DNA from: Nitriliruptoraceae bacterium
GTDB lineage: Bacteria > Actinomycetota > Nitriliruptoria > Nitriliruptorales > Nitriliruptoraceae
Assembly (NCBI GenBank): GCA_003565155.1
Contig: PXDB01000043.1
Location: 1 to 64,000 of the forward strand
DNA: 64,000 bases
Reading direction: 5' to 3'
Shown: piece by piece, positions 1 through 64,000 of the stretch
Layout: every line of letters starts with the position of its first letter
Numbering within the stretch: position 1 is the stretch's first letter
Translations under genes and position numbers: made by a program
The notes under the pieces: generated by a model
The model's input: the letters and a program-made list of their open reading frames with translations, nothing else
Database searches by the model: none
What the model was told of the DNA's origin: nothing

Positions 1-1140
1 ACCGGGCGGCTGCGGTTCACCACCCGGACGGAGGAGGCGCTGGACGTCGCCGACGTCGCCTTCATCTGCGTCGGCACGCCGTCCCGCGCCGACGGTTCAC
101 CGGACCTCAGCTTCGTGGAGCACGTCGGCCGTGCGGCAGCCCGTCACAGCAACGAGAGCCTGCTGCTGGTGGAGAAGTCCACCGTGCCGGCCGCCACCGG
201 TGACCGGCTCGAGCGGATCATCGCCCTCGAACAGCAGTCGCTGCCCTCGCCCGCCAAGGTCCAGGTCGCGTCCAACCCGGAGTTCCTGCGGGAAGGCTCC
301 GCCGTGGAGGACACCCTGCACCCCGACCGGATCGTGCTGGGCGTGCCCACCGAGTGGGCCGCGGACGAGCTGCGGGCCGTCTACCGCACGGTCATCGAGG
401 AGACCGGGTGCCCGGTGGTGGAGACCGACCGGACCACCGCGGAGCTGATCAAGCACGCCTCCAACGCCTTCCTCGCCACCCGGCTGTCCTTCATCAACGC
501 CGTGGCACGCGTCTGCGACAAGGTCGGCGCTGACGTGGAGACCGTCGCCGAAGGCATGGGCCATGACGCCCGGATCGGCCACGCCTTCCTGCGTGCGGGC
601 ATCGGCTACGGCGGGTCCTGCTTCCCCAAGGACGTGGACGCCTTCGCCCACCTCGCCGCCCAGGTCGACGAGCCCTTCCGCATCCTCGAGGAGGTGCGGA
701 CCGTCAACCATCAGCAGCGACAGCACGTGATCGACCTGCTGCGTGACGAACTGTGGCACCTCGAGGGCAAGCGCGTCGCCATCCTCGGCGCCTCCTTCAA
801 ACCCGACACCGACGACCTGCGCGAAGCGCCCGGGATGTGGATCGCGGAGCGCCTGCTCGCCGAAGGCGTCGAGGTGCGACTCAGCGACCCCGTCGCGCTG
901 CCCGCGGCCAAGGAGGCACTGCCGGACGTCGTCGTACACGACGACCCGCTGGCCGCCTGTGGGGGCGCCCACGCCGTGGTGCTGACCACGGAGTGGCCGC
1001 AGCACGTGCGCCTCGATCCGGCGGAGCTGGTCGCTACCCTCTCCTGGCCCGTCGTGATCGATGGGCGCAACGCCTGGGACCCGGCCGCTGTGAGCGCCGC
1101 GGGCGCGCGGTACCACGGGATCGGCCGCGGCCGGCGCTGA
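1..1140 (+). CDS. UDP-glucose/GDP-mannose 6-dehydrogenase family protein (5' truncated by window edge)
   Basis: Frame 1 is open from base 1. Motifs FICVGTPS, SNPEFLREGSAVEDTLHPDRIVLG, GIGYGGSCFPKDVDAF (catalytic Cys) and GASFKPDTDDLREAP. Confidence 0.93.
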   Translation, partial: TGRLRFTTRTEEALDVADVAFICVGTPSRADGSPDLSFVEHVGRAAARHSNESLLLVEKSTVPAATGDRLERIIALEQQSLPSPAKVQVASNPEFLREGSAVEDTLHPDRIVLGVPTEWAADELRAVYRTVIEETGCPVVETDRTTAELIKHASNAFLATRLSFINAVARVCDKVGADVETVAEGMGHDARIGHAFLRAGIGYGGSCFPKDVDAFAHLAAQVDEPFRILEEVRTVNHQQRQHVIDLLRDELWHLEGKRVAILGASFKPDTDDLREAPGMWIAERLLAEGVEVRLSDPVALPAAKEALPDVVVHDDPLAACGGAHAVVLTTEWPQHVRLDPAELVATLSWPVVIDGRNAWDPAAVSAAGARYHGIGRGRR

Positions 1141-1180
1141 TCGATCGCCGGGACAGCCCGTCGGGGCGTCGGAGGGGCTG

Positions 1181-3313
1181 GTGAGCGCACGCGAACGGCA
1201 GCGCCATCGCCGACGGCGTCGTCGCACCGCCTACAAGCGCAAGCTGCTGCGCCGCCGGCTCCTGCTCGCCGCCGGCGTGGTCGGCGGCGTGATCGGACTG
1301 ACCGGGTTGTTCGTCGGCGTGGAAGCCATCGCTGCCCGCTCCGCGTTGGAGACCACCCGCTCCGCGCTGCTGGACGCCCGCGAGGCCATCGGGGAAGGCG
1401 ACATCTCGCGTGCCCGGGACCGCACCCGCAGCGCCCGGGTGGCGGTCGACCGCGCCGCCGCCCGGACCTCAGGTCCCCACTGGCGGGCCGTCGCCGCGGT
1501 GCCGGGCCTGGGGGAGACGCCATCCCTGGCGCGCGGCATCGTGTCGGTGGTGGAGGGTGCGGTCGAGGTCGGCGAGTCGGCGCTGCGCCTGGCCGAGGAG
1601 GTCCTGGGTGACGGCGCCAGCCTGCCCGTGGTGATCGACGACGGCCGCATCGCCCTGTCACCGCTGCTCGAGGTCGTCGAGGAGCTCGACGCCCTGCCCG
1701 TCGATGCCCTGGAGGCCACCGCCGGCGAGCTCGCGGCGCTGCCTGACCGCTACACCGTCGACCTGGTCCGTGACGCCCGCGAGGAGGCCCTGGAGGCCAC
1801 CGACGAGCTCGTGGAGGTGGTGGAGCTCGTCCAGCTCGGTGCCGGGGTCATCCCGCCGCTGCTCGGCGCCGACGGCCCGCGCCGCTACCTGGTCATGGTC
1901 CAGAACCCGGGCGAGCTGCGGGGCACCGGCGGGCTGATCGGCTTCCTCGCGGTGCTGGAGGTGGCCGGCGGCGCCATCGAGCTCACCGAGGGCGAGGGCG
2001 TCAACCCGGAAGCCCTCACCGGCGAGACCGACCTGGCCGTGCGCGGACGTTTCGGGGAGCGCATCGAGCAGCCCGTCGACCGCCCAGAGGACTTCGCCCG
2101 CCGCTACGACCACCTGTCGGCCGGGGCGTTCCTGGCCCAGTCCAACACCCACCCCGACATGCCGACGGTGGCGCCGGTGGTGCTGGACATCTACGCCGAG
2201 GTGACCGGTGAGGAGCTCGACGGCATCATCGCCCTCGACCCCGTCGGCCTGCAGTACCTGTACGAGACGATCGGGCCGCTGCCCCTCTCCGAGCAGACCG
2301 GTGCGCTGGCGCCCGAGCTGCCGAACCCGATCCCGGCCTCCCGCCTCGCGGAGGTGCTGCTGATCGACGTCTACGAGGTCCTCGGCGGTTCGAGCGAGGA
2401 ACGGCGCGTGTACCAGACCGCCGCCGCGGAAGAGGCCCTGACCACCTTCCTGGCGAGCCCCTGGGACGGTCCGGAGGTCGCCCGCGCCATGGGCGAGGCC
2501 CTTGCCGGCCGCCACCTCCAGGTCATCACCACCGACGAGCAGGAGGCTGCGGCGCTGCGTGAGCTGGGTGTGGCCGGCGAGGTGGCCCGCCAGGCACCGG
2601 GCGACGACCTGCTGGCGGTTTCCGCGGTGAACGCCGCCGGCACGAAGGCGGACGTGCACGTCGCCCACCACCTCGATGTGGACATCCAACTGGGTGTGCC
2701 CCGGTGGGAGGCCGAGCGCACCGTCATCGACCGCACCACCACCCTGCGGGTCGCGGTGGAGAACGCCGTCGACCTGGACAGCGACCCCTACATCACCCGC
2801 ACCATGCGCCCCGACCGGCTCGACGGGCCACGCGTCGACGAGGCGTGGGCGGGACTGGTGCGGACCTGGTTCAGCGTGTGGCTGCCGGGCGAGACCGCGG
2901 TGCGGTCCGTGCGGACCACCGACGGCTTCATCGCGCCCTTCGGGCTGGACCGCATGCACGAGCTGCGCATCGTCGACCACGTGCTGGAGACCCCCCACGG
3001 GGCGACCACCGGCTTCGAGACGGTCGCGGACACCACCCTGGAGACGTCGTGGGACGGTCGGGAAGCGACCTACGACCTGACCCTGTGGCGCCAGGCCAAG
3101 GCGACACCGGACCACGTCGACCTCACCGTGTCCGCGCCGTCCGGTTGGGAGGTCATCGGCGTCGCGGTGGAGGGCGGCGGACGCCCCACCGGCTTGGGTC
3201 CTGGTGGGGCGGACGGCACACCGGCCCGCGCGGAGGTCCAGGACGGCGCCGCGGTCATCGTCGGGTCCATCACCGCGGACCTGCGTGTCAGCGTGCGTCT
3301 GGCACCGGCGTGA
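1181..3313 (+). CDS. DUF4012 domain-containing membrane protein
   Basis: 710 aa ORF with an N-terminal TM segment and the DUF4012 signature YLVMVQNPGELRGTGGLIGFLAVLEV. Sits next to UDP-Glc dehydrogenase and Wzz/BY-kinase. Confidence 0.85.
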   Translation: MSARERQRHRRRRRRTAYKRKLLRRRLLLAAGVVGGVIGLTGLFVGVEAIAARSALETTRSALLDAREAIGEGDISRARDRTRSARVAVDRAAARTSGPHWRAVAAVPGLGETPSLARGIVSVVEGAVEVGESALRLAEEVLGDGASLPVVIDDGRIALSPLLEVVEELDALPVDALEATAGELAALPDRYTVDLVRDAREEALEATDELVEVVELVQLGAGVIPPLLGADGPRRYLVMVQNPGELRGTGGLIGFLAVLEVAGGAIELTEGEGVNPEALTGETDLAVRGRFGERIEQPVDRPEDFARRYDHLSAGAFLAQSNTHPDMPTVAPVVLDIYAEVTGEELDGIIALDPVGLQYLYETIGPLPLSEQTGALAPELPNPIPASRLAEVLLIDVYEVLGGSSEERRVYQTAAAEEALTTFLASPWDGPEVARAMGEALAGRHLQVITTDEQEAAALRELGVAGEVARQAPGDDLLAVSAVNAAGTKADVHVAHHLDVDIQLGVPRWEAERTVIDRTTTLRVAVENAVDLDSDPYITRTMRPDRLDGPRVDEAWAGLVRTWFSVWLPGETAVRSVRTTDGFIAPFGLDRMHELRIVDHVLETPHGATTGFETVADTTLETSWDGREATYDLTLWRQAKATPDHVDLTVSAPSGWEVIGVAVEGGGRPTGLGPGGADGTPARAEVQDGAAVIVGSITADLRVSVRLAPA

Positions 3314-3394
3314 CCCCGCCGCCACTCCACGTAGAGCCGTCTACACTCTGCGCCGCCGCCACCACCACCGCCACCGTCACCGACCGGGGGACCG

Positions 3395-5329
3395 ATGGGC
3401 TCTGACGACGTACTGTCGCTGCGCGACTACCTGACGGTCCTGCGCCGTCAGGCGTGGCTGATCGCGCTCACCACCGTGCTGGTGGTCGCCGCGGCGGTGG
3501 CCGTGTCGCTGCTCCAGACCCCGATCTACGAGTCCCGCGCGGAGGTCGTGGTCGAGCCGGTCCGCCGGACCCAGGACGTCTCCATAGAGCAGCTGCTCTC
3601 CCCGGGTGCCACCGTCGTGGAGACCGAGCGGGTCATCATCACCTCCCGTCCGGTCACCGAACGGGCCATCGAACGGCTCGGTGGCGGGGACCCGGTCGAG
3701 CTGGTGGAGCAGGTCAGCGTCGAGGTGGTGCGTGACACCCGGGTCGTGGAGATCGTGGCCGAGGACCCGGATCCGGTCACCGCGGCCTCCATCGCCAACG
3801 CCTTCGCCGCCGGCTACCTCGACTTCCGACGCGACCAGGCCGTCGATGAGCTGCTGGCCGCCCGCGAGAACCTGGAGGACCGGGCGAACGGCCTACGGGA
3901 GCAGATCGCCGCGCTCGAGCAGCAGACCACCGGCGACGCGGAGGAGGACGCCGCCCTCGACATCCAGCGGGAGAGCCTGCTGGCCCAGCTCTCCCAGGTC
4001 GTGGCCCAGCAGGCGGAGGTCGGCGACACGATGGACAGCGTCTCCGGTGGGGGTGCGATCATCGAGCCGGCGTCGGTCTCCACCACGCCGGTGTCCCCGC
4101 AGACGGCACGCACCGGCCTGCTCGCCCTCGTGCTCGGGCTGCTGCTCGGCGTCGGGTTCGCGTTCCTGCGGGACCACTTCGACGACGTGGTCCGTGTCGA
4201 GGTCGACGTCCGCCGGGCGACCGGGGACCGGCCCATCCTCGGTCGGATCCCCCGGTGGAGCAGCGCCACGGGCGAGGACCGCCTGGCCACCATCGTCGAA
4301 CCCGCCTCGCTGGCCGCGGAGGCCTACCGGGAGCTGTCCGCCGGGGTGCGGTTCCTGCTCGTCAGCCGGCGGAGTGCGCAACCGGATGGCGACGACACCG
4401 ACGCGTCCGCACCGGAGCCCGGGCGCTCCATCATGGTGGTGTCCGCCAACGCCTCCGAGGGCAAGTCCTCCACCGCCGCCAACCTGGCGGTGGCGGCCGC
4501 ACGCGTCGGGTTGCAGACCGTGCTGGTCGACGCCGACCTGCGCCGTGCGGTCATCCACAAGCGGTTCGGGTTCGCCCGTTCCACCGGCCTGTGTGACGCG
4601 CTGCTCGGGGACGGCGGCATCGAGGACCACGTGCTGGACGTCGGCATCGACAACCTGGTGGTCCTGCCGGCCGGCACCGTGCCGCCCAACCCCACCGAGC
4701 TGCTGGCGTCGCCGGCGATGCGTGCCGTCCAACAGCAGCTCCTGGAGCAGGCCGACCTGGTCATCTTCGACACGCCTGCGGTGCTGGCGGTCCCCGACCC
4801 GCTGGAGCTCGGCCGGTTCGTGGACCTGGCCATCCTGGTCGGTCGGGCCGGGGCGACCTCCCGCCGCCAGCTGTCCGCTGCCGTGGAACGCCTCGAGCAG
4901 GTCGGCACCGACATCGCCGGGACCGTCCTCAACGACATCGACACCCGCAGCGACGCGTTCTACTACAGCTACTACTACCGCTCCGACGAGCCGAAGGAAC
5001 CGCGCCGCAACGTGCTGCTCCGCCGCGGGCGGGATCGTGCGGGCGACGCGGAGACGGGGGAGTCGGAGCAGGGTGCGGCGGTGCCGGACACCGGTCGGTC
5101 GCCCGACGACGCGTCCGCGCCCACCGCGGCCGGTGACGGCGAGCTCACCGCCGATCCCCTCGTGCGGCGCGTCCGGCGGTTGCAGCCGGCCGACGATCCC
5201 GCGGCGGAGACGGCCGGCGCGCAGGTGTCGACCGCTGAGGAGACCCCGCCGCAGCAGGAGGGCGGTGCAGAGGACGGCGGGCATAGCGAGGAGCTGTTCT
5301 CGCGTCGCAGCCGCTCCCGCCGGGCCTGA
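3395..5329 (+). CDS. Polysaccharide chain-length determinant (Wzz) fused to BY-kinase (CpsD/CapB-like tyrosine autokinase)
   Basis: Wzz N-terminus (LRDYLTVLRRQAWLIALTTVLVV), Walker A SANASEGKSSTAANLAVAAA, Walker A' VLVDADLRR, Walker B LVIFDTPAVL, Tyr cluster FYYSYYYRS. Confidence 0.9.
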   Translation: MGSDDVLSLRDYLTVLRRQAWLIALTTVLVVAAAVAVSLLQTPIYESRAEVVVEPVRRTQDVSIEQLLSPGATVVETERVIITSRPVTERAIERLGGGDPVELVEQVSVEVVRDTRVVEIVAEDPDPVTAASIANAFAAGYLDFRRDQAVDELLAARENLEDRANGLREQIAALEQQTTGDAEEDAALDIQRESLLAQLSQVVAQQAEVGDTMDSVSGGGAIIEPASVSTTPVSPQTARTGLLALVLGLLLGVGFAFLRDHFDDVVRVEVDVRRATGDRPILGRIPRWSSATGEDRLATIVEPASLAAEAYRELSAGVRFLLVSRRSAQPDGDDTDASAPEPGRSIMVVSANASEGKSSTAANLAVAAARVGLQTVLVDADLRRAVIHKRFGFARSTGLCDALLGDGGIEDHVLDVGIDNLVVLPAGTVPPNPTELLASPAMRAVQQQLLEQADLVIFDTPAVLAVPDPLELGRFVDLAILVGRAGATSRRQLSAAVERLEQVGTDIAGTVLNDIDTRSDAFYYSYYYRSDEPKEPRRNVLLRRGRDRAGDAETGESEQGAAVPDTGRSPDDASAPTAAGDGELTADPLVRRVRRLQPADDPAAETAGAQVSTAEETPPQQEGGAEDGGHSEELFSRRSRSRRA

Positions 5330-5373
5330 CGGCGCTCGCCGCACCTGACCGGCTTCCCGCGGTCCCACCGGGC

Positions 5374-6012
5374 TCAGGCGTCGTCGAAGCCGCCGAACAG
5401 GGCATCGGCCACGACCGCGAGCTCGGCGGCGAGCAGGTTCGCCACCTCGACGTAGACCGCATCACCGCAGCCGTAGGGGTCCGTCACGTCCTCGTCGCCG
5501 GCCGGCACGCTGTGGGGGCGGTGCCGGTTCGCCGCGTGGACGACCCGGGCGATCCTGTCCCCGACGCCTTGTCCTGCGGCTGCGCCGCCAGGTTCGTTCG
5601 CCGCGGTGGCGCTGCCGCTGACCACGGCTGCGTCGGCTGTGTCGGTGAGGTGCGCCGCACGCACCAGCCGGGACAGCTCGAGGAGGGCGAAACACCGGGC
5701 GCCGAGCCCGGCGAGGCGCGCGCTGACCAGATCGCGATGCTCCGCGGTCATCGCCAGCACCAGATCCACGCCGGAGAGGTCCAGCTCCGTCACTGACCGG
5801 GCCTGGTGCGCCGACAGGTCGAACCCCCACCGCTCGGCGATGCGGACCGATGCGGGGGCGGCGTGCCGGCCGGGCGTGGCGTGCACACCGGCGGAGCTGA
5901 CGACGACCTCCGCGCCCAGCCCGCGCGCCTGGACATGTCCATCCAGCAGCGCGGCGGCCAGCGGGCTCCGCGCGATGTTCGCGGTGCAGACGACGAGGAT
6001 CTCCGCTGGCAC
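5374..6012 (-). CDS. Low-molecular-weight protein-tyrosine phosphatase
   Basis: VPAEILVVCTANIARSPLAAALL (CxxNxxRS P-loop variant) and VLAMTAEHRD. GTG start inferred at 6012. Confidence 0.85.
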   Translation of the reverse strand: MPAEILVVCTANIARSPLAAALLDGHVQARGLGAEVVVSSAGVHATPGRHAAPASVRIAERWGFDLSAHQARSVTELDLSGVDLVLAMTAEHRDLVSARLAGLGARCFALLELSRLVRAAHLTDTADAAVVSGSATAANEPGGAAAGQGVGDRIARVVHAANRHRPHSVPAGDEDVTDPYGCGDAVYVEVANLLAAELAVVADALFGGFDDA

Positions 6013-6175
6013 TGCCGGGCACCTCCGGGCACGGTCACCTCGACCGTGCACCTCCACCTCGCACGCTAGTCACCGTGGTGGTGGGGCCGGGATCCGGACC
6101 GGCCTGCGCATCGGCCGGACCGCTCGAGGACGTCGTGCGACGCCGGGTGCATCGCCCACCGCCGGGGCGGTCATC

Positions 6176-6559
6176 TCAGCGGCGGCCGTACTGATCATCC
6201 AGCCGCTCGATGTCGTCCTCGTCGAAGTGCCCGAAGGCGATCTCCATGAAGCGGCCACCGGCGGGGCCGCCGGAGACCCGGTGGATGCTGCCGCGCGGGA
6301 TGAAGAACTCCTGACCGGCGGTCGCCTGGACGGTGGCCCCGTCGATCTCGACCAGCAGACCGTCGTCGAGCACGACCCACAGCTCGTCGCGTTCGCGGTG
6401 GCGTTGCCGGCTCAACGACTGGTCCGCATCGACGGTGAGCAGCTTGACGGTGCTCACCTCGTTCGAGGTGTACTGCCGGAAGTTGCCCCACGGCCGGTGG
6501 TCGACCAGGACGCCCGGTTCCTGCCGGGTCGTCGCTGCCGTAGTGGTGTGCGCGGCCAT
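6176..6559 (-). CDS. Cupin-domain protein (mannose-6-phosphate isomerase type II-like)
   Basis: RPWGNFRQYT...VKLLTVDADQSLSRQRHRERDELWVVLDD...FIPRGSIHRV. ATG at 6559. Confidence 0.82.
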   Translation of the reverse strand: MAAHTTTAATTRQEPGVLVDHRPWGNFRQYTSNEVSTVKLLTVDADQSLSRQRHRERDELWVVLDDGLLVEIDGATVQATAGQEFFIPRGSIHRVSGGPAGGRFMEIAFGHFDEDDIERLDDQYGRR

Positions 6560-6692
6560 GGTGCCCCCTGGGGATCGTGCGCTGGTACGTGAGAGGTCGA
6601 CCACTCTAGGTGATGGAACGAGCGGCGGCCCACTTCGGTTGCAGGGTTCCTCCGCGGCCGAACCGACGCAACCTCTGGTCGTCGTCTCCCGA

Positions 6693-7142
6693 TCAGGTCC
6701 GCCGGTCCGCGTGGACGTCCTCCCACGGACGGGCCGCCCGCCGGTGCACCCAGCGGCCGACCAGGTACCCGAGGACCGCCCCGGTGCTGTTGGTGACGAT
6801 GTCAACCAGTTCCGTGTGCCGCTCCGGAAGCCACAGCTGGGTGACCTCGACCGTCACCGACAGGGCCACCAGCGCCCACAGCCAGCGAGCGCGGGCAACG
6901 AGCCCGACCGCGATCCCCAAGGGGATGAACAGCGCGACGTTCAGCGCCATGGCGACCGCCTGGCGCGTCACCCAGTCGGGCGACGCCTCGTAGGCGACAT
7001 CCAGCGTCTCCGGTGGGGAGAACATCGTCATGGCGCCGACCAGCACCAGGCCGATCGCCAGGAGCACCGTCGCGGCCGCGGTGAGCACACGTCGGCGATG
7101 GCGGGGGCCAGCCACCCTCGTCGGCGTGTAGTCCATCTTCAT
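6693..7142 (-). CDS. VanZ family protein
   Basis: 149 aa, several TM segments; NVALFIPLGIAVGL...EVTQLWLPERHTELVDIVTNSTGAVLGYLVG. Confidence 0.8.
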   Translation of the reverse strand: MKMDYTPTRVAGPRHRRRVLTAAATVLLAIGLVLVGAMTMFSPPETLDVAYEASPDWVTRQAVAMALNVALFIPLGIAVGLVARARWLWALVALSVTVEVTQLWLPERHTELVDIVTNSTGAVLGYLVGRWVHRRAARPWEDVHADRRT

Positions 7143-7555
7143 CGTCCGGCTTCCTTCGGCAGCTCGCCCCCAGGCACGGTGTCGACCAGGACCACGGCCA
7201 GCTTGACCTGGCGTGTCCCCAACCCCATTGCCCTGGGCCCCGTTCGGCGCCGCGCGCGCTGTGGCTCGCCCGCCCGCGGGACGCGCAGCACGATGCCCCG
7301 CGTGCCGCTGTCGCGCCCTTCCCCGTTCGCGGCGTCCGCTCGAACCTGCCGGCCGCCGCGATGAGTAGCCTACGCGACGCTCTCAGGTGCAGGTATCGCC
7401 TCCCTGGCGGTCACCGGCGCGCCCGTCACCCTGGCGAGCGACCCGATCGAGGGTGCGCCGTCCCGCTCCGACCCCCGCACCAAGGTCCTCATGTTCACCG
7501 ACCAGCTCACCTGGCACCGCCCGGCGACGTCGTCCCTCGAGGGGGAGGAGCCACG

Positions 7556-8326
7556 ATGAGCGAGATCGCCGTCGCCCTGCTCGGTGGTGCGCAGCTGGAC
7601 CGTGCGCTCTCCGAGCGCACCGGGGTCCCGGTGACCGCCACCACACCGGAGGACCACCTCGACGTCGCACATCGGCTGGGCCTGCACGGGGCCCTGGTGG
7701 TGGGGCTGGCCGCCGTGCCCTGGCCCTTCGCGGTGGAGCTGCACGCGGAGGGCTCCGCCAGCCTGCCGGCCTACACCGGGGTGGTGTCCTGGCACGCCCT
7801 GCCGGCGCTGGCCGACGCGTTGGCGGACGCGGTGGCGCCCGGCGCCCGGGGCGGCGCGCACGTGATGGTCACCGCCCCCGATCCCGGTCCGGACACCGAG
7901 CCCGGCGACGTGGTGTTCCTCCGTGAGGTCGCCGAGGCGCTGGCCGACCGCGTCCAGCTCGCGTCCCGCTCCATCGCCTGGCGCGGTTCCACCCGGACCC
8001 CCACCGCCGCCGAGGCGCTGCGCAGCGTCATCGAGGTCCACGGCCACCGCGACGTGATCGAGTGCCCCGTCGCCCCGACCACCGGTGGTGACCCGGAGCT
8101 GCTGGCCGTCGCCGACGAGCTCGGCGCCCGGCTGACCACCGTCGACGTCGGCCGGGCCACCCTGCTGGACCTGCTCACCGAGGTGGTGGGCACCGTGGCG
8201 GGTCACGAGCTGGACGAGGACACCGACGAAGGGTTCGACGACCTGCTCGACGACGGCGAGGACGACCGCGACGACGGGGCCAACGAAGGGACCGACGACG
8301 GCGACGACGGGGTAGGCCCGGCGTGA
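7556..8326 (+). CDS. Conserved hypothetical protein with acidic C-terminal tail
   Basis: ATG at 7556 after GGGGGAGGAG. The ORF overlaps the next gene at 8323. C-terminus is DEDTDEGFDDLLDDGEDDRDDG. Confidence 0.7.
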   Translation: MSEIAVALLGGAQLDRALSERTGVPVTATTPEDHLDVAHRLGLHGALVVGLAAVPWPFAVELHAEGSASLPAYTGVVSWHALPALADALADAVAPGARGGAHVMVTAPDPGPDTEPGDVVFLREVAEALADRVQLASRSIAWRGSTRTPTAAEALRSVIEVHGHRDVIECPVAPTTGGDPELLAVADELGARLTTVDVGRATLLDLLTEVVGTVAGHELDEDTDEGFDDLLDDGEDDRDDGANEGTDDGDDGVGPA

Positions 8327-9714
8327 GCGCCCGGCGGGTCGCGGTGATCGGCGCCGGGCTCACGGGCCTGGCCGCCGCCTGGCACCTGCGCGAGGACGCC
8401 GAGGTGGAGGTCTTCGAGGCCGAGACGCGCGCCGGCGGCCGGATCCGCACCATCGACCTGGACGACGGACCGCTCGACGTCGGTACGGAGGCCGTGCCCG
8501 GCCGCGAGCCGGCCGGTCCGGACCTGCTGGCGGCGCTCGGGTACGCGGCCGACGAGCTCGTCCACCCTGCCACCGACCGGCTGTACGTGTGGGTCGACGG
8601 CCGGCTGCGCCCCCTGCCGCAGCGCACGGTGTGCGGCGTCCCCACCGATCCGAAGGCGCTGGCGGCCAGCCGGGTGCTGTCCCCGGCTGACGTGGCCTTC
8701 GCCACCTCCGAGCCGGCGCGTCCCCGCCGCCAGGTGGCCGGCGACCGCAGCGTCGCCGACCTGGTGGGGGAGCGGTTCGGGCAGCGGGTGGTGACCCGTC
8801 TGGTGGAGCCCCTGCTCGGCCGCACGTACGCCGGGTCGGCGGCCCGCCTGTCGGCCCAGGCCACCCTGCCACCGGTGTGGGCGGCCGCTGCCGAGCACCG
8901 CTCCCTGCTGCGGGGCCTGGCCGCCCACCGTGCCCGCACCGCCGACCAGGACCGTCCGATGTCGGTCACCGTGCGCAGCGGGCTCGGCCGCGTGGTCGCG
9001 CGTCTGACCACCGCGCTCGGCCCCCGCCTGCACACCGCGACACCGGTGCGGGCGCTGGCGCCCCACGCCGCGGGCGTGCGCCTCCACCTCGACGACCGCA
9101 CCGAGGTGGTGGACGCCGTCGTCCTGGCGGTCCCTCCGGCCGTCGCGGCCGTGCTGCTCTCCTCCGGATGGCCGGCCGTGGCCCGGGAGCTGGCGGGGAT
9201 CCGTGCGGCGTCGGTCGGCGTGATCGCCCTGGCCTACGACCCCGCCGACGCGGACGCGGTGCCGGCCGGCAGCGGGGTCCTCGTCCCCCGGGACCAGGGG
9301 CGGCTGCTCACGGAGGTGGCGATCTCGGCCCGCAGGTGGCCGCACCTGGCGGACCGCGACCGGTTCGTGCTGCGGGCCTCGGTGGGCCGGATCGACGACC
9401 CGCACGCGCTGGCGCTGGACGACGACGTGCTGGCCGAACGCGTCGACGCCGAGGTGCGACGCTGCCTCGGGCTGCGCGCACCCGCCCGGGAGCGGGTGGT
9501 GGTCCGCTGGCCCCACGCCTTGCCGCAGTACGACGTCGGGCATCACGCCCGCCTCGACCGCATCCGCCACCTGCTCGAGCAGGGCCCGCACGGCATCCAC
9601 CTCGGTGGCGCCGGCCTCGACGGCGTCGGGCTGGACGCCCGGGCTGCGGACGCGGTACGGCTGGCCGACGCCGTGCGCTGGGACCTGCGTCATCGCACGG
9701 AGGTGGGCGTGTGA
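8323..9714 (+). CDS. FAD-dependent protoporphyrinogen oxidase-like protein
   Basis: Rossmann FAD motif VAVIGAGLTGLAAAWHL, FEAETRAGGRIRT, C-terminal GIHLGGAGLDGVGLD. Confidence 0.8.
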   Translation: MSARRVAVIGAGLTGLAAAWHLREDAEVEVFEAETRAGGRIRTIDLDDGPLDVGTEAVPGREPAGPDLLAALGYAADELVHPATDRLYVWVDGRLRPLPQRTVCGVPTDPKALAASRVLSPADVAFATSEPARPRRQVAGDRSVADLVGERFGQRVVTRLVEPLLGRTYAGSAARLSAQATLPPVWAAAAEHRSLLRGLAAHRARTADQDRPMSVTVRSGLGRVVARLTTALGPRLHTATPVRALAPHAAGVRLHLDDRTEVVDAVVLAVPPAVAAVLLSSGWPAVARELAGIRAASVGVIALAYDPADADAVPAGSGVLVPRDQGRLLTEVAISARRWPHLADRDRFVLRASVGRIDDPHALALDDDVLAERVDAEVRRCLGLRAPARERVVVRWPHALPQYDVGHHARLDRIRHLLEQGPHGIHLGGAGLDGVGLDARAADAVRLADAVRWDLRHRTEVGV

Positions 9715-10289
9715 GCCTGCCCGCCACGGTGCTGCTGGTCCGCCACGCCTGGGCGGGGGAGCGGGGCAGCGTCGCCGATGACCGGGCGCGTCCCCTGGAC
9801 GCACGTGGTCGCCGTCAGGCCGCGGCGCTGCCGGGCCATGTGGATGCCGCTCTCGTCGAGCGTGGGCGGACCCGGCTGTCGGCGTGCGCCGCCGCCGGTG
9901 CCCTGGTGCTGTGCGCCAGCCCCTTCCTGCGGTGCGTCGACACCCTGGTGCCCCTGGCCAGCGCGACGGGGGTGGGCATCGTCGAGGACGAGCGGTTCGC
10001 GGAGACCGGCCCCACCACCCGCTCCACCGACGGCTGGCCCGACGCGGCGGAGCTCGGGGCCCGCGCGGAGCTCGGGCTGCGGGCGGCCGGCGCCGGGCTG
10101 CCCGCCGACGGCACCCTGGTGGTCAGCGCCCACGGCGAGGTCCTGCCGGCCCTGGTCGCCGTCCTGGTCGGCCGGGGGGTGCTGGACCCACCGGCGGCGG
10201 ACCTGACCGCCAAGGCGATGCCCAAGGGCGCCACCTGGCTGGTCACCCCGACCGAACGCCGCCTGGAGGTCCTCCCGGCGCCCGCGTGA
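9711..10289 (+). CDS. Histidine phosphatase family protein (SixA/phosphoglycerate mutase fold)
   Basis: LLVRHAWAG (RH motif), LCASPFLRCVDT, VVSAHGEVLPAL. GTG 9711 overlaps the upstream stop. Confidence 0.82.
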   Translation: MSLPATVLLVRHAWAGERGSVADDRARPLDARGRRQAAALPGHVDAALVERGRTRLSACAAAGALVLCASPFLRCVDTLVPLASATGVGIVEDERFAETGPTTRSTDGWPDAAELGARAELGLRAAGAGLPADGTLVVSAHGEVLPALVAVLVGRGVLDPPAADLTAKAMPKGATWLVTPTERRLEVLPAPA

Positions 10290-10301
10290 GGGCGCTGCTG
10301 G

Positions 10302-10991
10302 TCACTCCTGCACGGCAGCGAGGAGCTCCGGACCGTCGTTGCGCACGTTGTTGACCCGTGTGGAGATCGCCGTGGCCCGCAGCTCAGGCGGGCCGAGGGC
10401 GGCCACCGCGTCCAGCAGATGCGGCGCGTCGTCGGCGTCAGCACCTGCCCACTCGTCCCACAGCTGGCGCGGCAGCATGACCGGCATGCGGTGATGGAGG
10501 TCGGCCATTGCGCCCTTGGCCTCCGTGGTCACGATGGCGGTGGAGAACACCGGCGGGGCGTCCGCGTCCTCGCGGTCCCGCCAGGAGGTCCAGATGCCGG
10601 CGAAGACCAGCGGCTCGCCGTCCGGGTCCGCGAGGTGGAAGGGCTGCTTCGGTCCGGTGTCGGTGGCATCCCGCCACTCGTAGAAGCCGTCCGCCGGGAT
10701 CAGGCACCGACGGTGCGCGAAGCTCTGGGCGAACATCCGCGAGGTGGCCACGGTCTCCACCCGGGCGTTGATCGGCTGCCGCCCCCCGCGCAGGCTCTTG
10801 GCCCACGGTGGGACGAAGCCCCACCTCAGGCTGCCGAGCCGTCGGCGACCCTCATGGCTGATCGCCGCGTAGATCTCCATCGACGGGGCGACGTTGTAGC
10901 GCCGCGGCAGCGGCTCGGTCGCGACCTCGTCCACGGCGAGGTGGGTGGCGAGGTCGTCGAGGTTCGACAGGGAGAGGAAACGGCCGCACAT
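10302..10991 (-). CDS. SOS response-associated peptidase (SRAP, YedK/HMCES family)
   Basis: Begins MCGRF (catalytic Cys2). RYNVAPS, LRWGFVPPWAK, INARVET, RCLIPADGFYEW, HHRMPVML. Confidence 0.93.
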   Translation of the reverse strand: MCGRFLSLSNLDDLATHLAVDEVATEPLPRRYNVAPSMEIYAAISHEGRRRLGSLRWGFVPPWAKSLRGGRQPINARVETVATSRMFAQSFAHRRCLIPADGFYEWRDATDTGPKQPFHLADPDGEPLVFAGIWTSWRDREDADAPPVFSTAIVTTEAKGAMADLHHRMPVMLPRQLWDEWAGADADDAPHLLDAVAALGPPELRATAISTRVNNVRNDGPELLAAVQE

Positions 10992-11124
10992 ATCGGGCAC
11001 CCTATCGGTCGGTCCCGACCTGTAGGCAGAGAGGGCGCTACCGCCTATCGTGACGGTGCGCGGTCACGTCCGGCACCGGCAGAGCCCTCAGCCGTCGCCG
11101 TTCGTCCGGTCAGGAGGAAGGTCC

Positions 11125-12366
11125 GTGTCGCAGCAGGCCCGCGAAGCCGCACACCGCATCGTGGCGGAGGTCTTCGGGTCCCCGGCAGCGCCGACCGGGG
11201 CGACGGAGACCAGCGCGCGACCTGCCGGCAGCGACGCTTCCCCGGAGCCGACGGCTGGTACGGACGACGCCCCGGGGCAGGACCAGCCCGCAGCCCGGCG
11301 GGCCCGGGAGCTGGTGGCCGGGGTCTTCGACCCGCAGGCCGGCGCGGAGACACCGGCGGAGGCGGCGTCCGCCCCGACGCCTGCGCCCGCCGCGATCGCG
11401 GCGTCCGACCCGGCGGCGGCGTCCGCCCCGCCCGCGGAGCTGAGCGCCGCCCAGGCGCGGGCCCGGGCCCTGGTCGAGGAGGCCGCAGCCGCGCTGGAGG
11501 AGCGGCGCACCGAGGGGGACGCACGCGGCGCAGCGGCCCGCGACGACGCCACGGTGACCGAGCCGGATGCGCCCCCGGCCGACGACGTCGGGTCCGACGC
11601 GGACGCACCCCCGACCGACGCGGCCGTCACCGAGCCGGACGCGCCCCCGGCCGACGACGCCGGGTCCGACGCGGATGCGACCCCGGCCGACGATGCCGAG
11701 ACCGACACGGACGCACCCCCGGCCGACGATGCCGAGATCGACGCGGATGTCCCGCCCGCCGTCGATGCCGAGATCGACGCGGATGCGACCCCGGCCGACG
11801 CAGCCGTTCCCGAGCCGGATGCGCTGCCGACGCCCGACGAGCCGCTGGACACCCCCGCTGACCCGGTGGAGCGCCCGCCGGCCACGGCCGCGCCGACGGG
11901 TGCCGCGGATGAAGCGCCGCAGCTGTTCGCGCCCCGGCCGACGGAGACCGACGCCGAGGACCATCTCTTCGCCACCATCCCCTCGCCGAGACCGCCGGCA
12001 CCAGCGGATCACGACGACCTGCCCGCCTCCCTCGAGGAGGACGTGGAGGGGCCCCCACCCCCGCCAGCCCACGAGGTGTTCGTGCCCGCGCCGCCCGTGC
12101 CCCCCACCCCGGCCGCCGCGCCACCGCGGTCCGATCTGGCCGCCCGCATGGTGTCCGAGGTGATCGAGGAGCGGGCGCACACCGGTGCAGCCGTTGCCGC
12201 GGGACGCTCGCCCGCGGTGGACGAGCAGCCCACCGAGGCGTTCGACGACGAGCCGAGTGCCGGTGTCCTGCGGTGGCTGCTGGCCACCGCGGTGGGTGCG
12301 GTGATCCTCGCGTTCCTGCTACCGCTGACGGTGGCGGCGATCCGGGACCTGATGGGCGTGTCCTGA
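11125..12366 (+). CDS. Hypothetical protein with low-complexity Asp/Ala/Pro repeats and a C-terminal TM segment
   Basis: GTG start after CAGGAGGAAGG. Central 12-aa repeats (PADDAxxDADAxP). C-terminal WLLATAVGAVILAFLLPLTVAAI. Confidence 0.65.
   Translation: MSQQAREAAHRIVAEVFGSPAAPTGATETSARPAGSDASPEPTAGTDDAPGQDQPAARRARELVAGVFDPQAGAETPAEAASAPTPAPAAIAASDPAAASAPPAELSAAQARARALVEEAAAALEERRTEGDARGAAARDDATVTEPDAPPADDVGSDADAPPTDAAVTEPDAPPADDAGSDADATPADDAETDTDAPPADDAEIDADVPPAVDAEIDADATPADAAVPEPDALPTPDEPLDTPADPVERPPATAAPTGAADEAPQLFAPRPTETDAEDHLFATIPSPRPPAPADHDDLPASLEEDVEGPPPPPAHEVFVPAPPVPPTPAAAPPRSDLAARMVSEVIEERAHTGAAVAAGRSPAVDEQPTEAFDDEPSAGVLRWLLATAVGAVILAFLLPLTVAAIRDLMGVS
11578..11829 (+). repeat. 36-bp in-frame tandem repeat, 7 units, in the 11125..12366 CDS
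   Basis: Units such as gccgacgatgccgagaccgacacggacgcacccccg repeat at exactly 36 nt (12 codons). Confidence 0.85.
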
Positions 12367-12984
12367 CGGTTCCTCCGACGGCCACCAGACGTCCTCGAAC
12401 CAGGGGATCTGCTCCGGGATGGCGCCGGGGGCAGGGAAGCGTGCGGGCGCCGCGTCGGTGAGGTCGTAGGTCATCACGTAGCCGACGCCGCTGGGGAAGC
12501 GCAGGTCGAGGTCCGGGCGGCGCTCGAACCCCAACCCCTCGTACAGCCGGTGCGCACGACGCATCCACGCCATCGTGACGATCACGATCCGGTGCCGGCC
12601 GTGGGTACGGGCCGCGGCGATGCACGCCTCCACCAGGGCACGCCCCACCCCGTGCCCCTCGGCGGCGGGGTCCACGGCGAGGACCCGGAAGCTGGCGTCG
12701 CCCTCCGGCTCCGGGCGGCTCTCCCACTCCCGGTCCCCGGGGAGGACGAAGGTCACCGTGCCCACGACCTCGCCGTCGAGTTCGGCCACGAGCAGTGCCG
12801 TGCACCCGTCGATGCGGTGCATCGGGTCGGCCAGGGCCGCGCGGTACGGCCCCTCGATGCGCCCGTAGGTGTCGTAGCCGTCCAGGGTGAGCTGCCCGAC
12901 CCGGGCCGCGTCGTCGGGGGTGAAGGGCCGCACGTGCACGTGGCCGCTGGCGGTGCCGGCGTGGGTGTGGGAGGAGACCGTCAT
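12319..12984 (-). CDS. GNAT family N-acetyltransferase
   Basis: VHVRPFTPDDAARVGQLT...FRVLAVDPAAEGHGVGRALVEACIAAARTHG...RLYEGLGFERR. Confidence 0.88.
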   Translation of the reverse strand: MTVSSHTHAGTASGHVHVRPFTPDDAARVGQLTLDGYDTYGRIEGPYRAALADPMHRIDGCTALLVAELDGEVVGTVTFVLPGDREWESRPEPEGDASFRVLAVDPAAEGHGVGRALVEACIAAARTHGRHRIVIVTMAWMRRAHRLYEGLGFERRPDLDLRFPSGVGYVMTYDLTDAAPARFPAPGAIPEQIPWFEDVWWPSEEPSGHAHQVPDRRHRQR

Positions 12985-13018
12985 GGCCGTCAGGGTAGGA
13001 AAGCGCGGGGGCGGCGTC

Positions 13019-15448
13019 TCACAGCAGCTTGGCGATGAGCTGGCGCATGATCTCGTCGGTGCCGCCGCCGATCGGGCCCAACCGGGCGTCCCGCCAGGCG
13101 CGCTGGATCGGGTACTCCAGCATGTAGCCGGCGCCGCCGTGGATCTGCACGCCCTCGTCGGCGACCTCGAACGCCAGCCGCTGGGTCACCAGCTTGGCCA
13201 TCGCCGCGGTCCGCACGATCGCGCTGCCATCCACCTCCTCGCCCTGCTCCTGGGCGACGAGCAACCGTAGGCCCTGGTAGGTGAGGGAGCGTGCCGCCTC
13301 GATGCGGGTGGCGAGGTCCGCGAAGCGGTGACGCCACACCTGGAAGGTGCCGATCGGCCGGCCGAACGCCTCCCGGTCGCGGCCGTAGGTCATCGCCAGC
13401 TCCAGGGTGCGTTCCGCCGCGGCCACGGCACCGAGCGCGAGCACGAGCCGCTCCCACGCGAACGCCGAGGTGATGTGCCCGAAGCCGGTGCCGATCCCGC
13501 CGAGGCGGCGGTCGTCACCGACCCGGACGCCGTCGAAGGCCAGCTCACCGGTGTGCGAGGCCCACCAGCCGAGCATCCGTAGCCGTCTGCGGGACAGGCC
13601 GGCGGCGTCGCCGTCGACGACGAACAGCGTCAACTGCGCGTGGGGGGCCTGCCCCGGCGCCCCGTCCTCCGGCGCGACCTTCGCGGCGACGACGAGGTGG
13701 TCCGCCCACGGCCCGTTCGTGATGAACACCTTCTCACCGTCGATCCGCCACCCGTCACCGTCCGGGCGTGCCCGCGTGCTGATGCCGGCGACATCGCTGC
13801 CGGCCCCGGGCTCGGTGATGGCCAGCGCACCGATGCGTTCGCCGGAGACCAGGCCGGGCAGGAACCGCCGGCGTTGCGCATCGGTGCCGGCGGACTGGAT
13901 GTAGGTGCCGGCCAGGTCGGTGCTGGCGCCGAGGTCGGCGGCCAACCCGCCGCTGAGCGCGCGCGCCAACTCCTCGACCCACACGGCCTGCGCCCGCACG
14001 TCCGGACCGGAGCCGCCGACGTCGGCCGGGAAGCGCAGGCCGAGGAACCCGGCGGCGCCGACCTCGCGGAACAGCTCGCGAGGGAACTCGCCGGCGCGCT
14101 CCCACTCCTCCACGTTGGGGAGGATGCGGTCGGCGACGAAGGCCCGCGCGCTGGTCCGCAGCGCGTCGTGGTGCGCCTCGAACACCGGCAGCGCCGGGTC
14201 CGTCGCCGCGGTCGGGCTCGCCCGTCCGGGTGCGGCCACCTCGGCGGAGCGTTCGGTGGCAGCGGGTGGCGCCAGCCCACCGGCGGTTCCCCGCCGGGCG
14301 TCGAGGTGCTTGGCGATGATCTCGCGCTGGACCTCGTCGGCGCCACCACCGATCCGGTTGAGGCGGCTGTCCCGCCAGGCCCGGGCGATGCCGAACTCCT
14401 CCGCGTAGCCGTAGCCGCCGTGGAGCTGGAGCACCTCGTCGGCCACCTCGAAGCTGCAGCGCGCCGCGGCGAGCTTGCACATCGCGATGCGTTCGGTGGG
14501 GTAGTGGCCCCGGTTCCACGCGTCGCAGGTGTCGTACACCAGGGCGCGGACCGCGGCGATGCGGGTGGCCATGTCCGCCAGGCGGTGCTGGGTGACCTGG
14601 AAGCCGGCCAGGGGCCGCCCGAACGCCTGCCGGTCGCGGGTGTAGTCCACCGCCCGGTCGTAGAGCACCTGTGCCGAGGCCACGGAGCTGATCGCGGCGA
14701 TGAGCCGTTCGCCCTGGAGCTGCCACATGATCTGGCTGAACCCCCGGTGCAGCTCCCCGAGCAGCGCACCCGCCGGTACCCGGACACCGTCGAGGTGGAG
14801 GAGTGCGGTGTCGGAGGCCCGCATCCCCACCTTGTCGAGGGTGCCCGCCACCTCGAAGCCGTCGAGATCGGTGTCGACCAGGAACAGCGACAGCCCACCC
14901 CAGGGGTCCTCGGGCGTGGCATCGGCGGTCCGCACCACCATGGTCACGAAGTCGGCGCGGACCCCGTTGGTGATGTAGGTCTTCGCCCCGTCGATGACCC
15001 AGCCGTCACCGTCCCGACGGGCGCGGGTCCGCACCGCCCGCACGTCGGAGCCCGCGTCCGGTTCGCTGATGCCGATGGCGGCGACCTTCTCGCCGGCGAG
15101 CGCCGGGGCGAGGTAGTCGCGCCGCTGCTGTGCGGTGCCGAAGGCCAGGATGGGCGGTGTGGCCATGTCGGTCTGCACGGTGATGGCCATGGCCAGGGAC
15201 CCCGACCCCACCCGGGCCAGCTCCTCGGCGAGCACGACCGTCGACCAGTAGTCGCCTCCCTGCCCGCCCTCTTCCACCGGCACGGTGAGCCCGAGGAGTC
15301 CCTGCTCGCCGAAGCGTCGGAACACCTCGTCGTCCAACCACTCGTCGTCCTCCCAGCGCTGCACGTGGGGGGCGATCTGCTCGTCGAGGAACCGGCGCAC
15401 CGTGCGACGGAGGTGGTCGTGCTCCTCGGTGAAGGGGTCTGTTCGCAC
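13019..15448 (-). CDS. Tandem-fused acyl-CoA dehydrogenase (two ACAD units in one polypeptide)
   Basis: Two successive ACAD units: DEQIAPHVQRWE...ISEPDAGSDVRAVRT...LQGERLIAAISSV...GGGADEVQREIIAKHL, then ADRILPNVEEWE...ITEPGAGSDVAGISTRA...FAWERLVLALGAV...GGGTDEIMRQLIAKLL. Confidence 0.92.
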   Translation of the reverse strand: MRTDPFTEEHDHLRRTVRRFLDEQIAPHVQRWEDDEWLDDEVFRRFGEQGLLGLTVPVEEGGQGGDYWSTVVLAEELARVGSGSLAMAITVQTDMATPPILAFGTAQQRRDYLAPALAGEKVAAIGISEPDAGSDVRAVRTRARRDGDGWVIDGAKTYITNGVRADFVTMVVRTADATPEDPWGGLSLFLVDTDLDGFEVAGTLDKVGMRASDTALLHLDGVRVPAGALLGELHRGFSQIMWQLQGERLIAAISSVASAQVLYDRAVDYTRDRQAFGRPLAGFQVTQHRLADMATRIAAVRALVYDTCDAWNRGHYPTERIAMCKLAAARCSFEVADEVLQLHGGYGYAEEFGIARAWRDSRLNRIGGGADEVQREIIAKHLDARRGTAGGLAPPAATERSAEVAAPGRASPTAATDPALPVFEAHHDALRTSARAFVADRILPNVEEWERAGEFPRELFREVGAAGFLGLRFPADVGGSGPDVRAQAVWVEELARALSGGLAADLGASTDLAGTYIQSAGTDAQRRRFLPGLVSGERIGALAITEPGAGSDVAGISTRARPDGDGWRIDGEKVFITNGPWADHLVVAAKVAPEDGAPGQAPHAQLTLFVVDGDAAGLSRRRLRMLGWWASHTGELAFDGVRVGDDRRLGGIGTGFGHITSAFAWERLVLALGAVAAAERTLELAMTYGRDREAFGRPIGTFQVWRHRFADLATRIEAARSLTYQGLRLLVAQEQGEEVDGSAIVRTAAMAKLVTQRLAFEVADEGVQIHGGAGYMLEYPIQRAWRDARLGPIGGGTDEIMRQLIAKLL

Positions 15449-15564
15449 CGCGTCGGCCTCCCGGTGTCGACGGTGGCCTCCAGCAGCCTCCCGCGCCGAA
15501 CGCAGAACGATACTGACGCATCCGTTCCGGGCCGCCATCGCCGGCCACGGGCTGCGCGCGTCCG

Positions 15565-16191
15565 TCAGTCGTCGTCGCCGTGGGTGAGCTCGAGCTGCAG
15601 CAGTTCCTCGGCGTCGGACAGCAGTTCCTCGAGCAGCCCCATGCGCTGCGTGCAGCCGTCGAGGGCCAGCACCCGCTGTGCGTCGAAGGCCGTCAACGGG
15701 CTGAGCACCGCGGCCTGCCAGCAGGCGATCAGCTCATCGTCGGCCGCCTCGAAGGTCGCCGGCACGTTGTCCTGACCGAGCTCCGCCTGCAGGGCGAGCA
15801 CCCGCCGAAGGCGCGGCTCGAGGCTGGTGAACGCCTCGTGGGCCACCCCGCTCTCGTGCTCCTCTGGCAACGACTCCACCTCGGCCCTGGGGTAGGGGTC
15901 ATCGGGCAGCCACTGCTCGACCCGGATCCGCTCGGTACCGACCGCGATGACCAGCCACCGTTCGTCGTCCAACCGGTCGGCACGGACCACCTTCGCCACG
16001 GTGCCGACGTCGGTCCGCAGATCGCCGCCCCCGACCTCGTGACCCCGGGAGATGAGCACCACGCCGAACTCCCCGTCCCCGTCGAGGATGCGTTCGATCA
16101 TGGTGCGGTACCGCGGCTCGAAGATGTGGAGCGGCAGGACCATGTGGGGGAAGAGCACGGTCCCGAGGGGGAACATGGGCAGTTCACGCAC
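15565..16191 (-). CDS. LON peptidase substrate-binding (Lon N-terminal) domain protein
   Basis: VRELPMFPLGTVLFPHMVLPLHIFEPRYRTMIERILDGDGEFGVVLI. Confidence 0.9.
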   Translation of the reverse strand: MRELPMFPLGTVLFPHMVLPLHIFEPRYRTMIERILDGDGEFGVVLISRGHEVGGGDLRTDVGTVAKVVRADRLDDERWLVIAVGTERIRVEQWLPDDPYPRAEVESLPEEHESGVAHEAFTSLEPRLRRVLALQAELGQDNVPATFEAADDELIACWQAAVLSPLTAFDAQRVLALDGCTQRMGLLEELLSDAEELLQLELTHGDDD

Positions 16192-16448
16192 GTGCGACTC
16201 CGGCCGTGGGGGGGCGTGGAGGTGTCGCGTCCGCCGGCCGTCCGGGCGAGCGTGACGGTCGAAGATAGCGACCGCGGGGTTCGCTCCCGCCACGGCGCTG
16301 GGTCGGTCGGGCCGGGGGTCGACCGGGCGACCCGCCCGCGGGGCGGCGTCGAAGTGGGGGCGAGGGTTCGCTCGTCGGCTGGTCATCGGTCGGCGTGCCA
16401 CCCGTTCCCGGCCCGTACGGTGGGCTGCACCGACGAACGGAGACCAAC

Positions 16449-16727
16449 ATGGCAGTGCTCGACAACGACACCATCACGACCGCCCTCGAGGGGTTGCCCG
16501 GGTGGGAGCTCCACGGTGACGCGATCCGTCGGGAGTTCACCTTCGACGGCTTCCTGGACGCGGTCGCGTTCATCACCCGGCTGGCACCGCTCGCCGAGGA
16601 GGCGAACCACCACCCCGAGCTCACCAACGTCTACGCCACGGTGACGGTGGTGCTCACCACCCACGACGAGGGCGGCATCACCCAGAAGGACCTCGACCTC
16701 GCGGGGGCCATCAACGCCGTCGTCTGA
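16449..16727 (+). CDS. 4a-hydroxytetrahydrobiopterin (pterin-4a-carbinolamine) dehydratase
   Basis: [63 protein letters not shown]. Confidence 0.9.
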
Positions 16728-16801
16728 CCCGTCGTTCGACCCGTCGTCGGCGCTCGCGTCGCGCCGACGCCACTACGTTCCTGCCACGCACCGACGACGG
16801 G

Positions 16802-17605
16802 ATGTGGGAGGGCCACGTGGAGGCACGTGTCGACGGCAAGGTGGCGCTGGTCACCGGCGCCAGTCGCGGGATCGGCGAAGCCATCGCCGGGCAGCTGCTC
16901 GCCAGCGGCGCAGCAGGCGTCGTGGTCACCGGACGGCGCCCGGAGACCCTGGAGGAGGTCGCGGACCGGCTCGGTCCCGGTGCCGTCGGGGTCGCCGGCA
17001 ACGCAGCTGACCCGGAGCACGTCGATGCCGCGGTCGATGCGGCGGTGACGCGCTTCGGTCGCCTCGACCTGCTGGTCGCCAACGCCGGGACCAACCCGGG
17101 TGCCGGGCCGATGATGGACGTCGATCTCGGCGCGCTCGACCGCACCTGGGAGGTCAACCTCCGCGCGCCGCTGCTGTGGGTCCGCGGGGCCTGGCACCGA
17201 TGGATGGCCGAGCACGGCGGTGCCGTGGTCACCATCGGGTCGGTGGGCGGGATCGTGACCAGTCCCGTGCTGGGGGCCTACAACGTCTCCAAGGCGGGAC
17301 TGCACCACCTCACCCGGCAGCTGGCCCTGGAGCTGGCCCCGGGGGTGCGGGTCAACGCCGTCGCCGCGTCGGTGGTGCGTACACGGCTCTCCGAGGCGCT
17401 GTGGGCCTCCGACGAACAGGCGGCAGCGGCGATGCACCCGCTGCGCCGTCTGGGCGAACCCGCCGACGTCGCCAGGGCGGTGTCCTTCCTGCTCTCCGAC
17501 GCGGCGTCGTGGATCACCGGGGTGGTCCTGCCCGTGGACGGCGGGTTGACCGGTGCCGGTGCCAGCTACGTGGCGCCCCCGGCTGACGGCGGTCCGCACG
17601 CGTAG
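16802..17605 (+). CDS. SDR family oxidoreductase
   Basis: ALVTGASRGIGEAIAG, NAGTNPGAG, YNVSKAGLHHLTRQLALEL, WITGVVLPVDGG. GTG 16817 is an alternative start. Confidence 0.9.
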   Translation: MWEGHVEARVDGKVALVTGASRGIGEAIAGQLLASGAAGVVVTGRRPETLEEVADRLGPGAVGVAGNAADPEHVDAAVDAAVTRFGRLDLLVANAGTNPGAGPMMDVDLGALDRTWEVNLRAPLLWVRGAWHRWMAEHGGAVVTIGSVGGIVTSPVLGAYNVSKAGLHHLTRQLALELAPGVRVNAVAASVVRTRLSEALWASDEQAAAAMHPLRRLGEPADVARAVSFLLSDAASWITGVVLPVDGGLTGAGASYVAPPADGGPHA

Positions 17606-17638
17606 ACCGTCTCCGGTCGGGCGGGTCGGTCCGGACGT

Positions 17639-18541
17639 CTACCCGTGGTGGTCCCTGGCTTCGGCGGGCCGCCGGACCGCGACGGGCCCGGCCGGGGGCA
17701 CGTCCCGGCAGCCGTGATCGGCGCCGACCGCAGCCAGGCCGGCGCGATCCCCGGGGCCGAGCACCACCTCGCCGTCACCGGGGAAGGTGTACATCAGCTC
17801 CGTGGGATCATCGACGTGCCCGAGGCCCACGAGGTGGGCGAGCTCGTGGAGCAGCGTGGCCCCCCACGCGTCCGAGCGATCCCCGAAGCCGGGCCGCAGG
17901 TCGTCACGGTCGGCGTTGAGCACCACCTGGCCGGTCACGTAGGTGCGATCGCCCTCGGGGCCGACCGCCACCGGGCTCGCGACGCCACGGTCGATGACGC
18001 GCAGCGGTACCCCCGGATCGCCCGGACGGGCCCAGGTGACCAGCACCGGCGCCCAGCGCTCGCCGTAGCGTTCCGGCTGGTACGGCAGCCGTGGGTCGGA
18101 CGGCGGCTCGTCCGTGCTGCCGATCAGACGCAGGTCGAGCCCCGTCGCGTCGACGATCCGCGTCAGCGCCTCCTCGAGGTCCGCACGTGCACCGGGAGGT
18201 GCGTGCCGCGGAGCGAGCACCACCTCGATGACGGAGCAGGGATCGAAGCGCACCGGGGTGCCGTCGTCGTTGCGCTCCCACACCGTGTAGCCCTCGGCCA
18301 GCGGCGCGTCCGCCACCATCGCCGTGTCCGGCGCTGCGCGCTGCGCCACGGTGGCGACCAGGGCCGCGCCAGCGACGAGGAGAACGAGGACGGCGACGGC
18401 ACCCGTCAGGAGTGTGCGTCGCAGTGCCGAGCGGTGCGGGCCGGGTCCGCGGGAGTCGGGTTCCGTGCCCGGTCCGCGGGAGCCGGGTTCCGGGCGCGGC
18501 CCGAGGGAGCCGGCTACGGAGCGTGCGTCTGCCTCGCTCAC
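17639..18541 (-). CDS. Secreted or membrane-anchored metzincin (matrixin-like) zinc metalloprotease
   Basis: HExxHxxGxxH motif HELAHLVGLGH followed by Met-turn-like ELMYTF. N-terminal TM LTGAVAVLVLLVAGAALVA. GTG start inferred at 18541. Confidence 0.75.
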   Translation of the reverse strand: MSEADARSVAGSLGPRPEPGSRGPGTEPDSRGPGPHRSALRRTLLTGAVAVLVLLVAGAALVATVAQRAAPDTAMVADAPLAEGYTVWERNDDGTPVRFDPCSVIEVVLAPRHAPPGARADLEEALTRIVDATGLDLRLIGSTDEPPSDPRLPYQPERYGERWAPVLVTWARPGDPGVPLRVIDRGVASPVAVGPEGDRTYVTGQVVLNADRDDLRPGFGDRSDAWGATLLHELAHLVGLGHVDDPTELMYTFPGDGEVVLGPGDRAGLAAVGADHGCRDVPPAGPVAVRRPAEARDHHG

Positions 18542-18670
18542 CTGCGGGGTTCCCTCCCGAGCCGCCGGGCAGGACGCTACCCCAGGTCGGCACAGGCGGC
18601 GGCGCTGTGCCGACCTGGCTCCGCCGCCCGGTGGCTGCCCGCCGTAGGTGGCCTCCCACGGCCCCTCACT

Positions 18671-18692
18671 AAAGTCTCGTATCCGAGACTTT
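18671..18692. promoter_or_regulatory. Perfect 9-bp inverted repeat AAAGTCTCG-TATC-CGAGACTTT between divergent genes
   Basis: Arms are exact reverse complements; 4-nt spacer. Confidence 0.6.
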
Positions 18693-18699
18693 GACGAGG

Positions 18700-18880
18700 G
18701 TGCCGGGAGTGCGTGCTCGCGTGCGGCGCTGGGGGGGCGCGGCAGCCGGGGTGCGTGCTCACGTGCGGCGGGGCGGGCCGCGCGGCACCCGGGGTGCGTG
18801 CTCGCGTGCGGCGGGGCGGGCCGCGCGGCAGCCGCGGATGGGTGCTCGCCTCCGGCGAGGGGGGCCGCGCAGCGAGCGGG
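18700..18880. repeat. Degenerate ~43-bp GC-rich tandem repeat, about 4 units
   Basis: GTGCGTGCTC(A/G)CGTGCGGCGGGGCGGGCCGCGCGGCA-type units begin at about 18709, 18751, 18794 and 18838. Confidence 0.8.
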
Positions 18881-18973
18881 TCGGCAGTAGCGTCGGCGCA
18901 GGCGGCGGCGAAGGCGTCGGCGGCGGCCGACCACGCGGCGGGTCGGCGCCGCGGGACGGCGGGAGGGGAACCC

Positions 18974-19801
18974 ATGGTCGCGGACGCGACGCCGGGATGG
19001 GTGCCGGTGGAGGGCGGACGGGTCCCGGTCCTCGACATAGGGGCACGGGACGGTCGTCCGCTCGTCCTGGTCCCCGGGTTGACCGACGGTCTGGCGCCCG
19101 TGACCGCCCCGGCGGCCCAGCAGCTGTTCAGCCAGGTCCCCCTGCCCCTCGACCGCTACCGCGCGCTGGTGCTGTCCCATCCCGTGCCGGTACGCCCCGG
19201 CTGGGGCACCCAGCAGCTCGCGACGCGGCTGGCCAGCGCGCTGGCGCGGCTGCTGGACGGTCCTGCGGTGCTCGTGGCCCACTCCCTCGGGGGGATGGTC
19301 GCACAGCACCTCGCGGCGAGGTCGCCGGACATGGTGGCCGGACTGGTCCTCTCGGCCACCGCGGGGCGCGCCGACGCGCGGTTGCGTGCGGTGCTGGCGC
19401 GGTGGGATCAGTGGTTGGTCGACGGCGAGCACGACCGTTTCCACGTGGATGCCATCCGCACCTCGGTGACCGGGGCGGCACGACAGGCGCACCTCGCGAT
19501 CCACGCGGCGTCGCCACGGCCGGCGCCGACGCCCGCCGCCATCGCCCGCCACCTCGCCCTCAGTGCCGCCTGCGCCGGCCACGACGCCACCTCGGTGCTC
19601 ACGGACATCCGGGCCCCGGCGCTGGTCATGGCCGGCGGCCGGGACGAGGTGGTGGGCGCCGCGGCGACCCGGCAGCTCGCCGCGCAGCTGCCCGACAGCC
19701 ACCTCGAGGTGTTCTCCGACCTCGGGCACGGCTTCCCGGAGCAGGCGCAGGGGCCCTTCCAGGCCCGTGTCGCCCGCTTCCTCGGCGAGCTCGGATGGTG
19801 A
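18974..19801 (+). CDS. Alpha/beta hydrolase
   Basis: VLVAHSLGGMVAQHLAARSPDMVAGLVLSA (nucleophile elbow) and DLGHGFPEQ. Confidence 0.88.
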   Translation: MVADATPGWVPVEGGRVPVLDIGARDGRPLVLVPGLTDGLAPVTAPAAQQLFSQVPLPLDRYRALVLSHPVPVRPGWGTQQLATRLASALARLLDGPAVLVAHSLGGMVAQHLAARSPDMVAGLVLSATAGRADARLRAVLARWDQWLVDGEHDRFHVDAIRTSVTGAARQAHLAIHAASPRPAPTPAAIARHLALSAACAGHDATSVLTDIRAPALVMAGGRDEVVGAAATRQLAAQLPDSHLEVFSDLGHGFPEQAQGPFQARVARFLGELGW

Positions 19802-19836
19802 CGGGGAGGGCGACCGCGGGCAGTAGGCTCGCGGCT

Positions 19837-20565
19837 ATGGATCACCTCATCATCGTCACCGGCGGGTCCGCGGGCATCGGTCACGCCCTGCTGGCCACGG
19901 CCCCCGAGCCCTCCCACCGCATCACCGTCAGCCGCAGGGCGGCCGACGACGTCGCCCCCGGCTTCATCGAGGCCGACCTGGCGGAGCCGCGCAGTTGGGC
20001 GCGGGTCGGGGACGTGCTCGACGCCGTCGCCACGGAGCGGGAGTGGCAGCGCATCACCCTGGTCCAGGCCGCGGGCACCCTCGCGCCGATCGGCTTCGCC
20101 GGCGAGGTCGAGCCCGGTGCCTACGAGCGCAACCTGCTGCTCAACGCCGCGGCACCCCTGGTGCTCGGCCACCGCTTCCTCGGCGCGGTCTCGCACCTGC
20201 GATGCCGCCGGGAGCTGGTGGTCCTGTCCTCGGGCGCGGCACGCAAGGACTACCCCGGCTGGTCGTCCTACTGCGCCGCCAAGGCGTCGGTGGACCGCTG
20301 GGTGAGCACCGTCGGAGCGGAGCAGCAACAGCGCGGTGGGGTGCGGGTCCTGAGCATCGCCCCCGGCGTCGTGGCCACCGGGATGCAGGAGGTGATCCGT
20401 GACACCGACGCGCGGGACTTCCCCGAGGTCGAACGCTTCCGCGCGCTGCACGCCGAGGGTGCACTGCTCGAGCCGGCGGCCGTCGCCCGCGCGCTGTGGG
20501 GGGTGCTGGACGACGAGGAGCCCTCGACGGGAGCGACCCTGGATCTCCGCGATCGCATCCGCTGA
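19837..20565 (+). CDS. SDR family oxidoreductase
   Basis: MDHLIIVTGGSAGIGHALL...ELVVLSSGAARKDYPGWSSYCAAKASVDRWV. Confidence 0.88.
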   Translation: MDHLIIVTGGSAGIGHALLATAPEPSHRITVSRRAADDVAPGFIEADLAEPRSWARVGDVLDAVATEREWQRITLVQAAGTLAPIGFAGEVEPGAYERNLLLNAAAPLVLGHRFLGAVSHLRCRRELVVLSSGAARKDYPGWSSYCAAKASVDRWVSTVGAEQQQRGGVRVLSIAPGVVATGMQEVIRDTDARDFPEVERFRALHAEGALLEPAAVARALWGVLDDEEPSTGATLDLRDRIR

Positions 20566-20610
20566 CGGGGCGCCGGTGACCCGCGCCGGCCGCGGGAGGA
20601 GGTGGGGCCG

Positions 20611-21762
20611 ATGAACGGGCCGCTGCACGGGGTACGGGTCGTCGAGGTCGCTGCCATCGGGCCGGCGCCCTACGGCGTGATGCTGCTCGCCGACCTCGGT
20701 GCCGAGGTGGTGCGGGTCGACCGCGCGTCCGCGGCCGCCGGCCAGCCCGGGGCGGAGGCCTCCATGGTCGGCGTGTCCCGCAACCGTCGTTCCATCGCCG
20801 TCGACCTGAAGCAGCCGGCGGGCGTCGAGGTGGTCCGCCGCCTCTCGGCCGCAGCGGACGTGTTCGTCGAGGGGTTCCGGCCGGGCGTGGCCGAACGGCT
20901 CGGTGTTGGCCCCGACGACCTGCGGGCGGCGCACCCCGGCCTCATCTACGCCCGTGTCACCGGGTGGGGACAGGAGGGCCCGCTGGCGCCACGGGCCGGC
21001 CACGACCTCGACTACGCGGCCGTGGCCGGGGCGCTGCACGGCATCGGACGCGCCGACACCTCACCGCCACCGCCCATCAACTACCTGGCCGACTTCGCGG
21101 GCGGTGGCGCCTTCCTCGCCATCGGTGTGCTGGCGGCGCTCGTGGAGCGGGAGCGGTCCGGGGAGGGGCAGGTCATCGACGCGGCCATGCTCGACGGCAC
21201 CGCCTCGCTGACCGCGTTCCTGCACGGGCTGCGCGGCATGGGTGCCTGGAGCACCGACCGCGGGAGCAACCTGCTGGACGGGGCCGCACCCTTCTACGAC
21301 ACCTACGCGTGCGCCGACGGGCGCTTCCTGGCGGTCGCGGCGCTCGAGCCCCAGTTCCACGCGCAGTTGTGTGCCGGGCTCGGCCTCGACGCGGCCGAGT
21401 GGCCGCAGCACGACCCGTCGCTGTGGCCGGAGCAGAAGGACCGCCTGGCGGCGCTGATCGCCACGCGGACCCGCGACGAGTGGATGGAGGTGTTCGCCGA
21501 CACCGACGCGTGCGTGGCGCCCGTGCTCGACCTCGACGAGGCCCCGGACCACCCGCACAACCAGGCGCGGGGCACCTTCACCGACGCCTTCGGACGGACC
21601 CAGCCGGCACCGGCGCCGCGGTTCTCCCGCACACCCGGCGGTGTCCACCGTCCGCCGCCCACGCCGGGCGAGCACACCGAGGAGGTCCTCAGCGCGCTCG
21701 GGTTCGACGACGACGAGCGGCGTGCACTGCGGGCGGACGGCGTGGTCGCCGGCGGGGGCTGA
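20611..21762 (+). CDS. CaiB/BaiF CoA transferase family protein (alpha-methylacyl-CoA racemase-like)
   Basis: VVEVAAIGPAPYGVMLLADLGAEVVRVDR, NRRSIAVDLK, ADVFVEGFRPGVAERLG, GHDLDYAAVAGALHGIG. Confidence 0.92.
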   Translation: MNGPLHGVRVVEVAAIGPAPYGVMLLADLGAEVVRVDRASAAAGQPGAEASMVGVSRNRRSIAVDLKQPAGVEVVRRLSAAADVFVEGFRPGVAERLGVGPDDLRAAHPGLIYARVTGWGQEGPLAPRAGHDLDYAAVAGALHGIGRADTSPPPPINYLADFAGGGAFLAIGVLAALVERERSGEGQVIDAAMLDGTASLTAFLHGLRGMGAWSTDRGSNLLDGAAPFYDTYACADGRFLAVAALEPQFHAQLCAGLGLDAAEWPQHDPSLWPEQKDRLAALIATRTRDEWMEVFADTDACVAPVLDLDEAPDHPHNQARGTFTDAFGRTQPAPAPRFSRTPGGVHRPPPTPGEHTEEVLSALGFDDDERRALRADGVVAGGG

Positions 21763-21765
21763 CCC

Positions 21766-24081
21766 TCACTCGTCCTCGTCGCCCGCCGCGTCGTCGTCAT
21801 CGGGCTCGGGTTCCGGCTCCGGTTCGGGTTCGGGCTCCGGTTCGGGTTCGGGCTCCGGTTCGGGTTCGGGTTCCGGCTCCGGTTCGGGTTCCGGGTCCTC
21901 GAGGATCTCCACGCACCGGTTGCCCTGGAAGTCGACCGGTTCGTCGAGCACCTCGGGGGTACGGCCGAACTCGTCCGGTCCGTCCGGAGCGGGGCCGTAG
22001 GCGAAGCCGTCAGGGCAGGGCTCCAGCTCCGGCTTGATCTCCACGCACGGGCGATCCTCGTCGTCGGTGATGTCCACCAGGACATCGGGGAAGAACCCGT
22101 CCGCGTCGGCCGCGGTGGGCGGATCGGCGAACTCGTAGCCCTCCGGGCAGGCGTCCTCATCCGGCTCCCCGCCCTCGAGGTCCAACGACGGCGCGGTGAA
22201 GCCCTCCACCTCGAGACCTTCGGTGGCGCGCGTCATGTAGGTGCGCCACACCGGGGCGGCGAGCTGACCGCCGGTCACGCCCTCGCCCTCGATGGGGGAG
22301 TTGTCGAGGTTGCCGAGCCACACCGTGGTGGACAGCTGGGGGATGTAGCCCGAGAACCAGACGTCGCGACCCTCGTTGGTGGTGCCGGTCTTGCCCGCGA
22401 CGGGGCGGTCGTCGAGGGCGGCTGCCTGGCCGCTACCACCGGTCACCACGCCCACCAGCACGTCGGTGACCGCACGCGCCACCTGCACGTCCATGGACTG
22501 ATCGTCGCGCGGGCCGGGGGTGTAGATGGCGCGGCCGTCGCGATCCTCGACCCGCACCACCAGGCGCGGCCGGACGTGGAAGCCTTCGGCCGCGTAGGTG
22601 CCGTAGGCGCTGGTGAGCTCCAGGGGGCTGAAGCCGTCCTGTCCCAGCGTCAGCCCCGGCAGGGGCTGCATGGTCGGACCGTCGTCCCGCTCGGTGTCGA
22701 ACACCTCGTCGGAGGCGTCGCGGGGCAGGCCCGCGCGGCGTGCCGCCTCGATGACCGCCTCGCGGCCGAGCTCCTCCTGCATCTGGACGAACACGGTGTT
22801 GGTGGAGGAAGCGGTGGCCTGGCGCACCGTCTGTTCCCCGAAGGCGGAGCCACCGAAGTTGCGGATGGTGTCCTGGCCGATCTCGAGCTCGGCGGGTGCG
22901 GTGAAGCTCGACTCCGGGGCACGGCCGGCGTCGATGAAGGCCTGGACGGTGAAGGCCTTGAAGGTGGAGCCGACCTGGCGGACCGAACGCATCGCGGTGT
23001 TGAAGGGCTGCTCGGCGATGTCCGGCCCGCCGGACAGCGCGCGGACCCCGCCGGTACGTGGGTCGATGGTGACGATCGCACCGGTGTCGGTGGGCCCGTC
23101 GGTGACGGCCTCGGTGAGGGTCTCCTGGGCGGCCCGCTGCATGGACTGGTCCAGCTCGGTGTGGATGCGCAGGCCCCGGAACAGCTCCCCCTGGGCGAAC
23201 TCCGGACGCGCCGCCAGCTCGCGGCGCACGGCGTCGAGGTAGTAGGCGTTGGGGCCGCGGTCCAGCCCGCGGCGCTCGGTGACCTCCGGTAGGCCCTCGT
23301 CGATCAGCGCGTCGGCCTCCGCCCGGGTCAGGGCACCGGTCTCGACCATCCCGTTCAGGGCGAAGCGGCGACGCTGGTCCGCCCGCTCCGGGTTCTCCAG
23401 CGGATCGAAGGCCTCCGGTGCGGCGATGATGCCGGCCATGAGCGCGGCCTGGTTGACGTCCAACGCCTCCGCGGGACGGTCGAAGAAGGCCTGGGAGGCG
23501 GCCTCGATGCCGTAGGTGCCGCGTCCCCAGTAGATCGTGTTGAGGTAGAACTCGAGGATCTCGTCCTTCTCGAAGGTCTGCTCGAGCCTGATCGCGAGCG
23601 CTGCCTCCTCGACCTTCCGGGTGTAGGTCTGGTCGGGGGTGAGCGTCGCGTTCTTGATGTACTGCTGGGTGATGGTCGAGCCACCCTGCTGGACCGAGCC
23701 GGCCCGCACGTTGGTGAACAGCGCACGGGCGATGCCGCGCAGCGAGATGCCGCGGTGCTCGTAGAAGCCACGGTCCTCCGCCGCCAGCACGGCCTGCGGC
23801 ACGTGCTCCGGCAGGGAGGCGAGGTCGATGTCCTCGCGCGCGAGCTCGCTGGCCAGGCTGCCCACCTCCTCCCCGTCGATGTCGTAGACCAGGGAGGAGC
23901 GGGCGTCGATGTCGCCGGGCAGGGGCACGCTGGAGAACACGAGGTAGAAGCCGAGCAGCCCGACCGCCGCGGCCATCGCGGCGGGGATGACCATCAGCAG
24001 CAGCAGCCAGCGCCGCCACCGGCGCCAGCCGGTGCGTTTCGGCTTCGCCGAGGCGGAGCGGGTGCTCGAGGTCCTGGCCAT
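21766..24081 (-). CDS. Penicillin-binding protein 1A-type transglycosylase/transpeptidase
   Basis: GT51: AVLAAEDRGFYEHRGISLRGIARALFTNVRAGSVQQGGSTITQQYIKN. Transpeptidase: STNTVFVQMQ and KTGTTNEGRDVWFSGYIP. ATG 24081. Confidence 0.95.
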   Translation of the reverse strand: MARTSSTRSASAKPKRTGWRRWRRWLLLLMVIPAAMAAAVGLLGFYLVFSSVPLPGDIDARSSLVYDIDGEEVGSLASELAREDIDLASLPEHVPQAVLAAEDRGFYEHRGISLRGIARALFTNVRAGSVQQGGSTITQQYIKNATLTPDQTYTRKVEEAALAIRLEQTFEKDEILEFYLNTIYWGRGTYGIEAASQAFFDRPAEALDVNQAALMAGIIAAPEAFDPLENPERADQRRRFALNGMVETGALTRAEADALIDEGLPEVTERRGLDRGPNAYYLDAVRRELAARPEFAQGELFRGLRIHTELDQSMQRAAQETLTEAVTDGPTDTGAIVTIDPRTGGVRALSGGPDIAEQPFNTAMRSVRQVGSTFKAFTVQAFIDAGRAPESSFTAPAELEIGQDTIRNFGGSAFGEQTVRQATASSTNTVFVQMQEELGREAVIEAARRAGLPRDASDEVFDTERDDGPTMQPLPGLTLGQDGFSPLELTSAYGTYAAEGFHVRPRLVVRVEDRDGRAIYTPGPRDDQSMDVQVARAVTDVLVGVVTGGSGQAAALDDRPVAGKTGTTNEGRDVWFSGYIPQLSTTVWLGNLDNSPIEGEGVTGGQLAAPVWRTYMTRATEGLEVEGFTAPSLDLEGGEPDEDACPEGYEFADPPTAADADGFFPDVLVDITDDEDRPCVEIKPELEPCPDGFAYGPAPDGPDEFGRTPEVLDEPVDFQGNRCVEILEDPEPEPEPEPEPEPEPEPEPEPEPEPEPEPEPDDDDAAGDEDE
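21801..21896 (-). repeat. Hexameric (Glu-Pro)n repeat encoding the C-terminal tail of the PBP
   Basis: Runs of GGTTCG/GGCTCC on the + strand translate as (EP)n followed by DDDDAAGDEDE. Confidence 0.9.
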
Positions 24082-24213
24082 CGGCGTGTCCCTCCACTGG
24101 TGATCGGCCCGCCCGCGGGTCCCGGCACGCAACGAACCGACCCTCGAAGGTACCCCCTGTCGGCCGGCTGCTGCGGGTCTCGACCCTGTCCGCCATCCCT
24201 GGCCGACAGGCGA

Positions 24214-24242
24214 CGGGCCCGCCCTGCGAAGGAGCGGGCCCG
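24214..24242 (-). terminator. GC-rich stem-loop downstream of the 24293 ACAD gene
   Basis: CGGGCCCGC...GCGGGCCCG arms (9/9), extendable by CCT/AGG with one bulge. No obvious U-tract. Confidence 0.5.
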
Positions 24243-24292
24243 CGATCGGGACGCCGGGGTCGTACGCGTCGGCTCCGCCGACGCGCACGCCG

Positions 24293-26179
24293 TCAGAAGG
24301 CCTCGGCGGCGACCTCCATCAGGGCGCCGTCCTCCTCGGCGGCGACCTGCGCGCGCAGGCCCACCTTCGGCAGGACGGAACGCGAGAAGTGGCGTGCCGC
24401 GGCGATCTTGCCGGTGTAGAAGGCGGTGTCCTTGTCGCCGGCGATCCCGGCCTCCAGCGCGTCATGGGCGACCTCTGCCTGGCGCAGCAGCAGCCAGCCG
24501 ATCATCACCTCGGCCAGCGAGGCGAGGAACGCCGTGGACTGCAGCCCGGTCTTGTAGATCTCCTGGCGCTTCGACTCGTCCATCGAGGCCATGGCGTGCT
24601 GGAGCAGCACCCCGAGGTGGGACTGCGCCGCATCGAGCGCCGTGCCGAGCCGCTCCCGCTCGTCCGCGATGGGATCGCCGTCCACCCCGGCCTTGAGGAA
24701 GGTCCGGATCTGGTCGGCGAACCAGGTCAGGGTCGCGCCCTGGTCCCGGACGATCTTGCGGAACAGCAGGTCCAGGGCCTGGATCGCCGTCGTGCCCTCG
24801 TAGAGGGTGTCGATCTTGGCGTCGCGGATGTACTGCTCGATGGGGTAGTCCTGGGTGTAGCCGGAGCCACCGAAGGTCTGGAGGCTGTGGGAGCCGAGCA
24901 GCTCGTAGGCCTTCTCCGAGCAGTAGCCCTTGACCAGGGGCAGCAGCAGGTCCTCGCGGGCGATCCAGCGGTCGTGCTCGTCGTGGTCCTCCCCACCCAG
25001 GGTGTCGGGGTGGGCGGCGAGCTGGGCCTGGTCCTGGACCCAGCCGGCGTACATCACCAGGGCGCGCATGCCCTCGGCGTGGGCCTTCTGGTCCATCAGC
25101 ATCCGGCGCACGTCCGGGTGGTTGATGATCGCCACCTTGGACGCGGTCTTGTCGGTCATCTGGGTCATGTCCGGGCCCTGGACCCGCAGCTTCGCGTACT
25201 CCAGGGCGTTGAGGTAGCCCGTGGACAGCGTGGCCATCGCCTTGGTGCCCACCATCATCCGGGCGTACTCGATCACCAGGAACATCTGCTTGATGCCCTC
25301 GTGGACGTTGCCGGCGAGGTAGCCGACGCAGGGCTCGCCGTCCTGGCCGAGGGAGAGCTCGCAGGTCGCCGAGCCCTTGATCCCCATCTTCTTCTCGAGG
25401 TTGGAGACCCGCACCCCGTTGCGCTCGCCGATCGTGCCGTCGGCGTCCACGTGCCGCTTGGGCACCAGGAACAGGCTGAGGCCCTTGGTGCCGGGCGCCG
25501 CGCCCTCCGGGCGGGCCAGCACCAGATGGAGGGTGTTGGGGTGGGTCTGGGCGTCCGCGGAGGTGATGAACCGCTTGATGCCCTCGAGGTGGTAGACGTC
25601 ACCGAGGTCGTCGTCACCCGCCGCCTCGACGAAGGTGGCCTTGGTGACCCCGGCACCGACGTCGGAGCCCGCGTCGGGCTCGGTGAGCACCATGGTGCCG
25701 CCCCACCGGTCCTCGACCAGGGGACGGCCGAAGGTCGCCTTCTGGCCCTCGGTCCCGATCTGGTCGACGATGGAGGCCATCAGCGCACCGATGGGCCACA
25801 GGCTGGCGGTGGCGTGCCCGCCGGCCAGCAGCTCCGTGCCCGCCCACCGGATCGTGGGCGGTGCCCCGAACCCGCCGAGGTGGGTGGGCAGCGGCATCAG
25901 GTGCCAGCCGGCGTCGTAGAAGGCCTCCAGGGCCCGGTTGAGCTCCTCCGGGACGGTGACGTCGCCCTCGGGCGAGAGTCCGAGCGGCTCACGGTCGGTG
26001 GCGACGAAGGAGTCGGCCCACACGGACTCGCGGCTGAAGCGCTCGAGTTCGCTGAGCAGCATCCGTGCCTGCTCGCCGTCAACGGCCTCGAAGGGGCCGG
26101 TCCCGAAGTAGGTGTCGGCACCGAGCACCTCGAAGAGGTTGAACTCGATGTCGCGGAGGTTGCTCTTGAAGTGGCTCAT
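24293..26179 (-). CDS. Acyl-CoA dehydrogenase with extended C-terminal domain (~630 aa)
   Basis: MSHFKSNLRDIEFNLFEVLG, MVLTEPDAGSDVG, LEGIKRFITSADAQT, SGYTQDYPIEQYIRDAKIDTLYEGTTAIQALDLL. Confidence 0.93.
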   Translation of the reverse strand: MSHFKSNLRDIEFNLFEVLGADTYFGTGPFEAVDGEQARMLLSELERFSRESVWADSFVATDREPLGLSPEGDVTVPEELNRALEAFYDAGWHLMPLPTHLGGFGAPPTIRWAGTELLAGGHATASLWPIGALMASIVDQIGTEGQKATFGRPLVEDRWGGTMVLTEPDAGSDVGAGVTKATFVEAAGDDDLGDVYHLEGIKRFITSADAQTHPNTLHLVLARPEGAAPGTKGLSLFLVPKRHVDADGTIGERNGVRVSNLEKKMGIKGSATCELSLGQDGEPCVGYLAGNVHEGIKQMFLVIEYARMMVGTKAMATLSTGYLNALEYAKLRVQGPDMTQMTDKTASKVAIINHPDVRRMLMDQKAHAEGMRALVMYAGWVQDQAQLAAHPDTLGGEDHDEHDRWIAREDLLLPLVKGYCSEKAYELLGSHSLQTFGGSGYTQDYPIEQYIRDAKIDTLYEGTTAIQALDLLFRKIVRDQGATLTWFADQIRTFLKAGVDGDPIADERERLGTALDAAQSHLGVLLQHAMASMDESKRQEIYKTGLQSTAFLASLAEVMIGWLLLRQAEVAHDALEAGIAGDKDTAFYTGKIAAARHFSRSVLPKVGLRAQVAAEEDGALMEVAAEAF

Positions 26180-26315
26180 CGCGTCTCCCTCGATCTGCCG
26201 CACGGCTCCCGCTGGGTGGGGGCTCCCTCCACACCGTCCACGGCACCCCGATCGGCGGCTCCTTGCGGGCGAGCCCGTGGGGGCCCGTTGCGGGAACGCC
26301 GAACCTGGAGTGGAT

Positions 26316-26360
26316 GTTCCATCTTGGAACGTGTGCTACATATTGGAGCGTCCGCTCAAT
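26316..26360. promoter_or_regulatory. Candidate TetR operator: GTTCCA-TCT-TGGAAC plus the related TTGGAGCG-TC-CGCTCAAT
   Basis: Two dyads in an AT-richer segment between the divergent ACAD (24293..26179) and TetR (26467) genes. Confidence 0.55.
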
Positions 26361-26466
26361 TTCTGCAAACTGGCGCGATCACCGTGCGCACGCCGATGAC
26401 CGCTAGTTTCCGCGCTGGTGCCGCCGGCACCAGTGGCGAAGGACCCGTCGCAGGAGGAGGTGTGGC

Positions 26467-27036
26467 ATGGGGCGCTACCGCGTCGGGCTCGAGACCCGCG
26501 AACGCATCCTGTCGGCCACGCGCCGCCTCCTCGCCGAGGTCGGCATCGAGGGCGTGACGCTGAAGGCGATCACCGCCAACGCCCGGGTCGGTGCCGGCAG
26601 CTTCTACAACCTGTTCTCCTCCAAGGACGACGCGGTCTTCGAGGTGGTCCGCGAGGCCATCGAGGCGGTCGACCCCGACCCCGCCGGTGCGGGCACCGAC
26701 AGCCTCGAGGACCTCGTCGACGCCTTCGTCGCCTTCATGACCGGTTCCTCACCGATCGCCCGCATCTACCTCCAGCTGGCCGGCCGGGGCCTGACCGACC
26801 CGGTGGTCGCGGCGCGGGTCCTGCGCAGCCACCGTCGCCGGGTCGAGCGGTTCGCCGACGCGTGGCAGCGTGAGGATCCGGAACTCGCCCCGAGCGAGGC
26901 GACCGCACGCGCCGAGGTGATGCTCGGGGCGCTCACCGGGCTCGGCATGACCGCGCTGATCGACCCGGGCTTCGACATGCGCCGTCACGCCCTGGCCCTC
27001 CTGCCCGACGCCGCACGTCTGCGCGCGACGCGCTGA
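26467..27036 (+). CDS. TetR/AcrR family transcriptional regulator
   Basis: TRERILSATRRLLAEVGIEGVTLKAITANARVGAGSFYNLFSSKDDAVFEVV. Confidence 0.93.
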   Translation: MGRYRVGLETRERILSATRRLLAEVGIEGVTLKAITANARVGAGSFYNLFSSKDDAVFEVVREAIEAVDPDPAGAGTDSLEDLVDAFVAFMTGSSPIARIYLQLAGRGLTDPVVAARVLRSHRRRVERFADAWQREDPELAPSEATARAEVMLGALTGLGMTALIDPGFDMRRHALALLPDAARLRATR

Positions 27037-27047
27037 GCCCGGACGGC

Positions 27048-27737
27048 GTGCAGGTGGAACAGGGGGCGTCCTCGCCGGGTGACGGAGCGGCTCCGCGCCC
27101 CGATGACGGTGACGCGGGCATCGACGGGCCCCGGGAGCGCGCGGCGGCAGCGGTCCGCGCCCTCGGTCACGCCCTGCTCGCCCACGACGTCGATGCACGC
27201 CTGCTGGAGCAGGTCGCGGCCGAGCTGCCCGCCCTGACACGGCAGGCCGAGCGGGCCGGGCCACGCCACCGCGACGTGACCACCTTGACGGAGCGGATGT
27301 TCGGTCGCGCCATCGGCGACCGCGAGCCGGTGGTGCACTTCGACGAGTGCGTGGTCTGCGGCCCCTGGAACCCGCTCGGGGTCGGGATCGAGGTCGAGCG
27401 TGACGGGGACGCGGTGGCGGCCGCGGTCGTGCTCGGGCACGCCTTCGAGGGCGGTCCCGGCATGGCGCACGGTGGGGTCGTGGCGGCGCTGTTCGACGAT
27501 CTGCTGGGCTACCTGCTCACGGTCCACCGGTTCCCGGCCTTCACCGGTGCGCTGACCGTGCGCTACCACCGCCCGACACCGGTGGAACGCCGGCTGGAAC
27601 TGCGTGGACGGGTGGTCGGGCGCGATCAGCGCCATCTCCACACCGTGGGCGAGATCCGGGTGGACGGTCTGGTGGTCGCGACCGCCGAGGCCACCTTCGT
27701 GCGGATCGACGCGGCACGCCTGGCGGCTGACAGCTGA
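27048..27737 (+). CDS. PaaI-type hotdog-fold thioesterase
   Basis: VCGPWNPLGVGIEVE...GHAFEGGPGMAHGGVVAALFDDLLGYLL. Confidence 0.85.
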   Translation: MQVEQGASSPGDGAAPRPDDGDAGIDGPRERAAAAVRALGHALLAHDVDARLLEQVAAELPALTRQAERAGPRHRDVTTLTERMFGRAIGDREPVVHFDECVVCGPWNPLGVGIEVERDGDAVAAAVVLGHAFEGGPGMAHGGVVAALFDDLLGYLLTVHRFPAFTGALTVRYHRPTPVERRLELRGRVVGRDQRHLHTVGEIRVDGLVVATAEATFVRIDAARLAADS

Positions 27738-27844
27738 CACCGCAGGACCTCCGCCCCTGGCGCACGGAGCAGGGCATCGCCGCACTCGAGCCGCTCGCGC
27801 CCCTCGGGCCGCTGCGCCCCTGATCCCGCCAGCGCTCCGGGCGG

Positions 27845-28330
27845 TCAGTCGATCACCGGGAGCCCGCCTTCGGGCCCGCGCTTGGGGTCGAAGGTGGCGA
27901 ACACGTCACCGACCCCTGGGAGGGCGTCCACGGCGTGCTGGAGGGGGTGGAGGAAGGGCAGGGCGGTCGGATCGAGTTCCTCGTCGCTGACGAAACCCGC
28001 GAGCCCCCCGTCGGCGGTGAAGCGGGAGGCGGTCAGGTGCGGCGCGTGGCGACGGGCGCCGTAGATGACCACCGCCGCGTCGGCATCGTCGACCTCCGCC
28101 TCCGCCACGAAACCCCAACAGGGGATGGCCTGGGCGGTGATGAGGTCCTCGGCGAGCTGTGCGAGGACCGCGTGCCGTGCCGGGTCCTCCTCGGGGAGCT
28201 CCGGCAGGGTCACCAGCTGGGTGCGTTGCGGTCCGGGAAGCACCACGGTCGGGGGCAGCGGCCGCCCACGGGAACGCACCAGGTCGTCGGCGGCCTCCTG
28301 ACAGACGAACCGCAGCTCCTCGAACTGCAC
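27845..28330 (-). CDS. Hypothetical protein (161 aa)
   Basis: Compact ORF with start at 28330, in an otherwise empty interval. No recognised domain. Confidence 0.6.
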   Translation of the reverse strand: MQFEELRFVCQEAADDLVRSRGRPLPPTVVLPGPQRTQLVTLPELPEEDPARHAVLAQLAEDLITAQAIPCWGFVAEAEVDDADAAVVIYGARRHAPHLTASRFTADGGLAGFVSDEELDPTALPFLHPLQHAVDALPGVGDVFATFDPKRGPEGGLPVID

Positions 28331-28408
28331 GGTGACCTCACTGCGCCGGCGGGCTGACGCCCATCCCGCCGGACGGGCGTGTGCCGCCGGCAGGCTACCG
28401 ACACCGCG

Positions 28409-30115
28409 TCACAGCGAGGTGGTGGCGCCGTCGGCCGCCGAGCCGACCGTGCGGGCGTACTTCCACAGCACACCACGGGTGTAGCGCGGAGGGAGCGGCT
28501 GGAACGTCGCACGCCGCTCGGCCAGCACCTCCTCGTCGACCTGCAGCTCCATCGTGCGGGAGTGGACGTCGATGCGGATCGGGTCGCCGTCGACGACCAG
28601 GGCGATCGGACCACCGTCGGTGGCCTCCGGCGCCACGTGGCCGATGGAGAAGCCGTGGGTGGCGCCAGAGAAGCGCCCGTCGGTCAGCAGGGCGACGCTG
28701 CTGCCGAGGCCCGCCCCCTTGACCGCGGAGGTGACCGCGAGCATCTCGCGCATCCCCGGGCCGCCCTTGGGGCCCTCGTAGCGGATCACGATCACGTCAC
28801 CGTCCACGATCCGACCGGTCAGCACGGCCTCCATCGCCGCCTGTTCGCCGTCGAAGACCCGGGCCGGCCCCTCGAAGGTCATCTGGTCCTCGCTGAGGCC
28901 GGCGATCTTGACCACGGCCCCCTCCGGCGCCAGCGAGCCGCGGAGGATCGCCAGGCCGCCGTGGTCGTGGATCGGGTCGGTCAGGGGGTGCACCACCTCG
29001 CCGTCGGGGCTCGGCGCGTCGAGCAGGTCGAGCTCCTCCGCCATGGTGCGGCCGGTGACCGTGCGCGCGTCGCCGTGGAGGTGTCCTGCCTCGAGGAGCG
29101 CGCGGAGCACCACCGGCACCCCGCCGATGCGGTCGAGGTCGGTCATCACGTACCGACCGGCGGGCTTGGTGTCGGCGATGTGGGGGACGCGTCGCCCGAT
29201 GCGATCGAAGTCCTCGAGGTGGAGCTCCACCTCGGCTTCGCGGGCGATGGCCATCAGGTGCAGGACCGCGTTGGTGGACCCGCCGACCGCCATCACCACG
29301 GCGATCGCGTTCTCAAGGGCCGCACGGGTGACGATGTCGCGGGCGGTCAGCCCCTGCTCGAGCAGGTGCACCACCGCGGCGCCGGAGCGTCGGGCGAACC
29401 CGTCACGGCGGGCATCGGTGGCGGGTGCGGTCGACGAGCCCGGCAGCGCCAGGCCCAGCGCCTCGATGGCGGAGGCCATGGTGTTGGCCGTGAACATGCC
29501 CCCGCAGGAGCCCTCGGTCGGGCAGGCGGCACGTTCGATCGCGGCCAGCTCGTCGTCGTCGATGGTCCCGCGACCGCGCGCGCCCACCGCCTCGAACACC
29601 TCCTGGATCGTGATGTCCCGGCCGTCGTGGTGGCCCGGCAGGATCGATCCGCCGTACAGGAAGGTGCTGGCCACATCCAGGCGGACGGCGGCCATCACCA
29701 TGCCCGGCAGGGACTTGTCGCACCCGGCGAAGGTGACCATGCCGTCGAGGCGTTCGGCGTGCATCACCGTCTCCACGGAGTCGGCGATGACCTCCCGGGA
29801 CACCAGGGAGGCGCGCATGCCCTCGTGGCCCATGGCGATGCCGTCGGACACCGCGATGGTGTTGAACTCGATCGGGAAGCCGCCGGCCTCGCGCACCCCC
29901 TCCTTGGCCTGCTTGGCGAGACGGTCCAGGGGCAGGTTGCAGGGGGTGACCTCGTTCCAGGAGGAGGCCACACCGATCTGCGGTTTCGCCCAGTCCTCGT
30001 CACCCATCCCGATGGCGCGGAGCATCGCCCGGGCCGGGGCGCGCTCGTAGCCGTCGGTGACGTCGCGGCTGCGCGGCTTGAGGTCCGGACGGGTGCGGTC
30101 TTCTCGCTCAGCCAT
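28409..30115 (-). CDS. ilvD: Dihydroxy-acid dehydratase
   Basis: [82 protein letters not shown]. Confidence 0.97.
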
Positions 30116-30279
30116 CGGGGTGGCTCCTCGCGGTGCGTTCGGAAGGGTCGGTGGAGGTGACCATAGGGCGCCGACGGTACGGCAGGATCGGCCTCCTGCG
30201 CCCGGGATCGTCGGCTATCGTCACCTCACGCTCCGGTGCGAGCCGGGTTGTCTCCCGAGCCATCGCTAGGTCAGGTGCC

Positions 30280-31650
30280 ATGTCCGGTCCGACAGGTCCT
30301 GCGGGCTCGCCGCCAGGAGGGTGGTCGCCACCTCCGCCTCCACCCCGGAGCGGAGGCGGCAGCCGCGGTCAGGTCTGGCTGATCGCCGGGCTCGGCTCGG
30401 CGTCGGTCGTCATGCTCACCGTCATCGCGATCCTGCTCCTCGACGGGAACGGCGAAGATGGCGAACCAGTCGCCGTCGCAGGCGTGGAACTCGACGCCGG
30501 GGACGCGGCTGACGATCCCGACGAAGCACCGGTACTCGGCACGCAGGAACGCGGTAAACACCTCGGGGACGCGGCTGACGATCCCGACAAAGCACCGGTA
30601 CTCAGCCCGCAGGAACTCGGTGAACGCTTCGGAGATGCGGTCTGGCGGGTCGATGTGGATGGCTGCGGTCTCACCGGATCAGGGACCGCCTTCGCGATCG
30701 ACGCGAACCTGTTCGTGACCAACGCCCACGTCGTAGAGGTCGACCCGTCACCGCAACTGACGTCCCGTCACGACGAGACCATGGCTGGCGAGGTCATCGG
30801 GATCCGTGACTGGCCGGACCTCGCCCTGATCCGGGTCGATGCACCGGTCGAGACCACCCTCGAGTGGGCGGTCACCGAGGATCTGGTCGAGGGACAGCCG
30901 CTGACCGCGCTGAGCTATCCGACGCCGCTGCTGCGGTTCTCCGTCGCACCGGGCACGTTGCTGTCCTTCAAGGAAGAGGCAGGACAGCGGGTCGCGCTCG
31001 CCTCGGACGAGATCACCGACTTCGGCAGCAGCGGCGGACCGCTGCTCGACGCCCGAGGCCGTGTCGCCGGCGTGATCACGGAGTTCGCCGACGGTGACGG
31101 ACGCCAACTGGTCGGGCTGAGCTACACCCACGCGTTCCTCCAGCAGGCTCTCGAGGACATGGTGGCCAACCCAACGTCGGTGACCGCGGACTGCGCACGT
31201 GTCGGGGCACCGGACCTGCCGGAGGAGTGGGCCGGGCTCGACGACGGGTTGGGCGACGCGGACGAGTACGGCGACGACCCGGACCTCGACCTGTTCTGGG
31301 ATGCCTGCGAGCTCGGCGAGATGGTCTCCTGCGACGACCTCTTCCGCTACAGCCCCCTCGGCACGGAGTACGAGCGGTTCGGCGACACCTGCGGCGATCG
31401 CCAGCCGACCGGCACGGGCGTGTGGTGCGTCGATCTCGAGACGGGCGGTGAGGCGTCCGGTTCCGACGCTGGTGGCTACGGGAGTGACAGCGCCCTCGAC
31501 GCGTTGTGGGATGCGTGCGCCGAGGGTGACTGGGACAGCTGCGACCAGCTCTACCTCGAGAGCCCCCTCGACTCGGCGTACGAGCGGTTCGGCGATACCT
31601 GCGGCGATCGCAACGAGCCGGCGGGATGGTGCACCGACGTCCACGGGTGA
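30280..31650 (+). CDS. Membrane-anchored trypsin-like serine protease with two C-terminal Cys-containing repeats
   Basis: Catalytic His TNAHVV, Asp DLALIRV, Ser DFGSSGGPLLD; N-terminal TM; C-terminal WDACxxGxxxSCDxLxxxSPLxxxYERFGDTCGDR twice. Confidence 0.88.
   Translation: MSGPTGPAGSPPGGWSPPPPPPRSGGGSRGQVWLIAGLGSASVVMLTVIAILLLDGNGEDGEPVAVAGVELDAGDAADDPDEAPVLGTQERGKHLGDAADDPDKAPVLSPQELGERFGDAVWRVDVDGCGLTGSGTAFAIDANLFVTNAHVVEVDPSPQLTSRHDETMAGEVIGIRDWPDLALIRVDAPVETTLEWAVTEDLVEGQPLTALSYPTPLLRFSVAPGTLLSFKEEAGQRVALASDEITDFGSSGGPLLDARGRVAGVITEFADGDGRQLVGLSYTHAFLQQALEDMVANPTSVTADCARVGAPDLPEEWAGLDDGLGDADEYGDDPDLDLFWDACELGEMVSCDDLFRYSPLGTEYERFGDTCGDRQPTGTGVWCVDLETGGEASGSDAGGYGSDSALDALWDACAEGDWDSCDQLYLESPLDSAYERFGDTCGDRNEPAGWCTDVHG
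30499..30630 (+). repeat. 66-bp in-frame tandem duplication in the protease linker
   Basis: GGGGACGCGGCTGACGATCCCGAC(G/A)AAGCACCGGTACTC... repeats at 30499 and 30565 (22 codons). Confidence 0.9.
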
Positions 31651-31825
31651 TCGCGACCCCTGCGAGCGTGGAGGTCGTGACCGTCGCGCTGGCTGAAGGT
31701 CCCGGCGGCTGACCCCTGACCATGTCCCACCGCTGGCGTAGCGATCCGAACCCCGGCGTGGCGAAGCGCTGACACGCCGCTGCAGGGACTAGCGTGCCGG
31801 CCCGACGGACGAGCAGGAGATCAGC

Positions 31826-32329
31826 GTGGCGGAGCTACCCGGCGACGGTGACGGCGCGATGGCGGCGGCGCTGTCGCGCCTCGAGGCCGGCGAGACCCTG
31901 GCCGCCGCCGACCTCGAGGGCCTGTTCGCCCTCGGCGAGGACGGCTTCGGCACCACGACCCTGGGGCTCGTCTGGGACCGGATCTCCCTGGAGGCGACCC
32001 GCGCGTACCTCGACATCGACGAGCGCCACCTCCAGCCCTACGGCATCGTCCACGGCGGGGTGTGGTGCGCGGTCGTGGAGTCGTTGGCATCGGTGTCGGG
32101 GGCGATACGGGTCGCCGGGTCCGGGCGCTTCGTCGTCGGTGTGAGCAACGCCACCGACTTCCTGCGCAGTCACCGGCAGGGCCGGATCGAGGCGGTCGCC
32201 ACCCCGATCCACGTCGGCAGGAGCCAGCAGCTCTGGCAGGTCGTCCTGACCCGTGCCAGTGACGGCGTCCAGGTCGCCCGCGGCCAGGTCCGCCTCGCCA
32301 ACATCGATCCGGGCCAGGTCACCACCTGA
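31826..32329 (+). CDS. PaaI family hotdog thioesterase
   Basis: DERHLQPYGIVHGGVWCAVVESLASVSG...RSQQLWQVVLT. Confidence 0.88.
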   Translation: MAELPGDGDGAMAAALSRLEAGETLAAADLEGLFALGEDGFGTTTLGLVWDRISLEATRAYLDIDERHLQPYGIVHGGVWCAVVESLASVSGAIRVAGSGRFVVGVSNATDFLRSHRQGRIEAVATPIHVGRSQQLWQVVLTRASDGVQVARGQVRLANIDPGQVTT

Positions 32330-32375
32330 GCCCCGCCTGCGGACACCGCGGCCAGCCGCGGCGAGAGGAGCCACG

Positions 32376-33386
32376 ATGCAGCTCGACGAGATGACCTACG
32401 GCCACCCGCTCTCAGAGACCGCGACGGTCGTGGAACGGGCGCGTGACCGCGGGTTCGACGGCTGGTTCGTCTCGGAGACCGTGCACGACCCGTTCCTGGC
32501 CGCGGCGGTCGCCGGGCAGGTCTCGGGCGGGATGCAGGTGGGCACTGCGATCGCCGTGGCCTTCCCCCGCAGCCCCATGCACGTCGCCTACGCCGCCCAC
32601 GATCTGCAGGCGCTGACCGGCGGACGGTTCGTGCTCGGGCTCGGGTCGCAGATCAAGCCCCACATCGAGAAGCGCTTCTCCACGGAGTGGTCGCGGCCCG
32701 CGGCACGGATGCGGGAGTACGTGCTGGCGTTGCGGGCCATCTGGCAGGCGTGGCGGACGGGGGAGCGCCTCAACGTCCGCGGGGAGTTCTACCGTCACAC
32801 CCTCATGACGCCCTTCTTCACGCCCGAGGACCACGGGCATGGCGACGCGGACGTCTGGCTGGCCGCCGTCGGCCCGCTGATGACCCGGGTCACCGGCGAG
32901 GTGGCGGACGGGCTGCTCGCCCACGGCTTCACCACGGCCCGCTACCTCGCCGAGGTCACCCTGCCCAACCTGCTCGAGGGCGCGGAGGCGGCCGGCCGCT
33001 CCCGGGACGACCTCGAGGTGGTCCTGCCGGCGTTCGTGGTCAGCGGACGTGACGACGCGTCGCGGGCCGCCAGCGAGGCGATGGTCCGCGGCCAGCTGGC
33101 GTTCTACGGCTCCACGCCGGCGTACAAGCCGGTCCTGGACCTGCACGGCTGGGGTGAGCTGCACACCCGCCTGCACAACGCCTCCCTGGAGAACCGGTGG
33201 GAGGAGATGCCCTCGATGATCCCCACCGAGGTCCTGGAGACCTTCGCGGTGGTGGCCGAACCCGACGAGGTCGGCGAGGCGGTCGCCGAGCGCTACGCAG
33301 GGCTCGTCGATCGGGTCAGCGTGTCCAGCGCACAACTCGACGATCACGCGCTCGCCCGCACCCGCGATGCGCTCGGCGCGGGCTGA
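32376..33386 (+). CDS. LLM-class F420-dependent oxidoreductase
   Basis: ARDRGFDGWFVSETVHDPFL, IAVAFPRSPMHVAYAAHDLQALTGGRFVLGLGSQIKPHIEKRFS. Confidence 0.9.
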   Translation: MQLDEMTYGHPLSETATVVERARDRGFDGWFVSETVHDPFLAAAVAGQVSGGMQVGTAIAVAFPRSPMHVAYAAHDLQALTGGRFVLGLGSQIKPHIEKRFSTEWSRPAARMREYVLALRAIWQAWRTGERLNVRGEFYRHTLMTPFFTPEDHGHGDADVWLAAVGPLMTRVTGEVADGLLAHGFTTARYLAEVTLPNLLEGAEAAGRSRDDLEVVLPAFVVSGRDDASRAASEAMVRGQLAFYGSTPAYKPVLDLHGWGELHTRLHNASLENRWEEMPSMIPTEVLETFAVVAEPDEVGEAVAERYAGLVDRVSVSSAQLDDHALARTRDALGAG

Positions 33387-34320
33387 GCCGGCTGGCCGGG
33401 TGGCACGCCGGCCGGCGGTGCTCGCCGCCCTGGCGGCGGCGGTGCTGTGGGGCACGATCGGCACCGCGCAGGAACTCGGCGCGCCGACCGCGGCGCCCGC
33501 CACGGTCGCCGGGGTCCGCAGCCTCGGCGGTGGTGTGCTGCTCGTGCTGCTGCTGGTGGCCGCCGGTCGGGGGCCACGGGTGCGCTCGGCGGTGGTCGGC
33601 GCACCGCTCGCGCTGCTGGGTGCGGCGGCCGCGATCACGGTGTTCCAGTTGGGCTACCTCACGGCGGTGCGCTCGGTCGGTGTGGCCCTCGGGACGCTGG
33701 TGGCGATCGGGACCGCGCCCGTGGCCGCCGGGCTGTACGCGGCGCTGGCGGGCCGGCCCCCGGGCCGGCGGTGGGTGGTGGCGACCTGCGCGACCGTCGT
33801 GGGCGCGGGTGCGCTGCTCCTCGGCGGTGGTGCCGGCGGGGCCGGTCAGGATCCCGGTGCTGTCGGGATCGTTGCGGGCCTGGTGGCCGGCGCCGCCTAC
33901 GGCACGTTCACCACCGTCAGCGGCCGCATCCTGGCGGCGGGCGCCGACGGTGCCAGCACGGTCGCGGTGACCTTCGTCGTGGCTGGGCTGCTGCTCGCCC
34001 CGGTGCTGCTCACCGGCGACCTCGCCTGGGTGGTCACCGTCGCCGGTGGCGTGACCGCCGTCTGGCTGGTGGTCGCCACCACCGCGCTCGGCTACGTCCT
34101 CTTCGCGCGCGGGTTGTCGGGACTGGACGCGCCGACGGTGACCACGTTGACCCTCGCCGAGCCCCTGGCCGCCACGGTGCTCGCGGTGGCGGTGGTCGGC
34201 GAGCGGCTCGATCCGCTGTCGTGGGTGGGTGCCGGGGCGCTGGTGTTCGGGCTCGTGCTGGTGGGTGCCCCGCGTGGCCGTGGCGGCGTCGTCCGGCACC
34301 GCCCGCTGCCGCGCCGTTAG
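33367..34320 (+). CDS. EamA (DMT) family transporter
   Basis: Ten hydrophobic segments in two halves; AALAAAVLWGTIGTAQ start; TLAEPLAATVLAVAVVGERLDPLSWVGAGALVFGLVLV end. Confidence 0.87.
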   Translation: MRSARAEPAGRVARRPAVLAALAAAVLWGTIGTAQELGAPTAAPATVAGVRSLGGGVLLVLLLVAAGRGPRVRSAVVGAPLALLGAAAAITVFQLGYLTAVRSVGVALGTLVAIGTAPVAAGLYAALAGRPPGRRWVVATCATVVGAGALLLGGGAGGAGQDPGAVGIVAGLVAGAAYGTFTTVSGRILAAGADGASTVAVTFVVAGLLLAPVLLTGDLAWVVTVAGGVTAVWLVVATTALGYVLFARGLSGLDAPTVTTLTLAEPLAATVLAVAVVGERLDPLSWVGAGALVFGLVLVGAPRGRGGVVRHRPLPRR

Positions 34321-34352
34321 GCTGCCGGCCACCGTGTCGAGGGAGCAGCAGC

Positions 34353-35306
34353 GTGCCGAGCGTCGGACTCGATCTGGGTGGGACCAACATCTACGCCGTC
34401 GTGCTCGACGGCGAGGAGGTCGTCGGCAGCACCAAGCGCTCGACCCCCGCCGATGGTGACGTCGATGCGCTGGTGGCCGAGCTCCGCAAGGCGGCGAAGA
34501 AGGCCGCCGAGGACGCCGACCTCTCCCTGGGTGACCTCGAGGCGATCGGTGTCGGCGCGCCCGGCATCGTCGCTGACGGCACGATCGACGGTGGGCCGAA
34601 CGTGCGGGGGGTCCGGGAGCGTTTCCCCCTGGCCACGGTGCTGGGCGAGGCCGCCGGCGTCCCGGTCTCGGTGGTCAACGACGTCACCGCCGCGGCGATC
34701 GGGGAGCACCGCCTCGGCGCCGCACAGGGCGCCGCCAACTCCCTGACGGTGTTCGTCGGTACCGGCGTCGGGGGCGGGCTGGTCCTGGACGGACAGCCCT
34801 ACGAGGGCGGCCACGGCGGGGCCGGCGAGTTCGGCCACATGATCGTGCGGCAGGGCGGCGCGATGTGCGGCTGTGGGCGCCGTGGCTGCGTGGAGGCCTA
34901 CGCCGGGCGTCGCGGCCTGGAGATGGCGGCCGAACGCGCCAACGCCGGGGGACGCAGCACCCGGCTGTTCGAGATCGCCGAGGACAAGGGTAAGGACCGG
35001 GTCACCTCCGGGGTGGTCCGCGCGGCGCTGGCGGAGGACGACGAGCTGGTCACCGCGCTGCTCGGCGAGGCGGCCGAGGCGTTGGCCGCCGGCATCGCCA
35101 CCGCGGTCAACCTGCTCGACCTCGACGTGGTGGTGCTCGGCGGTGGGTTGGCGGACAAGCTGGGGGAGCCCTTCCGCGCCGACATCGAGCGCGTCATGGC
35201 ACCCCTGCTGTTCCTCCAGCCCCCTGAGGTGCGCCTGGTCCGCGCGGCGCTGGGTGATGCCGGCGGGGCCATCGGCGCCGCCGTCGTCGGACGCGAGCGC
35301 GCCTGA
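34353..35306 (+). CDS. ROK family glucokinase-like sugar kinase
   Basis: VGLDLGGTNIYAVVLDG, VGTGVGGGLVLDGQPYEGGHGGAGEFGHM, zinc motif CGCGRRGCVEAYAG. Confidence 0.93.
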   Translation: MPSVGLDLGGTNIYAVVLDGEEVVGSTKRSTPADGDVDALVAELRKAAKKAAEDADLSLGDLEAIGVGAPGIVADGTIDGGPNVRGVRERFPLATVLGEAAGVPVSVVNDVTAAAIGEHRLGAAQGAANSLTVFVGTGVGGGLVLDGQPYEGGHGGAGEFGHMIVRQGGAMCGCGRRGCVEAYAGRRGLEMAAERANAGGRSTRLFEIAEDKGKDRVTSGVVRAALAEDDELVTALLGEAAEALAAGIATAVNLLDLDVVVLGGGLADKLGEPFRADIERVMAPLLFLQPPEVRLVRAALGDAGGAIGAAVVGRERA

Positions 35307-35443
35307 CGCGGTGCGAAGCCGTCCTGCGGCGGCGTCCCTGCCGCCGCACCCGCCAGCTTGGTCGGTCCTGTGCCGGCCTGGCAGTCTTGTCGCAGCCGTC
35401 GGGCGGGCCCGCCGACCTGCCGGCCCCGGGAGGACGCACCGTC

Positions 35444-37105
35444 ATGACCGAGCTCACCCACGCCGCTGACCTCAACGCCGCCGTGGAGGGCTGCCTGCAG
35501 GTGGTCACCCGCCACCTCGCCGACGCCTGCACCGTGGACGGTCGGATCGACGGCGGCCGCCTCGACGACCAGCAGGCGGCCGCCTACGACCTCGCGTCGG
35601 TCTCCTCCGGCCTGGCCGCCGCCAAGGCCCTGGCGGAGCTGGCCACACCCGGTGACCTGCAGGCCCGCCTCGCCCTGGTGGCGGCCGCCGATGTGGCGGC
35701 GGACCTGCTCAGCCGCACGGCCGGCCGGGAGGCCGCCTTCGGGCTGCCGCGTGATCCGCTCGCCGAGGTGGCCGACGCGCTGGCGGCGGGCCGCGAGGCC
35801 GGGCTGCTCGGCGCCGTGGGTGACGAGGTGCTGGCCACCGGCGAGGCCGGCTCCCGCCACCTCGACGAGGACCTCGAGATGGTCCGCCAGACCTTCCGTC
35901 GCTACGCCGAGGACAAGGTCGCCCCGGTCGCGGAGCACGTCCACCGCGCCGACGAGGACATCCCCGAGCCGATCATCTCCGGTCTGGCCGAGCTCGGCTG
36001 CTTCGCCCTGTCGATCCCCGAGGAGCATGGCGGGTTCGCCACCGGCGGTGAGGACGAGCTGCTCAACATGGTGCTGGTCACCGAGGAGCTCTCCCGCGGC
36101 TCCCTCGGCGTGGCGGGGTCCCTGATCACCCGACCGGAGATCATCGGCACCGCGATCCTCAAGGGCGGCACCGACGCCCAGAAGGCCCGGTGGCTGCCCG
36201 CGATCGCCGCGGGTGAGAAGATGTGCGCCGTGGCCGTGACCGAGCCGGACTACGGCTCCGACGTGGCGGGGGTCAAGACCACGGCCCGTCGGGACGGGGA
36301 CGGGTGGGTCCTCGACGGGGTCAAGACCTGGTGCACCTTCGCCGGCCGCGCGGAGTACCTGCTGGTGCTGGCCCGCACCGACCCCGACCGTTCGCTGGGG
36401 CACAAGGGCCTGAGCCTGTTCGTGGTGGAGAAGCCCGCCGCCAGCGGCCACGAGTTCGCCTTCGCGCAGGGGCCCGACGGTGCGGTCGGCGGCACCGGGG
36501 GCGGCCGCATGGAGGCCCGCGCGATCCCCACGATCGGCTACCGCGGCATGCACTCCTTCGAGGTGTCCCTCGACGGCTGGCGGGTCCCCGCTGACGCCCT
36601 GATCGGCGAACAGGACGGGCTCGGCCGGGGCTTCTACCTTCAGATGCAGGCCTTCGCCAACGCCCGACTGCAGACCGCCGCCCGTGCCCAGGGGGTGATG
36701 CAGGCTGCCCTGGAGCGGGCCGCGACCTACAGCCGCGAGCGCAAGGTGTTCGACCAGCCGATCGCCGGTTTCGAGCTGACCCGGGTGCGCATGGCCCGGA
36801 TGGCGGCGACCCTGGCGGCCTGCCGGGCGCTGTCGGTGCAGGTCGCGCGCGACATCGCCCGCGGCTCCAGCGAGGCGGCCCTGACCGCCAGCCAGGTCAA
36901 GCAGTACGCCTGCCGCAGCGCCGAGTGGGTCACCCGCGAGGCGCAGCAGCTGCACGGTGGCTACGGCTACGCCGAGGAGTACGAGGTGAGCCGTCTGTTC
37001 GTCGACGCCCGCGTGCTGTCGATCTTCGAGGGCACCGACGAGGTGCTGGCCCTGAAGGTGATCGCCCGGGGCCTGCTGGCGCGGGAGCTCGTCCCCGCGG
37101 GCTGA
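35444..37105 (+). CDS. Acyl-CoA dehydrogenase, (2S)-methylsuccinyl-CoA dehydrogenase-like
   Basis: N-terminal ~150 aa helical extension, then TEPDYGSDVAGVKTTA, GVKTWCTFAGRAEYL, GYRGMHSFEVSLDGWRVP, SIFEGTDEVLALKVIARGL. Confidence 0.75.
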   Translation: MTELTHAADLNAAVEGCLQVVTRHLADACTVDGRIDGGRLDDQQAAAYDLASVSSGLAAAKALAELATPGDLQARLALVAAADVAADLLSRTAGREAAFGLPRDPLAEVADALAAGREAGLLGAVGDEVLATGEAGSRHLDEDLEMVRQTFRRYAEDKVAPVAEHVHRADEDIPEPIISGLAELGCFALSIPEEHGGFATGGEDELLNMVLVTEELSRGSLGVAGSLITRPEIIGTAILKGGTDAQKARWLPAIAAGEKMCAVAVTEPDYGSDVAGVKTTARRDGDGWVLDGVKTWCTFAGRAEYLLVLARTDPDRSLGHKGLSLFVVEKPAASGHEFAFAQGPDGAVGGTGGGRMEARAIPTIGYRGMHSFEVSLDGWRVPADALIGEQDGLGRGFYLQMQAFANARLQTAARAQGVMQAALERAATYSRERKVFDQPIAGFELTRVRMARMAATLAACRALSVQVARDIARGSSEAALTASQVKQYACRSAEWVTREAQQLHGGYGYAEEYEVSRLFVDARVLSIFEGTDEVLALKVIARGLLARELVPAG

Positions 37106-37108
37106 GGC

Positions 37109-37906
37109 TCACCGGCCGGGGAAGTCGGGCGAGCGCCGTTCGCGGGCTGCCGCGAGCCCCTCGGCGAGGTCCGCCGAGCCGTAGCTGGCTGCCTGGGCCG
37201 CCGCCTCGACCTCGAGGCTGGCGGCCCGGTCCAGCTGCGGGCTGAGCCGCAGGCTGCGCTTGAGTTGGCGGACCACCACCGGTGAGGCCGCCGCGATCTC
37301 GCGCGCGAGCGCCACGGCCCGGGGCAGCACCTCGGTCGCCTCCACGGCCTCCAGCGCCAGACCCTGCGCCACGGCGACGCCGGCGTCGTGGAGGGCGCCG
37401 GTGTACAGCCACGCTGCGGCGCGCTCCGCACCGAGCAGGCGCGGCAGGTACCACGTCGCGCCCATCCCGGGGTGCAGCCCCAGCCGGGAGAAGTTGAGGC
37501 CGACCTTGGCGTCCGCGGCGACGATCCGCAGGTCCGCCGCCAGTGCGACGCACAGACCCGCACCGACCGCGTGCCCGTTGACCGCGGCGATCACCGGGAC
37601 GGGGAGGTCACCGACCCGCAGGAACCGCGCGTAGAAGCTGCGCATCGTGGTGGTGGCGTCGAACCCCTCCTCGCGCGTGCGTCGTGCGAGGTCCTCGAGC
37701 ATGTCGAGGTCGCCGCCGGCGGAGAACGCCGGTGGGGTCCCCGTCACCACCACGGCGCGGAGCTGCGGGTCGGCGGCCAGCTCGTCGCAGCGGTCGCTGA
37801 GCTCGGCGCCCATCGCCGCGGTCATGGCGTTGCGTCGATCCGGGTCGTCGATGGTCAGGGTCGCGATGCCGTCCTGGCCACGCTCGAGCAGCACACCCAT
37901 CCGCAA
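37109..37906 (-). CDS. Enoyl-CoA hydratase/isomerase family protein
   Basis: DDPDRRNAMTAAM, PPAFSAGGDLDML, AVNGHAVGAGLCVALAADLRIVAADAKVGLNFSRLGLHPGMG. Confidence 0.93.
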   Translation of the reverse strand: MRMGVLLERGQDGIATLTIDDPDRRNAMTAAMGAELSDRCDELAADPQLRAVVVTGTPPAFSAGGDLDMLEDLARRTREEGFDATTTMRSFYARFLRVGDLPVPVIAAVNGHAVGAGLCVALAADLRIVAADAKVGLNFSRLGLHPGMGATWYLPRLLGAERAAAWLYTGALHDAGVAVAQGLALEAVEATEVLPRAVALAREIAAASPVVVRQLKRSLRLSPQLDRAASLEVEAAAQAASYGSADLAEGLAAARERRSPDFPGR

Positions 37907-37933
37907 CCTCCCCTCACCGCGGTCGCGACCACC

Positions 37934-38700
37934 CTACTCGCGTGGGCTCGTGGACCCGGCGTCGACCCTTGCTGCTCGTCGCTCCCGCTTCCGTGCGTAC
38001 ATGGCCGCATCCGCCGCACGCACCAGCTCCTCCACGGGTCGGGGTTCCTCCGTGCTGACCACACCGATGCTCGCACCGACCTGCAGCTCCAGGTCATCGT
38101 CCACGGTGATGGGCTGTTCGAGGCGGTCCCTGAGCCGGGTCGCGACCCGCTCGGCCTCGCGGGCGTTGGTCCGGGGCAGCGCCACGAGGAACTCGTCCCC
38201 GCCGAAGCGCACGGCCAGGTCATCCTCGCGGAGCTGGCCGTCGAGCCGGGCGGCGACCTCGCGAAGGAGTTGATCGCCGGCGCCCTGCCCTGCGGTGTGC
38301 CGCAGCAGGTCACGGCACACGGGCGCTCCGAGCAGCGGGTCACCGGCGGGACCGTGCCGCCACGCCGGGTTGGCGTGCACGATGACCCCGTCGCGGTCGC
38401 CTCCACCTCCGTGGTGACGTCCTCCAGGGCCACGACGCACCCCAGGACGGTGTCCTGACCGGGCCTGGGCGCCCCGACGTGGGCGCGCAGGTGACGGTCG
38501 CCGACCCGGAGCATGCGGACCGGCTGCTGGTCCGCGTCGGCGTCGCCCGCGTTCAGCGCCGTGACCGCCTCCGCCAGCCACGTGCGATCGGTCTCCGGCA
38601 GCAGCCGCCGCCGCCAGGGTCCGGTCGAGGTCCTCGCGGCGGCGCCGCGGGAACGGGTCGTTCGCGTCGTGCACCGTCACCTCGGATCCCGTGGTCGTGC
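37934..38700 (-). pseudogene. Frame-disrupted PAS-GGDEF (diguanylate cyclase-like) gene
   Basis: PAS-like segment (LLPETDRTWLAEAVTAL...VLGCVVALEDVTTEVEA) and GGDEF segment (GDQLLREVAARLDGQLREDDLAVRFGGDEFLVALP) are in different minus-strand frames. The GGDEF N-terminal region is mostly missing. Confidence 0.55.
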
Positions 38701-38982
38701 GCAGCGGCTCCGCCGGGCCAGCCCGTGGTTCTCGCAGCCGCAGCCCTCGTCGGCCGGGACCGGGCTCGCTGCACCGGGACGGCACCGGTCGGATGGACAG
38801 TGTCGTCGGCAGGCAGGTACCGTGCCCGGCCGAGCAACGGCGCTCGCGATCCCTCTGATCCGCGGGCGCCGTTCGTGCGTCCGGCCGCGATCGACCCGGG
38901 CATGGCCACCACGTGACGGTGACCGTGCTCCCCGTCAGGCCCATCGCTCCATCCGGTGGGCCCCGAGCCGTCGGAGACACCG

Positions 38983-41900
38983 GTGACCGAGCACGCCCGC
39001 ACGCTGCCCGTCCCACGCCCGTCCACCTTCGGGTTCGACCCTGCCGCGGAACGCGATGCCTGCGGTATCGGGTTCGTGGCGCACGTCGACGGCCGCCCCC
39101 GCCGCAGCATCGTCGAGATGGCCCTCGGCGGCCTGTGCGGCGTCAAGCACCGCGGCGCCGTCGCCGCCGATGCGCGCTCCGGCGACGGCGCAGGGGTGCT
39201 CACCCAGATCCCCCGCCAGCTCGCCGCGGAGTGGGCCGCATCCCTGTCCGGCGCACCGGTCGAGCCGGCGCGGACCGGGCTCGCCATGCTGTTCCTGCAG
39301 GCCGGCGACGACGACGCCGCGCGAGCGGCACGGGAGCAGGCCCAGGAGGCCTTCGCCGACGCCTGTGCCGAGGAGGGCGTCGAGCTGTGCGGGTTCCGGG
39401 AGGTGCCCACGGTGCCGGAGGCCATCGGCGAGATGGCGTTGGCGGCGCAGCCCGCCCTGGTCCAGCCCGTGATGCTGCGTCCGGAGCACGCCGACGACCG
39501 CGCGGCGGAACGCCTCGCCTACCGGGTCCGGCGCCGAGCACGCAAGGCCTGCGAGGCCGCAGGCGTCCGCTTCTACGCCGCCAGCTGCTCCTTCCTCACC
39601 GTCACCTACAAGGCGATGGCCGACGCGGACCAGCTCGACGCCTTCTACCCCGACCTCTCCGACCCCCGCTACACCTCGGCGCTGGTGATCTTCCACTCCC
39701 GCTTCTCCACCAACACCGCACCGTCGTGGGAGCGGGCGCAGCCCTTCCGTACGCTGTGCCACAACGGTGAGATCAACACCATCGACGGCAACCTGAACCT
39801 GATGCGGGCCCGCGAGGGCCAGTTCGTCCCGGGGCAGCTGTCGGTCGACGGTGTGGACTGGGCCGCGCCGGAGCTGCTGCCCCCGGTCATCGACCACGAC
39901 CAGTCCGACTCCGCCAAGCTGGACGCCGCCCTCGAGCTGCTGGTGCTCGGCGGGCGCGACCTGCGCCACGCGCAGGCCATGCTCGTGCCACAGGTGTGGG
40001 AGGGCGCCCGCGACCTGGAACCGAGCGTGCGGGACTTCTACCGCTACCACTCCTGCCTGGTCGAGCCGTGGGACGGGCCCGCCGGGCTGATCTTCACCGA
40101 CGGCACCCGGGTCGCGGCGGGGCTCGACCGCAACGGGCTCCGGCCGCTGCGCTACCACGTGTGCGAGGACGGCACCGTGGTCGCCTCCTCCGAGGTCGGC
40201 GCGGTCACCACCTCGCTGCCCACCGACGCCCCCGATCACCACGGCCAGGTGCGCCGCGAGCGCCTCGGACCGGGACAGATGCTGTGCGTCGATCCCGCGG
40301 AGGGCGGGCTCCAGGAGGACCGCGAGATCAAGCTGCGGCTCGGCGCCCGCGCGCCCTACGGTCGGTGGCTGTCCGAGCGGCTGACGCCGGTCCGCGCCGG
40401 GCAGCCCGCCGAGGGTGTGCCAACCGACCTGGTCCAGCGCCAGCTGGCCTTCGGCATCACCAAGGAGGAGATCATCTCCATCCTGCGGCCGATGGCCACC
40501 CAGGGCCGCGAGACCACCTCCTCGATGGGTGACGACACCCCGATCGAAGCGCTCAGCCACGTGCGTCGCCCGGTGTCCCACTTCCTCAAGCAGCGCTTCG
40601 CCCAGGTCACCAACCCGCCGATCGACCACTACCGCGAGTCCGAGGTGATGAGCCTGCGCACCCTGCTCGGGCCGCGCGCCTCGATCCTGACCGAGACACC
40701 GCAGGCCGCGGAGCTGCTCGAGCTCGGCTCCTTCTTCCTCTACCCGGAGGGCCTGCAGCGCATCGTGCTCTCCGCGGACCTGCCCTTCGACGTCCAGGCG
40801 GTCGACGCCACGTTCCCGGTCACCGACGGACCCGATGGCCTGGCCGCAGCGCTGGAACGGCTCGGTGACGAGGCCGTCGCGCACGTCCGCGCCGGCGCAG
40901 GGGTCGTCGTGGTCTCCGACGTCGGGGTCCTGGCCGAGCGGGCGCGGGTGCCGATCCTGCTGGCGGTGGGTGCCGTCCACCAGCGGCTGCTGGCCGAGAA
41001 CCTCCGGACCTCCACCTCGCTGGTGGCGGAGACCGACGAGGCCCGTGAGACCCACGACGCCGCGACCCTGCTGGGCTACGGCGCCGACGCCATCGTCCCG
41101 CGTCTGGTCCTCAACACCATCGCCGACCTGGCGGACGAGGGCAGGATCGGTGGTGACAACCCGTCCGCCTCCGTGGCGCAGGAGCGCTACCGCAACGCGC
41201 TCGAGGACGGGGTGCTGAAGATCATGTCCAAGATGGGCATCAGCGTCCTGGACAGCTACCGCTCGGCGCAGATCTTCGAGTGCCTGGGTCTCGGCCAGGA
41301 CGTCATCGACACCTGCTTCACCGGTACCACCTCGACGCTGGGTGGGCTCACCCTGGCGGATCTGGGGGCGGAGGTGCTCGCCCAGCACGCGGAGGCCTTC
41401 CCCGAGCCCGGCGAGGACGGCGAGGTGGCGCTGCCGAGCCTGTCCAGCCCCGGGATCATCAAGTGGCGCAAGGGCGGCGAGTTCCACGACATGTCGAAGC
41501 CCGTGGTCGACGCGCTGCACGACACCCTCGGGCTCGGCCGTACCGCCTCCACCGACCCCTTCCGGCTCGACGGCGTCGGTGTCGGCACCGAGGTGGACGG
41601 CACCACCGCGGCGCTGCTGCGTACCGCCGCCGACCAGGGACGCGACGACCTGTACGCGCACTTCAGCCGGACGGTGCGCGCGCGACCGCCGGCCTACCCG
41701 CGCGACTTCCTCGCCCCCGTCGGGGACGGCGCCGCGGTCCCGCTGGAGGAGGTGGAGCCGGTCAGCGCCATCACCGCCCGGTTCTCCACCGGCGCGATGT
41801 CCCACGGGGCCCTGTCCGCGGAGGCCCACGAGACCCTGGCGGCGGCGCTCAACATGATCGGCGGGCGCGCCAACTCCGGGGAGGGCGGCGAGGATCCCGC

Positions 41901-43641
41901 CCGTTTCCGGACCCGCTGGAGCGAGCTCGACCTCGACTGCCGGATGAAGCAGGTCGCCTCCGGGCGCTTCGGGGTCACCCCGGAGTACCTGGCCAACGCC
42001 CACCTGCTGCAGATCAAGATCGCCCAGGGGTCCAAGCCCGGCGAGGGCGGTCAGATCCCCGGGCACAAGGTCACCGACGAGATCGCGCGGCTGCGGCACA
42101 CCACACCGGGTGTGACCCTGATCAGCCCGCCGCCGCACCACGACATCTACTCGATCGAGGACCTCGCCCAGCTGATCTTCGACCTCAAGCAGGTCAACCC
42201 CGAGGCGCTGGTCGACGTCAAGCTCGTGGCGGAGGCCGGCATCGGCACCGTGGCGGCGGGCGTGGTCAAGGCCCTGGCCGACTCGATCCACATCTCCGGC
42301 AACGACGGTGGCACGGGAGCCTCGCCGCTGTCCTCCATCCAGCACGCCGGGCTGCCCTGGGAGCTCGGTCTGGCCGAGGTCCAGCAGCGCCTCAGGGAGA
42401 ACCAGCTGCGCGGTCGGGTCAAGCTGCGGGTGGACGGCGGGTTCAAGACCGGTCATGACGTGCTGCTGGCCGCGCTGCTCGGCGCGGACGAGTACTCCTT
42501 CGGCACGGCCGCGCTGTTCGCCGAGGGGTGCATCATGGCCCGCGCCTGCCACCGCGATACCTGCCCGGTGGGCATCGCCACCCAGCGCCGGGATCTGCGG
42601 GACAAGTTCGCCGGTACCCCGGACATGGTCGCGGCCTACCTGACCATGGTCGCCGAGGAGGTGCGTGGCCTGCTCGCCGAGCTCGGCTACCGGTCACTGG
42701 ATGAGGTCATCGGGCGGGTCGACCTGCTGGAGCGCAAGCCCGACCTCACCGGCAAGGCCGAGCGCATCGACGTGGCACCGCTGCTGCACGATCCCGGTAT
42801 CGGCCAGCGCCGGTTCACCGGTCGGGTGGCGATCCAGGATCCCCGCAGCGAACTCGGCGACCGGGTGTTCGCCGACGCGCTCGAGACCATCTTCCTCGGC
42901 GGTATCACGGAGTTCACCTACCCCATCTCCAACGCCGACCGCACCATCGGTGCGCGGATCGGCGGTGCCGTCGGCCTCGAGTTCGGTGAGGAGGACCCGC
43001 CGGGGCTCGCGCGGTTGCGGTTCACGGGCGCCGCAGGCCAGTCCTTCGGCGCCTTCACCAGCCGCGGGGTGGAGCTGGCCCTCGACGGCGAGGCCAACGA
43101 CTACGTCGGCAAGGGGCTCGGTGGCGGACGCATCGTGATCCGTGCGCCCGAGGACGACGCCGGCGATCCCGTCCTGCTGGGCAACACCGTGCTGTACGGG
43201 GCCACCGCCGGGCAGCTGTTCGTCGCCGGCCGTGCCGGTGAGCGCTTCGCGGTCCGCAACTCCGGCGCCACGGCGGTGGTGGAGGGCACCGGTGACCACG
43301 CCTGCGAGTACATGACCGGTGGGACCGTGGTGGTGCTGGGGCCGACGGGCCACAACATCGGCGCGGGCATGAGCGGCGGTGAGTGCATCGTGCACGACCC
43401 GCGCGGCGAGGTACTGGCACGGGTCAACCGCCAGCTCGTCGAGGCCCGCCGTCCCGACGGCGGCCAGCTCGAACGGGTCCGTGCGCTGGTGGAGGAGCAC
43501 GCCACCGTCACGGGCTCACCCCGGGCACGGCGGCTGCTCTCGGAGTGGCACGCCACCGCCGAGCACCTGTGGCGGATCGCGCCCAAGACCGAGATGGACC
43601 GGGTGGCCTCCGCGGAGACCGCAGGGGCCAAGGCGGACTGA
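38983..43641 (+). CDS. gltB: Glutamate synthase large subunit
   Basis: N-terminal nucleophile ERDACGIGF, HSRFSTNTAPSWERAQPFRTLCHNGEINT, ISPPPHHDIYSIEDLAQLIFDLKQVNP, Fe-S motif CIMARACHRDTCPVGIATQ. Confidence 0.97.
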   Translation: MTEHARTLPVPRPSTFGFDPAAERDACGIGFVAHVDGRPRRSIVEMALGGLCGVKHRGAVAADARSGDGAGVLTQIPRQLAAEWAASLSGAPVEPARTGLAMLFLQAGDDDAARAAREQAQEAFADACAEEGVELCGFREVPTVPEAIGEMALAAQPALVQPVMLRPEHADDRAAERLAYRVRRRARKACEAAGVRFYAASCSFLTVTYKAMADADQLDAFYPDLSDPRYTSALVIFHSRFSTNTAPSWERAQPFRTLCHNGEINTIDGNLNLMRAREGQFVPGQLSVDGVDWAAPELLPPVIDHDQSDSAKLDAALELLVLGGRDLRHAQAMLVPQVWEGARDLEPSVRDFYRYHSCLVEPWDGPAGLIFTDGTRVAAGLDRNGLRPLRYHVCEDGTVVASSEVGAVTTSLPTDAPDHHGQVRRERLGPGQMLCVDPAEGGLQEDREIKLRLGARAPYGRWLSERLTPVRAGQPAEGVPTDLVQRQLAFGITKEEIISILRPMATQGRETTSSMGDDTPIEALSHVRRPVSHFLKQRFAQVTNPPIDHYRESEVMSLRTLLGPRASILTETPQAAELLELGSFFLYPEGLQRIVLSADLPFDVQAVDATFPVTDGPDGLAAALERLGDEAVAHVRAGAGVVVVSDVGVLAERARVPILLAVGAVHQRLLAENLRTSTSLVAETDEARETHDAATLLGYGADAIVPRLVLNTIADLADEGRIGGDNPSASVAQERYRNALEDGVLKIMSKMGISVLDSYRSAQIFECLGLGQDVIDTCFTGTTSTLGGLTLADLGAEVLAQHAEAFPEPGEDGEVALPSLSSPGIIKWRKGGEFHDMSKPVVDALHDTLGLGRTASTDPFRLDGVGVGTEVDGTTAALLRTAADQGRDDLYAHFSRTVRARPPAYPRDFLAPVGDGAAVPLEEVEPVSAITARFSTGAMSHGALSAEAHETLAAALNMIGGRANSGEGGEDPARFRTRWSELDLDCRMKQVASGRFGVTPEYLANAHLLQIKIAQGSKPGEGGQIPGHKVTDEIARLRHTTPGVTLISPPPHHDIYSIEDLAQLIFDLKQVNPEALVDVKLVAEAGIGTVAAGVVKALADSIHISGNDGGTGASPLSSIQHAGLPWELGLAEVQQRLRENQLRGRVKLRVDGGFKTGHDVLLAALLGADEYSFGTAALFAEGCIMARACHRDTCPVGIATQRRDLRDKFAGTPDMVAAYLTMVAEEVRGLLAELGYRSLDEVIGRVDLLERKPDLTGKAERIDVAPLLHDPGIGQRRFTGRVAIQDPRSELGDRVFADALETIFLGGITEFTYPISNADRTIGARIGGAVGLEFGEEDPPGLARLRFTGAAGQSFGAFTSRGVELALDGEANDYVGKGLGGGRIVIRAPEDDAGDPVLLGNTVLYGATAGQLFVAGRAGERFAVRNSGATAVVEGTGDHACEYMTGGTVVVLGPTGHNIGAGMSGGECIVHDPRGEVLARVNRQLVEARRPDGGQLERVRALVEEHATVTGSPRARRLLSEWHATAEHLWRIAPKTEMDRVASAETAGAKAD

Positions 43642-43816
43642 CCGACCCCGGCGGGCGGTCCGCAGCACCACGGTCCTCCCGCCCACCAGCCGCAAGGCGC
43701 GCGCGCATCGCACCCCGGACGGTGGCCGGTCGGGTGGTCTCGGGGGTGACCGCCGACCTGCTGGCTATCCTCCGCCCCCGCCGGCCCACCGTTCCCCACG
43801 CCGCGGCAGGACTCCC

Positions 43817-44998
43817 GTGTCACCTCGCTTCCCGCACCTCGGTGCCCTGCTCGCAGCGGTGCTCGGCGTCGCCGTGCTCGTCGGGTTCGCGACCAGCGAT
43901 GACGCCCGGGCCGACGAACTCGAGCGCATCGAGTCCGACATCGACGACGTGCGCGAGGAACGGGAGGCGGTCCAGGACCGCATCGACCGCGCCACCCGTG
44001 CCTACGAGGACCTGGTCCAGCGGATCGCCCTGCTGGAGGAGGACAACGCGGCGCTCGAGGCGGAGGTGGAGGCCCTCGGCCGCGACCTCGTCGAGCTCGA
44101 CGAAGCGGTGACCGACCGGTTGCGGGCGGTGTTCAAGCACGGGTCCAACATCGACCCCCTGACGGTGTTCCTCGCCAGCGAGGATCCCCAGTCGGCCCTG
44201 ACCCGTGCCGAGACGGTGCAACGTGCCGTCGCGGCGGACCGTGGGCGGACCGAGGAGCTGGTCGCGGCCCAGGACCGCTACGACGCGGCCGCTGCACGGC
44301 TCGAGGAGCGGCGCGACGAGCTCGACGACGCCCGCGACGAGCAGGCCGCGACGCGCGAGGAGCTCCAGGCCGGGTACGAGGCCCTGGGTGCCGAGCTCAG
44401 CGACCTCGAGGACGAGCGGCGCGAGGAGCAGGAGCGCCTCGAGCAGCAACGCCGTGAGCGGGAACGTCAGGAGCGCCTCGAGCAAGAGCGCCGCGAGCGC
44501 GAGGCCGCCGCGCAGCAGAGCAGCGGTGGGGGCGGCTCCTCCGGTGGCGGGAGCTCCTCCTCCACCACCACGACCTCCGCGCCCGCGCGCACCTCGGGAT
44601 CGGGGATGGCCTGCCCCCTCGACCAGCCGCGCTCGTTCATCGACTCCTGGGGCCACCCCCGTTCCGGGGGGCGGGCCCACCGTGGCACCGACCTGATGGG
44701 TCCGCTCGGCATCCCGGTGCGCGCCATCACCGACGGGGTGTGGGACATCCAGAGCCCGGGGCGCAGCGCAGGGCTGTGGGCGATCCTTCGGGCATCGAAC
44801 GGCGACCAGTTCTGGTACATGCACCTCGACAGCCACACGGTCGCCGACGGCGCGCGTGTCTCGGCGGGGCAGCAGGTGGGGACCAACGGCTCCACGGGGA
44901 ACGCCACCGCCGGGGCCGAGCACGTCCACTTCGAGCACCACCCGGGTGGGGGGCGGGCCATCAACCCCTACCCGCTGCTGCGCTCGGTCTGCGGCTGA
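43817..44998 (+). CDS. M23 family metallopeptidase with N-terminal coiled coil (EnvC/NlpD-like)
   Basis: Signal-like N-terminus, long coiled coil, Ser/Thr/Gly linker, LytM motifs HRGTDLMG and HVHFEHHP. Confidence 0.88.
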   Translation: MSPRFPHLGALLAAVLGVAVLVGFATSDDARADELERIESDIDDVREEREAVQDRIDRATRAYEDLVQRIALLEEDNAALEAEVEALGRDLVELDEAVTDRLRAVFKHGSNIDPLTVFLASEDPQSALTRAETVQRAVAADRGRTEELVAAQDRYDAAAARLEERRDELDDARDEQAATREELQAGYEALGAELSDLEDERREEQERLEQQRRERERQERLEQERREREAAAQQSSGGGGSSGGGSSSSTTTTSAPARTSGSGMACPLDQPRSFIDSWGHPRSGGRAHRGTDLMGPLGIPVRAITDGVWDIQSPGRSAGLWAILRASNGDQFWYMHLDSHTVADGARVSAGQQVGTNGSTGNATAGAEHVHFEHHPGGGRAINPYPLLRSVCG

Positions 44999-45249
44999 GG
45001 CGGGCAGCCCCGGGCAGGTCCGGTCCAGCCGGCACCCGGGGCGCTGGTCAGCGCACCGTGGCGGCGCCCCGACGGGATCCGGGGGCTGACCCGCCGAGTG
45101 GGACGAGGTCGGCCACGGGCGGTAGGTTCGGGACCAGTCCGGTGGTGCCGGTACGACCCCGTCCCGATGGCAGGGCACGGCGCGCCGGCAGAGGACGCGC
45201 ACACCCGCGCGAAGGAGATGAACGACGTGGCTGACCGGCAGGTGGGGCG

Positions 45250-47142
45250 ATGAGCGACACCAGCACAGCGCAGCGGGAACGGATCCAGCTGTCCAACGCC
45301 GTCGTGCGGTTCGCCGGCGACTCGGGCGACGGGATGCAGCTGACCGGGGACCGGTTCACGACCCAGACGGCGCTCGCGGGCAACGACCTGGCCACGTTGC
45401 CGGACTTCCCCGCGGAGATCCGGGCGCCCGCCGGGACCCTGGCCGGGGTGAGCTCGTTCCAGCTGCACTTCTCCGACCAGGACATCCACACCCCCGGTGA
45501 CGCGCCGGACGTGCTCGTGGCGATGAACCCCGCCGCGCTGCACAAGCACCTCAGCGCGCTCAAGCCAGGCGGCATCGTGATCGTCAACACCGACGCGTTC
45601 ACGGAGCGGAACCTGCAGAAGGCGGGGTACGAAGAATCACCGCTGGAGGACAACACGCTCACCGACTACCAGCTGCACGAGGTCCCGATCACCGAGCTGA
45701 CCCTGCGAGCGCTGGAAGGACACATCGAGCGGGGTGAACTGAACAAGAAGGAGGCCGAGCGGTGCAAGAACATGCTCGCGCTCGGGCTGGTGTCGTGGAT
45801 GTACCACCGTCCGATCGACGAGACGGAGGGGTGGCTGGAGGACAAGTTCGCCGCCAAGCCCGCGATCGCCGACGCGAACGTGACGGCGCTGCGGGCCGGC
45901 TGGAACTACGGCGACACCACGGAGGCCTTCGCCTTCACCTACGAGGTCAAGGCCGCCAAGCTCGCTCCCGGTCGCTACCGCAACATCACCGGCAACCAGG
46001 CCATGGCCTACGGGCTGGTGGCCGCCAGCGTCCGCAGTGCGCTCCCCCTGTTCTACGGCTCCTACCCGATCACCCCGGCGTCCGACATCCTGCATGAGCT
46101 CGCGAAGCTGAAGCACTTCGGTGTGGCCACCTACCAGGCGGAGGACGAGATCGCCGCGATGGGCTCGGTCATCGGCGCCGCCTTCGGCGGCTCGCTCGCG
46201 GTGACCGCGTCATCGGGCCCGGGTATCGCGCTGAAGACCGAGGCGATGGGGCTGGCGACCATCACCGAACTGCCGATGCTCGTCATCGACGTGCAGCGTG
46301 GTGGTCCATCGACCGGTCTGCCCACCAAGACCGAACAGTCCGACCTGTTCCAGGTCCTCTACGGCCGCAACGGGGAAGCACCGATCCCGGTCCTGGCCGC
46401 GGCGTCGCCCGCGGACTGCTTCCACATCAGCCTCGAGGCCGCCCGCATCGCGCTGACCTACCGGACCCCGGTGGTGGTGCTCTCCGACGGCTACCTGGCC
46501 AACTCGGCGGAGCCCTGGATGCTCCCCGACATCGACGAGCTCCCGGACCTCACCACCGCGTTCAGCTTCACCACCGAACCGAACCGAGCGGACGGCAGCT
46601 TCGTGCCCTTCCTCCGGGACGAGGACACCCTCGCCCGGCCGTGGGCCCTGCCGGGGACACCGGGACTCGAGCACCGCCTCGGTGGGATCGAGAAGGAGGA
46701 GGAGACCGGCCACATCTCCTACGACCCCGCGAACCACCACGCGATGACCGAGATGCGTTACGCCCGGCTCGAACGCATCGGCGCGCAGCTACCGCCGCTC
46801 GAGGTCGAGGACCCGGACGGGGATGCGGAGGTGCTGGTCATCGGCTGGGGTTCCACCCTGGGGCCGATCCAGGCCGCCTGCCACCAGCTCCGACAGCGGG
46901 GTCGGAAGGTCGCGCGGGTGCACCTGCGGCACCTCGCGCCCCTCCACCCCGACCTCGAGGAGGTGCTCGGGCGGTACCGCACCGTGGTGTGTCCGGAGAA
47001 CAACATGGGCCAGCTCGCGATGCTGCTCAGGGCCCGCACCCTGGTGGACGTCAAGAGCTACGACCGCGTGACCGGCCAGCCCTTCGCCGCGACCGAGCTG
47101 GCTGCCGTCATCGAGCGCTACGGCTGGGGAGAGCAGGCATGA
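45250..47142 (+). CDS. korA: 2-oxoacid:acceptor (2-oxoglutarate ferredoxin) oxidoreductase subunit alpha
   Basis: VVRFAGDSGDGMQLTGDRFT, YPITPASDILHELA, VTASSGPGIALKTEAMGLA, RGGPSTGLPTKTEQSDL. Confidence 0.93.
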   Translation: MSDTSTAQRERIQLSNAVVRFAGDSGDGMQLTGDRFTTQTALAGNDLATLPDFPAEIRAPAGTLAGVSSFQLHFSDQDIHTPGDAPDVLVAMNPAALHKHLSALKPGGIVIVNTDAFTERNLQKAGYEESPLEDNTLTDYQLHEVPITELTLRALEGHIERGELNKKEAERCKNMLALGLVSWMYHRPIDETEGWLEDKFAAKPAIADANVTALRAGWNYGDTTEAFAFTYEVKAAKLAPGRYRNITGNQAMAYGLVAASVRSALPLFYGSYPITPASDILHELAKLKHFGVATYQAEDEIAAMGSVIGAAFGGSLAVTASSGPGIALKTEAMGLATITELPMLVIDVQRGGPSTGLPTKTEQSDLFQVLYGRNGEAPIPVLAAASPADCFHISLEAARIALTYRTPVVVLSDGYLANSAEPWMLPDIDELPDLTTAFSFTTEPNRADGSFVPFLRDEDTLARPWALPGTPGLEHRLGGIEKEEETGHISYDPANHHAMTEMRYARLERIGAQLPPLEVEDPDGDAEVLVIGWGSTLGPIQAACHQLRQRGRKVARVHLRHLAPLHPDLEEVLGRYRTVVCPENNMGQLAMLLRARTLVDVKSYDRVTGQPFAATELAAVIERYGWGEQA

Positions 47143-48155
47143 CGACCAACGAACGCACGCTCACCAAGAGGGACTTCACCTCCGACCGCGAGGTGCGCTG
47201 GTGCCCGGGCTGCGGTGACTACGCGATCCTGGCCACGGTGCAGTCCCTGCTGGCCGAGGTCGGCGCCGTCCCGGAGAAGACGGTGTTCATCTCCGGGATC
47301 GGGTGCTCGTCCCGGTTCCCCTACTACATGGACACCTACGGCTTCCACTCGATCCACGGGCGGGCCCCGACGCTGGCGACGGGGCTGGCCATCACCCGCC
47401 CTGACCTCGACATCTGGATCGTCACCGGGGACGGCGACGGGCTGTCCATCGGTGGCAACCACCTGATGCACACCCTGCGGCGCAACGTCAACGTCAACAT
47501 CCTGCTGTTCAACAACGAGATCTACGGCCTGACCAAGGGCCAGTACTCACCGACCTCGCCGCTGGGGTCGACGCACAAGTCGACGCCGATGGGCTCCCTG
47601 GACCGTCCGATCAACCCGGTGTCGCTCGCGCTGGGCGTGGAGGCCACCTTCGTCGGCCGCTCCATCGACACCGACCGCAAGCACCTCACCGAGGTCCTCA
47701 AGGGCGCGTACGAGCACCGTGGGTCGTCCTTCGTGGAGATCTACCAGAACTGCAACATCTTCAACGACGGTGCCTTCGCGGCGCTGAAGGACCCCGACAA
47801 GAAGGACCTGAACCAGATCCGGTTGCAGGCGGGCGAGCCGATCACCTTCGGGCCCGACGGTGAGCGTGCCGTGGTGGCGGAGTCGGACGGCTCGATGTCC
47901 ATCGTGCCCACCGAGGAGGCGGGGGACCGGGTCGTGGTCCACGACCCGGCCCGTGACGAGCCGACCACGGCCTTCGCGCTGTCCCGGCTGGCGCTCAACC
48001 CGACCGGGCCCACCCCCATCGGCATCTTCCGCGACGTCGACCGGCCGGTCTACGACGACCAGCTGCGGGCCCAGGTCGATGCGGCCAAGCAGCAGCGTGG
48101 CGAGGGTGAACTCACGGCGCTGCTCGACAGCGGCAACGTCTGGGACGTGCTCTGA
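47139..48155 (+). CDS. korB: 2-oxoacid:acceptor (2-oxoglutarate ferredoxin) oxidoreductase subunit beta
   Basis: VRWCPGCGDYAIL, GIGCSSRFPYYM, VTGDGDGLSIGGNH (TPP motif). ATGA overlap with korA. Confidence 0.95.
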   Translation: MTTNERTLTKRDFTSDREVRWCPGCGDYAILATVQSLLAEVGAVPEKTVFISGIGCSSRFPYYMDTYGFHSIHGRAPTLATGLAITRPDLDIWIVTGDGDGLSIGGNHLMHTLRRNVNVNILLFNNEIYGLTKGQYSPTSPLGSTHKSTPMGSLDRPINPVSLALGVEATFVGRSIDTDRKHLTEVLKGAYEHRGSSFVEIYQNCNIFNDGAFAALKDPDKKDLNQIRLQAGEPITFGPDGERAVVAESDGSMSIVPTEEAGDRVVVHDPARDEPTTAFALSRLALNPTGPTPIGIFRDVDRPVYDDQLRAQVDAAKQQRGEGELTALLDSGNVWDVL

Positions 48156-48200
48156 GCTGGCGGAGCGGCATGGTCGGCGACACCGCTGCACCGGCCGCTC

Positions 48201-48300
48201 CTGCCACCTCGGCCCGGGTCCTGCCGCCGCAGGCCGGGTCCTGCTACCTCGGCCCTGGTGCTGCCGCCTCAGCCGGGGTCCTGCCGCCTCAGGCCGGGTC
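48201..48300. repeat. 20-bp tandem repeat, 5 units in exact register
   Basis: Units ctgccacctcggcccgggtc / ctgccgccgcaggccgggtc / ctgctacctcggccctggtg / ctgccgcctcagccggggtc / ctgccgcctcaggccgggtc. Confidence 0.9.
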
Positions 48301-49722
48301 CTCGCGCTCCGCGACGGGCGGCGCGGTATCGCCCGGAGGTGCGGTGCGGTCGGCGGGATCGTCCGGCAGGCGGGGCGGGGCCTCGGGGACCAGCAGCACG
48401 GAGACGTAGACGATCTGGGCCGCCAGGGCGCCGAAGCCGGCGAGCGCGAGGCCGACGCCGGCCGACATCGGCACGGCGGTGGGGATGATGGCGCCCACCA
48501 CCCACGCCACGGAGAACACCGTCTCCGACCGGGTGAAGGCTGCCCCGCGGCGGCCTGCCGGCACCGATGCCTGGAGCAGGCCGTCGAAGGCGAGCTTCGC
48601 GAACCCCCAAGCGATCCCGGCGACACCGGCCACCGCGGCTGCCGCCACCAGCCCGAACCACTGACCGGCCGAGAAGGCTGCTGCGGCGGTCAGCGCCAGG
48701 GCAGCGAGCACGATCGGCTCCTCGCGCACCCGACGCGCGAGCAGTGGTACCAACCGGGAGGCGACGGCGTACCCACCGCCGGCCGCTGCCAGCAGCGCGC
48801 CGAAGTCCAGCAGCCCGGCGTCGGTCTGCTGGAGCTCGAAGGCGAGCAGGAGCAGCAGGAAGCCGTTGCCCACCCGTACCCCCGCGGTGGCCAACTGCGC
48901 CAGGCGTACCTCCCGCGGCAACTGCACCCGCTGCTGCCGTCGCGGGACGCCCACCAGCCGTGTGGCGGCGCCATCAGGTGCAGGTAGGCGACGCCCGAAA
49001 GCGGCCGCTGCGAGCGCCGCGACGGCGCTGAGCGCGAGTGGGCCGTTGGCGTCGAGCCAGGACAGCGCCAGCAGCCCGATCCCGCCAGCAAGACCACCGG
49101 CGAGCACCCCGATCCACGCCAGGCGTGCGTTGGCGGCGACCAGCGCCCGGGGAGCGTCCAGCGCCAGGGGCAGCAGCGCGTTACGGGTGATGCCGTGCAC
49201 CCGGGAGAGCACGAGCAGCATGAAGGCGGCCGGGAACAGCCACAGGCTGTCGAGGCGCCCGAGCGCCGCCAGCGCGAACACCGCGCGACCGAGCGCGGCG
49301 ACGATCAGGGTGGTCCGCGTCGCCATCGGCGCACGGTCCAGGATGCGACCGAGCACGGGGCCGATCACCGCGAAGGGCGCGACGGTCAGCAGGAGGTAGA
49401 GGGCGACGTTGCCGCGGGCCTCGGCGGTGGGGACGGAGAAGAACAGCGTCCCAGCGAGCCCGATGGAGACCAGGGTGTCGGCGGCGGTGGAGAAGACCTG
49501 GGTGATCGCGAGGTTGCGGAAGCCCCTGCCGCCGGTCTCGAACAGCGAGCGCACGCTGCCGGTCAGCTTGCGTGTACCGGCGCGCGAGACCCGGCTCAGG
49601 GAGGAGGTGGCCGGGACGTGCCCCGAGGGCTCCTCCGCCGCCCAGGCGGCGACGCGGTGGTGACGGCGGCCAGGACGGCCGTCGCGGTGCGGCGCACGTG
49701 GGCCGGGGGGATGCTCGCTCAC
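48289..49722 (-). CDS. MFS transporter
   Basis: About 12 hydrophobic segments; IGPVLGRILDRAPMATRTTLIVAALGRAVFA; AGVAGIAWGFAKLAFDGLLQASVPAGRRGAAFTRSETVFSVAWVVGA. Confidence 0.82.
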   Translation of the reverse strand: MSEHPPGPRAPHRDGRPGRRHHRVAAWAAEEPSGHVPATSSLSRVSRAGTRKLTGSVRSLFETGGRGFRNLAITQVFSTAADTLVSIGLAGTLFFSVPTAEARGNVALYLLLTVAPFAVIGPVLGRILDRAPMATRTTLIVAALGRAVFALAALGRLDSLWLFPAAFMLLVLSRVHGITRNALLPLALDAPRALVAANARLAWIGVLAGGLAGGIGLLALSWLDANGPLALSAVAALAAAAFGRRLPAPDGAATRLVGVPRRQQRVQLPREVRLAQLATAGVRVGNGFLLLLLAFELQQTDAGLLDFGALLAAAGGGYAVASRLVPLLARRVREEPIVLAALALTAAAAFSAGQWFGLVAAAAVAGVAGIAWGFAKLAFDGLLQASVPAGRRGAAFTRSETVFSVAWVVGAIIPTAVPMSAGVGLALAGFGALAAQIVYVSVLLVPEAPPRLPDDPADRTAPPGDTAPPVAEREDPA

Positions 49723-49831
49723 ACCGCAACGCTAGCGCCGACGATGCCGGGTCGGGGAAGCGACCGCCGGTGTTGGTCCGCAGCCGCCGTCTCTGCCAGG
49801 CTCCCGTGCCGAGACGACCGAGGGAACCCAG

Positions 49832-50890
49832 GTGTCGACATCACCCACCACGCCGCCCGACAGCCCCGCGGGCCTCGACCTGGCAGCGGTCACCCCGTGG
49901 CTGGCCGCCCACGCCGACCTGTCGCCCCCCGTGACCGCCACGACGGTCGCGGGAGGCCGATCGAACCTCACCTACATCGTCACCGACGCCGCCGGGCGGC
50001 GCGTGGTCGTGCGACGCCCGCCGTTGCACGGCGTGCTGCAGTCCGCCCACGATGTCGCCCGTGAGCACCGGATCCTCACCGCACTCGCGCACTCGGACGT
50101 GCCGGTGCCGCGGTGTCTGGGGCTCGAGGAGGACGAGGCGCTGCTCGGTGCGCCCTTCTACGCCATGGAGTACGTGGAGGGGGTGGTCGCCCGGGACGCC
50201 GAGACCGCCAGGTCGGCGCTGAGCGGTGCCGCGCGTGCGGCCAGTGGACCGGCGCTGATCGACGTGCTGGTCCGCCTGCACCGGGTCGACGTGGACGCGG
50301 TCGGGCTCGGTGCGCTCGCGCGCCGCGAGGGCTACCTCGAACGGCAGTTGCGGCGGTGGCACGGCCAGCTGGAGCGGGCCAAGACCCGGGACCTGCCGGT
50401 CCTCGAGGAGGTCCACACCCGGCTGTCCGCGGACGTACCCGCCCAGGGCCCGGCGACGATCGTCCACGGGGACTACCGGTTGGACAACCTGCTGCTCGAC
50501 CCTGCAACCGGCGCGGTCCGTGCGGTGCTCGACTGGGAGCTGACCACCCTCGGGGACCCACTGGCCGATCTCGGGCTGCTCCTCGTCTACTGGGCGCAGC
50601 CCGATGATGCGACCCTGCCGCTGCCCGACGCACCGACCCTGGCGGAGGGTTTCGTGACCCGCGCGGAGCTGACGGAGCGCTACGCAGCGGCCTCAGGACG
50701 CGATGTCAGCGGGGTCGGCTACCACGTCGCCTTCGGCTACTGGAAGCTGGCCTGCATCCTCGAGGGGGTGCACAGCCGGTACGTGGCGGGCGCGTACGGG
50801 AAGGAGGCGGAGGGGTTCGCCGCGCTCGGCGACCTCGTCGTGGAGCTGGGGGAGCGCGCGTCGGACGCGGCAGCCGAGGTGGGACGGTGA
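49832..50890 (+). CDS. APH-type phosphotransferase family protein (ACAD10/11 kinase-domain-like)
   Basis: GGRSNLTYIVTDAAGRRVVVRRPP, IVHGDYRLDNLLLDP (Brenner motif HGDxxxxN), VLDWELTTLGDPLADLG. Confidence 0.93.
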   Translation: MSTSPTTPPDSPAGLDLAAVTPWLAAHADLSPPVTATTVAGGRSNLTYIVTDAAGRRVVVRRPPLHGVLQSAHDVAREHRILTALAHSDVPVPRCLGLEEDEALLGAPFYAMEYVEGVVARDAETARSALSGAARAASGPALIDVLVRLHRVDVDAVGLGALARREGYLERQLRRWHGQLERAKTRDLPVLEEVHTRLSADVPAQGPATIVHGDYRLDNLLLDPATGAVRAVLDWELTTLGDPLADLGLLLVYWAQPDDATLPLPDAPTLAEGFVTRAELTERYAAASGRDVSGVGYHVAFGYWKLACILEGVHSRYVAGAYGKEAEGFAALGDLVVELGERASDAAAEVGR

Positions 50891-51585
50891 GCGCCGCCGC
50901 GAGCGAGCATCCCGGCGCCGACCGGGCGCTGTTGATGGACTACGGCGGGGTGCTGACCCGTCCGGTCAAGGACTCCTTCGCCCGTTTCGAGGCGGCCCTG
51001 GGCATCGCGCCAGGCGACAGCTACGCGACGTTGCGTGCTGCCGGGCAGAGCGAGGACGGCGGGATGATCGGCGCCCTGGAACGGGGTGAGGTGTCGGTCG
51101 AGGCGTTCGACGCGCACCTGCGCGGGCTGCTCCGCCAAGCCGGCTACGACGTCGGGGAGGGCACCGGCCTGCTGGAGGGACTGTTCGCGGCGATGCAGCC
51201 CGCAGGGCAACTGTGGGCCCTGGTGGAGGAGGTCCGCAGCCACGGGGTGCGGACCGGCCTGCTGTCGAACTCCTGGGGCCTGTCCGCCTACCCCTTCGCC
51301 CGGCTCCAGCGCAGCTTCGACACCCTGGTGCTGTCGGGTGAGGTGGGGCTCCGCAAGCCGGACCCCCGGATCTTCGCGCTGGCGCTGGAGCGGATCGGGC
51401 TCCCCGCCGATCGCTGCGTGTTCGTGGACGACCTGGCGCCCAACGTCGCCGCCGCGGAGGAGCTTGGCCTCACCGGCGTCCACCACCAGGGCGATGACGC
51501 TGCCACCCGTGCTGCCGTGCTGGAGGCCCTGGAGCTCGGCCCAGCAGCGGGGGGCGACGGTCGTCGAGTAGTGTCCGGCGCATGA
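50887..51585 (+). CDS. HAD family hydrolase (sEH N-domain/ACAD10-like)
   Basis: LLMDYGGVLTRP (motif I), GLLSNSW (motif II), GLRKPDPRIFALAL (motif III), FVDDLAPNVAAAEELG (motif IV). 4-nt overlap with the APH gene. Confidence 0.9.
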   Translation: MSAAASEHPGADRALLMDYGGVLTRPVKDSFARFEAALGIAPGDSYATLRAAGQSEDGGMIGALERGEVSVEAFDAHLRGLLRQAGYDVGEGTGLLEGLFAAMQPAGQLWALVEEVRSHGVRTGLLSNSWGLSAYPFARLQRSFDTLVLSGEVGLRKPDPRIFALALERIGLPADRCVFVDDLAPNVAAAEELGLTGVHHQGDDAATRAAVLEALELGPAAGGDGRRVVSGA

Positions 51586-52730
51586 CTTCCTCACACACAC
51601 CTGAAGAGCGACTCGCGCTGTACGTCGACCACGAGAACGTGGCGATCGGTGCCCGCGACATCGGCTACCGCTTCGACCCCCAGCCGCTCCTCGAGGCGCT
51701 GGTCGAGCGGGGGCGGCTGATCACCCGTCGCGCCTACGCCGACTGGAACCTGTTCCGGGACGACCGCCGCGGGATGGTCGACGCCAACATGGAACTGATC
51801 GAGATCCCGCAGCGCTCGGACTCGGTCCGCAAGAACGCCGCGGACATCCAGATGGCCGTGGACGCCATGGAACTGGCGCTGACCCGTGACTTCGTCTCCA
51901 CCTTCGTGATCGTGTCCGGGGACTCGGACTTCACCCCGCTGGTCAGCAAGCTCCGGGAGCTGAACAAGCGGGTCATCGGCGTCGGACTGAAGGGCTCGAC
52001 CTCCGCGATGCTGCCGCCGGCCTGCGATGAGTTCCTGTTCTACGACCGCCTGGAGGGCATCCCACGCCGGGAGACCCGCGGCGGTGGTCCCGCACAGGGC
52101 CGGCCCAAGAAGAAGCCGACGTCCCCGACGTCCTCGAAGCGCGGCGGGGGTGGGGGCAAGGGCGCAGCCGCCGCCCCGACGCCGGAGCCGACACCGGATC
52201 CCAAGAGCTCGTCGCAGAAGCAGGACCTCCGCAAGCTGGAGCGGCTCATCACCCGGACACTGGCGGGGATCCAGTCCTCCGCGGCCGGTGCGGTGCAGGC
52301 CTCCAACCTCAAGCGTGCGCTGCTGCGCAAGGACCCCACCTTCAACGAGGGCGACTTCGGCTTCCGCGGGTTCCGCGAACTGCTGCGCCACCTCGCCGAT
52401 GGTGGCGTGATCACCCTGACCGACGGGTCCGCGCCGGGGGACCCGGAGGTGGACTTCCCCTCCGCCCCGCGGGACGAGGACGGCGCCTTCCAGCTGCTGC
52501 GCGACACCGTCAAGGAGCTGATGGTGGAGCTCGGCGGCGACCCGCCGCTCTCCGGCCTGAAGGACCAGCTGCGCAAGCGTCAACCCGACTTCTCCGAGAA
52601 GGACCTCGGCTACTCCGGCTTCCTGCAGTTCTGCAAGGCGGCGGTCACCAAGGACATCGTCGAGATGGACTGGGAGGAGGAGGACGCCGAGTACTACCTC
52701 TACGTCGAGGAGGGTGACGGCAAGGCCTGA
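51582..52730 (+). CDS. NYN-domain (PIN-like nuclease) protein with two C-terminal OST-HTH/LOTUS-like domains
   Basis: ALYVDHENVAIGARDIGYRFDP, KNAADIQMAVDAMELALTRDFVSTFVIVSGDSDFTPLVSKLRELNKRVIGVG; repeats KRALLRKDPTFNEGDFGFRGFRELLRHLADGGVI and KDQLRKRQPDFSEKDLGYSGFLQFCKAA. Confidence 0.9.
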   Translation: MTSSHTPEERLALYVDHENVAIGARDIGYRFDPQPLLEALVERGRLITRRAYADWNLFRDDRRGMVDANMELIEIPQRSDSVRKNAADIQMAVDAMELALTRDFVSTFVIVSGDSDFTPLVSKLRELNKRVIGVGLKGSTSAMLPPACDEFLFYDRLEGIPRRETRGGGPAQGRPKKKPTSPTSSKRGGGGGKGAAAAPTPEPTPDPKSSSQKQDLRKLERLITRTLAGIQSSAAGAVQASNLKRALLRKDPTFNEGDFGFRGFRELLRHLADGGVITLTDGSAPGDPEVDFPSAPRDEDGAFQLLRDTVKELMVELGGDPPLSGLKDQLRKRQPDFSEKDLGYSGFLQFCKAAVTKDIVEMDWEEEDAEYYLYVEEGDGKA

Positions 52731-52875
52731 CGCTGCAGCTGGTGACGCCAGTCGCGGCGCGCCGCAGAGTGAGCTGGTGCACGTCGCCGCCCACCGGTGG
52801 GAAGAGGCGGTGCTGTTGTCGCGGGAGCGCTACGAGCAGCAGGAGGCTGCCATGTGCGAACGCAGGGAGCTCGAA

Positions 52876-52975
52876 CGGCTCTGAGCGCTCGCGATGGTCC
52901 GCGACCGGCTCGGAGCCCTCGCGATGGTCCGCGACCGGCTCGGAGCCCTCGCGATGGTGTGCGACCCGCTCGCGG
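52876..52975. repeat. 30-bp tandem repeat, about 3.3 units
   Basis: GCGATGGTCCGCGACCGGCTCGGAGCCCTC at 52891 and 52921 (identical), a partial unit at 52951 and a half unit at 52876. Confidence 0.92.
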
Positions 52976-53067
52976 ACGACCGGTGCACCGCGGCCACCGT
53001 CGATGACCTGTGCACGGCGGTGGTCCAGCCGGCGTGTGGGCGTCACCCGCGGAACGCACGTCGGTGG

Positions 53068-53418
53068 TCAGTACACCGCGATGGCGAGGAGCAGCGCGCG
53101 GCCGCCGAGCCAGAACGCGTAACGGCCCCAGCTCCACGGCTGGACGATCGGGCGGGGCCCCTCGCCGCGGATCCCGGCGCGGATGAGGCCGGCGTCGAGG
53201 ATGGCGACCGCGGCCGCGACCAGCGCGAGGCGGCCGGTGGTGTCGAGTTCCCAGGCCCACGCCCAGCGTGCCACCTCGAAGGGAAGGAGGAAGCTGGCGA
53301 TCCAGAGCGCGAAGTAGCCGAAGGTCGCACGGTTGGAGGTGTCGTGATCCTGGTGGTCGTCGAGGAAGACCATGGGGGAGTGCACCTCCGTTGCGGTGGT
53401 ACCGATAGCCATCACCAC
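53068..53418 (-). CDS. Small membrane protein (~115 aa), unknown function
   Basis: Several hydrophobic segments (FGYFALWIASFLLPFEVARWAW, LALVAAAVAILDAGLI, YAFWLGGRALLLAIAVY). GTG 53418 or ATG 53412 start. Confidence 0.65.
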   Translation of the reverse strand: MVMAIGTTATEVHSPMVFLDDHQDHDTSNRATFGYFALWIASFLLPFEVARWAWAWELDTTGRLALVAAAVAILDAGLIRAGIRGEGPRPIVQPWSWGRYAFWLGGRALLLAIAVY

Positions 53419-53434
53419 AGCCTGAAGCTATCGG
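53402..53434. promoter_or_regulatory. Perfect 8-bp inverted repeat CCGATAGC...GCTATCGG spanning the start of the 53068..53418 gene
   Basis: Exact complementarity with a 17-nt loop containing the ATG/GTG start codons. Confidence 0.5.
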
Positions 53435-53461
53435 GCGTATCGGCACGCGCACGTGGCCATC

Positions 53462-53553
53462 CGCACGGGGCCTGGGATCGGCGGCGGTCCGCCCGCACCG
53501 CCCGCACGGGGCCTGGGATCGGCGGCGGTCCGCCCGCACCGCCCGCACGGGGT
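53462..53553. repeat. 41-bp tandem repeat, about 2.2 units
   Basis: CGCACGGGGCCTGGGATCGGCGGCGGTCCGCCCGCACCGCC at 53462 and 53503 (identical); partial at 53544. Confidence 0.92.
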
Positions 53554-53633
53554 CGCAGTGACCGTCACGCACCGAGGAGAGCGACGTTGCGCCACGCCGG
53601 ACCGGGGACTCGGCGCCTGGTGGAGGTGTCACG

Positions 53634-53811
53634 GCCTGCCGGTCGTCCCCGCTCGCGAATATCGCGAAGGTCTGCAGCGATGCGACCGTGGGACGGTCAC
53701 ATCGCTGCAAAGCCTGCCGGTCGCCCCCGCTCGCGACTGCCGCGAAGGTCTGCAGCGATGCGACAGTGGGACGGTCACATCGCTGCAAAGCCTGCCGGTC
53801 GTCCCCGCCCG
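53634..53811. repeat. 78-bp tandem repeat (2.3 units) containing a long hairpin
   Basis: Units start with GCCTGCCGGTCG at 53634, 53712 and 53790. Each full unit contains GCAGCGATGCGAC(C/A)GT-GGG-ACGGTCACATCGCTGC. Confidence 0.92.
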
Positions 53812-53976
53812 AAGAGGGCTCGGGCGGTCCCCTCCCCGGGACCACGGCCGTAGGGCGCACCGCCCACCGGGACCAGGTTGTGCGTCGTGGCCTTGACGGC
53901 CCCCCGGGCCGCCTCCCTACGGTCCTGCGCCGTCATCGCGGTGCTGGTCCGCCGCAGCCGAAGGGGAGGTCCGTGG

Positions 53977-55233
53977 ATGGTGACGATCCGCACCCGTGAT
54001 CGCAGCCCGGTGGTCGTGCTCGTGTGCACGGTGCTGCTGCTGACGATGGCCGGCGCTGCGCTGGCCGATGACGAGCCGGCTACCGAGACACCGCCTGAGG
54101 AGGCCACGGAGGCCGCGCCCTTCCGGGACGGCCCGTGGCTCGGGACGATCTCGGCCACCGGCGGCGCCCGCACCGAGGTGGAGGGGGTGATCTCCGACCT
54201 CAGCACCCACCACTCCGGGTCCGTGCGCTTCGACGTCGATGGCGGTCAGGCGTCCGGTGAGGGCGACATGCCGGGTTCCAGCGTCATGCGGTTCAGCGGC
54301 GAGTTGGACGCCGTGATCCTCATGTCCCACGACACCACCGGTGCGCTGACCGGCAGCTCGTCGGGCCTGACCTTCGATGGCACCCACACCACGGTCGGCA
54401 CCATGGCGATCACCAGCCCGGTCGCGACGTCACAGGGGATCGGCCCCAACGAGGAGGGGTTCGGGCCCTTCGACATCGAGGTGGTCGGTTTCGACTGCAA
54501 CCGGGTCTTCGGGGACTGGTCGGCGGGGATCCAGCGGGCCCTGGTGGACGGCGGGTGGCAGACCACCGACGTCGAGGGCCAGTTCACCGCCGACCACCTG
54601 CTCCTCGACACCGGTGAGGACCTGCGTGACCGGGCGGAGGACCTGCTCGAGCGGTTCAACGCGTGGGTCGACGAGGTCCACGGCAACGTGCACGCCGACG
54701 CGGAGGAGCCCACCTCGGTGTTCGACGCCGCGCTGCGAACGCAGCTCCAGGAGCTGTTCAACGAGGCGGTGGACCTGGAGTTCGAGCTGCGCAACGCCGA
54801 CCCGGACGAGCGCTGCGCGCTGGGGCCGGACGAGGGCGGGTTCTCCTTCCTGTTCACCGCCATGGTCCAGGAGTTGGCGATCTACATCCTCGAGGGCCAC
54901 GCCGGCCTGGACGGGGAGACCCTGTCGGTGCTCGCGGAGAACCTGTCGTGGATGGGCGGGCTCGGTGAGGGCTCGATCCGTGACCAGGCCGCCGACCGCA
55001 TCGAGGTGCTGATGGAGGAGCGCGGCAGCGAGATCCTCGAGGAGCACCTGGTCACCGATGAGGGCCAGGAGAACCAGCAGGGCGAGCCCTGCAGCGCCGA
55101 CGCCCCCTGCCTCGATCCGGACGATGACGCCCTGGACGTGCTCGACACCGGTGCCCGTCACGACCTGACCTACTCGCCGGAGGGTTTCGAGATCACGCCC
55201 GAACAGGCGGGCGAACTGGTCGCCGCGTCGTAG
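53977..55233 (+). CDS. Secreted hypothetical protein
   Basis: Signal peptide MVTIRTRDRSPVVVLVCTVLLLTMAGAALA; 418 aa, no recognised domain. Confidence 0.72.
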   Translation: MVTIRTRDRSPVVVLVCTVLLLTMAGAALADDEPATETPPEEATEAAPFRDGPWLGTISATGGARTEVEGVISDLSTHHSGSVRFDVDGGQASGEGDMPGSSVMRFSGELDAVILMSHDTTGALTGSSSGLTFDGTHTTVGTMAITSPVATSQGIGPNEEGFGPFDIEVVGFDCNRVFGDWSAGIQRALVDGGWQTTDVEGQFTADHLLLDTGEDLRDRAEDLLERFNAWVDEVHGNVHADAEEPTSVFDAALRTQLQELFNEAVDLEFELRNADPDERCALGPDEGGFSFLFTAMVQELAIYILEGHAGLDGETLSVLAENLSWMGGLGEGSIRDQAADRIEVLMEERGSEILEEHLVTDEGQENQQGEPCSADAPCLDPDDDALDVLDTGARHDLTYSPEGFEITPEQAGELVAAS

Positions 55234-55244
55234 AGGAGCGCGAC

Positions 55245-55781
55245 ATGCAACCGAGGAACCTGGCAACCATCCTGCTGGCCGGCGCCGCGCTCGCGCTCGC
55301 CGCCTGCGACACCGAGGAGGTCGACACCGCCGCCGGTGAGGACACCGAGGAGGCGACGACGGATCCCGATGACGGCGGCGACCCGGGCGAGGCCGACGCG
55401 CCCGACGACGCGGACGGCACGGACGAGGAGCCGAGCTTCGTCGAGGTGGACGAGGCAGCGCCGCGCTTCGCGTTCCCCGATGCGGACCCCATCGAGCTGC
55501 GCACCTCGGGTGCTGCGGGCGGTCCCTGGCCCGTGCTCGAGTGGGAGACGATCGACGGCGCGGAGAGCTACGGCGTGACGCTGTACGCCGCCTCCGGCGA
55601 GGTGTACTGGCGGTGGCGCGGTGAGGACACCGAGGTCCGGGTCGGCGGTTTCCCTGAGGAGCCCGACCCCGACGCGGCGCTGGCGCCCCGGGTCGAGGAG
55701 GACATGACCTGGGACGTCGTGGCCCGCGACGGTGCGGGCAGCGTGATCGCCCAGAGCGGGGAGCGACCCATCTCCCCGTGA
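55245..55781 (+). CDS. Putative lipoprotein
   Basis: Signal peptide with lipobox LALAAC followed by an acidic low-complexity stretch. Confidence 0.75.
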   Translation: MQPRNLATILLAGAALALAACDTEEVDTAAGEDTEEATTDPDDGGDPGEADAPDDADGTDEEPSFVEVDEAAPRFAFPDADPIELRTSGAAGGPWPVLEWETIDGAESYGVTLYAASGEVYWRWRGEDTEVRVGGFPEEPDPDAALAPRVEEDMTWDVVARDGAGSVIAQSGERPISP

Positions 55782-56266
55782 TGCCGCGGCGGGGCTCGGC
55801 GCACGCCGCCGCGACCGGGTTCCGGAACGCCAGCGGGGTATGGGGCCGTCGCACAGCTGCGGGGAAGCACCGGGTAGCTGGAACGCGCGTTGTGGCCCGG
55901 TTGCGGGTGCCCTACCGGGGGTCCGTGTCGTCGGCGTTGCCGCGGTGACGGATGGCGACGACGCGCACGGTGCGGAACCCACGGACCGGCACGGTCTTGG
56001 ACATGGCTGAGGTGTACCTCACCGTGGACACGAGCTCGCTGCGCTTCTCGGGCTCGCCGACGGTGGCAGCGTGGTCTTGGGTCGTCGGTGGACCGCTGGC
56101 GGTGCGTGCCGCGGCCGGGAGTCCCCGTCGTGACCGATGTCACCGTGACCATCCTTCACCCGTCCACCGAGCGTCGTCTGCACCGTGTGGCCGGGGCGTT
56201 CCTGGCCGGCGACCGCAACGCCAACACCCGCACCGCCTCCCCGCGGGCAGCACCGCGAAGCGAGCC

Positions 56267-57127
56267 CTACCGCGTGGCTTCCGGCTGCAGGTCGAGCGCG
56301 ACATCGAGCCGGGGCGCGGAGTGGGTCAGCCAGCCCAGGGAGATGACGTCGACGCCGGTCCCTGCCACGGCTGCGGCACGCTGCGGGGTGATGCCCCCCG
56401 ACGCTTCGGTGATGGCACGCCCGGCCACGAGCCGGACGGCCGCACGGAGTGCCTCGTCGTCGAGGTTGTCGAGCAGGATCGAGTCGGCGCCGGCCTCCAG
56501 GGCCGCGGGGAGCTGCTCCAGGTCGTCGATCTCCACCTCGATGTGGACGGTGTGCCCGACGCGCTCGCGCACCGCCGCGACCGCGGGACCGATGCCGCCG
56601 GCGGCGACGAGGTGGTTGTCCTTGAGCATGACCGCATCGAACAGGCCGAACCGGTGGTTGTGGCCCCCACCGCAGCGCACCGCGTGCTTCTCGAGCGCCC
56701 GCAGCCCCGGCGTGGTCTTGCGGGTGTCCACGATGCGCACGCCGGTCCCGGCCACGGCGTCGACCACCTGCCGCGTCGCCGTGGCGATGCCGCTCGCGTG
56801 CCCCAGGATGTTCAGCGCCGCGCGTTCCGCCGTGAGCAGCGCCCGGGTGGGCCCCGCCACCTGCGCGAGGAGGGTGCCGGCATCGACCGCGTCCCCGTCG
56901 GCCGCCGCCGCGCCGGCGCGGACGCGGACGTCGACCGCGCCGAACACGGCCAGCGCGACGTCGAGACCGGCGACGGTGCCGGCCGCACGCGCCACCAGGT
57001 CCGCGGTGCCGTCCGCATCGGCGTCGATGGCCGCGGCGGAGGAGAGGTCCCCGGCGAGGCCGAGATCCTCGGCGAGGGTCCGCCGCACCAGTTCATCGAC
57101 GAGGTGCCCCGGGAGCGGGTCGCTCAT
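56267..57127 (-). CDS. nadC: Nicotinate-nucleotide pyrophosphorylase (carboxylating)
   Basis: AERAALNILGHASGIATATRQVVDAV...VRIVDTRKTTPGLRALEKHAVRCGGGHNHRFGLFDAVMLKDNHL. Confidence 0.96.
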   Translation of the reverse strand: MSDPLPGHLVDELVRRTLAEDLGLAGDLSSAAAIDADADGTADLVARAAGTVAGLDVALAVFGAVDVRVRAGAAAADGDAVDAGTLLAQVAGPTRALLTAERAALNILGHASGIATATRQVVDAVAGTGVRIVDTRKTTPGLRALEKHAVRCGGGHNHRFGLFDAVMLKDNHLVAAGGIGPAVAAVRERVGHTVHIEVEIDDLEQLPAALEAGADSILLDNLDDEALRAAVRLVAGRAITEASGGITPQRAAAVAGTGVDVISLGWLTHSAPRLDVALDLQPEATR

Positions 57128-58725
57128 CGGCTCCCCCCACCGGGATGTGCGGTCGTCGCGGGTCGGGGAGCGGTCGCCGCGAGCACCGCCCGTGGGCCCA
57201 GCTGCGCGAGGGGGCCCGCCTCGATCACCGTCGACCGGGCCTGCGCCGGGTCCGACAGCGGATGGTCACGCCGGTGGTGGGCGCCACGGGACTCGGTGCG
57301 GGCCAACGCCGCGCGCAGCACCACCTCGGCGACCACGGCGAGGTTGCGCCCGTCCGCGCCGGCGGCGAGCTGCGGGAGCAGGCTGTCCAGCTCCGCGAGA
57401 CCGTTCCGCAGCCCCTCCTCGTCACGGACGGGTCCGGCACCGCGCCACATCAGCGTGCGCAGCGCCGCGATCGCGCCGGGGTGATCAGCGGCGGGGAGCG
57501 CGACGTCGGCGGGTCGACGGGGTGCCCGGGCGTGGTCCAGATCGGACAGCACCGAGGTGTCGCGCCGGAGCACCTGTGCGACCCGACGTGCCACCACCAT
57601 GGCCTCTAGCAGCGAGTTGCTGGCCAGCCGGTTCGCCCCGTGGAGCCCCGTGGAGGCCACCTCGCCGCAGGCGAAGAGTCCCGGCAGCGAGGTCTGCCCG
57701 TCGAGGTCGGTGGCCACGCCGCCCATGCTGTAGTGCTGGGCGGGGGTCACGGGCAGCGGTGCCAGCGGATCGAACCCCGCCGCCCGCGCCAGGCGGGCCA
57801 CGGTCGGGAAGCGCCGCTCGATGTCGACATCGAGGTGGGTGGTGTCCAGCACCACGGGTCCGCGTCGCGCGGCGGCGAAGTTGGCGCGGGCCACCACGTC
57901 GCGTGGCGCGAGCTCGGCGTCCGGATGGAGGTCGGCGAGGAAGCGCCGCCCGTCGGCGTCGCGCAGCACCGCACCAGCGCCGCGCAACGCTTCGGTGACC
58001 AGGGGCAGGGGGTCGGCGCCGGTGTCGAGGGCGGTGGGGTGGAACTGCACGAACTCCGGATCGCGCACCCGCACCCCGGCCCGGAGCGCCATCGCGACGC
58101 CGTCGCCGGTCGCCGACACCGGGTTCGTCGTGCGGGCGTACAGGCGGCCGAGGCCCCCCGTCGCCACCACCACCGCCCGGCAGGTCAGGATCTCCAGTCG
58201 GCCACCACGTGCGATCGCGAGCCCGGTGACCCGGCCTCCGTCGTGGAGCAGGTCGACGGCACGGGCGTCGGTGACCACCGTGATGTCGTCGCGCGCTTCG
58301 ACCGCGGCCTGGAGCCGCGCCATCACCGCCGCGCCCGTCGCATCACCCGCGGCGTGGACGATGCGGTGCCGGCTGTGGCCGGCCTCGCGGCCGAGCGAGA
58401 GCGTCCCGCCCGCACGGTCGAAGGGCACCGACAGGGCCTCCAGCCACCCCAGCCGCTCGGCCGCGTCCGCGGCGACCGCCCGTGCCACCCCCGCGTCGGC
58501 GAGGCCGGCGCTGACCGCGACGGTGTCCTCGGCGTGCAGCGACGGGTCGTCGTCCGCGCCGATCGCCGCGGCGATGCCGCCCTGCGCCCAGGCGCTCGCC
58601 CCGTCGCCGAGCGCCGTGCGGGTCACCAGGGTGCACTGCCCCAGCTCGAGGGCGACCGTGAGCCCGGCGAGGCCGGAGCCGACGATCACCGCCCGGTGAT
58701 CGGCCGGTGTGGTGCGCGTCGTCAC
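57124..58725 (-). CDS. nadB: L-aspartate oxidase
   Basis: AVIVGSGLAGLTVALEL, ASAWAQGGIAAAIGADDDPSLHAEDTVAVSAGLAD, HYSMGGVATDLDGQTSLPGLFACGEVASTGLHGANRLASNSLLEA. GTG 58725. Confidence 0.96.
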   Translation of the reverse strand: MTTRTTPADHRAVIVGSGLAGLTVALELGQCTLVTRTALGDGASAWAQGGIAAAIGADDDPSLHAEDTVAVSAGLADAGVARAVAADAAERLGWLEALSVPFDRAGGTLSLGREAGHSRHRIVHAAGDATGAAVMARLQAAVEARDDITVVTDARAVDLLHDGGRVTGLAIARGGRLEILTCRAVVVATGGLGRLYARTTNPVSATGDGVAMALRAGVRVRDPEFVQFHPTALDTGADPLPLVTEALRGAGAVLRDADGRRFLADLHPDAELAPRDVVARANFAAARRGPVVLDTTHLDVDIERRFPTVARLARAAGFDPLAPLPVTPAQHYSMGGVATDLDGQTSLPGLFACGEVASTGLHGANRLASNSLLEAMVVARRVAQVLRRDTSVLSDLDHARAPRRPADVALPAADHPGAIAALRTLMWRGAGPVRDEEGLRNGLAELDSLLPQLAAGADGRNLAVVAEVVLRAALARTESRGAHHRRDHPLSDPAQARSTVIEAGPLAQLGPRAVLAATAPRPATTAHPGGGSR

Positions 58726-59714
58726 GTCACGGCCAGCATGGCCTCGACCGCGTGGCGCGCACGCGCGGCGGTGTCGGGCTCGACCACCACCTCGTGGGTC
58801 ATGGTCTCCAGGGAGGTGCGGATGTTCTGGATCGTGATCCGCTTCATGTGGGGGCACATGTTGCAGGGCCGGATGAAGGTGGTGTCCGGCGCGTCCGCAG
58901 CGACGTTGTCCGCCATCGAGCACTCGGTGATCATGGCCACCGATGACGGCTGGTGGTCGCGGACCCAGTCGTGCATCAGCTTGGTGGAGCCGACGACGTC
59001 GGCCGCGGCCAGCACGTCCGGTGGACACTCCGGGTGGGCGAGCACCGCAACCCCGTCGTGCAGGGCGCGGAGCTCCTCCACCTCGCTGCCGGTGAAGCGC
59101 TCGTGGACCTCGCACGCGCCGTCGTAGGTCACCACCTCGATGTCGGGGACCTGGGAGGCGACCCAGGAGCCGAGGTAGCGGTCGGGGATGAAGATGACGC
59201 GGTCCACGCCGAGCGAGCGCACCACCTCGACGGCGTTGGAGGAGGTGCAGGTGATGTCGGATGCGGCCTTGACCGCAGCGGAGGTGTTGACGTAGGTGAC
59301 CACCGGGGCGCCGGGGTGGGCGCGCCGCAGGTCGGCGATGTCGGCGGGGGTGATGGACTCCGCGAGGGAGCAGCCGGCCTTGAGGTCGGGGATCAGCACG
59401 GTCCGCTCGGGGGAGAGGATCTTGGCGGTCTCCGCCATGAAGTGCACCCCGGCCATCACGATCACCGCGGCGTCGGTGTCCGCGGCCATCCGCGCGAGCT
59501 GCAGCGAGTCGCCGGCGAGGTCCGCGACGCCGTGGAAGATGTCGGGCGTCATGTAGTTGTGCGCGAGCACGATGGCGTCACGTTGCTGCTTCAGGCGCTC
59601 GATGTCGGTGATGATCGGCTCGACGATGTGCCGTTCGACGTCGGGCAGGACCCCGGCGAGGCGGTCGTGGCCGAGTACCGGCAGGGTCGGCGACGGGGGA
59701 GTGAACGCGGTCAT
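58722..59714 (-). CDS. nadA: Quinolinate synthase
   Basis: IVLAHNYMTPDIFHGVADLAGDSLQLAR, AHPECPPDVLAAADVVGSTKLM, FIRPCNMCPHMKRIT (Fe-S Cys). Confidence 0.97.
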   Translation of the reverse strand: MTAFTPPSPTLPVLGHDRLAGVLPDVERHIVEPIITDIERLKQQRDAIVLAHNYMTPDIFHGVADLAGDSLQLARMAADTDAAVIVMAGVHFMAETAKILSPERTVLIPDLKAGCSLAESITPADIADLRRAHPGAPVVTYVNTSAAVKAASDITCTSSNAVEVVRSLGVDRVIFIPDRYLGSWVASQVPDIEVVTYDGACEVHERFTGSEVEELRALHDGVAVLAHPECPPDVLAAADVVGSTKLMHDWVRDHQPSSVAMITECSMADNVAADAPDTTFIRPCNMCPHMKRITIQNIRTSLETMTHEVVVEPDTAARARHAVEAMLAVT

Positions 59715-59764
59715 GCAGGCTGCTCCCTGACCGGTGCGGTGCGGTCGGATCGAGGACCGGAACA

Positions 59765-59787
59765 GTTATGCTCACTGCGAGCATAAC
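59765..59787. promoter_or_regulatory. 23-bp palindrome GTTATGCTC-ACTGC-GAGCATAAC upstream of nadA (candidate NrtR operator)
   Basis: Perfect 9-bp arms, 51 bp upstream of the nadA start; the adjacent gene encodes an NrtR-type regulator. Confidence 0.75.
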
Positions 59788-59897
59788 GCGAGGTTACCCG
59801 TCCGGACCCCGGTGGCGCCACCCCGACGGCCGCCCGCGTCCGGCCTGATGAGGCGACCGACGCCCCAAGGGCGGTCCGTGCCACGGGGCTGCCGTGC

Positions 59898-60794
59898 TCA
59901 GCGGTAGGGCAGCCCGAAGCCCGGCCGGGGACGTTCGAGCTGGACCTCCGGGCGGTAGCGGAACAGCTGCGCGGGCCGCCCCGCACCGGTCTGGCGGGTC
60001 TGGCCGGTGCCCTCGACCAGACCCGAACCGAGCACCAGCCTCCGGAAGTTCTGCTTGTGGACGTCCACGCCGGACAGCGCCTCGACGGTCCGCTGGAGCT
60101 CCAGCAGGGTGAAGGGCTCCGCCATCAGCTCGAACACCACCGGTCGGTAGGTCAGCTTGCCACGGATGCGTCCCAGCGCCGTGGCCAGGATGCGGCGGTG
60201 GTCGCTCAGCATCGGGGTCCCGGTGGCCAGCTCCGGTGGGTCACGATGGTCGTCGCGGAAGCGTTCGGTCACCAGGCCGACGCCGTAGAGCAGCTCGTAA
60301 CGCTCCAGCGCCCGGATCCCGTCCCATGGCGGCTGGAAGGTCATCGTCAGCCGCTGCGCTCGCTGGTCGTCGCCGTCCGCCCACCGTTCCAATTCCTCCA
60401 GCAGCTGCGTGACCACGGCCGGTGGACCGCCCCGGTGGTCCTCCCAGGGCAGCAGCCCGTGGACGTCCACCCACCGCGTTCCGGCGAGCGCGGAGGTCTC
60501 CTGCACCAGCGCGAGGTACCCGACGCTGAGGCGTCGCACCGCCGTGCTGTCGGGGGCGCGATCGCGGTCGCCGAAGGTGTAGAGCTGTTCCACGTAGCCG
60601 AGCTCCAGCTCGGTCTGCTCGCGGACGTAGCGGCGCAGGCCCCGCTCGAGGGTCTCATCGTGTTGGACGTCCAGTGGGCCGGCCGGCAGCGCCAGCGCAC
60701 CATCCTCGTCGATGGTGACCAGGACCCGCGGGGTGTGATCGGTGACCGCGAGCACGACGGCGTCGAGGGAGACCGCCAGGCGTCGGGCGCTCAT
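59898..60794 (-). CDS. NrtR-type transcriptional regulator (Nudix-like domain + C-terminal winged helix)
   Basis: Nudix-like N-terminus (VVLAVTDHTPRVLVTIDEDGALALPAGPLD...LERGLRRYVREQTEL) and wHTH C-terminus (FTLLELQRTVEALSGVDVHKQNFRRLVLGSGLVEGTG). Confidence 0.82.
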   Translation of the reverse strand: MSARRLAVSLDAVVLAVTDHTPRVLVTIDEDGALALPAGPLDVQHDETLERGLRRYVREQTELELGYVEQLYTFGDRDRAPDSTAVRRLSVGYLALVQETSALAGTRWVDVHGLLPWEDHRGGPPAVVTQLLEELERWADGDDQRAQRLTMTFQPPWDGIRALERYELLYGVGLVTERFRDDHRDPPELATGTPMLSDHRRILATALGRIRGKLTYRPVVFELMAEPFTLLELQRTVEALSGVDVHKQNFRRLVLGSGLVEGTGQTRQTGAGRPAQLFRYRPEVQLERPRPGFGLPYR

Positions 60795-61540
60795 GGCACG
60801 ACGGCAGCGAGGTGATCCGCGACGGCCCGCGCGATCGGCGCGTGCTGCGTCGGTGTGTCGAGGGTTGGTCTCGCCCGTGCGATGGCCTCCGCGGGGATGC
60901 GGTCGCTGCGGCTGTCCATCAGCGCGGCGGCGTAGGCCGCGGAGAACTCCGGGTGGCCCTGGAACCCCAGCAGGCTGCCGACCCGCAGCACAGCCACGGG
61001 TGCGTGCGCGCTGGTCGCCAGCAGCTCGCCGTCCGGTGGGAGGGCGACCACCTGGTCCTGGTGGCTGACCAGCAGGTCGAAGGGCGCTGACCGGCCGAGC
61101 GCCGCGGCGCCGGTCGGTGTCGGGGTGGCCCGGTGGACGCCGACCCCCCAGCCGACGGCGGCGCGTTCCACACGGCCACCGAGGCTGTGGGCGATGAGCT
61201 GGTGACCGAAACAGATGCCCACCGTCGGCACGGAGGCCGCGTGGGCGTCACGCAGCAGCGCGGCGAGGTCGTCGATCCAGGCGTGCGCGTCCGTGACCCC
61301 GAAGCGCGAGCCCGAGACCAGGAGCGCGTCGACATCGTCGAGGTCGGGCAGCGTCGCCCCACCGACGACATCGACACGGGTGAGCGCGATCTCTGGCGCG
61401 TGCGCGGCGAACAGTCGGAGGAACATCTCGCCGTAGTCGCCGTCGATCGCCCGTAAGGCGGGGTCGACGTGATCGCACTCGAGAAGGGCGACGTTACGGC
61501 GGGCGCGTTCGCCCGCCCCCGTCGGCTCGCCTCGACTGGG
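60791..61540 (-). CDS. Class I glutamine amidotransferase-like protein (start uncertain)
   Basis: VALLECDHVDPALRAIDGDYGEMF, GSRFGVTDAHAWIDDLAALLRDA, catalytic VGICFGHQLIAHSLGG, FQGHPEFS. Confidence 0.85.
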   Translation of the reverse strand, partial: PSRGEPTGAGERARRNVALLECDHVDPALRAIDGDYGEMFLRLFAAHAPEIALTRVDVVGGATLPDLDDVDALLVSGSRFGVTDAHAWIDDLAALLRDAHAASVPTVGICFGHQLIAHSLGGRVERAAVGWGVGVHRATPTPTGAAALGRSAPFDLLVSHQDQVVALPPDGELLATSAHAPVAVLRVGSLLGFQGHPEFSAAYAAALMDSRSDRIPAEAIARARPTLDTPTQHAPIARAVADHLAAVVP

Positions 61541-61566
61541 CCGCGCCTCGATCGGTCGTCTCCTGC

Positions 61567-62136
61567 TCAGCTGCCCTGCCCCGGCGCGATGACCTCGTCG
61601 ATCACCCCGTACTCGAGGGCGTCCGCCGCGGTCATCCAGTAGTCCCGGTCGGTGTCCTTGCGGATCGTCTCCAGGCTCTGGCCGGTGCGCTCGGCGAGGA
61701 TCTCGTTGATGCGCTCCCGGATCCACACGATGTTCTTCGCCTGGATCTCGATGTCCTTGGCGGTGCCGCGTGCGCCGCCCAGCGGCTGATGGATCATGAT
61801 GCGGGCGTTCTCCGTGGCGGACCGTGTGCCGGTCCCCGTCGCCAGCAGGAAGGCGCCAGCGGAGGCGGCCAGCCCGATGCAGCGGACGTTGACCTTGCTC
61901 CGCAGCAGCCGCATGGAGTCGTAGATGGCGAACATGCCGGTGATGATGCCGCCGGGGGAGTTGATGTAGAGCGTGATGTCCTCGTCGCTGTCCGCGTCCA
62001 GGGCCAGCAGCTGGGCGACGAGGTTGTCGGCGATGTCGTCCTCGAGCGCCCCCTTGAGGAACAGGATCCTCGACTCGAACAGCGTGTCGAACGCTCGGCG
62101 GGAGCCGCCCAGCAGCTTCTCGATCTCCTCGGGCAC
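61567..62136 (-). CDS. clpP: ATP-dependent Clp protease proteolytic subunit
   Basis: LYINSPGGIITGMFAIYDSM, CIGLAASAGAFLLATG (Ser), ARIMIHQPLGG (His), DYWMTAADALEYGVIDEVI. Confidence 0.95.
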   Translation of the reverse strand: MPEEIEKLLGGSRRAFDTLFESRILFLKGALEDDIADNLVAQLLALDADSDEDITLYINSPGGIITGMFAIYDSMRLLRSKVNVRCIGLAASAGAFLLATGTGTRSATENARIMIHQPLGGARGTAKDIEIQAKNIVWIRERINEILAERTGQSLETIRKDTDRDYWMTAADALEYGVIDEVIAPGQGS

Positions 62137-62412
62137 GGAGGATCCTTCTCGTAGATGATGGTGACGCCACGACCCGGGATGGTAGCGATGGGTCGTTGTG
62201 GGGCCGCCAGCCTGCGTGGGATGCGCTCAGGCGGCTGGTCGCGGCCGGGGTTCGCCGGAGGTGGCCGAGTAGTGGGGGCCGCGTCCTTGACCGTGCGCGG
62301 GTCGCGCAGCACACTCAAGCGACCACCGCACCCCGACGTGCGGCCACGCAGGATCTGCGGGGGGCGGCGACGGCACGTTCGGTCGTCGTCGATCAGGGGA
62401 GGAGGGCGTTGC

Positions 62413-63153
62413 GTGAGCGACATCGACGAGGTTGAAGGCGCACGCGCCCGACGATCGAGCGGCTCCCGGACCCTGTCACGGGGCCTGTCACTGTTGAACG
62501 CCCTCGGTGAGCACAGCGACGGGGCGACGGTGTCGGGGCTCGCGGAGTCCACCGGCCTGGACCGCGCGGTGCTCTACCGTCTGCTCGACACCCTGGTCGC
62601 GGAGGGGTTCGTCACCCGGGATGCGGAGACCCGCCGGTACCGGCTGGGGCTGTCGATGCTGGAGCTCGGGGTCCGGGCGGCGCAGGGCCTCGAGGTGCGG
62701 CGCCTGGCGGGACCACCCCTGCGGGCGCTGTCCGACGACACCGGCGAGACCGCATGTCTGGCCGTGCGTGACCGCGACGACCTGGTCGTCGTGGAGGTGA
62801 TCGAGCCGGGCGACCGCTTCGTGCAGGTCAACTACCGCGTCGGCTTCCGCCACGAACTCGGCGTCGCGGCGCACGGCAAGGCGCTGCTGGCGTTCCTGCC
62901 CGAAGGCGCCCGCAACCCGGAACTGCAGTCGGTGCGCCAGCGGGGGGTCGCCTACACACGCGACGAGCTGGAACCGGGCGCGTCCGGGGTGGCGGCGCCG
63001 GTGTTCGACCACACCGGTCGGGCCGTGGCCGCCGTCGGTATCGTGGCACCCACGGCGCGGCTCCCGGAGCCGGAGTCGATCGCGCTGCGCGTGCTCCGGT
63101 CCGCGCGTGAGATCTCGGAGCGGCTGGGTTGGCGGCCGCGGAGGGCGACCTGA
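62413..63153 (+). CDS. IclR family transcriptional regulator
   Basis: SRGLSLLNALGEHSDGATVSGLAESTGLDRAVLYRLLDTLVAEGFVTRD...VAAHGKALLAFLP...GVAAPVFDHTGRAVAAVGIVAP. Confidence 0.93.
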   Translation: MSDIDEVEGARARRSSGSRTLSRGLSLLNALGEHSDGATVSGLAESTGLDRAVLYRLLDTLVAEGFVTRDAETRRYRLGLSMLELGVRAAQGLEVRRLAGPPLRALSDDTGETACLAVRDRDDLVVVEVIEPGDRFVQVNYRVGFRHELGVAAHGKALLAFLPEGARNPELQSVRQRGVAYTRDELEPGASGVAAPVFDHTGRAVAAVGIVAPTARLPEPESIALRVLRSAREISERLGWRPRRAT

Positions 63154-63155
63154 TC

Positions 63156-63854
63156 GTGAGCGACACCACAGACGACACCCTGGACCACGACGCGGCGGTC
63201 ACCGAGCTGCTGGGGGCTCTGGCCTACGGGCAGTTGCGGGCCATCGAAGCGGCGGCCCGCCTGATCGCCGTCGCGCCGGACGCCGCGACCGCTGATCTGG
63301 CTGCGGACGTGGTCAACCACGAGTTCGGCGCGTACCGCACGCTCCATGACGACCTCACCGCCCGTAGCGGGGAGCCCAGCGCGCTCATGGACGCCATGAA
63401 ACCGTTCTTCGACAGCTACTTCGACCGGGCACCACTCGACGACTGGTTCGGTGCCAGCGTCTTCTTCGCCCTCGGGCTCCCCATCGCGGCCGACTTCGCC
63501 CGCGCCGTCGCCCCGGTGTTGGACGAGCACACGGGTGAGCTGGTGGTGGAGGCCATCGGTGGACGCGAGCGCTTCGAGGAGGCGGCGGTCGAGCAGTTGC
63601 GCGCGCAGTTGACCGACGCCGACGCCCAGGCGCGTGCCCGGCAGTTGGCCGGCGACCTCCTCGGTCGCGCGCTGACCAGCTACCAGGAGGCGATGGGCCA
63701 CACCGACGCACTGAAGGTCCTGTTCGCCGACGCGGCCGCTGCGGAGGGCACCTCGGGCGAGGCCCAGGTGAAGCGGCTCGCCATGGAGGTGCTCACCGGT
63801 CACCGGCGGCGCACCGTGACCCTCGGTCTCGAGAACCTCGACGAGGACCTCTGA
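63156..63854 (+). CDS. Ferritin-like-fold protein (MiaE-like helical bundle), tentative
   Basis: All-helical ORF, DAAVTELLGALAYGQLRAIEAAARLI...VVNHEFGAYRTLHDDL...PFFDSYFDRAPLDDWFGASVFFALGLPIAADF. GTG start inferred. Confidence 0.65.
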   Translation: MSDTTDDTLDHDAAVTELLGALAYGQLRAIEAAARLIAVAPDAATADLAADVVNHEFGAYRTLHDDLTARSGEPSALMDAMKPFFDSYFDRAPLDDWFGASVFFALGLPIAADFARAVAPVLDEHTGELVVEAIGGRERFEEAAVEQLRAQLTDADAQARARQLAGDLLGRALTSYQEAMGHTDALKVLFADAAAAEGTSGEAQVKRLAMEVLTGHRRRTVTLGLENLDEDL

Positions 63855-64000
63855 GGCCGCACCGCGGGCGTCGGGGCGGCTGAACCGGGTCGACATGCCC
63901 GCCGTGCGTCGCACGGCATCCGCCCTGTTGCGCCCACGCGGTGTGGAGTGACGCAACGGGACGTCCGGACGGTCCCACGGCGGCACGGCGCTGGTCTAGC

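Follow-up and report, generated by a model that had tools for sequence, protein, structure and literature searches.

Three co-directional genes in the stretch of DNA analysed here (the window, 64,000 nucleotides from a Nitriliruptoraceae bacterium) represent, in our judgement and with somewhat more confidence than doubt, two independent units lying side by side: a split N-terminal half of ACAD10, made of an APH kinase and a HAD protein, and a stand-alone NYN-LOTUS gene. This reading builds on what was observed directly, that is, on the kinase and HAD families, their conserved pairing, the loss of the second Asp in the HAD protein, an ACAD11-type gene in the same genome, a -10 element before the NYN gene and the occurrence of NYN elsewhere unlinked to the pair. 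The interest lies in the ACAD10-like kinase-HAD pair; the NYN half matters less.

Organization of the locus

The window belongs to contig C31, which is 77.8 kb long; the genome amounts to 3.5 Mb and is 83% complete. A preliminary description of this DNA had reported three plus-strand genes overlapping by 4 nt at 50887-50890 and 51582-51585, the motifs HGDYRLDN in the APH protein and DYGG in the HAD protein, and a NYN domain accompanied by two LOTUS-like domains. All of this was borne out: the frames are open and the coordinates agree, both motifs are present (together with LDWE in the APH protein), and Pfam recovered both the NYN and the OST-HTH regions of the predicted nuclease. Moreover, GC3 was 0.89-0.92 for APH, HAD and NYN/LOTUS alike, which is the pattern expected of real genes in this genome. 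The features are as follows.

49832..50890, + strand: APH kinase, 352 aa, GTG start; Pfam PF01636 (2.8e-52); motifs HGDYRLDN and LDWELTTLGDPLADLG
50887..51585, + strand: HAD-IA protein, 232 aa, GTG start; Pfam HAD (6.9e-12); motif I DYGG
50887..50890, + strand: GTGA stop/start overlap of APH and HAD, 4 nt, at 24 of 25 family loci (counted as described below)
51569..51574, + strand: TAGTGT, predicted -10 element of a leaderless NYN promoter, 7 nt before the ATG and within the HAD 3' end
51582..51585, + strand: overlap of HAD and NYN, 4 nt
51582..52730, + strand: NYN/LOTUS protein, predicted stand-alone RNase, 382 aa, ATG start; Pfam NYN (4.4e-32) and two OST-HTH stretches (2.4e-9)
52200..52703, + strand: pair of OST-HTH/LOTUS repeats of winged-helix type, at roughly aa 207-291 and 299-374, from Pfam and the secondary structure of the model

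An anti-phage system was considered and rejected, PADLOC having given a weak LabA-like match for NYN and none for APH or HAD.

The APH kinase and its pairing with HAD

Judged by its sequence, the first protein is a small-molecule kinase with the APH fold and belongs to the LvaA/ACAD10-11 group of kinases. The PDB ranking was headed by 9o56 (1e-67, 232 bits), 3dxp (4e-51, 177 bits) and ACAD11 (8v3v; 1.7e-38, 136 bits), and the match to an aminoglycoside kinase was marginal (APH VIII, 5e-4, 22.6 bits), so that by these scores the protein stands nearer to the ACAD10/11 and LvaA-like kinases than to the aminoglycoside kinases. The entry 3dxp is annotated in the PDB as a putative acyl-CoA dehydrogenase, yet it is a kinase in length and sequence. 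The HGDxxxxN and DWE motifs expected of the ACAD10/11-LvaA kinase group are intact, and the catalytic residues H212, G213, D214, N219, D234, W235 and E236 were invariant among 17 aligned family sequences.

The pairing of this kinase with the HAD protein is a real unit. The exact 4-nt overlap was found at 24 of 25 Nitriliruptoraceae loci, a count that tests for a start codon exactly at that place, since the start taken was always the one closest to where the window would predict it. Beyond the family, APH followed by an adjacent and co-directional HAD gene was present in other Actinomycetota (G044, G060, G049, G061, G088, G066 and G095), and two of these, the phylum-level relatives G066 and G095, carry ACAD-APH-HAD strings (loci L222 and L223). 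The active site of the ACAD in both reads IYDGPSEVHR, with Asp where ordinary ACADs carry Glu, which is the ACAD10/11 signature; for the G095 ACAD, ACAD11 came second in the PDB ranking, and the HAD-linked kinase of this genome gave the same PDB ranking as the window APH. These strings, with an ACAD of the Asp type, are a fuller split-ACAD10 arrangement than that of the window.

The HAD protein

The second protein is a HAD-IA protein resembling TIGR02247 and the sEH N-terminal domain. TIGR02247 was its best NCBIfam model, with a score (90.2 bits) below the curated cut-off of 125.4, and relatives scored 94 and 98; the structural model (pLDDT 88.8) had the sEH N-terminal phosphatase and YihX as nearest folds. 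In an alignment of 14 sequences, D18, S127, K157, D181 and D182 were invariant and motifs II-IV were kept, and Asp was found in none of the 14 at position 20, the second Asp of motif I, which was Gly, Val or Ala instead. The DYGG motif, in which the first Asp of DxD is kept and the second lost, shows the pattern of an ACAD10-type HAD. The preliminary description had noted DYGG, without the usual second Asp. This is no local oddity: a D-x-G-G-type motif I turned out to be the rule in HAD relatives, APH-linked or not, and its use as the mark of a locally dead enzyme was dropped.

In a tree of bacterial HADs, both APH-linked and unlinked, the APH-linked proteins came together in a single clade (100/99), and most of the unlinked ones lay elsewhere. 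The HAD of L286 fell inside this clade, though no kinase was found alongside, and the remaining unlinked HADs fell outside. Genera g3 and g11 have no HAD beside the kinase, which indicates that the HAD is dispensable. In human ACAD10, the HAD has only the first Asp of DxD and negligible phosphatase activity on 4-phospho-hydroxyacyl-CoA, and the D48A mutation in this domain increases the kinase activity; the HAD seems to restrain the kinase (PMC11342911). The bacterial HAD is probably a regulatory partner of its kinase.

An active phosphatase working on the kinase product, as a futile-cycle brake or in proofreading, is an unlikely alternative to such a non-catalytic restraint, even if several features would suit it. 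The nucleophile Asp, the motif II Ser, the Lys and both Asp residues of motif IV never vary, and the fold is like those of the sEH phosphatase domain and YihX, an enzyme that is functional although its motif I likewise lacks the second Asp. Against a phosphatase, Asp at +2 occurs in no relative, Val or Ala replacing it in some, and the corresponding activity of the ACAD10 HAD is negligible (PMC11342911).

Candidate ACAD partners and the putative substrate of the kinase

The window is ACAD-rich, as had been pointed out, with ACADs at 13019-15538 and 24293-26203 and a match inside 35387-37105, and the pair had been proposed to act with one of them. Each was rejected as partner: the first is a tandem ACAD with GGGADEV/GGGTDEI instead of the Asp motif, the second is FadE5-like, and the third, read at its active-site segment only, shows IFEGTDEV (Glu). 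The Asp signature was absent from the window ACADs wherever it was readable, and ACAD11 was not among their best PDB matches (the third ACAD being judged by the active-site segment alone). An ACAD11-type ACAD with the catalytic Asp (ADGPDEVHE; ACAD11, 430 bits) does exist in the same genome, on another contig and unlinked to APH (C94:27207-28412), and it was the only such gene found. The other family members that were looked at also have genes with the Asp motif, and in G014, a genome of genus g11, APH lies directly behind an ACAD10/11-type gene. Of the preliminary description, therefore, the ACAD10-like character of the pair has held, given the PDB matches to ACAD11 and 3dxp, the recurrence across the phylum, the ACAD twice adjacent and the lost second Asp, and the idea of a partner among the window ACADs has not. 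With the ACAD11-type gene on C94 and APH-HAD here, the parts of an ACAD10-type pathway are present in the cell, not as a single cluster.

The 13019-15538 gene, a single ORF of 839 aa, contains two full ACAD units, one after the other. The congener G002 (L235) has a separate gene for each of the two ACADs, and behind them come another APH kinase, distinct from that of the pair, and an enoyl-CoA hydratase, an arrangement suggesting that the tandem ACAD of the window may belong to another kinase-linked pathway.

It is also conceivable, if rather improbable in our view, that the kinase has an ACAD10-like fold and acts on another acyl-CoA or a small metabolite with a hydroxyl group that has nothing to do with 4-hydroxy acids. 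In the family loci the APH gene adjoins KorAB and MFS genes with no ACADs alongside, and it is a different APH that accompanies ACADs and the hydratase in G002. In the APH tree, moreover, the family kinases form a clade separate from the ACAD-linked one, HAD-linked kinases of other lineages and those of the family being divided by HAD-less kinases; the HAD was thus either lost several times or joined to two lines of kinases, which may not share a substrate. Against this alternative, the window APH is the sole strong APH match in a genome that also has an ACAD11-type gene, and in G014 the APH follows immediately after such a gene.

We retain the split ACAD10 half, for which the following scheme may be put forward. 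The APH protein would phosphorylate the hydroxyl group of 4-hydroxyacyl-CoA or of a closely related compound. The HAD, its translation coupled to that of the kinase by the 4-nt overlap, would bind the kinase or the phosphorylated product and may restrain the kinase. The phospho-acyl-CoA would then be converted into enoyl-CoA by the ACAD10/11-type dehydrogenase encoded on another contig. In a more specific form, which we advance tentatively and at somewhat less than even confidence, the two genes would constitute a previously undescribed module of Actinomycetota, a 4-hydroxyacyl-CoA kinase plus a separate degenerate-HAD restraint subunit, that is the counterpart of the ACAD10 kinase and HAD and has become attached to two kinase lineages.

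The NYN/LOTUS gene

The third protein is, by its sequence, an ordinary member of a widespread actinobacterial family, with a putative RNase activity. The NYN residues D16, D88, D94, D114 and D116 were invariant in 36 actinobacterial orthologues, the NYN model matched 2qip and the MARF1 NYN domain, and the LOTUS repeats formed two winged-helix-like units in the model, with pLDDT mostly >85. A NYN (DUF88) domain above the Pfam cut-off with its acidic residues, followed by two C-terminal OST-HTH domains where members have one or two, is the make-up of the bacterial LK-nuclease and OST-HTH family, which was described in 2010 as lacking a conserved neighbourhood with other RNA-processing systems and was suggested to be a stand-alone RNA-degradation enzyme (PMC2848206).

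Leaderless genes of actinobacteria are marked by TANNNT some 10-12 nt ahead of the start codon (PMC3160421), and the NYN gene displays this element and no SD. Of 30 family orthologues, 29 have TANNNT ending 6-7 nt short of the NYN ATG, as compared with 0.96% when every ATG of these loci is counted, and at the same spacing it was absent from APH (0/27) and HAD (0/23) in the family loci. The family sequences are related, so that a binomial p-value overstates the effect, but NYN still stands out against the APH and HAD genes beside it. SD-like sequences preceded NYN in 2 of 30 cases and APH in 20 of 27. The element is present in the congener G002 too and, outside the family, at 20 of 33 NYN loci. 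In the exception, L090, TAGGGT is followed 6 nt downstream by an ATG that is out of frame with NYN, which makes the NYN start uncertain there. NYN thus very probably has its own leaderless promoter inside the HAD end, to judge from these motifs, and in the proposed scheme the predicted endoribonuclease, with its two RNA-binding LOTUS domains, would be translated from a leaderless mRNA starting there.

Linkage of NYN to the APH-HAD pair

Among the measured family loci with HAD next to APH, HAD and NYN overlapped in the window's species alone, the gaps in the remaining ones being 9-301 bp or 1.3-3.7 kb. In the congeners G001 and G004, a gene of MFS type (a label given by sequence character and position, with no Pfam search) lies on the opposite strand between HAD and NYN. 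Across the family such an opposite-strand, transporter-like gene occupies this place in L073, L074, L076, L082, L083, L090 and L053; it occurs in some genera and the two congeners and is absent from the window's species and G002, a patchy distribution that implies repeated gain or loss. Three g11 genomes, small ones of 1.1-1.7 Mb, have an APH gene without HAD that overlaps NYN by 14 nt (L094, L096 and L098); in their relative G014, an APH lies behind an ACAD10/11-type gene instead.

Outside the family, neither APH nor HAD was found in the fetched NYN flanks (same-class and same-phylum non-family loci, and 63 named loci of other actinobacterial lineages), and in 17 non-family genomes NYN was present and APH had no match. 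A conserved NYN neighbourhood across Actinomycetota was rejected as well: any one neighbour occurred at no more than 9 of the 63 named loci of other lineages, and a class-level set alone recurred. In other families of the same class (L033-L065), the NYN neighbours are, by eye, putative GlnD-like, P-II-like and fumarase-like genes, a different class-level synteny.

It is very unlikely that the three genes make up a single operon whose NYN-LOTUS nuclease controls mRNAs of 4-hydroxy-acid or acyl-CoA metabolism. In its favour are the 4-nt HAD-NYN overlap in the window's species and the closeness of NYN to APH: where family contigs reach far enough, NYN almost always lies downstream of APH at a distance of about 0-4 kb, and the two abut in genomes without HAD. 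This proximity is kept across about 30 genomes of one family, so that some link is conceivable, if improbable. The coupled operon was rejected in view of the conserved leaderless-type promoter of NYN, the opposite-strand MFS gene in congeners, and the lack of APH/HAD-NYN adjacency in the flanks fetched outside the family, where NYN also occurs in genomes that gave no APH match and, in same-class relatives, among other genes. The preliminary description had regarded NYN as coupled to the pair and a possible regulatory partner, and had named, among the results that would speak against this, adjacency confined to close relatives and a separate NYN promoter. The adjacency proved to be limited to one family, and the promoter is indicated in silico by the 29/30 count. 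The regulatory link is not supported.

Comparison with known systems

The NYN case illustrates how deceptive an overlap of 4 nt may be in GC-rich genomes of actinobacteria, in which the gene upstream may harbour a leaderless promoter. The gene itself matches the bacterial LK-nuclease (DUF88/NYN) and OST-HTH proteins, with no notable difference: NYN is N-terminal, two OST-HTH domains come after it, and a conserved neighbourhood is lacking, as stated for the bacterial family (PMC2848206); the leaderless-type promoter is conserved here. The HAD protein has TIGR02247 as its best NCBIfam model and the sEH N-terminal phosphatase as its best fold match but, unlike these, scores below the cut-off, is not fused to an epoxide hydrolase and lacks the second Asp. 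In bacteria, a close parallel for the kinase would be LvaA/LvaC of the Pseudomonas putida lva operon, an APH-type 4-hydroxyacyl-CoA kinase with an ACAD10/11-type ACAD, if the presumed substrate is right. No HAD homologue is encoded in that operon (PMC12440821); our kinase, by contrast, has a HAD beside it, and the ACAD gene lies apart from the pair. The animal HAD-kinase-ACAD fusion ACAD10 shares with our locus the kinase group, a HAD without the second Asp and an ACAD10/11-type ACAD in the genome, and its cleavage, by which the kinase and HAD are parted from the ACAD, resembles the separate genes found here (PMC11342911). It differs in that the bacterial genes are separate, in the order kinase then HAD, with the ACAD elsewhere in the genome, and with a putative substrate and restraint. 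Since the human ACAD10 HAD seems to restrain its kinase, the bacterial kinase and HAD, being separate proteins, make this mechanism testable by mixing.
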